Source: Candidatus Zixiibacteriota bacterium
Lineage (GTDB): Bacteria; Zixibacteria; MSB-5A5; GN15; JAAZOE01
Assembly: GCA_030668485.1 (NCBI GenBank)
Contig: DAOUTW010000049.1
Span: 1-33,182 of the forward strand
Length of the DNA: 33,182 bases
Reading direction: 5' to 3'
Below, piece by piece: positions 1 to 33,182 of the stretch. Both the position numbers and the translations under genes were made by a program. Numbering within the stretch: the first letter of the stretch is position 1; every line of letters starts with the position of its first letter. The notes beneath the pieces were generated by a model. It had not been told where the DNA came from and made no database searches. It saw nothing but the letters and a program-made list of their open reading frames with translations.

Positions 1-140
1 AACGAACGAACCTCGGCGCCCTGCTTGCGGGCCAGCACCATCGTCATGGCCGCCGTCAACGTCGTCTTGCCATGATCAACATGACCGATCGTACCTACGT
101 TCACATGCGGCTTCGTACGCTCAAACTTCTTCTTGGCCAT
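1..140 (-). CDS. tuf: Elongation factor Tu, N-terminal part (runs off the left edge)
   Basis: EF-Tu carries aminoacyl-tRNA to the ribosomal A site as a GTP complex in the cytoplasm. Only the first 46 codons are in the window. They begin [20 protein letters not shown] and contain the P-loop GHVDHGKT at about residues 19-26, which is diagnostic for translational GTPases of the Tu type. The start is fixed by the conserved MAKxKFER opening. tRNA-Thr lies 33 bp upstream on the same strand, the classic tRNA-tuf arrangement, so the two are probably one transcript from the promoter near 301-328. The rest of the gene lies outside the window. Confidence 0.97.
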
Positions 141-173
141 CGGCAGATACCTCCGAAAATATTTAATACTTAA

Positions 174-246
174 AGCCCAGAACCAGGCTCGAACTGGTGA
201 CCTCGTCCTTACCAAGGACGTGCTCTACCTTCTGAGCTATCTGGGC
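174..246 (-). tRNA. tRNA-Thr (anticodon GGT)
   Basis: The 73-nt cloverleaf folds completely. It has a 7-bp acceptor stem GCCCAGA/TCTGGGC, D stem GCTC/GAGC, anticodon stem CGTCC/GGACG with loop TTGGTAA (anticodon GGT), and T stem ACCAG/CTGGT with loop TTCGAGC. The discriminator is T and no CCA is encoded. It sits directly upstream of tuf, as tRNA-Thr does in many bacteria. Confidence 0.97.
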
Positions 247-264
247 TTAGCTTTTTCCCATCAC

Positions 265-286
265 AAAAAATAGGCGTATTCGCCTA
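265..286 (-). terminator. Hairpin plus T-run in the tRNA-Thr/tuf leader
   Basis: Read on the minus strand, a 6-bp perfect stem TAGGCG/CGCCTA with a 4-nt loop is followed at once by six Ts. This is the layout of a short intrinsic terminator. It lies between the proposed promoter (301-328) and the tRNA-Thr 5' end (246), so it could be a leader attenuator or only a processing hairpin. The short stem makes full termination doubtful. Confidence 0.4.
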
Positions 287-300
287 AAGTAAAGACCAGT

Positions 301-328
301 AATCTATTGATTTTGGATTAGTTGTCAA
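301..328 (-). promoter_or_regulatory. Sigma-70-type promoter for tRNA-Thr-tuf
   Basis: On the minus strand a perfect -35 TTGACA (323-328) is followed after 16 bp by TAGATT (301-306). Transcription would begin near 294, about 48 nt before tRNA-Thr. No other good promoter is visible between this tRNA and the upstream nuclease gene. Confidence 0.55.
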
Positions 329-839
329 GCGAAATTTTGCCCCCAAAGCAATTTTCCTGCCCATTTTTCCTATCCCTTCTCTCCCGTCCGGACTGTATTG
401 CGTATCCGGCGGTAAATTAACGAGTTTGCCTGTCCTCACCGATATCGACAGACGGGGCATACAGGTTAATAAATTTTGCGCAGAAAGTAAACAGAAAAGA
501 TCACTTTTTGCCCAAAAACCAAAAAAAACCTAAAGCCCGGTTTTAGCCCTCAAAAACGCCTGAAACGGCGGAAAAGTTCCCCTCAGATAGCGCTGGTCAT
601 GGATTGCCAACCGATCTATAGCGCCTGTCCAGGATCGTTAAATGATCGGCGTTTCACGGCATTGGATTCTCCTTCTTAGGATACCCGGATTAGAGTTCCG
701 GCCACGCCCTCTATATGGCGTCCTGCTTATTTCGGCTCGCTTCGAGTTCAACCCAGCTCAACGGCGTAATTTGCGTCTCACCTTTGGTTTCACCGCCTAG
801 GGGGTGTGATCGTGCAGGCGCCATGTGGGGCCTTTCGTT
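329..839. other. Long intergenic stretch, probable mobile-element debris
   Basis: About 510 bp between the tuf promoter and the nuclease-like gene holds no convincing intact gene. On the minus strand a 37-codon frame (711-824) ends 54 bp before a strong Shine-Dalgarno site (AAGGAG) and a 13-codon frame that resembles the start of a REP-associated transposase. The remainder is A-rich with no clear structure. Confidence 0.4.
616..657 (-). pseudogene. Possible remnant of a REP-associated tyrosine transposase N-terminus
   Basis: A GTG-started frame of 13 codons reads MKRRSFNDPGQAL and then stops. Transposases of the RAYT (Y1_Tnp) family commonly open with the block SFNDPGHAHELTFS, and this piece matches its first part. 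An AAGGAG site precedes it, but the GTG overlaps an ATG-CCG-TGA mini-frame. No continuation of the transposase was found downstream in any frame, so if the match is real the gene is a stub. The match is short and remembered, not searched. Confidence 0.3.
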
Positions 840-1862
840 TTAGGCCGTGATGATCCAAGAGCCTTCCGGCCATTGCTTATCCCGGAGTTTCTCCGCAAGA
901 TCTTGGGCATCTTTCGGCGACAGAGCACCAATATCGAAGTATCGCTTGCTGCCGAACATACCGCCTTTCGTTCCTTTGTGAAAGGCTGTTTCAATCAAAT
1001 GGCTGAGAATAAACACTCGCGTCGGATAGTCATCCTTCCGCCATTTCTCATGTCTTTCTCTTGCCATGCGGATGTAGTCAGCATCCTGTCCCTTTATATT
1101 CTTCCATTTGACTATCGCAATATCGTGGCTCTCAACGTCGACCACAGCCTCAATCAGGGCCACTCGCTCAACCATTTTATTGCGGTACATTCCGAAATAT
1201 TTACAGCGCGAGTGATTGTAGGCACCACTCGTTGCCGGGCAAATGTAGACATTCCCTTCTATCACCTCTTGCGGCATGCCTGCACAATTGATTACATCAA
1301 GCCTTTGCTCCCATGATGAAAGAAGGTCCTGCTCTGTGAGATATTGTCGAAAATCGGCCAACATATCGGTAAGGTTTTTTGACAAGCCACCAAGGGTTTC
1401 ACAAGCTGTCAGAAGATTTTCAAATGATAGATCAGCGAAAATTATTGTCTTCCTGTATTTCTCCTCACACAGTTTTTTAATTGCGCGAAAACGGTCGGTC
1501 CCCGAATGGTCGAAGTTCCCCAATGCGATCAGTATCTTTCTTCCGGGATTCTCTCTATCAAGCCCCTTAAGATGTGCTTCAAGCTGGCTATCATAAAACC
1601 AATCCCAGTTTTTCGCTTCAATATATATCGTGAAGGACTGCTGGCTAATTAGCCCATCAGGGACACTGTTTTTTTTCTTCTCCTGTTGCCGAAAGCTGAC
1701 GCCCACTAGGTCACCAATATTTTCTCCGAGAAGATCTGTGAAGACCTCCGCAAGATACTTGGGGTTGTCTTCATACAGGGTTTTCAGAACCAGCAAGCAG
1801 TAGTTGGTCGTCCGGTTCTCCGAAGAATTGTATCCTGAAAAGAGAGATATATTCCTGCTCAT
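840..1862 (-). CDS. PD-(D/E)XK nuclease-like protein of unknown role
   Basis: This 340-residue cytoplasmic protein has no signal peptide or membrane segment. The start is the ATG at 1862, preceded by AGGAG seven bases upstream; a longer frame begins at 1904 without such a site. Residues 68-69 (P-D), followed by E82-A-K84 at the end of a hydrophobic strand (IYIEAK), reproduce the PD-(D/E)xK active site of restriction-type nucleases. A downstream Q-LEAHL helix fits the usual fold. The C-terminal half is unrecognised. The gene separates tRNA-Gly from tRNA-Thr-tuf, which are normally adjacent, suggesting it arrived by insertion. A defence or restriction role is inference from fold and location. 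No partner methylase is visible. Confidence 0.6.
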   Translation of the reverse strand: MSRNISLFSGYNSSENRTTNYCLLVLKTLYEDNPKYLAEVFTDLLGENIGDLVGVSFRQQEKKKNSVPDGLISQQSFTIYIEAKNWDWFYDSQLEAHLKGLDRENPGRKILIALGNFDHSGTDRFRAIKKLCEEKYRKTIIFADLSFENLLTACETLGGLSKNLTDMLADFRQYLTEQDLLSSWEQRLDVINCAGMPQEVIEGNVYICPATSGAYNHSRCKYFGMYRNKMVERVALIEAVVDVESHDIAIVKWKNIKGQDADYIRMARERHEKWRKDDYPTRVFILSHLIETAFHKGTKGGMFGSKRYFDIGALSPKDAQDLAEKLRDKQWPEGSWIITA

Positions 1863-1942
1863 TGTAATCTCCTGCCCAAACGTAGTAAATCTGTCGCCCC
1901 GCAAACCTGATTGACCTGACCCCGATGCCGATTCAAAAAAAA

Positions 1943-2015
1943 AGCGGGAGACGAGGCTCGAACTCGCGACGAATAGCTTGGAAGGCTATTACTCTACCAA
2001 CTGAGTTACTCCCGC
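1943..2015 (-). tRNA. tRNA-Gly (anticodon TCC)
   Basis: The 73-nt cloverleaf has acceptor stem GCGGGAG/CTCCCGC, D stem ACTC/GAGT, anticodon stem ATAGC/GCTAT with loop CTTCCAA (anticodon TCC), and T stem GCGAG/CTCGT with loop TTCGAGC. CCA is not encoded. A run of nine Ts begins at the discriminator base and can end the transcript right after the tRNA. With the promoter at 2034-2063 this makes a self-contained unit. In many bacteria tRNA-Gly(TCC) and tRNA-Thr(GGT) sit together before tuf; here they are 1.7 kb apart. Confidence 0.97.
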
Positions 2016-2033
2016 TTATTAATGAAGCGCCCT

Positions 2034-2063
2034 AATATAAACGCCGAAACCCGAACTTGGCAA
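2034..2063 (-). promoter_or_regulatory. Promoter of tRNA-Gly
   Basis: Minus strand: TTGCCA (2058-2063), 18-bp spacer, TATATT (2034-2039). The predicted start near 2027 is about 12 nt upstream of the mature tRNA 5' end. Confidence 0.6.
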
Positions 2064-2127
2064 GTCTTTTCTTATATGATAATATAAATTGGCGGTGAGG
2101 AAGGGTACTTGTGGCAGGGGCAACGGA

Positions 2128-3174
2128 TTACTTCAATAGCAACATCTTCTTAGTATCTGAAAACTCATCGGTCGCCAGTCGGTAGAAATAAATCCCCGAG
2201 GGAACCTCTTCCCCATTCTCATCACGACCATTCCATAGAATCGAATGTCGTCCGGCAGTTTTTCGTCCAAAAACCAGCGTCCGGATGTTTTCGCCGAGAA
2301 CATTATAGACATCGACGCTGACATCCGAAGAACGCAACAATCTGAAACTAATCGTCGTCTGCGGATTGAACGGGTTGGGATGGTTCTGATCAAGGACATA
2401 ATCGGCAGGCAATCCGACCCCGTTATCATCGGCATCGGTCGGACTTCGAAGAATAATCAGAAAATACTCGCCCAGGTCGTCTCCCTCAAAATCGGTGGCA
2501 ATGATAGTGTATATCCCGCTGTCGGGAAGGATTCGATTGGAAATAACCGCATAAGTATTATCCACACTGGAGCCATACGACCGGCCATCGGAGCCATACA
2601 GTTTCACTTGCGGATCGACATCATCATCAGATGCAATCATCTGAACCGTAACCATTTCGCCCGCTTTGGAGTTGAATTGATAGGTTTTTATTTCGGAATA
2701 TCTGATTAGTGTATCCTTGATCATCCCATCGAAATTTAAAAAACGGACATCGGCAGGTTGAGTTATCGACTGGATGCTTAAATAGTACTCACCTTTACCG
2801 TTCCCGGCGAAGTCGCTGACGACGATTGTATAATTGCCGGCTGAGCTCAATGCACCGCTGGTTATTTCCGCGATTCCGGTTCCGGGAATACCATTGGAGG
2901 CAACGATAAACCCCAAGGGACTGACCAGAGTCAAAAAGGGACTGAAGGTATCCTCCGTATGCACTAATCGTATGGCAACGACATCGCCCAAACCGGCCTC
3001 GAAGGAATAGCCGTGTTCTTCTTCGTTAACGGTAATGGAATTTGTGTGAAACGAGCCGTAAGAAGTGCTAAAACATTTGTTATAAAGGCATGCCGAAGAG
3101 CCGGCCGGAAACACCAACAAAAACATGCCTGCCATCAACACCGATAAAAACGTAACCTTGAGCCCTTTTTTCAT
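2128..3174 (-). CDS. Secreted protein with two PPC-like domains and a FlgD-like C-terminal sorting domain
   Basis: The 348-residue protein starts MKKGLKVTF at the ATG at 3174; a GTG three codons upstream is also possible. A basic and then hydrophobic signal peptide ends near the SSA-C sequence at about residue 29. Two similar beta-sandwich repeats follow (about 45-145 and 155-250), each closing with a GxYTI/VxxDFxGxxxGEYxLxI pattern typical of bacterial pre-peptidase C-terminal domains. The last 90 residues contain NHPNPFNP, a VYNVLGExI core, a WNGxDxxGxxVxSGIYFYRL stretch and the final KKMLLLK. This is the FlgD-Ig/type-IX-like tail common in FCB-group secreted proteins. It probably ends up at the cell surface or outside. 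No enzymatic domain is present, so the role may be adhesive or accessory. Confidence 0.75.
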   Translation of the reverse strand: MKKGLKVTFLSVLMAGMFLLVFPAGSSACLYNKCFSTSYGSFHTNSITVNEEEHGYSFEAGLGDVVAIRLVHTEDTFSPFLTLVSPLGFIVASNGIPGTGIAEITSGALSSAGNYTIVVSDFAGNGKGEYYLSIQSITQPADVRFLNFDGMIKDTLIRYSEIKTYQFNSKAGEMVTVQMIASDDDVDPQVKLYGSDGRSYGSSVDNTYAVISNRILPDSGIYTIIATDFEGDDLGEYFLIILRSPTDADDNGVGLPADYVLDQNHPNPFNPQTTISFRLLRSSDVSVDVYNVLGENIRTLVFGRKTAGRHSILWNGRDENGEEVPSGIYFYRLATDEFSDTKKMLLLK

Positions 3175-3363
3175 CAACCTCACCGCCTTACAGGTTCATC
3201 ACAAAAGTACTGACGTCAATAATATAGTAACATTTACGCCTCTAATCTATCAGACGATTGATGAGAAGGTCTGTTTAAAATATATTGATTCAGAGAGATA
3301 GATGCAAGATCAAACGTGATGGAATCGATACCGCAAATCTACTCTGCGGGCGACAAAAAAGAC

Positions 3364-3397
3364 AAAAAAACTCCGGAGGCGAGAGACGCCTCCGGAG
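3364..3397 (-). terminator. Strong intrinsic terminator
   Basis: Minus strand: an 11-bp perfect GC-rich stem (CTCCGGAGGCG and its complement, 3371-3397) with a 5-nt loop is followed by seven Ts (3364-3370). It lies 42 bp after the stop codon of the cysteine-rich gene at 3439-3855 and isolates it from the gene at 2128. Confidence 0.9.
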
Positions 3398-3438
3398 CCT
3401 ACTGCTAAAATAAGAGGTAAGAAAAGGGTCAAAATGAC

Positions 3439-3855
3439 TTATTTTTTCATCGCGGCACAGCCGTCCATCGCTTTGCAATGGTCGCACCAGGACTTTTTCT
3501 TGCCATCGACTTCGAAAGATTCTACATCGATCAGGAGGGCTACCGGGTAATACCGCCCGTGTACCACTAGATTCTTGCCCTGATATTTTTCACCTTTGAC
3601 AAAATCGTCGGCATACTGGTTTTCGAGGAAGTTTATATAAAGGCCGTCACCCGTTTTCAACACATGATTGTGGCCATATGTCTTACAAGACGCCCTGGCC
3701 CCCTCAGCCTTCTTGAGATCGCAACCAAGGCAAACCAATTTTCCCCGAAGCGTCGTATCCACAGGTTTATCGCCGGTATCAGGCGGCGTTGCCATCAACG
3801 GCAAAACGATCACAAAAACGAGAGCGAACATTATTCCAAATATTTTAGAAGCCAT
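3439..3855 (-). CDS. Small exported cysteine-rich protein, possibly metal binding
   Basis: The 138-residue protein starts at the ATG at 3855 (MASKIFG), which has GGAG five to six bases upstream; an ATG 24 bases earlier lacks such a site. An N-terminal hydrophobic stretch (about 5-22) is a probable signal peptide. The mature part has a CLGC pair near residue 43, a further Cys-Lys-Thr-Tyr-Gly-His block, and a CDHCxxxxGC cluster at the C-terminus, an arrangement suited to binding a metal ion. The middle reads like a small beta domain (YxGKxLVVHGRYY). I do not recognise a named family. It is a single-gene unit with its own terminator and a possible promoter at 3928-3955. Confidence 0.65.
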   Translation of the reverse strand: MASKIFGIMFALVFVIVLPLMATPPDTGDKPVDTTLRGKLVCLGCDLKKAEGARASCKTYGHNHVLKTGDGLYINFLENQYADDFVKGEKYQGKNLVVHGRYYPVALLIDVESFEVDGKKKSWCDHCKAMDGCAAMKK

Positions 3856-3927
3856 GTCATCTCCGATATTCAAATTCAATCCTTTCGTATTGACTTCTGA
3901 TAATCAATACAAGAGAAATACGGTCCT

Positions 3928-3955
3928 ATTTTAATAATAGCAAGTCTTTTTTCAA
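3928..3955 (-). promoter_or_regulatory. Possible promoter of the cysteine-rich gene
   Basis: Minus strand: TTGAAA (3950-3955), 16-bp spacer, TAAAAT (3928-3933), about 70 bp before the start codon. The region is AT-rich, so chance matches are likely. Confidence 0.35.
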
Positions 3956-4048
3956 TGTTCTCAGATTATTTATTCCAAATTACCGTTTTTATGCTGTATT
4001 GGCCCCTTTTAGCCCGCTTCTTTATCCGTCCAGAATTGCTGAATTGAA

Positions 4049-4936
4049 TTAATAGTATTTGGCAGGCATTCCGGAATCACCTTCCGGCAGTCGTCCCCAG
4101 TGCAGCTTGCGCCGCAAAATATCGTAAAATGAATTTTTTCTGAAAACGATAAAATTGATATGATGATCGGCTTTCCGTACCAGAAAACTCGACTCCTGCG
4201 GCAGGCGGCAATCGACCTGACCGTCTAGTGTGAGCACCGGATTGCTGTGTTTCGAATGCACCACAACCCGCAGATCATCATTACCGGAAAAGACAATCGG
4301 CCTGGTGGTTAATGAGAAAGCTGAAATAGGGGAAATCGTCAAGGCGTTCATGAGCGGATTGAGAATCGGCCCGCCTACGGCCAGCGAATATGCGGTCGAA
4401 CCGGTCGGCGTGCATACAATCAGGCCATCGGCGGCATAGGAACAGATGAAATAGTCATTGGCATAGATATCCAGGTTTATGATTCGCGATACCGATCCTC
4501 GGTCAACCACGACATCATTGAGAGCATAGGGATGATCGATTTGGGGACCTTGCTCAATTTCAACCTCGGCCACCATTCGTTTTTCGATCTGATGCCTTTT
4601 TTCCAGAACAGCGGTCAGGGTTTCTTCAATATTTATCGGCGTCAATTGGGTCAGGAAACCCAACGACCCGAGATTAATCCCCAGAATCGGAGTTCCGAGA
4701 TTTCTGACAGCCCGGGCACTGGCAAGAAGCGTCCCGTCGCCGCCAAGTGAGATTATAACATCGGATTTTTCCGGCAATTCGGCTCGCGGCATCACTGGGC
4801 AATCACCATCTATTTTACCGCGGACATTGCTGTCGCAGCAGAGTGTCACCTCATGCTTCTGCGCCCATTTTACCAGGCGGTCGACCACCTCCACGGCGTC
4901 AGGCCGTTCCATGTTGGCAATAATCCCGAATCGCAT
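4049..4936 (-). CDS. nadK: NAD kinase
   Basis: The enzyme phosphorylates NAD to NADP in the cytoplasm. The 295-residue protein is of normal family length. It carries the signature GGDGT at residues 65-69 with the preceding hydrophobic strand VIISLG, followed by GINLGSLGFL, and later the TPTGSTAYSLAVGGPI block of the NAD-binding domain. The start codon follows the dxs stop codon with no gap, so the two genes are translationally coupled. It is the last gene of the xseA-xseB-ispA-dxs-nadK run. NADPH supply for the reductive steps of the DXP pathway is a plausible reason for the linkage (inference). Confidence 0.95.
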   Translation of the reverse strand: MRFGIIANMERPDAVEVVDRLVKWAQKHEVTLCCDSNVRGKIDGDCPVMPRAELPEKSDVIISLGGDGTLLASARAVRNLGTPILGINLGSLGFLTQLTPINIEETLTAVLEKRHQIEKRMVAEVEIEQGPQIDHPYALNDVVVDRGSVSRIINLDIYANDYFICSYAADGLIVCTPTGSTAYSLAVGGPILNPLMNALTISPISAFSLTTRPIVFSGNDDLRVVVHSKHSNPVLTLDGQVDCRLPQESSFLVRKADHHINFIVFRKNSFYDILRRKLHWGRLPEGDSGMPAKYY

Positions 4937-6925
4937 CTATTCTTCGTCTTTCCTCTTTTCGGCAGCCGATGTCACCGATTCCTTTTCCCTGACGATCGCC
5001 GGGGTTCCTTCCTGGGGTCGTTTGCCATTGCGCTTCATTTGAAAGACGCGCAACAGCGATCGTTTCGATTTGATGATAGTGTTTATAGAGCGATAAATCC
5101 CATCCTCATCAAGCCCGACCTCTTTGAGTAATAAACTGCGGTGACCATGCTGAATAAACCGATCCGGAATACCGAGGCGCAGAATTTTCCCCCGGTAATC
5201 GATAGTATCGAAATAATCGAGCACCGCCGACCCGAGTCCGCCATGAATGCTGTTTTCTTCGATAACAACTACCCGGTCAAATCTTTCCGCGATCTCGGTC
5301 AAGGCTTCGGTGTCCAGCGGTTTGATAAACCGAGCATTGATCAGAGAAACTCCAACCCCCTCTTTACGCAAACGGTCAGCAACCGCAATACAGGGATGAA
5401 CCATTGACCCGGTCGCAATAATCGCGAGATCGGTTCCGCCGGATAAAACATCCCATCGTCCCCATTCGAACGGCCGCGTATTTTCTCCCAGCGCGGCAGG
5501 TATGGCGCCTCGAGGATAACGAATCGCAACCGGGCCGATACGATTTTCTACCGCATAGTCCATCATCCGTTCCAGATCATCACCATCGGACGGAGACGCG
5601 ATAGTCATATTCGGCACCACCCGAAGGTAACTAACATCGAAGGTTCCATGATGCGTGGGGCCATCCTCGCCGACCAGCCCGGCGCGGTCAATACAGAAGA
5701 TAACCGGTAGTTTTTGCAAAGCAACATCGTGAATTATCTGATCATACGCTCGCTGGAGAAAAGTTGAATATATCGCGCAAACCGGACGTGCCCCGCCTGC
5801 GGCCATCCCGGCTGCAAAGCAAACGGCATGCTGCTCGGCTATGCCGACATCATGAAAACGGTCCGGGAATTCGGAAGCGAATTCAGAAAGGCCGGTTCCC
5901 GGAGCCATTGCCGCGGTGATGGCGATCAATTTCGGCTCCTTTTTGGCAAGATCAATCATCTTCCGCCCAAAAACCGCCGTGTAAGACGGAAGTTTGCCCG
6001 ACTTGGCCGATTTTCCGGTAACCTTGTTAAAGCCCGATATTCCATGAAATTTGGTGGCATCCTTTTCCGCCGGCTCGTAACCCTTCCCTTTCTGGGTAAT
6101 AACATGGAGCAGTCGCGGTCCGGGAAGTTCCTTAATCTGCCCCAGAGTTTTTATCAGAAGAGGCAGGTCATGACCGTTGATCGGTCCGAAATAACGAAAA
6201 CCAAGCTTCTCAAAATAAATACCCGGGACCAGCAAACCTTTAAGCTGCGTCTCAAAATGAGCCACCGTCGACCGTATCTTTTCGGCTCGCTTAAGGCGAC
6301 CGAGGAAACGCCAGACGTCGGCCCGCAATTTATTGTATGATTGATCGGTCAGAATATTGGTCAAATACTTCGACATCGCGCCCACATTCCGCGAAATCGA
6401 CATCGAATTGTCATTCAGTATTACCAGCAGATCTTTCTTTTGGGCGCCGGCATTGTTGAGACCTTCAAACGACAATCCACCGGTCAGAGCCCCGTCGCCG
6501 ATAACGGCGATTACATGCCTGTCCTCTTTCAGTAAATCGCGCGCCTGAGCCAGCCCGAGGGCGGCTGATATCGAGGTCGAGGCATGCCCGGCGCCGAAAG
6601 CATCCGCATCCGATTCGGTACGCTTGGTGAAACCGGAGATACCGCCGTATTGCCGCAAAGTACTGAAACGATCGCGCCGCCCGGTAAGAAGCTTATGAAC
6701 ATACGATTGATGGGCCACATCCCAGACGATCCGATCATTCGGGCAATCATATAAATGATGAAGCGCCAGGGTCAGTTCCACGACACCGAGATTCGAGGCC
6801 AAATGACCGCCGCTTTTACTAACGGTCGATATAACCTCGGTTCGAATCTCTTCGGCCAGTTCAATAAGTTCATCAGTAGTAAGGTTTTTTAAATCTGATG
6901 AGGAATTGATCTCATTCAAGTTCAT
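4937..6925 (-). CDS. dxs: 1-deoxy-D-xylulose-5-phosphate synthase
   Basis: This thiamine-diphosphate enzyme condenses pyruvate and glyceraldehyde 3-phosphate, the first step of the DXP isoprenoid pathway. At 662 residues it is slightly longer than the usual 620-640; the extra length is a charged C-terminal tail (about 630-662) rich in Lys, Arg and Glu. Visible landmarks are the DVAHQSYVHKLLTGR region, the GDGALTGG thiamine-binding motif with the following LNNAG and LNDNSMSIS, the transketolase-type pyrimidine domain with GIAEQHAV and AIYSTFLQRAYDQ, and DGPTHHGTFD. It lies between ispA (11 bp upstream) and nadK (adjacent), so C5 precursor synthesis and chain elongation are co-transcribed. Confidence 0.97.
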   Translation of the reverse strand: MNLNEINSSSDLKNLTTDELIELAEEIRTEVISTVSKSGGHLASNLGVVELTLALHHLYDCPNDRIVWDVAHQSYVHKLLTGRRDRFSTLRQYGGISGFTKRTESDADAFGAGHASTSISAALGLAQARDLLKEDRHVIAVIGDGALTGGLSFEGLNNAGAQKKDLLVILNDNSMSISRNVGAMSKYLTNILTDQSYNKLRADVWRFLGRLKRAEKIRSTVAHFETQLKGLLVPGIYFEKLGFRYFGPINGHDLPLLIKTLGQIKELPGPRLLHVITQKGKGYEPAEKDATKFHGISGFNKVTGKSAKSGKLPSYTAVFGRKMIDLAKKEPKLIAITAAMAPGTGLSEFASEFPDRFHDVGIAEQHAVCFAAGMAAGGARPVCAIYSTFLQRAYDQIIHDVALQKLPVIFCIDRAGLVGEDGPTHHGTFDVSYLRVVPNMTIASPSDGDDLERMMDYAVENRIGPVAIRYPRGAIPAALGENTRPFEWGRWDVLSGGTDLAIIATGSMVHPCIAVADRLRKEGVGVSLINARFIKPLDTEALTEIAERFDRVVVIEENSIHGGLGSAVLDYFDTIDYRGKILRLGIPDRFIQHGHRSLLLKEVGLDEDGIYRSINTIIKSKRSLLRVFQMKRNGKRPQEGTPAIVREKESVTSAAEKRKDEE

Positions 6926-6936
6926 TTACTGCCACC

Positions 6937-7818
6937 CTAGTTTTGGCGTCCGCCGATAAAGCGGGCGATCTGAACAAAGTTGTCCGGTTGTGATACGACC
7001 CCGGTGACGATTTCAATGGCTTCGTCAATCAGTTTACCCGCCGACTGACGCGATTGTTCCAATCCGACAACACCGGGAAATGTCGCCTTCAGATTTTTGG
7101 AATCGGAACCGACCGGTTTCCCCAGCATCTCCGGGTCACCTTCAATATCAAGAATATCATCGATGATTTGAAACGCCAGACCGATCTTTTCACCGTATCC
7201 GGTAATCGCACGGATATAATCTGTAGAAGCGCCGGCCAGCAGGCCCCCGATCCGGACCGTGCCCCGGATCAGCTTACCGGTTTTTCGGGTATGAATAAAT
7301 GTAATTTCTTCAAGCGTCAAATTCCGGCCTTCCGCTTCCATGTCGGCCATTTGTCCGGCCAGCATCCCCCCGGTACCGATAGCCTCGGCCAGTTCCCGAA
7401 TAGCGTCCGGATTTCCGGTGCGAGCCATCAATTCGAAAGCAAGATCATGCAAGGCATCTCCAGCCAGAAGCGCCACCGCCTCGTTGAACTTCTTATGCAG
7501 GGTCGGCTGCCCCCGCCGAAGATCATCATCATCCATACACGGCAGATCGTCATGGATCAATGAATAAGTATGAATCAATTCTACCGCCACCGCCGCCGGA
7601 TAAATAATTTCATTGTTTCCGCCACAGGCCTCATATGCCGCCAGGGCCAATATCGGGCGCAGCCTTTTGCCGCCAGCATTGATCGAATAACGAATCGCTT
7701 CATGCAGAGCCTGAGGATATTGGTCCGATGGCGGAATATATTCATCTATAAACCGGTCGATGATTTCCCGTTTTTGAACCATATAAAGCGGAGGCGCCAT
7801 GACGACCCGTTCACTCAT
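6937..7818 (-). CDS. ispA: Polyprenyl diphosphate synthase (farnesyl/geranylgeranyl type)
   Basis: The protein makes short-chain prenyl diphosphates from isopentenyl and dimethylallyl diphosphate. The 293-residue sequence has KRLRP at 51-55, the first aspartate-rich motif in the bacterial form with a two-residue insertion (D90-D91-L-P-C-M-D96), GQPT after it, and the second motif DDILD with the preceding FQIIDD. Length and first-motif type fit bacterial IspA. Product length (C15 or C20) cannot be told confidently from sequence alone. The start overlaps the end of xseB by 8 bp, a common arrangement of xseB-ispA-dxs in bacteria. Confidence 0.93.
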   Translation of the reverse strand: MSERVVMAPPLYMVQKREIIDRFIDEYIPPSDQYPQALHEAIRYSINAGGKRLRPILALAAYEACGGNNEIIYPAAVAVELIHTYSLIHDDLPCMDDDDLRRGQPTLHKKFNEAVALLAGDALHDLAFELMARTGNPDAIRELAEAIGTGGMLAGQMADMEAEGRNLTLEEITFIHTRKTGKLIRGTVRIGGLLAGASTDYIRAITGYGEKIGLAFQIIDDILDIEGDPEMLGKPVGSDSKNLKATFPGVVGLEQSRQSAGKLIDEAIEIVTGVVSQPDNFVQIARFIGGRQN

Positions 7819-8059
7819 CTTCTTTCTCCGAGAATTTATCCAGTTGAAATTGATCGGCTAATTTCGATAATTTGGCGATTTTCCCCTCGGCATCGTTCAA
7901 TTTCTTGCTGCAAACTCCGGCAATCTTGACACCCTCAGTATAGAGAGCTATCGACTCTTCGAGAGGATGTTCTCCCGATTCCAGCGCCGTGACGATTTCT
8001 TCGAGCCGGGTCATGGCGCTTTCAAAATCTTTATACTCTTTGTTGGTAGACATATTCAA
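7811..8059 (-). CDS. xseB: Exodeoxyribonuclease VII small subunit
   Basis: The 82-residue helical protein binds XseA to form exonuclease VII, which degrades single-stranded DNA. It shows the family core: DFESAMTRLEEIV, then LESGEHPLEESIALYTEGV, then a helix with Cys near CSKKLNDAEGKI. The length is typical. It starts immediately after the xseA stop codon and overlaps ispA by 8 bp, so translation is coupled on both sides. Confidence 0.95.
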   Translation of the reverse strand: MNMSTNKEYKDFESAMTRLEEIVTALESGEHPLEESIALYTEGVKIAGVCSKKLNDAEGKIAKLSKLADQFQLDKFSEKEDE

Positions 8060-9307
8060 TTATTTTTTCTTGATTTTCTCAACCTTCGAAAAGACCGAGC
8101 CGTCGGTCACAATCGTTTCCAGACGGCCGTCAACTTCGATATCTTTTATCGAACATAACAGTTTTTCTTCCGGGACGCTTCGCGTAACCGAATATCCTCT
8201 GGCTAATACGGCTAAAGGAGATAACGCTTCCAGCCGCGATGCTGCCAGGGCAATATCTTTGCGAAAGGTATCAAACCGCCTCTGAGATAGCAAGTGCAAA
8301 AGTCGTAATTGATTGTCCAGATGCTGATAACGCGATTCCAGCATCGATTCCGGACGGGTTAGCGCCGGCGATCCGATCAACTCACGAAACCTGCTCCGCC
8401 CCTCTCCCACCATCGACTTCAGCGCCCGATCCATATCTTTGATATATCCGCCCAGAGTCGATTGGAACTCATCCAGCGGCCAGGCGACAATTTCAGCCGC
8501 CATCGAGGGTGTTGCCGCCGAATAATCGGCGACCAGATCGGTCAGAGTCAGATCAACCTCATGCCCGACCGCCGAGACGACAGGAATCGGTGAATTGTAA
8601 ACCGCCCTGATAACCCGTTCATCATTGAAAGCCCAGAGATCTTCGAGTGATCCTCCTCCCCGTCCTATTATAATGAGATCCACTCCGCCGTATTCGTTCA
8701 AACCCTCTATACCGGCCGTCAGCAATGGCGGCGCGACCTCGCCCTGGACCTCGGATGGCCAGAGGATTATTTCCAGCTTCCGGTTGCGCCTTTTTATGAC
8801 CCTGATTATATCATGAATCACCGCGCCGGTCGGCGAGGTGATAATTCCTATTCTCATTGGGTACTCGGGCAATTCCTTTTTATGTACCGGATCGAACAGT
8901 CCTTCTTTGTCGAGCTTCTCTTTCAATTGACGGAAGGCCAGCTCCAGTTCGCCCATCCCGGACGGTAGCAGTCGCTTGGCGATTAATTGATATGTCCCGC
9001 CACGTTCATAGATAGTCAGATTGCCGGAGGCGATAACTTTCAGGCCGTCTTTCGGTTCGAATTTGAGCCCGGCGCCGCTGGATTTCCACATGGCGCACTT
9101 TAACTGGCTTTGATCATCCTTGAGCGTAAAATACCGATGCCCCGAACCGTGGTGGTGGTAGTTGGAGATCTCCCCTTCCACCCAGATCGACGGAAACGAT
9201 TCCTCGATGGTATACTTCGCCATCCGGTTGACGGCGGTAACTGTATATATATCTTCCTGACCGGGCTGCATGGGCACGAAAATAAGGCCAAAATCGCCAA
9301 AAAACAA
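8060..9307 (-). CDS. xseA: Exodeoxyribonuclease VII large subunit
   Basis: This is the catalytic subunit of exonuclease VII. An N-terminal OB-fold (about 20-115, with WVEGEISNYHHHGSGHRYFTLKD) precedes the nuclease core with ITSPTGAVIHDI, GRGGGSLEDLWAFNDE and AVGHEVDLTLTDLVAD. A coiled-coil region follows, and a C-terminal LARGYSV segment closes the protein. The frame opens at a TTG (9307) with AGGA six to seven bases upstream; an internal ATG at 9271 (MQPGQED) aligns with the start of known XseA proteins but has no ribosome site, so the start is uncertain by 12 codons. It is the first gene of the xseA-xseB-ispA-dxs-nadK unit. Confidence 0.95.
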   Translation of the reverse strand: MFFGDFGLIFVPMQPGQEDIYTVTAVNRMAKYTIEESFPSIWVEGEISNYHHHGSGHRYFTLKDDQSQLKCAMWKSSGAGLKFEPKDGLKVIASGNLTIYERGGTYQLIAKRLLPSGMGELELAFRQLKEKLDKEGLFDPVHKKELPEYPMRIGIITSPTGAVIHDIIRVIKRRNRKLEIILWPSEVQGEVAPPLLTAGIEGLNEYGGVDLIIIGRGGGSLEDLWAFNDERVIRAVYNSPIPVVSAVGHEVDLTLTDLVADYSAATPSMAAEIVAWPLDEFQSTLGGYIKDMDRALKSMVGEGRSRFRELIGSPALTRPESMLESRYQHLDNQLRLLHLLSQRRFDTFRKDIALAASRLEALSPLAVLARGYSVTRSVPEEKLLCSIKDIEVDGRLETIVTDGSVFSKVEKIKKK

Positions 9308-9396
9308 TCATTTTCCTATTGTATAAATTCACAAATATGGTGTATAAATGCGATGCAGAATTGTCACTCGACACCAAGTGAATTTTAATTACAGCT

Positions 9397-11223
9397 TCAG
9401 TTGGGCCGGTCTAAATGATCAAGGATAAACTGCGCCAGCTTTTTGGGGACACCCCTGACTGCGGAAATTTCTTCTACTGTGGCCTCTTTAATCTTCTTCA
9501 CCGATCCGAAATGCTTTAGTAGGGCGTTGCGTCTTGCGGGTCCGATTCCGGGGATATCATCCAATTCTGATTTGACGGTGCGCTTGGATCTTAACTTGCG
9601 ATGATACGATATCGCGAAGCGGTGCGCTTCATCACGGACACGTTTCAATAAATTCAAGGCTGGAGATGTTTTGGGGATCGATAACGGATCCGATTTGCCC
9701 GGGACAAACACTTCCTCCAAACGCTTGGCCAAACCAATCACCGGTTGTCGCTCAAGCTCGAACTTCTTAAGCACCTCACTGGCCCCTGCCAGTTGGCCTT
9801 TGCCTCCATCTACCATCATAAGATCAGGCAGGGGCAATGCCCCTTTCTTGCGAGCCTCAACATATCGAGTGAAGACCTCACGCATAGCGGCGAAATCATC
9901 CTGCCCCTCAACTGTCTTGATCTTGAAATGACGATATTCAGATTTCTTCGGCTTGCCTTTCTCGAAATATACAAGCGACGCCGCCTTGTCGGTCGCCCCC
10001 AGGTTGGATATATCAAAGCAACTGATTGTCAACGGCGCTCGCTCCAGTTTCAATGCCTTCTGCAAAGCCGCTGCTGATCCGGGAACCCGTTCCTTGTATT
10101 TTTTCTTCTGTATCAGCATTTCATTGAGTAGCAGCCGGGCGTTCGCCTCAGCCATTCCAACCAGTCGATGCTTCTCCCCGATCTGTGGCAAAACCATTCG
10201 GACTTTTAATCCTTTAGCCTTCGACAACCATTTTTCCAGCAGCTTCGCTTCATCGACTTCGCATGGCAGGTAGATTTCTTCAGGTAGATTTTCGAGATGA
10301 TTGTAATATTGTTTGAGGAAGCCAGAAAACAACTCGCCGTCGGTCAAATCGACCTCAACCTTGATCGGCAAATCCTGACGCCCGATCAAGATCCCCTCGC
10401 GGATCTGCATCACCACCGCCACCGCATCGAGGTTATCGCGAGCACAGGCGATCACGTCACGATTTATATATTCGGCTGAATCGACTTTCTGTTTCTGGCG
10501 GACCTTCTCCATCGCCTCGATCGTATCGCGCAGCTTGGCGGCCTTTTCAAATTCCATCTCCCCGGATGCCGTTTCCATCCTCTGCCATAAATCTTTGATC
10601 AGGTTTGTCTGGCGTCCGGAAAGAAACATAACCACCGCATTGACATGCTTTTTATATTCCTTTACCGATTCCAGATCGACACAAGCCCCGGCACAACGCC
10701 CGATATGATAATCGAGGCACACTTTATATTTGCGTCCTGTCGGCGATGGTATTTCAAAGTTGCAGGAACGAAGGCCGAAATGCCGCATCAGGAATTTCAG
10801 CGTCCGCCGCATACTGACCGAACTGGTATACGGCCCGAAATACCTCGCTCCATCCGGCAAAACTCTGCGCACCACCATAAGGCGCGGAAACGGCTCATTG
10901 ACGGTCAGCTTTAGATACGGATAACGTTTGTCATCCTTCAGGTTGACATTATAACGAGGCTTATGCTCCTTGACGAGGTTTGCCTCAAGGATCAACGCCT
11001 CAATCTCGGAATCGGTGACCAGCAGATCGATATCGGCGATTTTGGACACCATTGTAGCTGTCCTGGGGTGAGTCTGCCCCCGGCTGTTGAAATACGAACT
11101 GACCCGGTTCTTGAGATTCTTGGCTTTGCCGATATAAATAATCTTCCCGTTTTTGTCCTTCATCATATAGACGCCCGGCTTGCGGGGAAGATTGGTCGGC
11201 TTGTATGGCTGCTTGGTCTTCAT
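9397..11223 (-). CDS. uvrC: UvrABC excinuclease subunit C
   Basis: UvrC makes the two incisions around a DNA lesion in nucleotide excision repair. The protein is 608 residues from the ATG at 11223, close to the family norm of 610; a TTG six codons upstream is the alternative, and neither has a clear ribosome site. It has the GIY-YIG domain (GVY at 17-19, YIG at 30-32, then GKAKNLKNRVSSYF), a four-cysteine-type region CNFE...CLDYHIGRCAGAC, a UVR motif with MEFEKAAKLRDTIEAMEKV, the RNase-H-like endonuclease (CFDISNLGATDKAASLV, MMVDGGKGQL), and a terminal helix-hairpin-helix pair (DDIPGIGPARRNALLKHFGS). All expected domains are present in order. Confidence 0.97.
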   Translation of the reverse strand: MKTKQPYKPTNLPRKPGVYMMKDKNGKIIYIGKAKNLKNRVSSYFNSRGQTHPRTATMVSKIADIDLLVTDSEIEALILEANLVKEHKPRYNVNLKDDKRYPYLKLTVNEPFPRLMVVRRVLPDGARYFGPYTSSVSMRRTLKFLMRHFGLRSCNFEIPSPTGRKYKVCLDYHIGRCAGACVDLESVKEYKKHVNAVVMFLSGRQTNLIKDLWQRMETASGEMEFEKAAKLRDTIEAMEKVRQKQKVDSAEYINRDVIACARDNLDAVAVVMQIREGILIGRQDLPIKVEVDLTDGELFSGFLKQYYNHLENLPEEIYLPCEVDEAKLLEKWLSKAKGLKVRMVLPQIGEKHRLVGMAEANARLLLNEMLIQKKKYKERVPGSAAALQKALKLERAPLTISCFDISNLGATDKAASLVYFEKGKPKKSEYRHFKIKTVEGQDDFAAMREVFTRYVEARKKGALPLPDLMMVDGGKGQLAGASEVLKKFELERQPVIGLAKRLEEVFVPGKSDPLSIPKTSPALNLLKRVRDEAHRFAISYHRKLRSKRTVKSELDDIPGIGPARRNALLKHFGSVKKIKEATVEEISAVRGVPKKLAQFILDHLDRPN

Positions 11224-11291
11224 CTCATCGATAATTAACAAAAATATATATCGATGGTGCTACTAATTTTTACGCTGGGATATGGCCGGTT

Positions 11292-12026
11292 CTATTCAAT
11301 CGTGAAATTGATATGAACCGTGCAAACAATCTCCTTGTCAATCGATGACCGGTCATTAATCCCATAATCGGAGACCGCCTGCGAATGCAGCGGCCTTATT
11401 TGAAAAACACCCACACGGGCCGAACGCGGCGTCCCGACCTTTCTGCCGGTCGATTCAGCCAATTGCGCGGCTCTCAGTTTGGCATTCTCGGTGGCCGCCT
11501 TGATCATTTCCAGTTTGAGTGGGTTCAGGCCGGTGAAGATATAAGCCGGTGACATCGATTCGAATTCGATCCCCTTTTCGATCAGGGACGAAGATTCTTT
11601 CGCAATACGGGTAATCCGTTCGACATCATCCAGCTCGATTCTTATCGATTGGGACAGGTTATACTCTTTAATTTCCCGGTCACGATTGGTGACTTTTCGG
11701 ATTGCGACAGTACTGACCTCGTAGTTCTCTTCATCAAATCCCTGTCTCCGAAGAAAAGCCTGAACCACATTGAGATCTTCTATTAATTTGGCATATGCCA
11801 TCGCCAATGTTGGTGCGGTGGTTGTCACCCGGCCGCTCCAGGTGGCAAAATCGGATGTGATTGGTTTGTAGGCCGCGCCGGTGACAGAAATCGTCTGCCC
11901 CAGGCCTTTGGCCCTTAAAAATGTCGAACCGATTAAAAGAGTGCAGGCGATAAGCGAAAGCCCAAGAATCAGACTGCTCAGGATAAAGCCGCGATGGTAC
12001 TTCATTGGTTGCCCAAAAGAAGCCAT
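11292..12026 (-). CDS. SIMPL-domain (DUF541) membrane-anchored protein
   Basis: The 244-residue protein begins at the ATG at 12026, placed 8 bp after GTGAGG; an ATG two codons earlier overlaps that site too closely. One N-terminal transmembrane helix or uncleaved signal (about 12-33) precedes a periplasmic SIMPL domain. Recognisable parts are the opening ISVTGAA strand, the NVVQAFLRRQGFDEENY helix, SQSIRIELDDVERI, and KAATENAKLRAAQLAESTGRKVG. Family members are found in envelope proteins of uncertain function. It lies 68 bp upstream of uvrC on the same strand and diverges from the nucleosidase lipoprotein gene. Confidence 0.8.
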   Translation of the reverse strand: MASFGQPMKYHRGFILSSLILGLSLIACTLLIGSTFLRAKGLGQTISVTGAAYKPITSDFATWSGRVTTTAPTLAMAYAKLIEDLNVVQAFLRRQGFDEENYEVSTVAIRKVTNRDREIKEYNLSQSIRIELDDVERITRIAKESSSLIEKGIEFESMSPAYIFTGLNPLKLEMIKAATENAKLRAAQLAESTGRKVGTPRSARVGVFQIRPLHSQAVSDYGINDRSSIDKEIVCTVHINFTIE

Positions 12027-12118
12027 AATCATAACCTCACATTAAATTTTTGGGAATTATCCTCCAGCCATAACTTATACACGATTCGAATATTTTAGTT
12101 TCCGGATTGTATAAGGAC

Positions 12119-12147
12119 TTGAAATCGTCCCCGCTATTTGATATATA
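12119..12147 (+). promoter_or_regulatory. Promoter of the nucleosidase lipoprotein gene
   Basis: TTGAAA (12119-12124), 17-bp spacer, TATATA (12142-12147). The start codon follows 25 bp later, with GGGAG nine bases before it. Confidence 0.55.
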
Positions 12148-12171
12148 GTTTCAAACCAGGGAGATTCAATC

Positions 12172-13041
12172 ATGAGTCATTTATATTCCATACCACCTCG
12201 CATTCTAACCATACTGTTCATCGTCATTATCGTTCTTATCTCAGCTTCCGGTTGTCTGGCGCAATCAGATCCCCCCCGGCCTGTCCTGATTCTTTACGCC
12301 TTCAGCACCGAGGGTGAATTGTTATCACAGGAGATGACGATTCAGGATAGCATAATTATTCTTGGACGCACCGTATATACAGGCCAGCTGGCAGGCAAGG
12401 ATATTGTCCTCGCCGAATCGGGTGTGGGAATGACCAATGCCGCCATGACCACTCAGCGGATGATCGACGATTTCAATCCCCGGGGAGTCATCTTCTCCGG
12501 CATCGCGGGAGCCATCGACAGCAGCGTTCATATCGGCGACATTGTCGTCTGCCGGCAGTGGCAGACGCATGATTATGGTTATCATGGAAAAGACGGCTTT
12601 GTCGTCAATTCGATCAAAATCTATGACGCGAGCGCCGACAGCCTCGTTCGAGCAAAGCAATTTATTACCGATAAAGATTTTTTCTCTACGGCGGAAAGCC
12701 TGCCCGATGACGATATCCCATTGGGCAAAATCGGCGAACGGTCACCGAAAATATCGGTCGGTGGAACCGGAGTCAGCGGTAATTGCTTTATCGACAGCCG
12801 CGAAAAACGGTTATGGCTTTCTGAAAACTTCAATGCTCTGGTAACCGACATGGAATCGGCTGCGGTGGGTCAGGTCTGCGGTGTCAATGGCCTCCCTTTT
12901 ATTGTCTTCCGCTCCGCTTCTGATCTGGCAGGTGGTTCCGGTTCGGAGACGGCCGACGATGAATTGGAACAATTCTTCCGCATCGCCGCCGATAATTCAT
13001 CGAAGGTAGTAATGAAATTTTTATCGGATTTGAAAAGATAA
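12172..13041 (+). CDS. Exported MTA/SAH-nucleosidase-family lipoprotein
   Basis: The family hydrolyses the glycosidic bond of methylthioadenosine, S-adenosylhomocysteine or related nucleosides. All three catalytic positions of MTA/SAH nucleosidases are visible: the N-terminal acidic residue (STEGE, E47 or E49), M227-E228 in the TDMESAAVGQVC helix, and D251 in FRSASDLAGG. The GIAGAIDSSVHIGDIVV block is also typical. Unlike the usual cytoplasmic enzyme, this one has a signal sequence with a lipobox-like SASGC at 24-28, so it should be a lipoprotein acting outside the inner membrane. Length is 289 residues, of which about 260 are enzyme. The last 110 bp occur again, detached, at 15.06 and 18.04 kb. 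The substrate could be an extracellular nucleoside. Confidence 0.8.
   Translation: MSHLYSIPPRILTILFIVIIVLISASGCLAQSDPPRPVLILYAFSTEGELLSQEMTIQDSIIILGRTVYTGQLAGKDIVLAESGVGMTNAAMTTQRMIDDFNPRGVIFSGIAGAIDSSVHIGDIVVCRQWQTHDYGYHGKDGFVVNSIKIYDASADSLVRAKQFITDKDFFSTAESLPDDDIPLGKIGERSPKISVGGTGVSGNCFIDSREKRLWLSENFNALVTDMESAAVGQVCGVNGLPFIVFRSASDLAGGSGSETADDELEQFFRIAADNSSKVVMKFLSDLKR
12931..13041 (+). repeat. Repeat copy A: intact 3' end of the nucleosidase gene
   Basis: This segment encodes the final GGSGSETADDELEQF helix through the stop codon. It matches copy B (15057-15187) and copy C (18040-18138) in the same orientation. The 20-nt core TTCTTCCGCATCGCCGCCGA is identical in all three (12973, 15125, 18073). 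Most differences between A and B/C in the first part are synonymous. Confidence 0.85.
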
Positions 13042-13051
13042 TGCAAAAGAA

Positions 13052-13078
13052 GCGAGGACCGGCATGACCGGTCCCCGC
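13052..13078. terminator. Hairpin between convergent genes
   Basis: The stem GCG-A-GGACCGG pairs with CCGGTCC-C-CGC (one mismatch) around a CATGA loop, 10 bp after the nucleosidase stop codon and 46 bp after the convergent IPTL-CTERM gene. The flanking T-tracts are weak on both strands, so termination efficiency is uncertain. Confidence 0.6.
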
Positions 13079-13124
13079 CTGTTGTTATTCACCACAATTA
13101 ACAATCAGTTCTTCCGCATATTAC

Positions 13125-14039
13125 TCAGGCAACCACTTTTTTTCTTCGACGCATTACGATCCACAAGGCCGATGCAATCAACAAGCCCACCAGGATAATC
13201 ATGCCCCATTCGGTTAATGCGGGCACCGCGTGCAGTTCCTCCTCATGTCCGTCTCTGAATTCAGAGATTTCCGGATCGGAGTTCGGCATTATATATTCCA
13301 TCTCCCCAACCACATAGATATAACTGTTTTGCATGTTGGGAATGTCTACCAGATTAACAATCATCGAATCCCCGTGGAAAATATCTCCCTGAACAAAATC
13401 CGACGCAATTGGCTCCATTCCTTCTACCACCGCGGAATCCCACTGAAGGTCAATCTCATACCATTCCGATGAACGGTAAAAGGTCAGATCGTTCATATAC
13501 AAATCGTCCGATGCGTCCAGATTACGGAATATATATTGCGTGTTATGGGTATTGGCTTCATCGTTGAATTCCACATTCTGGGGAAATTCAAATCCGTTAT
13601 CGGGCGCGCCTTCCCTGTTCACTCCCTCGTCATAACTCCACTCCACATTTACAAGCTGCAAGAAGTTCCACTTATTTAATTCTGCCTCGGCGTCAATGCG
13701 AATGGTGACTCCGGGAAGAATTATGATATTGTCGTAACGGATATCCACCCGCCAGACCTCGCCCTTTACATTCGTATGCGGCGTATCAGTCCTGGTTCCT
13801 CCAATGTTTGGCGTTGTACCGATAGTATAACTTATCATCCAATAATCTTCCTTCTCACTCGGAGGCACCTGGACGGTAAAAGTCAGGTCGGTCGCAGTCC
13901 TGCCCTGCGAGTCGCTGTTGGTTACGTTTTTGGAGGTTGATACTTTTACGGCCTGTGCAGGAGTCGCCGAAATAAGCAAAACCGCCGCCAGTAACAGCAG
14001 GACGCCAAAATGACCAAAGATATTTATTCTGAATTTCAT
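13125..14039 (-). CDS. Exported protein with IPTL-CTERM sorting tail
   Basis: The 304-residue protein has an N-terminal signal peptide (1-30, ending ATPAQA), a beta-rich body without a recognised domain, and a C-terminal tripartite tail: PALTEWG at 273-279, a transmembrane helix at about 280-295 and RRRKK at 297-301. That tail is the IPTL-CTERM type recognised by exosortase H-like enzymes, so the protein is probably moved to the outer surface and cleaved. The matching sortase is not in this window. The start has GGGAG seven bases upstream. It lies 117 bp downstream of the membrane-protein gene at 14157 and probably shares its promoter. Together they form the cargo between repeat copies A and B. 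Confidence 0.8.
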   Translation of the reverse strand: MKFRINIFGHFGVLLLLAAVLLISATPAQAVKVSTSKNVTNSDSQGRTATDLTFTVQVPPSEKEDYWMISYTIGTTPNIGGTRTDTPHTNVKGEVWRVDIRYDNIIILPGVTIRIDAEAELNKWNFLQLVNVEWSYDEGVNREGAPDNGFEFPQNVEFNDEANTHNTQYIFRNLDASDDLYMNDLTFYRSSEWYEIDLQWDSAVVEGMEPIASDFVQGDIFHGDSMIVNLVDIPNMQNSYIYVVGEMEYIMPNSDPEISEFRDGHEEELHAVPALTEWGMIILVGLLIASALWIVMRRRKKVVA

Positions 14040-14156
14040 TTTTTATTCTCCCTTTAGTACTTCCAAAAGACACGACTATCGTTGCGAATTCGCCCCAATG
14101 CCGGACAAAAACCCGCAGGCAATAGCTTTAGGCATTTTATAAAATCATTCGGAATA

Positions 14157-14843
14157 TCAATTCTGAGGAGGGGCCCGAGGCGTTGCGAATCTATAACGGG
14201 CTTCCTGTGACAGTGGTGTATCAGCGGGAGAGCAAGGCCGCCCAATACGTTCTATGTGTAATTCTGCGCCTGATTGAAGCGCATCCATTACTTCTTTTAT
14301 GAGAATAAGAATGAGAAGGTTGGTGAGCATAATGACGAAGGATACCATCAGCATCCCGAACATTGTCCCGACTCGCATGATAAGTCCGGAGCTTTCCTGA
14401 GGGAAAGCCAGGATTTGATCCACGAAAGCAATTTGATTTAGAGTGTATTCCAGCGGCAGCCACAAAACGGCAATAAAAATCGCATTCAGCCCGATATGCC
14501 GGGCGATGCGATTTACCGTAGCGGCATAAACTGCAAACAATAGGGAAAGCGCCAATAGCTTGAAAACCATATTCGCCGATAAAACCCATGAGACGGGAGA
14601 AGCTATTACGAAGCAATACGATCCGGCCAGCAATGCGCCGAGAATAATAGATTCCGAAAACCTGACATTAACCACCCGCCACAGAAAGGGAATCAGGGCA
14701 AAGAGCGAAAGAAACCACGCCTGGGGATAGAAATGAGGAGTCGCCAGTAATAATGCCGAAATTCCGGCATATAGAAAATGTTCCGCCATACGGGTGTGCC
14801 GGTCGGTATTAGCATATAGATTACTTTTTTTGCCCACAGACAC
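14157..14843 (-). CDS. Multi-pass membrane protein resembling the N-terminal half of apolipoprotein N-acyltransferase
   Basis: The start is most likely the GTG at 14843, with GGAGGAGG seven bases upstream (228 residues); a TTG start seven codons earlier overlaps that site. Residues from about 20 to 190 form five or six membrane helices. The run LLLATPHFYPQAWFLSLFAL and the later WLPLEYTLNQ resemble the first membrane helices of Lnt. The catalytic nitrilase domain of Lnt is absent: the protein ends in a short polar tail after the last helix. It could be a stand-alone Lnt-N-type protein, a decayed Lnt, or an unrelated family. It sits upstream of the IPTL-CTERM gene, so a role in that protein's export or modification is possible but unproven. 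Confidence 0.55.
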   Translation of the reverse strand: MSVGKKSNLYANTDRHTRMAEHFLYAGISALLLATPHFYPQAWFLSLFALIPFLWRVVNVRFSESIILGALLAGSYCFVIASPVSWVLSANMVFKLLALSLLFAVYAATVNRIARHIGLNAIFIAVLWLPLEYTLNQIAFVDQILAFPQESSGLIMRVGTMFGMLMVSFVIMLTNLLILILIKEVMDALQSGAELHIERIGRPCSPADTPLSQEARYRFATPRAPPQN

Positions 14844-14980
14844 CTGACAACCTCCTCCGCTCAATCCAGTAATGAATTAAGCCAAGGCCATATTATTAAA
14901 GGCGGTGATAGGGCCTTTTCTTTCGATGTGATTCCGGCTAAGATGTGATGTGATGCGCGATGCAACCCCGTTATAGTAAA

Positions 14981-15009
14981 TTAATAATAATTATCTGTTA
15001 TTTTGTCAA
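14981..15009 (-). promoter_or_regulatory. Promoter of the membrane protein/IPTL-CTERM unit
   Basis: Minus strand: perfect TTGACA (15004-15009), 17-bp spacer, TATTAA (14981-14986). Transcription would start near 14974 and run into the gene at 14843. The remaining intergenic sequence (14865-15056) shows only the partial inverted repeat AAGGCC...GGCCTT. Confidence 0.6.
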
Positions 15010-15056
15010 GGACTTTATTGACCGTTCTACATTCTCTTACCGCCGGCGGCTAATAC

Positions 15057-15187
15057 GTTCATCTGCCTCAGGCTGGGGAGGCGGTGGTTCCGGTTCGGAG
15101 ACGGCCGATGGCGAACTGGAGCAGTTCTTCCGCATCGCCGCCGAGAATTCATCAAAAGTAGTTATATACTTTCTTGAGAAACTATGA
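15057..15187 (+). pseudogene. Repeat copy B: detached 3' fragment of a nucleosidase gene
   Basis: In frame it reads RSSASG, then GGGGSGSETADGELEQF, RIAAENSSKVV and ends FLEKL-stop. This parallels the last 40 residues of the lipoprotein nucleosidase (from its RSASDLAGG). The catalytic Asp is lost and nothing of the enzyme body remains upstream, so it cannot be a functional nucleosidase. An open frame continues upstream to 14960, but that part is unrelated. It lies between the two cargo modules. Confidence 0.8.
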
Positions 15188-15289
15188 GGTCAGACTTGTA
15201 AAAAAGCCTGACCCCATTGAACAGCATCATACTCCGGACTTTATCCGGTATATAAAATCCGTCATCAATTTACCGGACAATCGATGAAT

Positions 15290-17635
15290 CTAGCTGATAT
15301 CCCGTTTCCTTTTTCGGGGCGCCAAAACCCAGGTCACGCGACCGACTTCAACGTCCTTATAAAGCTGCCGTACATAAACCGAGTACCTGTTTTTTCGGAA
15401 TGCTTTCGGAATATGGACCAGCAATTTCAATTGCATTCTGAACCTGGCCGGGAAAAGCGCCCTGCCAAATATCTTTTTTCCGCGCGGATTCACCGGAATC
15501 CTGACCATTCGGCGTTTTCTGTCGATTTTCACAAAAGGAGATTTTTCATTAAGAAATTCGCGGATATGCAGCGGACCCTCAAGCATAATTCGCGCTCCTT
15601 TCGGTAATCTCGCCACAATCTCAAGCTGCATCCGACGGGCACGGTCAGGCGCTCCCGGGGCCAGGAAAGGCAATTCTACAAACTTATCGGGATCGCCCGA
15701 ATCGGGTTCGTTGTCAACGACATTGAAGTTTTTCCAGGTAACATTGTTGTTTTCCCGAATAAAATTGCGGAAATTGGTCCAGTTCATCATATCCGCCAGC
15801 CCGGGAGCCGGATCCTGATCGTTTCCGATTAACCCGACCAGGCAGTAATGACCCTTGGCCGGTATGGCGGCCTTCGGCCAAACGATAGCATCCGAAACCG
15901 TCAACAACTCGCCGACCGGCACATTAGGTATCGTCACCGACCCGATCAGAGTCCAGAGATCTGGCGTGACCAAAGTGGATGGCGGCGACCAGTAGACTGT
16001 GGCAACAACATTATTAGCGTCTGATCCGCCGCGGTTGCGCACTCGAACATAAATGTAATTATCCTGACCCAGTTCCACTTCATGCCCCAGCATATTGTCG
16101 TTCTCGGTCCCGCTCCCCTCTCCATAAGTCGACTGGGGATCGGCCACCGCCGCTGGGACCGGGATAATATCAGGACTGGACGAAATCGAACCGGTATGAG
16201 GATCACCGACATCGCCGACATTATCGCGAATGTAGATATCCTGGGTCAGGCCAAGAATATCTCCTTCAATTATAGCACGAAGATCGGGCATGACTCCGAT
16301 TAGATCCGCTGCTGGATCATCGGAGGCAGTTCCGGTGTCAGGATCGCTCAGGATACCTCGTACCTGAAAGGGATTAAACCGATAACCCAGACTCGCCTCG
16401 GCAATACCTTGAACAATTGCCGCCGCCCCGGTAATAATCGGGGAAGCGCTTGATGTTCCGTTAAAATCAGTCCTATACATGGTTGTCGATCCGGTGTTAT
16501 TGGAATCTGTCGTGTCGACATTCTCACCCCAGCCATAGCAATCGATACGGCTGCCGAAATTGGAAAATCCCATTCGCGTGTGAGGGACCGTCGAGCTTGA
16601 CGCACCCACCATAATCGCACCCGAATCGCGGAAATTCACTGATGCACGGTTGAATATGGAATTTCCGCCCGAATCAGTGTATGTATCCAAATCGTTCTCG
16701 CCGTTACCAGCCGCCGCGACGACTACGATGCCAACCGCTGTTGCCAAACGTATGGCGTCGAATTCGGCATCGAGTACTTCAATTGGCATCTTCAACCAAC
16801 CGGTTATCGAAAGCTGGGCTTCCAGTAAGAGAATATCTCCAAAAGATAGATTGGCAATGGCTGCAAATACGGCATCAGGCCTATTGCTACCAAAATAGGA
16901 AACGACATTTATCGATGCGACATTGGGAACGATTCCGATACATCCCAAAGTATTATCGACGGCGCAAATTTCTCCCAGTACAGCGGTACCGTGGTAGCGA
17001 GAGCTATTGGCAATAGTCCCACTAAGTAGAGACGCTCCTTGAGCGCTCAAATCCTCATGATTTAATGTCCAGCCTTGCTCCAGATCGATAATATTGATTC
17101 CTGAGCCATCACCACCGGCAAAACCCACACCTCCGCCGCGGGGCCATGCGAATTCGGCATCGATACCATCCGGAGCCGGATCAAGATAGCCCTGACTTCC
17201 CCACCTGGGATCATCGGTTGGATCTATTTGCGGATCACTACCCGGAGGATCATAATAGGCGTTTTGCACCGACTCCCAGGACCGGAACATTTTGGCCAGT
17301 CCTTCAGGGTCTTCTCCGGGAGGACAGTCCACCATAAAATAGGTGAAGAAATTCGGCGGACGATATTTACGATCGCGTTCTGTTGCCGTATCAACTATCG
17401 CCTGAATTTTTTTGGGCTCCAGCTTGGTAAACATCCGCTTCATGGTGATGCCGGGATATTCACTCGCCAAACGTTTCCACGGCCCCAGGCGATATTTCTC
17501 AATGTATTCTTCGGTCTTATCAACATAGGGAATTTCCACATAATCATGAAACTTCACCACTACTCTGGGATGGTAACCGGGTGGTTTGGTTTTTAGTTTC
17601 CTTTTGGTACGGGGTGGAGTTTTCTTCTTGTTCAT
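15290..17635 (-). CDS. Subtilisin-like serine protease (S8 family) with large C-terminal region
   Basis: The 781-residue protein starts at the ATG at 17635, five bases after GGAG. Residues 20-125 resemble a protease propeptide. The catalytic domain (about 140-460) shows the Asp in NIIDLEQGW (about 184), the His in YHGTAVLGEI (215), the oxyanion Asn in AAAGNGEN (about 311) and the Ser in FNGTSSASP (395). All are present, so it should be active. Residues about 465-640 look like a CARDB-type beta-sandwich (YIYVRVRNRGGSDANNVVA). A basic tail closes with APRKRKRDIS. No ordinary signal peptide is seen: the N-terminus is MNKKKTPPRTKRKLK with no hydrophobic stretch. Export route is therefore unclear. 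The gene is the sole cargo between copies B and C. Confidence 0.88.
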   Translation of the reverse strand: MNKKKTPPRTKRKLKTKPPGYHPRVVVKFHDYVEIPYVDKTEEYIEKYRLGPWKRLASEYPGITMKRMFTKLEPKKIQAIVDTATERDRKYRPPNFFTYFMVDCPPGEDPEGLAKMFRSWESVQNAYYDPPGSDPQIDPTDDPRWGSQGYLDPAPDGIDAEFAWPRGGGVGFAGGDGSGINIIDLEQGWTLNHEDLSAQGASLLSGTIANSSRYHGTAVLGEICAVDNTLGCIGIVPNVASINVVSYFGSNRPDAVFAAIANLSFGDILLLEAQLSITGWLKMPIEVLDAEFDAIRLATAVGIVVVAAAGNGENDLDTYTDSGGNSIFNRASVNFRDSGAIMVGASSSTVPHTRMGFSNFGSRIDCYGWGENVDTTDSNNTGSTTMYRTDFNGTSSASPIITGAAAIVQGIAEASLGYRFNPFQVRGILSDPDTGTASDDPAADLIGVMPDLRAIIEGDILGLTQDIYIRDNVGDVGDPHTGSISSSPDIIPVPAAVADPQSTYGEGSGTENDNMLGHEVELGQDNYIYVRVRNRGGSDANNVVATVYWSPPSTLVTPDLWTLIGSVTIPNVPVGELLTVSDAIVWPKAAIPAKGHYCLVGLIGNDQDPAPGLADMMNWTNFRNFIRENNNVTWKNFNVVDNEPDSGDPDKFVELPFLAPGAPDRARRMQLEIVARLPKGARIMLEGPLHIREFLNEKSPFVKIDRKRRMVRIPVNPRGKKIFGRALFPARFRMQLKLLVHIPKAFRKNRYSVYVRQLYKDVEVGRVTWVLAPRKRKRDIS

Positions 17636-17814
17636 CACGTCTCCTTCCACAGTTAATAATTTAATGCCTTCAATTCGGCCGTTTACTCAAGGTTGTGCTC
17701 TGATCCCCTTTTAGTTATGGCACAGCCACAAATATCCCGAATCGGTGGTGCAGATATTCCAGTTGATTTTATAATGCTGATTGGTGTCAAGCAAAAATTA
17801 TATTTGATATCCAC

Positions 17815-17843
17815 TATATAATTGGATTTAGTTCCATCGTCAA
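17815..17843 (-). promoter_or_regulatory. Promoter of the S8 protease gene
   Basis: Minus strand: TTGACG (17838-17843), 17-bp spacer, TATATA (17815-17820). It implies a leader of about 170 nt before the protease start. Confidence 0.55.
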
Positions 17844-18039
17844 GTACTTTTAAGCTTTTTGAAATATAATAATCTAATAGATTCCGCCTGGTAAACCCGG
17901 GGTCCTTACCTTTACAGACCTGTGGTCTGACCTGCCATTCGCTACGTCGCTCGGCTCGCAGCGAATAAACAGGATGGGTTCATTCATCCACGGCTAAAGC
18001 CGTGGTGATCTATCTGCGACCGCATAAATCGGTTCGCAG
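17844..18039. other. Intergenic stretch with short inverted repeats
   Basis: Three perfect or near-perfect hairpins stand in a row: CAGACC-tgt-GGTCTG near 17920, CCACGGCT-AA-AGCCGTGG near 17985, and ATCTGCGACCG with its near-complement CGGTTCGCAGAT near 18012-18041. No gene is apparent. The hairpins lead straight into repeat copy C. Confidence 0.5.
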
Positions 18040-18138
18040 ATCCGGAGCCCTGCCGATGGCGAACTGGAGCAGTTCTTCCGCATCGCCGCCGATAATTCGT
18101 CGAAAGTGGTAGTGAGTTTCCTGATGGGACTGAATTAG
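18040..18138 (+). pseudogene. Repeat copy C: second detached 3' fragment of a nucleosidase gene
   Basis: In frame it reads ADGELEQFFRIAADNSSKVV, then VSFLMGLN and a TAG stop at 18136-18138. It is identical to copy B over 41 nt beginning at GCCGATGGC and differs from copy A there mainly at third codon positions. Homology fades upstream at about TCCGGAG (18040). Like copy B it retains only the C-terminal helix of the enzyme. Confidence 0.8.
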
Positions 18139-18228
18139 GATGCGGTTGAAAGACCGTCTCTTTTTGTGTTAAGAATCATTCTTTGTCTTGTGCTATTAAT
18201 TTGGTAAAGGCTGGGTGCCTCGGTATTT

Positions 18229-19353
18229 TCATAAATGGTCTTTAATGTTAGCAAGTCTGTCTTTTAGTTTGGCGATGAGCTCGTCATAATTCTCATATGA
18301 TTCGTGTTCATAATGCGCAAAATCAAAAGCCAGCTTCTTCCCTCCTTCTCTTCTTGCTCTATTGAAGGTCAAAATTGTTATTTTTTCTAAGGCCATCGCC
18401 ATTCCAAATTCGTACATCACATTAGTATTTTCGGTTGTGACATCAGCGATCACCACCTTCGCTCTAACTATATGACTATATATTTTCCCCTCAAGGTAGT
18501 TTGGTAATTTATTGTCATCGTTCTTAAGGCAGGCAATTCCAAGTGTCTCCTTCACAACGGGGATGAATACCTTTCCCATGATATCCTGCGGGAATTCCTC
18601 TTCCTTGAAGGGCATTAGGACAAATGCGAATGGTTCACGATTGTACTGACCCAAATCTATCAGTTTGAAATATTTGTGATTTGATGGGTCTATTTGGCTC
18701 ACCCCCATTTGCTCCGCCAGCAACTGTCCGAGTTCTACCCCAATTTCTCTTTTCCTTAGGCCGTTAAGTCTGTAAGGTGCCATGCGAACTTGGTTCCTGT
18801 TAATCCTGTACTGCTTGCCGGCCCCATCAACCAGATCCACAAAGCCTTCGTTCTTCAAGCTCCCCATCCACTTCTTTATCTCATCCCAAGTTGCGTGAAA
18901 GTTGTCCTCCAGGTCGGGTCGCCCTATTAATGGCTCCGCATCGGATTCGAAAAATACATACATGAATCTCAATATCTTTTCCCGGAGCGCCGCTCCCGCC
19001 AATAATGGCTGTTCGTTCATTATCCTTTGGTCATCCGGCGTGAAGTCGATTTCCTTTTGGACCGGATTATTCTGTATTCGCCACAATGCATACTTGATAG
19101 TCTCATTATGCATCTTATAAAGCTTTCTTTCGTTATCTTCGCCATACGGAGACTTCGCAAGATTGTATTCGACTCTGACAATATAGCGCGATTCCTGCTG
19201 ATCTGCAGGCCTGGAGACATCAAAGTAGTACTTGTACGGCCATAATAGGAGCTTATCCGAGGAACTCGGTTGCTGTTGTATGCACGTCACATTGAATCTT
19301 ATCGCCCTGTCTTCTATTACAGTTAGCACACACCCGAGCCAAATATCATCCAT
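18229..19353 (-). CDS. Protein with nucleoside-deoxyribosyltransferase/TIR-like domain, possible defence effector
   Basis: The 374-residue cytoplasmic protein starts at the ATG at 19353, six bases after GTGAGG. Residues 1-110 are unrecognised. Residues about 115-195 look like a winged-helix region (REKILRFMYVFFES, IKKWMGSLKNEGFVDLVDG, KQYRINR). Residues about 240-340 match the fold of nucleoside 2-deoxyribosyltransferases and TIR-like nucleotide-binding domains: FVLMPF at 244-249, then VIADVT and N-T-N-V-M-Y-E315-F-G, the block that carries the catalytic Glu in that superfamily. Such domains occur in nucleotide-degrading immune proteins, but also elsewhere. It follows the nlpC gene by 39 bp and may be read from the same transcript. 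The exact activity is unknown. Confidence 0.6.
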   Translation of the reverse strand: MDDIWLGCVLTVIEDRAIRFNVTCIQQQPSSSDKLLLWPYKYYFDVSRPADQQESRYIVRVEYNLAKSPYGEDNERKLYKMHNETIKYALWRIQNNPVQKEIDFTPDDQRIMNEQPLLAGAALREKILRFMYVFFESDAEPLIGRPDLEDNFHATWDEIKKWMGSLKNEGFVDLVDGAGKQYRINRNQVRMAPYRLNGLRKREIGVELGQLLAEQMGVSQIDPSNHKYFKLIDLGQYNREPFAFVLMPFKEEEFPQDIMGKVFIPVVKETLGIACLKNDDNKLPNYLEGKIYSHIVRAKVVIADVTTENTNVMYEFGMAMALEKITILTFNRARREGGKKLAFDFAHYEHESYENYDELIAKLKDRLANIKDHL

Positions 19354-19392
19354 ATGATGCCTCACAAAATAGTACTGCTATGATGTACTCCC

Positions 19393-19914
19393 TTACTCCA
19401 ACACCCGTCTTGCGCCGAGGTAGCGCTTCTTGTAATATTTGTCACTCAGGCTGGAGATAATAATGCCATTGGATGTTGACGCATGTACAAACTCACCAAA
19501 GCCGACAAAGATCCCAACATGCGACACCCCTCGCCCGCCGGTGTCGAAGAAGACCAGGTCGCCGAAATATAAATCGCCACCCTGTACATGACGACCGGCC
19601 TTGAAAAGATTTTCTGTCGTGCGCGGAAGATGAACCGAGGCATACTCATTGAAAATCTCGCCGACAAATTCCGAACAATCGTAACCTTTCCGGCCCTGCC
19701 CCTTGCCCGCATACGGCTTGCCAAGATAACGGTCGATCACCTTCCCCATTGCAATCGGATCGACGGCATAGGAAGATGCATGGATAGGTTGCTCGGCTTT
19801 CTTTTCAGCCTTCTGTTTTCCCTCGTCGGTGTGGTACCCGCCGCCATAGCGCGGTTTCCCCGCACATCCGGTCAAAAGGGCGATGATGACTATGCCTAGA
19901 TAAAGATATTTCAT
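19393..19914 (-). CDS. NlpC/P60-family lipoprotein, cell-wall peptidase
   Basis: The family are cysteine peptidases that cut peptide cross-links in peptidoglycan. The 173-residue protein starts at MKYLYLG (19914), with the lipobox LLTGC (Cys17) placing it on a membrane as a lipoprotein. The catalytic set is complete: Cys80 in YDCSEFV, His132 in VSHVGIFVG and His144 in EFVHASTSNG. A charged Lys/Glu/Gln linker (about 30-45) separates the anchor from the domain. The upstream ubiA-like stop codon lies 4 bp ahead of this start, so it ends the uppS-cdsA-ubiA-like chain as an envelope gene. Confidence 0.9.
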   Translation of the reverse strand: MKYLYLGIVIIALLTGCAGKPRYGGGYHTDEGKQKAEKKAEQPIHASSYAVDPIAMGKVIDRYLGKPYAGKGQGRKGYDCSEFVGEIFNEYASVHLPRTTENLFKAGRHVQGGDLYFGDLVFFDTGGRGVSHVGIFVGFGEFVHASTSNGIIISSLSDKYYKKRYLGARRVLE

Positions 19915-19919
19915 AATGG

Positions 19920-20825
19920 TCAACTCAATTCCGGGTAAACAATTCCAAACCGTCTTTTATAATAGATTCTTGTTAAAATGATTGTCAACAAAAGAAGTAC
20001 CGGGTAAAACAGAAAATGTGCACCGGCCAGAAGCGATAAAAGCAAAATCGGCAGCTTGCATGCCAGCATCAATACTTTATACTTAAATGAAAATACCAGG
20101 TAGGTAACGAATAAGGCAGTAACGGCAGCGACAATCGTCATTTCATAATTGCCGACCCATAACGATGACGCCACTGTCGCCAGAAGGGTTAGCAGCGCCA
20201 GCCATATCGCACCGCGAGGACTGAGAATAACGGTCAGCGTCCGCTTGCCGGTGGCAAGATCGCCGTCATGATCGGGAATCGTGGTCAGGATATAACCGGT
20301 CGCTATGGCAAGGAAATAAGGTACAATTGATAAGTAGGGAATTTCCGTTGAAAATGACCTCGATATCATCCACGGAATGAGAAAACCATACGCAGTGGCA
20401 TTGGCTATCAAACCACCGACCGGACTGTCTTTCAATCGCACCCCTGGGATGGAATAACATATGCCCAATCCGGCAATCGCAACCATCGCCCGAATCGATT
20501 CCGGACAAAGTAGAAATGTTATCGCTGCGCCGGCGAGGGTGAGCATAATGTAATATGTCCACGCTGTGCTCAATGAAATAATTCCGCGTGGCAGGAAAAA
20601 CAGTTTGTCATTGATCCGGTCCGATTCGATATCGTATATCTGATTGAAGACATACGTGCCTTTGAAAATCAACGTCAGGGTGACAAGGTTAATAATGGCA
20701 GTACGGCCGGGGGAAACATTGAGGTATCCGATGCTTGAAGTCGTTGACAAATAATGAAGGTAAACCGTCCAGACCGGAATAATCAGTATCGGACGGCCGA
20801 AGAAGATTAAATCCGGAAATTTCAC
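19920..20825 (-). CDS. UbiA-family membrane prenyltransferase
   Basis: These enzymes attach a prenyl chain to an aromatic ring or other acceptor within the membrane. The 301-residue protein has about eight hydrophobic helices. It shows the first Asp motif in the form N-Q-I-Y-D-I-E-S-D followed by RINDK, and the second as IPDHDGDLATGKRTL. Both are intact. The acceptor cannot be assigned: quinone-ring precursors, or glyceryl phosphate as in digeranylgeranylglyceryl-phosphate synthase, are possible. The start overlaps the cdsA end by 4 bp (ATGA), tying it to phospholipid synthesis genes. The prenyl donor may come from the ispA-dxs genes nearby. Confidence 0.85.
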   Translation of the reverse strand: MKFPDLIFFGRPILIIPVWTVYLHYLSTTSSIGYLNVSPGRTAIINLVTLTLIFKGTYVFNQIYDIESDRINDKLFFLPRGIISLSTAWTYYIMLTLAGAAITFLLCPESIRAMVAIAGLGICYSIPGVRLKDSPVGGLIANATAYGFLIPWMISRSFSTEIPYLSIVPYFLAIATGYILTTIPDHDGDLATGKRTLTVILSPRGAIWLALLTLLATVASSLWVGNYEMTIVAAVTALFVTYLVFSFKYKVLMLACKLPILLLSLLAGAHFLFYPVLLLLTIILTRIYYKRRFGIVYPELS

Positions 20826-21661
20826 ACCCAGCTCGAGTGCATTATGTATTTAAGATACAGATAAAGCACCGGCGCTGAAAAAAGAAGTGAGTCGAAACGG
20901 TCGAGCACACCACCGTGCCCAGGGATTAGCGCGGATGAATCCTTGATCCCCAGCGAACGTTTCCAGAGCGATTCGACCAGGTCGCCCAATTGACCGAACA
21001 AACCGATCAGAATCGAGATAATGATTAAATGATAGGCGTTGATATCGGTCAGCCAGAAAATCTTGAAAATCATTGCGACGATTACCACCCCGATAAATCC
21101 GCCGATAAACCCCTCAACGGTTTTATTCGGTGAAACGATCGGCGCCAGTTTATGCTTCCCGAACATTTTGCCGAAAAACATCGCCGCCGTATCCCCCAGC
21201 CAGAGCGATCCCAGGAGTAGAAACAGCCACCATTGCCCCGGCGCTGCTTCCATCCAGCCCGTTTCTCCCCTGATCAAATAGACGAAGGGGTACAACAGCC
21301 CAATATAGAAACAGCCCCAGACGATATAGGTTAAACGGGAATACAATCGATCAATAGGTTCTTTGCCGACAGCCAGCATTATCCCAATCAATATAAATAT
21401 CCCCAGCAGGCACAGGCCGCCGAGGACATCATTGCCGGTTGCGGTCAGATAAACCGAAGCGACGACTCCGGCAAAAGGCACCATAAAAAACGGCGAATGC
21501 ATGGCGATTTTGGCCCCGCTCAAATATTCATACATCCCGATCGCTGCGAGGAGCAGGACAAAATATAGAAAAAGATCGCCGCCGAGAAAAACCATAAACA
21601 ATATGGCGGGAATGGCCACAGCCGCCACAATCAGGCGCTGGGTGAGATTTTTTGAAATCAT
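20822..21661 (-). CDS. cdsA: Phosphatidate cytidylyltransferase (CDP-diglyceride synthase)
   Basis: CdsA makes CDP-diacylglycerol from phosphatidic acid and CTP in the inner membrane, the branch point of phospholipid synthesis. The 279-residue protein has about seven or eight membrane helices and the complete C-terminal signature with KRSLGIKDSSALIPGHGGVLDRFDSL features: the KR, KD, PGHGG and DR elements are all there. The start overlaps the uppS end by 4 bp, as in many bacteria where uppS-cdsA form an operon. Confidence 0.95.
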   Translation of the reverse strand: MISKNLTQRLIVAAVAIPAILFMVFLGGDLFLYFVLLLAAIGMYEYLSGAKIAMHSPFFMVPFAGVVASVYLTATGNDVLGGLCLLGIFILIGIMLAVGKEPIDRLYSRLTYIVWGCFYIGLLYPFVYLIRGETGWMEAAPGQWWLFLLLGSLWLGDTAAMFFGKMFGKHKLAPIVSPNKTVEGFIGGFIGVVIVAMIFKIFWLTDINAYHLIIISILIGLFGQLGDLVESLWKRSLGIKDSSALIPGHGGVLDRFDSLLFSAPVLYLYLKYIMHSSWV

Positions 21662-22410
21662 TCGGTATTAACCCGCCCAAAACGGCGGTCCCGTTTTATA
21701 TAATCGTTGAGAGCTTCCAGAAAATCGGCTTTGTCGAAATCGGGCCACAGAGTTTCGGTGATATACATTTCGGTATACGAAGTCTGCCAGATCAGGAAAT
21801 TGGAAAGGCGCATTTCCCCCGATGTCCTTATCAGAAGATCAGGATCGGGAAGATCGGCGGTGTAAAGATACGATGAAAACTTTTCGATATCGATCTGATC
21901 GGGACTGACTTTCCCCTTCTGAATATCATCCCCGATAGCCCGCACGGCATCGATTATCTCAGTCCGTCCGCCATAGTTGAGAGCCAGATTCAGGGTCAGA
22001 CCGGTGTTACCCGATGTTTTTTTGATAGCCGATTTGAGAACTTTACGGCGAACCGCCGGAAGGCCGTCGATCCTTCCCGTGACAATCAGGCGGACATTGT
22101 TGTTCATTAGATCGTTCAGCTCCGCCAGAGTGGTCCGCGAAAGCAATTCCATCAAAGAGGCCACCTCGGCCTTGGGACGGTTCCAATTTTCAACCGAAAA
22201 AGTGTACATCGTCAGAAAATCGACTCCAACTTCCGATGCGATCTCAACCACCTGGCGCACCGCTTTGACTCCAGCACTGTGCCCTTCGGTGCGAGGAAGG
22301 CCTCTCTTGCCCGCCCATCGACCGTTACCATCCATTATTATGGCAACATGCCGGGGACATTTCCCGCTACTCTTGATTCCGTCGATTAATTCGTCAAATT
22401 CATTGTTCAT
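21658..22410 (-). CDS. uppS: Isoprenyl transferase (undecaprenyl diphosphate synthase type)
   Basis: This cis-prenyltransferase elongates farnesyl diphosphate to the lipid carrier used for peptidoglycan and glycan export. The 250-residue protein has HVAIIMDGNGRWA with the catalytic Asp27, GHSAG, FSVENWNRP, LALNYGGRTEI and the C-terminal DLLIRTSGEMRLSNFLIWQ region, all hallmarks of the family. It heads the uppS-cdsA-ubiA-like-nlpC unit, with a promoter at 22486-22515, and is divergent from the CBS-domain gene. Confidence 0.96.
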   Translation of the reverse strand: MNNEFDELIDGIKSSGKCPRHVAIIMDGNGRWAGKRGLPRTEGHSAGVKAVRQVVEIASEVGVDFLTMYTFSVENWNRPKAEVASLMELLSRTTLAELNDLMNNNVRLIVTGRIDGLPAVRRKVLKSAIKKTSGNTGLTLNLALNYGGRTEIIDAVRAIGDDIQKGKVSPDQIDIEKFSSYLYTADLPDPDLLIRTSGEMRLSNFLIWQTSYTEMYITETLWPDFDKADFLEALNDYIKRDRRFGRVNTE

Positions 22411-22485
22411 CGTCTGTTACCCAATATATTATTCTACACCCGGAGATCGGGCCGGCAAGGCAAATATTCGCTCGTTACCATTACT

Positions 22486-22515
22486 AATATATGCATTCGC
22501 GACCGGGAAAGACAA
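22486..22515 (-). promoter_or_regulatory. Promoter of the uppS-cdsA unit
   Basis: Minus strand: TTGTCT (22510-22515), 18-bp spacer, TATATT (22486-22491). The leader to the uppS start would be about 70 nt. Confidence 0.5.
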
Positions 22516-22588
22516 CAATAACATCCAACCTGATTCGCCCCGATGCGTAATAAATATAAATAGTCCATCACAATATTGGGAGTCATAT

Positions 22589-23041
22589 ATGCAGGTACGA
22601 GATTTAATGGCTAAAGCAGTACGTCCTCCGGTGACTATTTCCGGAGATGAAAACATCGGTGAGGCGATGAAATCGCTGGTGGATCACAAAATCGGATCAC
22701 TTATCGTTGTCGATTCCTCGGGCGCTTTGGCAGGCATCATCACCGAACGTGACATTTTCAGGATCGGTTACCAGTACCAGGGTGAAATTATGCACATGAA
22801 GGTAGCCGACCATATGACCAGAGATATGATTATCGGCCTTCCCGATGATGATATCGATTATATTGCCCAGGTGATCACCCAGAACCGTATCCGCCACATT
22901 CCTATTATCGATGAAAATAAAAATCTCGCAGGCATAGTTTCGATCGGTGATATTGTCAAAGCCAAGCTCGATTTGGCCGAGATCAACTTGCGCTATCTGA
23001 CCGAATATATCACCGGCCGTTCCAAAAGAAGCGATGAATAA
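22589..23041 (+). CDS. Tandem CBS-domain protein
   Basis: The 150-residue protein consists almost wholly of two CBS repeats (about 1-65 and 70-135). Each has the typical pattern: VxDLMxxxV with a final GIITERDIFR, then VADHMTRDMI with IRHIPIIDENKNLAGIVSIGDIVK. Paired CBS domains bind adenine nucleotides and act as sensors. The start is the ATG at 22589, six bases after GGGAG. A much longer frame extends upstream to 21977, but that part is antisense to uppS and is not real. The gene converges on frr and shares a hairpin with it. The partner it regulates is not obvious from context. Confidence 0.9.
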   Translation: MQVRDLMAKAVRPPVTISGDENIGEAMKSLVDHKIGSLIVVDSSGALAGIITERDIFRIGYQYQGEIMHMKVADHMTRDMIIGLPDDDIDYIAQVITQNRIRHIPIIDENKNLAGIVSIGDIVKAKLDLAEINLRYLTEYITGRSKRSDE

Positions 23042-23070
23042 AAAAAACCGGAAGAGAACACTCTTCCGGT
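23041..23070 (-). terminator. Terminator of the rplM-frr operon
   Basis: A 10-bp perfect stem ACCGGAAGAG/CTCTTCCGGT with an AACA loop (23047-23070) is followed on the minus strand by a run of Ts that reaches into the CBS gene's stop codon. On the plus strand only a weak CTTATA tail follows, so it mainly serves frr. Confidence 0.9.
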
Positions 23071-23126
23071 CTTATACCGGTATACTTAACAATTTTTAAT
23101 CGAACCGATTGAGCCGACGGCCGTTT

Positions 23127-23684
23127 CTACACTGACATCAATTCCTGTTCTTTGGCCGCGGTCAGAACATCGATTGCCTGGATAAATTTGTCGGTCAATT
23201 TCTGAATGTTGTCGGTACCCTTATGCAGTTCGTCTTCGGAAATGTCTTTGTCTTTTTCTGCCTTTTTCAATTTCTCATTGGCATCACGGCGCACATTGCG
23301 CACCGCCACCTTCCCATCTTCGGCTACTTTTTTCGAAATTTTGACCAGTTCCAGGCGGCGTTCCTCCGACAAAGGCGGGATCGGAACCCTGATGACATTT
23401 CCTTCCGCCATCGGATTGAATCCGAGTTCCGCAACCTGAATCGCCTTGACGACGTCGCCGACAATGCTTTTGTCCCAGGGCTGAACGACAAGACTCTTGG
23501 GATCGGGAACTGAAATCGAGGCGACCTGGTTCAGAGGCGTTTTCTGACCATAGGCATCCACTTTGACACTGTCCAGCAGTTGCGGGGTCGCTTTTCCGGA
23601 GCGGATACTCCCCAATTCCTGGGTAACCGACTCGACCGATTTCTGCATCCTTCTCTCGGCGTCTGTTTGGATTTCATTTAACAT
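23127..23684 (-). CDS. frr: Ribosome recycling factor
   Basis: RRF splits the post-termination ribosome together with EF-G. The protein is 185 residues from the ATG at 23684 (MLNEIQTDAE), which has GGGAG eight bases upstream and matches the family length; the longer frame to 23741 overlaps pyrH and is not needed. Landmarks are GSIRSGKATPQLLDSVKVDAYG, PLNQVASISVPD, and IRVPIPPLSEERRLELVK. It is the last gene of the translation operon and is closed by the terminator at 23041-23070. Confidence 0.97.
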   Translation of the reverse strand: MLNEIQTDAERRMQKSVESVTQELGSIRSGKATPQLLDSVKVDAYGQKTPLNQVASISVPDPKSLVVQPWDKSIVGDVVKAIQVAELGFNPMAEGNVIRVPIPPLSEERRLELVKISKKVAEDGKVAVRNVRRDANEKLKKAEKDKDISEDELHKGTDNIQKLTDKFIQAIDVLTAAKEQELMSV

Positions 23685-23700
23685 AATCAAGACTCCCTGC

Positions 23701-24417
23701 TTATTGCACCAATGTTCCCACCTGCTCGCCCCTGCCGGCACGATACAAATTGTCCTTACCGCTCAGGTTAAAAACCAGGATCGGAATCTTATTTTCCCGA
23801 CACAGCGCTATCGAGGTCGCATCCATCACTTTCAAGTCCCTGGCAAGCACGTCAGAATACGACACCTCTTTATAAAAAACGGCCTTCTCATCCTTCTCTG
23901 GATCGGCGCTGTACACGCCGTCGACGCGGGTACCTTTAAGAATTATCTCGGCGTTGATTTCAGCCGCACGCAATGCTGCCGCCGTATCGGTTGTAAAGTA
24001 AGGATTACCGGTACCGGCCGCCATTATAATCAGGCGACCCTTCTCGAAATGGCGAATCGCCCGGCGGCGATTGTACTTTTCGGCGAATGTGTCCATCCTG
24101 ACCGCCGTCATGACGCGCGTTGGTACGCCTATTTTTTCCAGATGATCCTGTAGGGCAAGAGAATTAATGACGGTCGCCATCATTCCCATATTGTCGGCCG
24201 TCACACGGTCCATGCCCGCCTGCGACGCTTTCAGTCCTCGGAATATATTGCCCCCGCCGATAACCAGACCGACCTCGACTCCATCGTCATGAAGCCGTTT
24301 TATCTGGGCACCCAATCGACTCACGGTATCGGGATCAATACCGTATTTTCCGAGGCCAGTCAGACTCTCCCCGGATAATTTAATCAATACTCGCTTATAT
24401 AAGGGGCCGTCCCCCAT
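23701..24417 (-). CDS. pyrH: UMP kinase
   Basis: The amino-acid-kinase-fold enzyme converts UMP to UDP. The 238-residue protein has the LIKLSGESL opening, GGGNIFRG, a [19 protein letters not shown] helix, and the C-terminal [21 protein letters not shown] block. It lies between tsf (3-bp gap) and frr (16-bp gap), the conserved tsf-pyrH-frr order. Confidence 0.97.
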
Positions 24418-24420
24418 AAG

Positions 24421-25017
24421 CTATTCCCCCAAACGAAAACGAACGAAGCGGCGGATATTGACATTCTCACCAACTTTGGCAATAACGTCATTGACCACAT
24501 CTTTGATGGTCCGGTCGTTGTCCTTGACAAACGGCTGCTCCATCAAACAGGCTTCGGAATAATATTTATCCAGTTTCCCTTCGACTATTTTTTCGACGAT
24601 CTTCTCCGGCTTGCCTTCTTTAAGAGCCAGCTTACGGTAGACTTCTTTTTCGGCATCAATAAGTTCCGGCGTCATCTGTTCGCGATCAGTAACTTTCGGA
24701 TCGGCGGCCGCTATCTGCATAGCCACATCTTTGGCGAATGCCTTAAAATTATCGGTGCGTGCGACAAAATCGGTCTCGCAGTTGATTTCAACCAAAACCC
24801 CCAGCTTGTCGCCGGGATGAATATATGAATAGATGAGACCTTCGCTGGTGGCCCGGCCCGACCTTTTCGAAGCCGAGGCAATACCCTGCTCACGGAGAAA
24901 CTTGACAGCCTTTTCCAAGTCGCCATCGGCCTCACCCAGAGCCTTTTTGCAATCCATCATTCCGGCGCTGGTCTTATCTCGCAGTTCTTTTACCATTTTC
25001 GCAGTGATCTCAGCCAT
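24421..25017 (-). CDS. tsf: Elongation factor Ts
   Basis: EF-Ts exchanges GDP for GTP on EF-Tu. The protein has 198 residues, the short form also seen in several phyla, lacking much of the second core subdomain of the E. coli protein. It contains the N-terminal UBA-like domain (MVKELRDKTSAGMMDCKKAL), the GLIYSYIHPGDKLGVLVE segment and CETDFVAR. It follows rpsB by 14 bp. Confidence 0.97.
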   Translation of the reverse strand: MAEITAKMVKELRDKTSAGMMDCKKALGEADGDLEKAVKFLREQGIASASKRSGRATSEGLIYSYIHPGDKLGVLVEINCETDFVARTDNFKAFAKDVAMQIAAADPKVTDREQMTPELIDAEKEVYRKLALKEGKPEKIVEKIVEGKLDKYYSEACLMEQPFVKDNDRTIKDVVNDVIAKVGENVNIRRFVRFRLGE

Positions 25018-25031
25018 GATGTCCTGTCTCC

Positions 25032-25838
25032 TTACTTGTCTTCAGTCTTGTCTTCGGTGGTGGTTTCCGCATTATTTTCAACCGTGGTAGCAGCCTGGGG
25101 TTTGGGCATTTCCTCAACCATGGCAGCATCCTCTCCGGCCATTTCGGCCTCCGAGGTTCCGTGCATCGAGGTAGTAATCGCTTCGGCGAGTTCACGGGTA
25201 ATGATGCGAATCGACTTGATGGCATCATCGTTAGCCGCGATCGGGAAATCGACAAGTTCCGGATCGGCATTGGTGTCGACAATCGCCACAATCGGAATTT
25301 TCAATTTTGAGGCCTCGGCCACGGCGATCTTTTCCTTTTTCGAATCGACGACATAAAGCAGCCCTGGAAGCTGATTCATCTCTTTGATACCGCCGAGAAC
25401 CTTCTCGAGACGAGTCCGCTCGCGCTCAATCGAAATAGCTTCCTTCTTGGTAAACTTTTCGATCGTGCCGTCGTCCATCAATTTTTCGATTTCTTTTAGC
25501 CGTTTGATTCCGCCGCGAATGGTGTGAAAATTTGTTAGCATGCCCCCCAGCCATCTCTCGGTGACAAAGAAAACGCCGATTTTTTCCGCCGTTTCCTTGA
25601 GCACCCCTTGAGCCTGCTTTTTGGTGCCGACAAACAGGATCGGCTTACCGCTGGAAACCACCTCGTGAATTTTCTTCTTGGCGGCGTCGATGGCAGTGAG
25701 AGTTTTCTTTAGATCTATAATGTAAATACCGTTGCGGGCCATAAAAATGAACGGCTTCATTTTCGGATTCCAGCGGCGCGTCTGATGACCAAAATGAACG
25801 CCACATTCGAGCAATTTCTTGACTCGGGGATCAATCAT
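25032..25838 (-). CDS. rpsB: 30S ribosomal protein S2
   Basis: The 268-residue protein has the S2 landmarks LLECGVHFGHQTRRWNPKM, FIFMARNGIYIIDLKKT, ERWLGGMLTNFHTI and the IVAIVDTNADPELVDFPIAANDDA region. About 30 extra C-terminal residues are rich in Glu, Ala and Thr with an ETTTEDKTEDK ending, a low-complexity acidic tail of the sort often found in FCB-related lineages. It follows rpsI by 110 bp. No promoter of note is seen in that gap, so it is probably read from the rplM promoter. Confidence 0.97.
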   Translation of the reverse strand: MIDPRVKKLLECGVHFGHQTRRWNPKMKPFIFMARNGIYIIDLKKTLTAIDAAKKKIHEVVSSGKPILFVGTKKQAQGVLKETAEKIGVFFVTERWLGGMLTNFHTIRGGIKRLKEIEKLMDDGTIEKFTKKEAISIERERTRLEKVLGGIKEMNQLPGLLYVVDSKKEKIAVAEASKLKIPIVAIVDTNADPELVDFPIAANDDAIKSIRIITRELAEAITTSMHGTSEAEMAGEDAAMVEEMPKPQAATTVENNAETTTEDKTEDK

Positions 25839-25948
25839 GGGTATGCCTTTCTCTGGTTTTAATCTTCCATCTTCGTCATCCCCGTCGGGCCGCAGGATGC
25901 GGACCCCCGCCGAGTCGAAAGATGTGCTTATTTGGGCCCGGTTCGCTT

Positions 25949-26362
25949 TTAACGCTTGGAGAACTGGAAGCGTTTGCGAGCCTTGGGCTGTCCATATTTC
26001 TTGCGTTCGACCTTGCGAGCGTCGACCGTTAAAAATCCATGCTTTTTTAGTATCGCCCGATATTCGGGATCGTAATAAGTCAGCGCACGGGCAATAGCAA
26101 GTCGAATCGCTCCCGCCTGCCCGCTTACACCGCCGCCACTGACCGAAGCAACGATATCAACCTTATCGACCATCTCGACCGTCTCCAACGGGCGGAGTAT
26201 ATTCTGAATCAACGTATCACGACAGAGATAAGCCTTTTTGTCTTTGCCGTTGATTGAGATGACACCCTTGCCGGCCTTCAAATTAACACGGCAAACCGAT
26301 TCTTTGCGGCGGCCGGTGGCCGATGCCACCTGGGGAATAGTTTTTTCCGTTGTCTCTTCCAT
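25949..26362 (-). CDS. rpsI: 30S ribosomal protein S9
   Basis: The 137-residue protein has the typical ATGRRKESVCRVNL start region, the GGGVSGQAGAIRLAIARAL core and the invariant KARKRFQFSKR C-terminus that reaches the P-site tRNA. It follows rplM by 14 bp, the universal rplM-rpsI pair. Confidence 0.97.
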   Translation of the reverse strand: MEETTEKTIPQVASATGRRKESVCRVNLKAGKGVISINGKDKKAYLCRDTLIQNILRPLETVEMVDKVDIVASVSGGGVSGQAGAIRLAIARALTYYDPEYRAILKKHGFLTVDARKVERKKYGQPKARKRFQFSKR

Positions 26363-26376
26363 TCTCTATTCCAATC

Positions 26377-26808
26377 TTAAGATATTTTCAACAATTCCGG
26401 TTTCTGTGCCTGATGGGGATGCTGGTCATTGGCATAAACGTGCAGCTTTTTGTATACCTTGCGACCCAGCCGGTTATGCGGAATCATGCCGCGAATAGTC
26501 TTTTCAACCAGCCTCTCCGGACTCTTATCCATCATTTGTTTGAAACTGCGCTCTCGCAATCCGCCAGGATATCCGGTGTAACGGTAATATTTCTTGTCAG
26601 TCGCCTTGCGGCCGGTCACCGTTGTGTGACGGGCATTGAGGACGATGACATTATCGCCGCAATCGACATGAGGAGAAAATAAAGGTTTACCTTTTCCGCG
26701 CAAAATATCGGCAATTTTAACCGCAGCGCGTCCGAGGGTGATCCCCTTAAGATCAACCACATACCATTTCCGGTCGATTTCTTTTGTCTTTGGCATAAAC
26801 GTTTTCAT
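26377..26808 (-). CDS. rplM: 50S ribosomal protein L13
   Basis: The 143-residue protein starts at the ATG at 26808, six bases after GGAG; the frame extends seven codons further upstream without a site. Landmarks are RKWYVVDLKG, LGRAAVKIADILRGK, DNVIVLNA, YYRYTGYPGG and the RTIRGMIPHNRLGRKV type segment. It is the first gene of the six-gene translation operon. Confidence 0.97.
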   Translation of the reverse strand: MKTFMPKTKEIDRKWYVVDLKGITLGRAAVKIADILRGKGKPLFSPHVDCGDNVIVLNARHTTVTGRKATDKKYYRYTGYPGGLRERSFKQMMDKSPERLVEKTIRGMIPHNRLGRKVYKKLHVYANDQHPHQAQKPELLKIS

Positions 26809-26853
26809 CTTCAACTCCGAAAAATGCATTTTCCGTTAAACAGAAAGCCCAAA

Positions 26854-26881
26854 AATATACGAGAAATACTCAGCCTGTCAA
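26854..26881 (-). promoter_or_regulatory. Strong promoter of the rplM-frr operon
   Basis: Minus strand: perfect TTGACA (26876-26881), 16-bp spacer, TATATT (26854-26859). The leader is about 40 nt. Confidence 0.8.
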
Positions 26882-27229
26882 GTACTTAATACTATTTTTT
26901 TAACTTTTCAGACCAGTTCCCCCCTCGCTGCGGTCTGACCGTCCAACCGCTATCGTATTAAAACTCAGGTAATTCGGAGCTCCAGCAGGGCCTGGCCCCT
27001 TCACTTTCATATCGGCAAATCCTTTGTCACCATTTAGGATTAGCCGCTTAGTCACTCGCGAAAGCATTAAAAGTTAAACCGCAGGAATCAATTTCGGTTC
27101 CCCAAATCACATATCTGGCAATTCCCGACCTCAAAAATGAATCTATCCGACCCTGAAATCGTAACATTTAATTGACTATTATTATGAAGGCACCTGCGGA
27201 CCACCGCTAAACCGGGAGAATTTGCTAAT
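26882..27229. other. Divergent intergenic region
   Basis: About 350 bp between the ribosomal operon and the glycosyltransferase-like gene shows a GGTCTGACC-type motif near 26940 (also seen near 15187 and 17930) but no gene, tRNA or strong hairpin. A clear plus-strand promoter was not found. Confidence 0.5.
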
Positions 27230-28138
27230 ATGTCGGACCAGAAATTTGTTTTTGCCGCCTACGCCGATTCGGAAGAAGGCCTGAAAGAAATAGACCGACT
27301 GACGAAAAGCCTGCGCACCTTTGGCGGTCGATTCCGCAAATGTCCGGTGTGGGCCTGCATTCCTGAAGATTTCAATATCGACAATCTTCTTACCGGCGAT
27401 GAATTCGGTTCCCTCAAAATCGAAATACGGCGATCTCATACCCCCGCCAAGGCCAAATGGTTCTATTATGCCGGCAAGGTCTATGCCGCCGCCGAGGCCG
27501 AGGTTGCAGCCCAGGCAAATGAAGCTGTGCTGGTCTGGATGGATAACGATACCATTATAATGTCGGAGCCGAATGAATTTGATCTCGCCCCCTGCGTCTG
27601 TCTCGCTTACAAACCTGTGATGCATAATCGTTCCGGATCGGCCTGCAATCAGCCTCCTGATCCTTTCTGGAGCCGCATATACAAACAACTCTCCGTTAGT
27701 GATGACCAGCTTTTCGAAATGACCACTCCTGCCGACCAGCAAAAAATCAGAGCCTATTTCCAGGCAGGAATCCTGGTCGTGCGTCCCGAGCAAAAGATTC
27801 TTAGCCGATGGACCAAAGATTTTGAAACACTCTACCAGGACCCGGTCCTGACTGAAATGTGCAAATCCGACGATACCAGGAGAGTCTTCCTGCACCAGAC
27901 CGCCCTGGTCGGCTCCATTCTCAATCATCTCGATCGCGATCAGATGCGGGAATTATCTGACCGGTATAATTATCCGCTCTTCTTTGAAAAGCAATACGAC
28001 GCGGCAGCGCCGTTCAACTCAATCGAGGATGTTACCACTCTCCGATGCGTCGTCTCGACCGAGAAAATGGGAGCCGACTGGCACAACGATATCGAAGGGC
28101 CGGCGGAGAAAATATTATGGCTCAAAGAACACCTGTGA
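27230..28138 (+). CDS. Probable GT-A-fold glycosyltransferase
   Basis: The 302-residue protein has no signal or membrane segment. The segment VWMDNDTIIM contains a D105-N-D107 motif at the end of a beta strand, as in the metal- and sugar-nucleotide-binding DxD of GT-A glycosyltransferases. The later AYFQAGILVVRP and a helix with HQTALVGSIL resemble acceptor-side elements of nucleotide-sugar transferases that check an acceptor's hexose. The family is not identified more closely. GGGAG lies 11 bases before the ATG. The next gene encodes a membrane phosphoglycerol-transferase-like enzyme, so both may decorate a surface glycan. Confidence 0.55.
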   Translation: MSDQKFVFAAYADSEEGLKEIDRLTKSLRTFGGRFRKCPVWACIPEDFNIDNLLTGDEFGSLKIEIRRSHTPAKAKWFYYAGKVYAAAEAEVAAQANEAVLVWMDNDTIIMSEPNEFDLAPCVCLAYKPVMHNRSGSACNQPPDPFWSRIYKQLSVSDDQLFEMTTPADQQKIRAYFQAGILVVRPEQKILSRWTKDFETLYQDPVLTEMCKSDDTRRVFLHQTALVGSILNHLDRDQMRELSDRYNYPLFFEKQYDAAAPFNSIEDVTTLRCVVSTEKMGADWHNDIEGPAEKILWLKEHL

Positions 28139-28158
28139 TCATATCGTCGGGTGATTTC

Positions 28159-28188
28159 TTGACTTGTCATAACCTTTCCTTTTATATA
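28159..28188 (+). promoter_or_regulatory. Promoter of the LTA-synthase-like gene
   Basis: TTGACT (28159-28164), 18-bp spacer, TATATA (28183-28188), giving a leader of about 45 nt. Confidence 0.6.
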
Positions 28189-28238
28189 TCCTACCGCTGA
28201 GAAAAAGGGTCAAAGATTACGGTTTTTATTGGTGTTGC

Positions 28239-30233
28239 ATGAAACGATTCGGAAGATACATATCAGGTCCCGCAATTTATGCTATGGCGACGGCGCTGTT
28301 GCTGATGCTGTTCTTTGAATCATGGCGTTTGATTCTCCTGGTTCATTCTCAGGATATGGCCGGTTCGGTTCCGACCGGCACACTGATCAAATCGTTTCTG
28401 ATCGGAGCCCGGTTCGATTTCCGCGTTGTCAGCGCCATCGTTCTACCGCTGTACCTTCTGGCCATAATTCCCAAAATAGATATTTCAACAAGTCGCACCA
28501 TGCGGCGGGTGAATCTCCTGATCCTCTACTTCATCACCGGAATCGTCTTTCTCTTTCATCTCATCGATATTGAATTCTTCAACTATTTCAACACCCGCCT
28601 CAACGGTTCCGCCCTCCTGTGGAGCGATACTCCGCTGGCCTCGCTGTCGATGATATGGGACACCTATCCGGTCATTTGGTATCTCCTCCTCTACGCGGTC
28701 ATATTGACAATTTTCATCCTCCTGATGCGATGGCTGACAGCAAGAATCGCGTCAGGCCTGGGGAAGTCCCGCTTTTGGGTCAACATGCTGTACCTGCCGG
28801 TGATTTTGGCCATCTTCATCACTGGTATGATCGGGCGACTATACGAGGTCGCCCCGATGCGATGGGGTATGGCCTACTTCTCCCAATACGACCTGGCCAA
28901 TCAACTGAGCCTCAATCCGACCTATACCTTCATGCGCGATATCTTCTATGACGCTCATAATCGGAATACTGTCGCGAAACTGGTGGAGGAGATCAAAGTC
29001 CCCGATGCCGAAGAAGTCACCCGTGAAATGCTCGGCGCTCCGGTATCGCCCAACGGCAGCCCGCCCAAACGGATGGTGCGGCCGGTTCGCTTCAATCAAC
29101 AAAATTCCGATCCCCCCAATGTCATAGTCATCATCATGGAATCGTTCGCCGCCTCCAAAATCGGATGCCTGAGAAGTGAATATCCCTATGATATGACCCT
29201 CCATTTCGATACTCTCGCCGAACGGGGGATTTTATTTACCAATTTCTATTCCGCCGGATCGCATACCTGTTCCGGCCTTTTTAACACCCTCTATGGTTCC
29301 TCGCACCTGTTCGGGAAGGTTTTTATGAAACAGGTTGGAGGCCATACTCATTTTCAAGGTCTCCCCTCGATCCTGCGGGACCGGGGATATCGCACTATCT
29401 TCTTCACCACCCAGGACCCACACTTCGATAATATGCAGGGCTTCTTGATGTCCCATGGAATGATGGATATCTATTCCGTCTTTGACTACGATCAGGATCA
29501 AGTCCTCAGTTGGCTCGGCGTTCCCGATCATATCATGTTCGACTATGCCTACGATAAACTTTGCGATCAAGCCAAAACTGGTGACCCGTTCATGGCGACC
29601 ATGCTGACCGGATCGAATCATGGTCCCTGGTTTGTCCCCGATGTGCCGTTCGATCCCCTCGCCGATAGTGTTGAACGAGCTAAGGAGTTTAATGCCCTCA
29701 AATATGCCGACTGGGCACTGGGGCGGATGATCAATCGCATTCTTGACGATCCCCTGTTTTCCAATACCCTGATCGTTGTGACTGCCGATAACGGTTATAA
29801 GTATAATGTCACCACCGATCTTGATCTCTCGCTTCTGGAGATTCCGCTGCTTCTCATCGACACCGACCATGCCGATCCACCGGGCGTGCGTAATGATCGC
29901 CTCGGATGTCAACTGGATATCCTCCCGACTGTCATGGGCCATGTAGGTCTTGATTATGACAATTACTCTTTTGGTGTCGACCTTCTTGATACGGCTGCCG
30001 CCGTCCATGATTTTGTTTTGGCCACCCGGTGGTATGAGGTCGGCTATATTCAGGACGGTTATTACACCATTATGCGACTCAATGGCGGCACCGAGTCGAT
30101 TTTCGAGGTGTCGAATAAAGCCGTCGATCTCGCCGACACTCGCCCCGATCTGCTGGAGACTTATACCCACCGTGCCCGCGCCGTTTACCAAAGCGCCTTC
30201 GAAAATTACCAACTGCCGTTGTCCGATCAATAG
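28239..30233 (+). CDS. LTA-synthase/phosphoglycerol-transferase-like membrane enzyme
   Basis: The 664-residue protein has five N-terminal membrane helices (within about 10-210), a linker, and an extracytoplasmic alkaline-phosphatase-superfamily domain. This is the plan of LtaS and MdoB, which move glycerol phosphate from phosphatidylglycerol onto a glycan or lipid. Catalytic features are visible: E301 in IIMESFAA, T343 in SAGSHTCSGLFNT (nucleophile position), SNHGPW with H461, and D517 in TADNG. The second metal ligand, His in LtaS, is Asn518 here, the pattern seen in arylsulfatases. The substrate may be a periplasmic glucan or surface glycan. A 335-codon antisense frame at 29232-30239 is a compositional artefact. 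Confidence 0.85.
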   Translation: MKRFGRYISGPAIYAMATALLLMLFFESWRLILLVHSQDMAGSVPTGTLIKSFLIGARFDFRVVSAIVLPLYLLAIIPKIDISTSRTMRRVNLLILYFITGIVFLFHLIDIEFFNYFNTRLNGSALLWSDTPLASLSMIWDTYPVIWYLLLYAVILTIFILLMRWLTARIASGLGKSRFWVNMLYLPVILAIFITGMIGRLYEVAPMRWGMAYFSQYDLANQLSLNPTYTFMRDIFYDAHNRNTVAKLVEEIKVPDAEEVTREMLGAPVSPNGSPPKRMVRPVRFNQQNSDPPNVIVIIMESFAASKIGCLRSEYPYDMTLHFDTLAERGILFTNFYSAGSHTCSGLFNTLYGSSHLFGKVFMKQVGGHTHFQGLPSILRDRGYRTIFFTTQDPHFDNMQGFLMSHGMMDIYSVFDYDQDQVLSWLGVPDHIMFDYAYDKLCDQAKTGDPFMATMLTGSNHGPWFVPDVPFDPLADSVERAKEFNALKYADWALGRMINRILDDPLFSNTLIVVTADNGYKYNVTTDLDLSLLEIPLLLIDTDHADPPGVRNDRLGCQLDILPTVMGHVGLDYDNYSFGVDLLDTAAAVHDFVLATRWYEVGYIQDGYYTIMRLNGGTESIFEVSNKAVDLADTRPDLLETYTHRARAVYQSAFENYQLPLSDQ

Positions 30234-30267
30234 CCCCATCCCTGTGCCGGTTGAAGACTGAGATTTT

Positions 30268-30307
30268 CGTCATTGCGAGTCCGCCTTGGCGGACGTGGCA
30301 ATCTCGG
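30268..30307. repeat. Interspersed CGTCATTGCGAG-type palindromic repeat
   Basis: The sequence begins CGTCATTGCGAG, contains a GTCCGCC-TT-GGCGGAC palindrome and ends TGGCAATCTCG. This layout matches the widespread intergenic repeat that starts with GTCATTGCGAG and ends GGCAATCTC in many bacterial genomes. It is noncoding. Confidence 0.6.
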
Positions 30308-30331
30308 GGCATTAACTCATGATTGTATTTG

Positions 30332-30368
30332 ACACTGTACCCCACCGGAACGGTGGGTTTATAATTTG
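30332..30368 (+). repeat. Direct repeat R1, first copy: hairpin with T-rich tail
   Basis: A 37-nt unit is repeated exactly at 31507-31543. It holds a 7-bp stem CCCACCG/CGGTGGG with a GAA loop, followed by TTTATAATTT. It lies 98 bp downstream of the LTA-synthase-like gene and could act as its terminator. Confidence 0.85.
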
Positions 30369-30439
30369 ATCCTGAGATGTTTGTCCTGATGAATAAGCCG
30401 AATGTGGCGGGCGATTATCTAAATCAATAATTATTAGGC

Positions 30440-30480
30440 CTCAGGCCAAAATCGCTTCGCCCACCATTCTGGTGGGGTAC
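30440..30480. repeat. R2 block plus inverted R1-like hairpin
   Basis: CTCAGGCCAAAATCGC (30440-30455) recurs at 31608-31623. It is followed by CCCACCATTCTGGTGGGGTAC (split by the loop TTC), which is the reverse complement of the R1 hairpin with two paired changes: the loop-closing G-C of R1 is A-T here, so the stem is kept. Confidence 0.8.
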
Positions 30481-30525
30481 AAGTTGAAGTTATTCACTCA
30501 ATAATAGTCGAAACAGATATATTCC

Positions 30526-30554
30526 TTGACACATCGGATATTAGCTTGTATTAT
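30526..30554 (+). promoter_or_regulatory. Strong promoter of the second IPTL-CTERM gene
   Basis: Perfect TTGACA (30526-30531), 17-bp spacer, TATTAT (30549-30554). The predicted start near 30561 leaves an unusually long leader of about 210 nt. Confidence 0.75.
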
Positions 30555-30560
30555 AAATAG

Positions 30561-30772
30561 TACAGTTATTATTCTACGGTTTTTTACCGATTTCGGCATC
30601 GGGATTATGCTTTAGCGATGATCACACCAGAGAACCACATCTGTACTAATGGGAAACAGCATCAACGGCTAAGGAAATTATTCCGCTATGGGCGGATGAG
30701 CATACCACGTTGAATTATTGTTTTCCGCAGTCATCGGTAATGCCTATCACAATTGCACGAAGGAGGTCACAA
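30561..30772 (+). other. Long, possibly structured 5' leader
   Basis: About 210 nt of noncoding leader precedes the IPTL-CTERM gene. ATGCT (near 30607) can pair with AGCAT (near 30697), enclosing branches that include GGAA-atta-TTCC and CCGC-tatg-GGCGG. The pair CTAAG...TATGG inside recalls a tetraloop receptor as found in c-di-GMP-I riboswitches, but other conserved positions of that class are not convincingly matched. Confidence 0.25.
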
Positions 30773-31507
30773 ATGATCTGCAAAAATCTTATACAGGTAA
30801 TTGTCATTATCCTTGCAGTAAACTGTACCACAACCGGCACATCAGCGGAGGTGCCACCCAAAAACATTCTGCTCCTGGATTATAACTGCGGCGGAGTAAG
30901 ATGCACGACCTGGCTAGTCACAAGTAAAGTATGTGCGGATTTCGAATGGAATCCGGAACTGGATGTGAACTGCTCATTGTTTACGCAATCTCCCCCACCA
31001 AATCCGCTGGAGGAATACGATCGCATGGCAATCACAGCCCATTTGTTCGATAATGAGGTTTATATTAATGCGGAAATATACGACGATATCGATCACGATC
31101 CATCGGGATTGCTGTTTACCCATACCCTGGCCAGCACCGCGCCATATTCGGCCGATGGCGATGTCATGATCGGTGTCAATGTCTCGTCTTCAGGCGACCT
31201 GGTTTCGCTGCCGCTGCCCTTATCCGGCTCGTTCAAATCGACAGGTGGATTATCAACTGGCGACTATTTGATTAAACATAGGTCCGTAGAATCCGAGCCC
31301 ATATTGTATCTACAATTTGCAGTCATTGATGAGTCTACGGCCGAGCTGATTAGAGCAGATACTCTTTCATATTCCGTAGAATCCTTGCTTACAGGGCAGA
31401 TCCCCACCCTCACCGAATGGGGACTGATAATATTCGGCGTATTGTTGGCGGGATGGATGGGATGGATTATCATACATCGGCGAAAGAGGGTGATGGCCGG
31501 CTTCTAA
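30773..31507 (+). CDS. Second exported protein with IPTL-CTERM sorting tail
   Basis: The 244-residue protein starts at the ATG at 30773, six bases after GGAGG; an in-frame ATG 63 bases earlier lacks such a site. The signal peptide covers about 1-25. The body is beta-rich, with several cysteines in its first part (NCGGVRCTTW, VCADFEW, DVNC) and no recognised domain. The tail IPTLTEWG at 210-217, a membrane helix (218-234) and HRRKR is the canonical IPTL-CTERM signal. This protein is a probable surface substrate of an exosortase located elsewhere. The stop codon touches the start of repeat R1. Confidence 0.8.
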   Translation: MICKNLIQVIVIILAVNCTTTGTSAEVPPKNILLLDYNCGGVRCTTWLVTSKVCADFEWNPELDVNCSLFTQSPPPNPLEEYDRMAITAHLFDNEVYINAEIYDDIDHDPSGLLFTHTLASTAPYSADGDVMIGVNVSSSGDLVSLPLPLSGSFKSTGGLSTGDYLIKHRSVESEPILYLQFAVIDESTAELIRADTLSYSVESLLTGQIPTLTEWGLIIFGVLLAGWMGWIIIHRRKRVMAGF

Positions 31508-31543
31508 CACTGTACCCCACCGGAACGGTGGGTTTATAATTTG
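31507..31543 (+). repeat. Direct repeat R1, second copy: probable terminator
   Basis: Identical over 37 nt to 30332-30368. The first base of the repeat is the last base of the IPTL-CTERM stop codon. The stem CCCACCG/CGGTGGG and the following T-rich tail can end that transcript. Confidence 0.85.
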
Positions 31544-31558
31544 GTATAAACCGGATAG

Positions 31559-31600
31559 ATAGGTAACAGTTTAGACCGGGGGCATAGGTAACAGGTTAGA
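31559..31600. repeat. Two 17-bp direct repeats, possible insertion-sequence end
   Basis: ATAGGTAACAGTTTAGA (31559-31575) and ATAGGTAACAGGTTAGA (31584-31600) differ at one base and are 25 bp apart. GGTAACAG-TTAGA motifs are common at the ends of IS481-like elements, so this may be the scar of one. No transposase frame is present. Confidence 0.45.
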
Positions 31601-31607
31601 TTACGGT

Positions 31608-31698
31608 CTCAGGCCAAAATCGCGTTTGTGCCCGGTCCGCCGCGGCGGATCCACATCTGCCGGGCAATCGGGCACATGTGGACATGTGCCGCGCACAG
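31608..31698. repeat. R2 second copy followed by palindromic repeat R3, first copy
   Basis: CTCAGGCCAAAATCGC (31608-31623) repeats 30440-30455. R3 (31625-31698) shares 28 exact bases (31651-31678) with 32784-32811, and its GGCACATG-tgga-CATGTGCC hairpin. Its left arm is replaced by the palindrome TCCGCCGCGGCGGA. Confidence 0.8.
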
Positions 31699-31753
31699 AA
31701 ATCAGTTAAGATTTATTTTCTGCACCTTCCCAGCGTCTTTATCGCCCTGATAT

Positions 31754-31771
31754 GACTTTTTCAACAAGCCC
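31754..31771. repeat. Left arm of an 18-bp inverted repeat around the beta-barrel gene
   Basis: GACTTTTTCAACAAGCCC occurs here and as its exact reverse complement at 32948-32965, about 1.2 kb apart. Confidence 0.8.
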
Positions 31772-32162
31772 TGAAGGAGTGCGGCACCCGACTTGTACAA
31801 AACATCTCATAATAGGGTGGAAATTATAGATTTACATTGATTCTGTGGTGATTATGTAGTAATTTGTCGGTGTCCTTGGGGAAAGGCACCGCGTATATCA
31901 ACAATGGACAAATTAAATTAGACGAAATCGAACGCTTGGAGGCAGTTTGATTCGGAGATATTGATGTGGGGTACAAACCCACGACATAGAAAGCAGGAAC
32001 CCACCCGCCGTCAGCAGGCTGACGGGCGGATGGGCCACCAGCCTTGACATTCATAATATTATATTACTCTCTTAGGCTGAACTAAGCCCATTTGATGTTC
32101 CCGACAACTTATGAGATTAAATCTGGGCATGACCTTTACTCTTAATCTTCACAGGAGGAGAT
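31772..32162. other. Intergenic region before the beta-barrel gene
   Basis: About 390 bp without a convincing gene. It contains GTGGG-gtacaaa-CCCAC (31966-31982), which echoes the R1 hairpin, and a GCCGTCAGCAGGCTGACGGGC palindrome-like stretch near 32010. A 76-codon minus-strand frame overlaps these repeats and is probably spurious. Confidence 0.5.
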
Positions 32163-32729
32163 ATGAAAAAAGTATTAATGTGCCTGATGGCATTCTGTTT
32201 GTTCTCAGGGGTTGTGATCGCCGCGGATTCGCCAATCGATAAAGGAAGCATTTTTCTCAAAGGCGGCTTCAACTTTGCAAGTACAAGCGGCGACATAGTG
32301 GGTAATGAATCTCTTACTCAAATCACCTTACAACCTGCTATAGGGGTCTTTGTTTCTCCCGGTTTCGTTATAGGTGGGGAATTGCTCTTTCAAAATACAT
32401 CCTGGGGCGGCAGCAGCCAGACGATGGTCGGGATCGGCCCATTTGCGGGATATTTTTTTGATTCCAATCCGGAACAGACGACCATAAAAGGTAAGGCATA
32501 CCCATATATCATGGGGCAATTCGTTTACACAAATCAAAGTTTCGAAGGGGATGACGACATAGGTATTACCGCTTTCGGCGCTAAAGTTGGTATGGCCTTT
32601 ATGGCATCAGAGGCGGTCAGTCTGGATTCGGGAGTCGGAATTACATCGCAGAGTGCCAGTTACGATGGTCAATCCGCGTCCGGCATAGTACTGAGTATTG
32701 GCGTCGGGATTACGGCATTTATCTGGTAG
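32163..32729 (+). CDS. Small outer-membrane beta-barrel protein
   Basis: The 188-residue protein has a clear signal peptide (1-20, ending VVIAA), followed by alternating glycine- and aromatic-rich amphipathic strands (GSIFLKGGFNF, FVIGGELLFQN, VGIGPFAGYFF, YPYIMGQFVYT, FGAKVGMAFM, LSIGVGITAFIW). It ends in an aromatic residue, the usual barrel-assembly signal. About eight strands fit an OmpX/OmpA-like small barrel. AGGAGGAG directly precedes the ATG. The function is not evident. It lies between the inverted copies of the 18-bp repeat. Confidence 0.75.
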   Translation: MKKVLMCLMAFCLFSGVVIAADSPIDKGSIFLKGGFNFASTSGDIVGNESLTQITLQPAIGVFVSPGFVIGGELLFQNTSWGGSSQTMVGIGPFAGYFFDSNPEQTTIKGKAYPYIMGQFVYTNQSFEGDDDIGITAFGAKVGMAFMASEAVSLDSGVGITSQSASYDGQSASGIVLSIGVGITAFIW

Positions 32730-32766
32730 ATCGTCAGGCAATAAATACTTTGCCCCGTAGGTTGTT

Positions 32767-32832
32767 TTGTGCCCGGCAGATGTCCACATCTGCCGGGCAA
32801 TCGGGCACATGCGGACATGTGCCATGCACAAA
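32767..32832. repeat. Palindromic repeat R3, second copy: double hairpin
   Basis: A perfect 13-bp stem TGCCCGGCAGATG (32770-32782) with a 4-nt loop is followed by GGCACATG-cgga-CATGTGCC (32804-32823). The double-hairpin layout resembles REP/BIME elements. It shares 28 exact bases with the copy at 31651-31678. Confidence 0.85.
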
Positions 32833-32947
32833 ACAGTTTTCTAACAAAAATGTTAGAAACTGTACATCTTCAGATGATTTGGACAAATTGATATTAAAAG
32901 TTAAGACATAGTTCTTGCTCGGGCAATAGCAATTCTCCCACAGCAAG

Positions 32948-32965
32948 GGGCTTGTTGAAAAAGTC
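32948..32965. repeat. Right arm of the 18-bp inverted repeat
   Basis: GGGCTTGTTGAAAAAGTC is the exact reverse complement of 31754-31771. It lies about 90 bp left of the IS30-like element's end. Confidence 0.8.
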
Positions 32966-33003
32966 GAAAATATCACCCCCCAACTCGTGCGGCTACGCGC
33001 GAT

Positions 33004-33031
33004 GTCATTCTCGCGCAGGCGGGAATCCAGT
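33004..33031. repeat. Interspersed GTCATTC-CGGGAATCCAG-type repeat
   Basis: GTCATTCTCGCGCAGGCGGG followed by AATCCAGT has the common intergenic repeat form GTCATTCCCGCGNNNGCGGGAATCCAG. It lies directly before the IS30-like element, which may have inserted in or near it. Confidence 0.6.
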
Positions 33032-33057
33032 CTTGGCAACGATTTACTGGATGCGCT

Positions 33058-33182
33058 AAATTCACAAACGAAGTGCAACACCTGTATAAGGTGTTGTTAT
33101 GGGAGAAAAATATAATCACCTCACGATTGAAGAACGATGTGAAATTGCCCGATTACGTACCGCGGGAAAATCGTTCAGGGAA
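33058..33182 (+). mobile_element. IS30-family insertion sequence, left end (runs off the right edge)
   Basis: The element's transposase gene starts at 33099. Upstream, AAATTCACAAACGAAGTGCAACACC (33058-33082 region) resembles the outer end of IS30-type elements, whose inverted repeats often end in TGTTGCACTTC; the exact boundary cannot be set because the other end is outside the window. Confidence 0.65.
33099..33182 (+). CDS. IS30-family transposase, N-terminal part
   Basis: The 28 visible codons read MGEKYNHLTIEERCEIARLR followed by TAGKSFRE. The pattern YxHLTxEERxxIxxLRxxGxSxRE is the N-terminal helix-turn-helix of IS30-family transposases. AAGG lies just upstream of the ATG. The DDE catalytic core is beyond the window edge. 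Confidence 0.85.
   Translation, partial: MGEKYNHLTIEERCEIARLRTAGKSFRE

What the first reader, a model, noticed from the sequence alone, without database searches (positions are those of the whole stretch)
12931..18138. Three in-line copies of a nucleosidase gene's 3' end bracket two cargo modules
Copy A is the intact end of the exported nucleosidase gene (to 13041). Copy B (15057-15187) and copy C (18040-18138) are detached fragments on the same strand, each running in frame to a stop. A 20-nt core is identical in all three. B and C are identical over 41 nt and differ from A mostly at synonymous sites, so the B/C type diverged as functional coding sequence before truncation. Between A and B lies a membrane protein plus an IPTL-CTERM gene; between B and C lies an S8 protease. 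Both cargo modules are on the opposite strand and have their own TTGAC-type promoters. This matches what is expected if elements repeatedly integrated at the 3' end of a conserved gene, each displacing the old end. No integrase is visible. Erosion of a tandem array of paralogues would give a similar result.
Basis: partly seen in the sequence, partly recalled or inferred. Interest (0 to 1): 0.75.

Follow-up and report, generated by a model that had tools for sequence, protein, structure and literature searches.

The report
Stacked leftover ends of a nucleosidase gene
In an uncultivated Zixibacteria genome, foreign genes appear to have been inserted twice at the tail end of an exported nucleosidase gene, each time giving the gene a new tail and leaving the old one stranded downstream, as is known from bacterial toxin loci but here at an ordinary enzyme gene.

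Summary
The 3' end of an exported nucleosidase gene (PNP_UDP_1 family, 12172-13041 +) occurs three times in line: A intact, B about 15059-15187, C about 18052-18138. No other copy exists in the 4.5-Mb genome. The organism belongs to Zixibacteria. Family relatives show the order uvrC, (nucleosidase), TIR-like gene, NlpC. One (G006) has nucleosidase directly beside the TIR-like gene, the window layout without cargo or fragments. Copy C sits where the ancestral 3' end belongs. None of the 44 class genomes with a strong match has a second full-length copy, which argues against tandem paralogues. The copies are mosaic: A and B are identical only over codons 254-261, B and C only over 261-273 (13/13 codons against 2/14 beyond, p=6e-6); relatives show no such gradient. 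I read this as two successive recombinational insertions into the gene's 3' end, each displacing the old end. No recombinase lies in the array, and the identity blocks differ in position, so homologous single crossover or homology-facilitated illegitimate recombination fits better than an integrase. That resembles sequential displacement at Rhs and T6SS loci. No same-genus genome was available, so mobility is inferred.

The parts
12172..13041 (+). Exported nucleosidase gene (PNP_UDP_1; MTA/SAH nucleosidase-like); its 3' end from 12931 is copy A
   Evidence: Pfam PF01048 E=3.8e-40; best NCBIfam match PRK05584 E=7.5e-46, below its cut-off
12931..12956 (+). A=B exact block (26 nt, codons 254 to start of 262), proposed crossover tract of the younger insertion; matches 15083-15108
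   Evidence: Codon comparison, Fisher p=0.0045 against the rest
13050..13080 (.). Hairpin/terminator A between copy A and the convergent IPTL-CTERM gene
13125..14039 (-). Cargo 1: IPTL-CTERM protein gene
   Evidence: PF18203
14157..14864 (-). Cargo 1: LNT_N-like membrane protein gene, recurrent neighbour of IPTL-CTERM genes in the class
15059..15187 (+). Copy B: displaced 3' end of the nucleosidase gene (secure from 15083)
15104..15144 (+). B=C exact block (41 nt, codons 261-273), proposed crossover tract of the older insertion; matches 18052-18092
   Evidence: 13/13 codons identical against 2/14 beyond, p=6e-6
15188..15213 (.). Hairpin B (no good T-run) between copy B and the convergent S8 gene
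   Evidence: Fold z=-3.9
15290..17650 (-). Cargo 2: S8 (subtilase) family protein gene
   Evidence: PF00082 E=2e-13; best match elsewhere in the family and own genome about 40%
17877..18028 (.). Dispersed palindromic repeat abutting copy C; other copies on own contigs C42 (152 nt), C134 and C25 (52 nt)
18052..18138 (+). Copy C: displaced 3' end, at the ancestral position next to the TIR-like gene
   Evidence: synteny
18142..18157 (+). Terminator C
18229..19365 (-). TIR-/nucleoside deoxyribosyltransferase-like gene, ancestral convergent neighbour
   Evidence: PADLOC TIR Effector E=2.4e-8; relative at the same place in G006 and G001
19393..19923 (-). NlpC/P60 gene, conserved right anchor
9397..11241 (-). 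uvrC, conserved left anchor

Best explanation
The array records two successive insertions of foreign DNA into the 3' end of one nucleosidase gene by short-homology recombination. Each incoming piece carried a diverged nucleosidase 3' end and a gene convergent to it. A crossover inside a short block of exact identity joined the host's 5' part to the donor's 3' end, so the gene stayed intact. The host's old 3' end, with its own terminator, was left beyond the cargo. The older event brought the S8 gene and left copy C beside the ancestral TIR-like neighbour. The younger event brought the IPTL-CTERM and LNT_N-like pair and left copy B. The likely route is a RecA-type single crossover with a circularised fragment, or homology-facilitated illegitimate recombination (HFIR), without a dedicated integrase. 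Shown: the copies, their mosaic identity, the relative without cargo, the absence of full tandem copies in relatives, and the absence of cargo 1 in the family. Inferred: the order of events, the donors, and the recombination pathway.
For: (a) G006, same family: nucleosidase directly followed by a convergent TIR-like gene, then NlpC-ubiA-cdsA-uppS-frr-pyrH, the window order without cargo or fragments. In G001 and G002, which lack the gene, uvrC lies next to TIR-like+NlpC or to NlpC alone. So both anchors are ancestral and C lies at the ancestral 3' end. (b) The class scan of 132 genomes has 44 genomes with a strong match (E below 1e-60) and none with a second full-length copy. (c) Mosaic: A=B 8/8 codons in 254-261 against 11/26 elsewhere (p=0.0045); B=C 13/13 in 261-273 against 2/14 beyond (p=6e-6). 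In the 30 closest pairs of full genes, codon identity is flat over these stretches (0.46, 0.46, 0.39). (d) Each copy has its own distinct hairpin and convergent neighbour. (e) The LNT_N-like gene is absent from the six other family genomes, but the pair recurs elsewhere in the class. (f) G003 keeps uvrC-nucleosidase but has a different convergent gene (cupin) at the 3' side. (g) A, B and C form one clade (support 89), with B+C 87.
Against: The sequence is short (27-34 codons), so mosaic inference is limited, and A-B is only moderately significant. The blocks were picked after seeing the data. No same-genus genome was available, so neither an intermediate with one cargo nor a donor was seen. 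In most same-genus pairs tested elsewhere in the class the 3' flank is conserved, so the gene is not a general hotspot. No other clean case was found in 1.36 Mb of the same genome. Gene conversion between paralogues could mimic identity blocks.
Confidence: 0.55

Rival explanations
1. Tandem paralogues: the gene was once duplicated into a row of three, cargo entered between the copies, and two copies decayed to their 3' stubs, which were kept because their hairpins serve the convergent neighbours as terminators.
For: B and C diverged from A mostly at synonymous sites, so they were functional coding sequence. Each has its own hairpin. B and C group together.
Against: None of the 44 genomes with a strong match has a second full-length copy. 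No 5' or middle remnants are present, only the last tenth of the gene twice. Identity blocks between neighbouring copies need extra gene conversion.
Confidence: 0.22
2. Site-specific integration: small elements with an att site mimicking the gene's 3' end were inserted twice by a tyrosine or serine recombinase acting in trans, giving a CIME-like or island-like stack.
For: The layout (restored 3' end, cargo, displaced end) is that of attL-cargo-attR stacks, and a 20-nt core is common to all copies. The genome encodes seven Phage_integrase-domain proteins elsewhere.
Against: No recombinase lies on the contig. The identity blocks of the two events are shifted and share only GCCGA besides the conserved core. 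The left arms of B and C are coding sequence with synonymous changes, unlike an attP arm. No copy was found in viral contigs with a degenerate pattern.
Confidence: 0.13
3. Insertion driven by the dispersed repeat: the 152-nt palindromic element at 17877-18028 or ectopic recombination between its copies brought the cargo, and the nucleosidase stubs are by-products.
For: The repeat abuts C and has three other copies in the genome.
Against: No such repeat was found around B. Other copies lie next to terminators of unrelated genes without such stubs in view.
Confidence: 0.06
4. Assembly artefact of a metagenome bin that chained alleles from several strains.
For: The genome is a fragmented assembly (139 contigs), and the family is known here only from such assemblies.
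Against: Both anchors of the array match the ancestral order on one contig. There is no N in the window, exact repeats are only 26-41 nt, and contamination is 1.3%.
Confidence: 0.04

Closest known systems
Sequential displacement of T6SS effector-immunity modules in Vibrio cholerae (Kirchberger et al. 2017, PMC5361080)
   Same: Successive insertions anchored by homology in a gene shift the old 3' ends downstream; the authors propose HFIR and no integrase.
   Different: There the 3' part is a changing effector domain followed by an immunity gene under selection. Here the displaced part is the same conserved enzyme tail and the cargo is convergent and unrelated.
Rhs and CDI loci with orphan C-terminal regions (discussed in PMC5361080; Koskiniemi et al., PMC3967940)
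   Same: Constant 5' gene part and strings of orphaned 3' regions.
   Different: No toxin or immunity function is recognised here, and the stubs are only about 90-130 nt.
HFIR and single crossover of circularised linear DNA in E. coli (PMC3240628)
   Same: Most of the lacZ integrants tested there carried a duplication of part of the target (109-950 bp) from single crossover, the same kind of product as a duplicated gene end.
   Different: Laboratory construct with long homology, against 26-41 nt exact blocks inside diverged homology here.
CIMEs, genomic islands and ICEs at the 3' ends of genes (from general knowledge)
   Same: Gene end restored by the element, old end displaced beyond the cargo, stacking possible.
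   Different: No integrase, no fixed crossover point demonstrated, very small cargo.

Membership tests
Sequential 3'-end displacement by homology-anchored insertion (Rhs/T6SS type) | In-line orphan 3' ends downstream of an intact gene | tested here: met
Sequential 3'-end displacement by homology-anchored insertion (Rhs/T6SS type) | Homologous anchor: identity switch inside the gene end | tested here: met
   Mosaic blocks, p=6e-6 and 0.0045, flat null in relatives; caveat of short length
Sequential 3'-end displacement by homology-anchored insertion (Rhs/T6SS type) | Cargo is new relative to related genomes | tested here: met
   LNT_N-like and IPTL-CTERM genes not found in the six other family genomes; S8 matches there no better than about 40%
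Sequential 3'-end displacement by homology-anchored insertion (Rhs/T6SS type) | Displaced part is a polymorphic toxin/effector domain with immunity gene | tested here: not met
   The gene is a PNP_UDP_1 nucleosidase and the stubs are its conserved tail
Integrase-borne element stack (ICE/CIME/island) | Recombinase gene in the element | tested here: not met
   No match in any scanned ORF of the array; Phage_integrase hits lie only on other contigs
Integrase-borne element stack (ICE/CIME/island) | Same crossover core at all junctions | tested here: inconclusive
   20-nt core shared by all three, but pairwise identity blocks are shifted
Integrase-borne element stack (ICE/CIME/island) | Excision or transfer | not testable with these tools
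   Needs cells or reads
Decayed tandem paralogues | Tandem full-length copies in relatives | tested here: not met
   0 of 44 genomes with a strong match
Decayed tandem paralogues | Remnants from other parts of the gene | tested here: not met
   tblastn finds only 3' parts

The most novel reading that the evidence does not exclude
The 3' end of an ordinary exported enzyme gene acts as a recurrent, integrase-free docking site: convergent cargo genes travel between related Zixibacteria together with a nucleosidase 3' end and shared terminator, and short-homology recombination stacks them like cassettes.
Probability: 0.15. Interest if true: 0.65.

Novelty: new variant of a known kind. Interest (0 to 1): 0.4.

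Why it matters
Serial displacement of gene ends is best known from competition toxins, where selection for new toxins and old immunity genes drives it. A case at a plain enzyme gene would show that homology-anchored insertion can stack unrelated cargo without toxin selection or an integrase. The stranded ends would be a record of gene acquisition in an uncultivated phylum.

Tried and rejected
A first genome-contig scan with the single protein found nothing; the alignment scan gave the Zixibacteria homologues. Two apparent lone 3' fragments in other genomes (G106, G029) are scaffold gaps of N. A degenerate pattern for the tail found nothing in viral contigs. A survey of 1.36 Mb of the same genome for other detached gene ends found none clean, so this is not a genome-wide process. 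A general 3'-side hotspot was considered: in same-genus pairs the 3' flank is conserved in most, not conserved in genus g37 and only weakly matched in g68, so this was not claimed. The fragments as small genes were rejected for lack of start codons (C none, B one weak). The promoter claim was not confirmed beyond chance by the scan.

Full report
WHAT IS THERE. The window is contig C78 of a 4.5-Mb genome (99.95% complete, 1.3% contamination) from Zixibacteria; named relatives are Candidatus Zixiibacteriota assemblies. The nucleosidase gene (12172-13041 +) has a signal-like N-terminus and a PNP_UDP_1 domain. Its best named model is the MTA/SAH nucleosidase PRK05584, below that model's cut-off. 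Its 3' end recurs at 15083-15187 (probably from about 15059) and at 18052-18138, same strand, in frame to a stop. A whole-genome search finds only these copies plus one distant paralogue on C4.

SURROUNDINGS. Left of the gene are a SIMPL-domain gene and uvrC. Between A and B lie, on the minus strand, an LNT_N-like membrane protein gene and an IPTL-CTERM gene. Between B and C lies an S8-family gene on the minus strand. To the right of C are a TIR-/deoxyribosyltransferase-like gene and NlpC-ubiA-cdsA-uppS. Each of A, B and C is followed by its own, unrelated hairpin and then by the 3' end of a convergent gene. The repeating unit is therefore nucleosidase 3' end, hairpin, convergent gene.

RELATIVES. 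G006 of the same family has nucleosidase, a convergent TIR-like gene, NlpC, ubiA, cdsA, uppS, frr and pyrH with no cargo and no stubs. G001 has uvrC, TIR-like, NlpC without nucleosidase, and G002 has uvrC, NlpC. G003 has uvrC and nucleosidase, then a different convergent gene (cupin) and others. So uvrC and NlpC bracket a variable slot, and copy C sits at the place of the ancestral gene end. In 132 genomes of the class, 44 have a strong match (E below 1e-60) and none shows a second full-length copy or a true detached 3' end; the two apparent exceptions are scaffold gaps.

MOSAIC. Codon by codon, A and B are identical over codons 254-261 and then differ at 15 of 26 codons. B and C are identical over codons 261-273 and then differ at 12 of 14. 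Fisher tests give p=0.0045 and p=6e-6. In the 30 closest pairs among 33 full-length genes, codon identity is 0.46, 0.46 and 0.39 in these three stretches, so there is no built-in gradient. In two successive displacement events each pair of neighbours should be identical exactly in the crossover tract and diverged outside it; this is what is seen. Paralogue decay does not predict it without extra gene conversion. The tail tree puts A, B and C in one clade (support 89) with B+C inside it (87), apart from every other genus. The donors, if any, were therefore close relatives that have not been sampled.

MECHANISM. I infer: event 1 placed the S8 gene and left C; event 2 placed the IPTL-CTERM/LNT_N pair and left B; the current gene carries the newest tail A. 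No recombinase gene was found in the array, and the seven Phage_integrase-domain genes lie on other contigs. The crossover tracts are shifted. Homologous single crossover with a circularised fragment or HFIR is therefore preferred. In E. coli, single crossover of circularised linear DNA produced target duplications of 109-950 bp, about ten times more often than HFIR (PMC3240628). In Vibrio, repeated homology-anchored insertion of T6SS modules shifts old 3' ends downstream, and strings of orphaned Rhs 3' regions have been explained in the same way (PMC5361080).

CARGO. The LNT_N-like/IPTL-CTERM pair recurs in the class: 18 of 28 IPTL-tail matches, in 13 genomes, lie within 3 kb of an LNT_N-like match, but the pair is missing from the six other family genomes. 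It is thus plausible acquired cargo. The S8 protein has only about 40% relatives in the family.

LIMITS. No same-genus genome was found, the metagenome collection was not open, the homologous stretch is short, and the identity blocks were noticed before they were tested. The array could also come from paralogues with gene conversion. Nothing here shows that the cargo can still move.

Noticed in passing
window 13125-14864 (-); also own contig C48 and 12 other class genomes: A stand-alone LNT_N-like membrane protein gene is a recurrent neighbour of IPTL-CTERM protein genes (18 of 28 IPTL matches within 3 kb), with a conserved LPLEY stretch; it could be a dedicated partner in processing or anchoring IPTL-CTERM proteins.
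   Followed up: partly
window 18229-19365; L095:12751-13866; L039:1278-2369; L096:40-1176: The gene next to NlpC has an exchangeable C-terminal effector-like domain: TIR-/deoxyribosyltransferase-like in the window, G001 and G006, a true TIR_2 (ThsB-like) domain in G005. It looks like a defence or signalling gene with swapped effector.
   Followed up: partly
window 17877-18028; own contigs C42, C134, C25: A dispersed palindromic repeat (fold z=-5.8); the three other copies end at the same base next to a terminator hairpin, two of them near contig ends.
   Followed up: partly
window 30332-30368, 31507-31543, 31650-31707, 32783-32838: A 37-nt exact direct repeat flanks the second IPTL-CTERM gene (30710-31507), and a 51-nt repeat pair follows it.
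   Followed up: no
G029:C1 and G106:C1 (L046, L144): In two single-contig bins a run of about 100 N lies inside or next to the nucleosidase gene, which makes false 3' fragments.
   Followed up: yes

Follow-up and report, generated by a model that had tools for sequence, protein, structure and literature searches.

Organization of the locus

The window, a stretch of 33,182 nucleotides from a Candidatus Zixiibacteriota genome, contains two related repeat elements that are separated by a protein-coding gene. The first, at 30336–30481 and not assigned to a strand, is an intact REPIN-like element of 146 bp with two inverted hairpin ends and 102 nt between its arms, whose upstream neighbour is a sulfatase-family gene on the plus strand (28239–30233; PF00884, 146 bits). 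Its left REP (30337–30357, plus strand) consists of a GTAC foot and the hairpin CCCACC-G-GAA-C-GGTGGG, the end reading TGTACCCCACC..GGTGGG, and is paired with an inverted partner at the right (30460–30480, minus strand) that carries the same foot and the hairpin CCCACC-A-GAA-T-GGTGGG. A CTGAG motif is located 14 nt inside the left hairpin (30372–30376, plus strand) and again 15 nt inside the right hairpin (30440–30444, minus strand, reading CTCAG on the plus strand).

In the original prediction this region was described by two direct repeats, R1 and R2, and an inverted copy of the R1 hairpin. The repeats themselves are confirmed. R1 is an exact 37-nt repeat (30332–30368 and 31507–31543), far longer than chance would yield in 33 kb, the exact 16 nt of R2, which begins at the right CTGAG motif, sit within a 19-nt pair with one mismatch (30437–30455 and 31605–31623), and the inverted copy, which is the right REP, matches over 22 nt (30460–30481) with two differences that convert the loop-closing pair around GAA from G-C to A-T. 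Rather than being separate items, they belong to a single 146-bp element, in which R1 forms the left end, R2 the right subterminal part and the inverted copy the right end.

The gene between the elements encodes an IPTL-CTERM protein (30773–31507, plus strand; PF18203, 27 bits at a cut-off of 20.8, on the open reading frame 30710–31507), its start having been selected for the ribosome-binding site AAGGAGG. Behind it follows the second element (31511–31623, plus strand), which belongs to the same subfamily and is broken, as it has kept the left REP and R2 (with 36.4 bits for R1 in the end model described below) and is missing the right hairpin. Its left REP (31512–31532, plus strand) begins 5 nt behind the IPTL-CTERM stop codon and is terminator-like, and its middle is replaced by a stretch resembling the end of an insertion sequence (31544–31604, plus strand) that contains two GGTAACAG units, with similar stretches found near three contig ends. 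The second element would be a separate insertion that shares subfamily and orientation with the first and was broken later. Further downstream, a GTGG-footed hairpin on the minus strand (32000–32039; GGTGGCCCATCC...GGGTGGG) represents a sister class of REPs.

The same order of the blocks on both sides of the IPTL-CTERM gene had raised the idea that the gene could be cargo of a composite unit in which both elements move jointly, and full-length matches of the gene are indeed confined to its own genome among the 60 searched, with other matches covering the C-terminal motif. However, the outer right end is absent, owing to the missing right hairpin of the second element, both insertions have the same orientation, and the other copies in the genome are found away from any such gene. 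The first two features make a role as cargo unlikely, and we regard such a unit as extremely improbable and the gene as probably a bystander. The absence of the gene from same-family genomes says little in this respect, since the flanking sulfatase is also missing from all six of them at E ≤ 1e-50. In three Candidatus Zixiibacteriota MAGs with a sulfatase of 52–59% identity, other genes or the contig end are located downstream and there is no match to the end model, but as the region is not syntenic this says nothing about occupancy of the site.

Distribution of the ends in the genome and its relatives

Further copies, on whose existence the original prediction had been made to depend, are dispersed throughout the genome. 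A search for the hairpin CCCACCNGAANGGTGGG with up to one mismatch identified 14 places counted on both strands, seven of them exact, compared to none for a reversed-pattern control. With a broader pattern of foot and stem that relies on sequence only (GTRCCCCRCC..GGTGGG), this number increases to 57, again compared to none in the reversed control, and the GTGG-footed class is found at 30 places compared to one. A covariance model was built from 21 ends. In the own genome, with 150 of 1390 first-look candidates scored, it detects 36 ends at E ≤ 10, of which 30 reach E ≤ 0.02; these 30 comprise the 21 used for building the model and nine new ones. Many of the ends are solitary, and a strict pattern defines five two-ended copies of 136–165 bp, none of which is flanked by a target duplication (0/5). 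A full-length relative of the intact element with 84% identity resides in the same genome (G000:C64:4923-5071), with a 71% relative close by. By a crude call of open reading frames, 22 of 29 classed ends are located outside of such frames; one of the 30 was dropped for lack of a head, and the classification is unreliable for it and for four ends whose assigned head was over 100 nt away from its expected position. The copies are thus dispersed and mostly extragenic, as in REPINs, though their number is modest. Neither an excision nor an empty site was observed for these copies.

Among 60 genomes including the own, matches at E ≤ 0.001 are found in six. Four of these belong to one family, with 27 ends in the own genome, eight in G003, four in G006 and two in G005, and two genomes of another family (G020 and G050) contain one marginal match each. 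A search of Rfam returned a single match with an E-value of 0.76 that is far below its gathering score. At one place of the genome (G000:C130:2897-3061), a GTAC-footed element carries a nested pair of GTGG-footed REPs directly behind its CTGAGG.

Hairpin structure and compensatory change

When folded as single-stranded DNA, the 146-bp element reaches −28.8 kcal/mol, compared to a mean of −15.8 for shuffled sequences (z −4.8), and its two inverted REPs and spacer are thus capable of forming a single hairpin. In the alignment of 21 ends, the loop-closing pair is found in all four Watson-Crick types (C-G in eight, A-U in four, G-C in two and U-A in one), the remaining six being long hairpins whose stem is closed by a different column. 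Among 42 distinct hairpins from the 57 places, 30 surpass in folding 95% of the versions whose middle was shuffled. The seven short hairpins of the type found in the window are individually below this level, with 10–51% of shuffles being as good, because in these one pair alone is free to vary. Taken together, pair types and folding tests thus establish the compensatory change as real and as part of a wider pattern. Compensatory changes are described as common in REPINs by Bertels and Rainey (PMC3116915); in our view they could also be obtained by intramolecular copying between the arms of a palindrome. The proposal of selection on structure or of a mobile hairpin is supported by the dispersed copies, the four types of loop-closing pairs and the RAYT genes with the same ends that are described below.

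The hairpins might alternatively be intrinsic terminators of the two upstream genes, their repetition reflecting a favoured terminator sequence instead of mobility. The left hairpins (30341–30357 and 31516–31532), which are followed by TTTATAATTT, score as terminator-like, the second is located just behind the IPTL-CTERM stop codon, and there are six terminator-like sites in 2 kb where 1.5 would be expected. Conversely, conservation extends well past the hairpin to the foot, the CTGAG motif and full-length copies of 146 bp, the right ends (GGTGGGCGAAGCG) lack a T run, so that the combination of a GC-rich hairpin and a T run is confined to the left hairpins with their TTTATAATTT tail, and, by the crude call of open reading frames, the outer gene reads towards the end in 13 of 21 cases and away from it in eight, without clear bias in orientation. 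As a general explanation of the repeats, termination is thus very unlikely. Of the suggestion that the hairpin doubles as a terminator, what persists is a possible role at the two sites in the window, where the terminator-like left hairpins may end transcripts.

Foot sequence and the CTGAG motif

The foot of a REP is thought to act as a guide that chooses the cleavage site. In the copies of the window and in all 19 hairpins scanned by that head, the foot reads GTAC instead of the 5' GT[AG]G that characterizes REPINs, and the element is therefore classified as a variant and not as a canonical REPIN. Among these 19 GTAC-CCCACC hairpins, 16 contain CTGAG 14–15 nt 3' of the hairpin, the exceptions being a lone hairpin on contig C37, the broken second element and a hairpin on C109. 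Within the examined loci, to which these counts refer, three other classes with 59 hairpins in total (15 GTAC-CCCGCC, 14 GTGC-CCCACC and 30 GTGG-CCCA) lack the motif throughout. A related locus, L221, combines a GTAG foot with CTTAG or CTGAG in similar places.

As described in PMC8266576, REPs canonically have the foot GT[AG]G. When GTAC was engineered into the Stenotrophomonas system, cleavage was abolished, whereas in a Marinomonas system the change from GTAG to GTAC redirected cleavage to sites with GA and GT. Since engineered GTAC feet altered cleavage, a family with a natural GTAC foot is a useful variant. The nearly invariant CTGAG, which contains GA, could be a cleavage site or a second site of recognition. 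We considered a simple rule in which the foot and a conserved dinucleotide further downstream would correspond. This rule fails, as CTGAG is absent from all 15 hairpins of the GTAC-CCCGCC class and L221, with its GTAG foot, carries CTTAG or CTGAG, and the idea of cleavage at CTGAG thus stays speculative.

RAYT transposases associated with the same ends

The genome contains 10 matches to the Y1_Tnp domain, nine of them above the cut-off, and a motif scan detected REP-like feet at seven of these 10 loci, flanking the gene on both sides in L069, L072, L074 and L076. The protein of L072 (G000:C122) is identified as a REP-associated tyrosine transposase (RAYT) by NCBIfam NF047646 (98.9 bits, cut-off 80) and contains a Y1_Tnp domain (PF01797, 33.6 bits, cut-off 23) with the sequences HVH and YCHNNP. 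It thus combines domain, HUH motif, catalytic tyrosine and membership in the REP-associated subfamily. The protein also matches TnpArep of E. coli (4er8), and, of the residues W, Q, H, R and E that are named as contacts of the GTAG foot by Quentin and colleagues (PMC6006769), the first four are kept in the alignment and E is replaced by D.

When applied to 40 RAYT loci, the end model yields 10 matches at E ≤ 1, which are located in four loci (L072, L214, L221 and, weakly, L210). At L214, from a sister genus of the same family (G006), inverted ends of 45.0 and 28.9 bits enclose the RAYT reading frame (1258–1830) on both sides. At L072 the same REP is found upstream only (59.4 bits), with a hybrid end of 22.9 bits located downstream. 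In this hybrid, a GTGG-footed hairpin is fused to an inner sequence of the GTAC type, as if the end had been swapped between classes. In a tree of the 22 RAYT loci with a reading frame, the remaining 18 of the 40 having been left out, the loci L072, L214, L221, L069 and L076 group in one clade supported at 100/99, and each of them has GTAC or GTAG feet. Across loci the feet vary, with GTAC found here, GTAG at L221, GTGG at L070 and L074 and GTGC in further hairpins, and this diversity around related RAYTs offers natural substrates for the study of the guide-sequence rule.

RAYT remnants within the copies

Adjoining the hairpin inside three copies, on contigs C116, C60 and C33, we find endings of RAYT proteins (VLEIDVSE-stop, LLEIDVSE-stop and IEIDVSE-stop), which resemble the ending of the L072 protein (AVLEIDVSG-stop); in the C33 copy the reading frame shifts further in. 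When nine ends were scored against the end of the L072 gene, five exceeded 500 of 500 shuffles (the left end in the window, C116, C33, C60b and C52) and one exceeded 498 of 500, whereas the second block, C89-left and C25-left were no better than shuffles. At L214 the RAYT stop codon is located further inside, and an overlap of stop codon and end is thus not universal.

Together with the shuffle comparison, these remnants suggest that the interior derives from a RAYT unit that underwent internal deletion. Bertels and Rainey have suggested that REPINs originated from an ancestral IS200-like element, of which they would represent the ends (PMC3116915). Copies that keep the last RAYT codons support an origin of this kind. 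If this holds true, the stop-codon remnants would directly show that REPINs can arise by internal deletion of RAYT units. A joint reading would be that the foot has diversified naturally around related Zixiibacteriota RAYTs, with GTAC as natural counterpart of the engineered change, that CTGAG serves in cleavage or as a second recognition site, and that REPINs can originate from internal deletion of RAYT units; we consider this combination possible but rather doubtful.

Identity of the elements and relation to known systems

With its 146 bp and inverted ends (GTACCCCACC), the intact element would in size and shape also fit an ordinary MITE, mobilized via terminal inverted repeats by the DDE transposase of an insertion sequence. 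However, the missing target duplications at all five two-ended copies, the RAYT codons contained in three copies and the RAYT flanked by the same ends render this explanation hardly conceivable. Conversely, the latter two observations argue for a REPIN that depends on a RAYT. Points against this assignment are the GTAC foot, the small number of ends, many of them solitary, the different downstream hairpin of L072, the lack of any observed excision or empty site and the three ends that resemble the L072 gene end no better than shuffles do. We conclude that the segment 30336–30481 is very probably a non-autonomous REPIN, whose ends would be recognized as single-stranded DNA by a RAYT encoded elsewhere, and that 31511–31623 is a second, broken insertion. 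In the proposed mechanism, this RAYT, a member of the HUH/Y1 family, would act on both hairpin ends, cut beside them and insert the element at new positions, mostly between genes, with no duplication of the target.

The elements share with REPINs and RAYTs (Bertels and Rainey, 2011, PMC3116915; Nunvar, 2010, PMC2817692) the inverted REPs with spacer, the hairpin formed in single-stranded DNA, the dispersal, the compensatory changes and RAYTs flanked by the same repeats. They differ from the REPINs described there in that the foot is GTAC and not GT(A/G)G, that there are about 30 ends, far fewer than the hundreds in Pseudomonas, that three copies retain C-terminal codons of a RAYT, and in their phylum, Zixiibacteriota, and from described REPINs also in the CTGAG motif 14–15 nt inside the hairpin. 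They also resemble TIRtrons and TIRYT genes (Di Nocera, 2013; PMC3733652), in which RAYT-like genes are flanked by longer inverted repeats, possibly self-complementary and moderately abundant, although here each inverted repeat consists of foot and hairpin. The GGGGWSAS motif, which according to the same study is found in part of that family, is not matched by the ends, which read GGGGTACA. Atypical REPs of TnpA_Y1 subclass 2.6 and class 3 (Quentin, 2018; PMC6006769) similarly lack a GT[AG]G foot and accompany genes of the tnpA_REP type, but are described as weaker structures. A search of the REPIN/RAYT literature, with most subscription journals outside its reach, retrieved no report of REPINs in Zixiibacteriota.

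Sequences surrounding the second element

The stretch at 31544–31604 is not an isolated case, as GGTAACAG units resembling the end of an insertion sequence occur within 60 nt after five of 86 distinct contexts of REP-like hairpins in the examined loci (31544–31604; L192, L193 and L195, with two places). This arrangement suggests an insertion sequence, perhaps IS481-like, that would target REP hairpins. In 503,218 nt of overlapping loci there are 60 occurrences of GGTAACAG, and on contig C2, close to its end, the motif is located upstream of the start of an open reading frame that reads MPWKETRVMDERLKF. A foot-like GTGGGGTACAAA without hairpin arm at 31964–31980 may be the right foot that the broken second element has lost by displacement. 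After 31623 a different palindromic repeat starts (GTGCCCGG...GGGCACATGTGGACATGTGCC...), which is found at 31624–31710, at 32770–32838 and at more than 10 further places in the genome.
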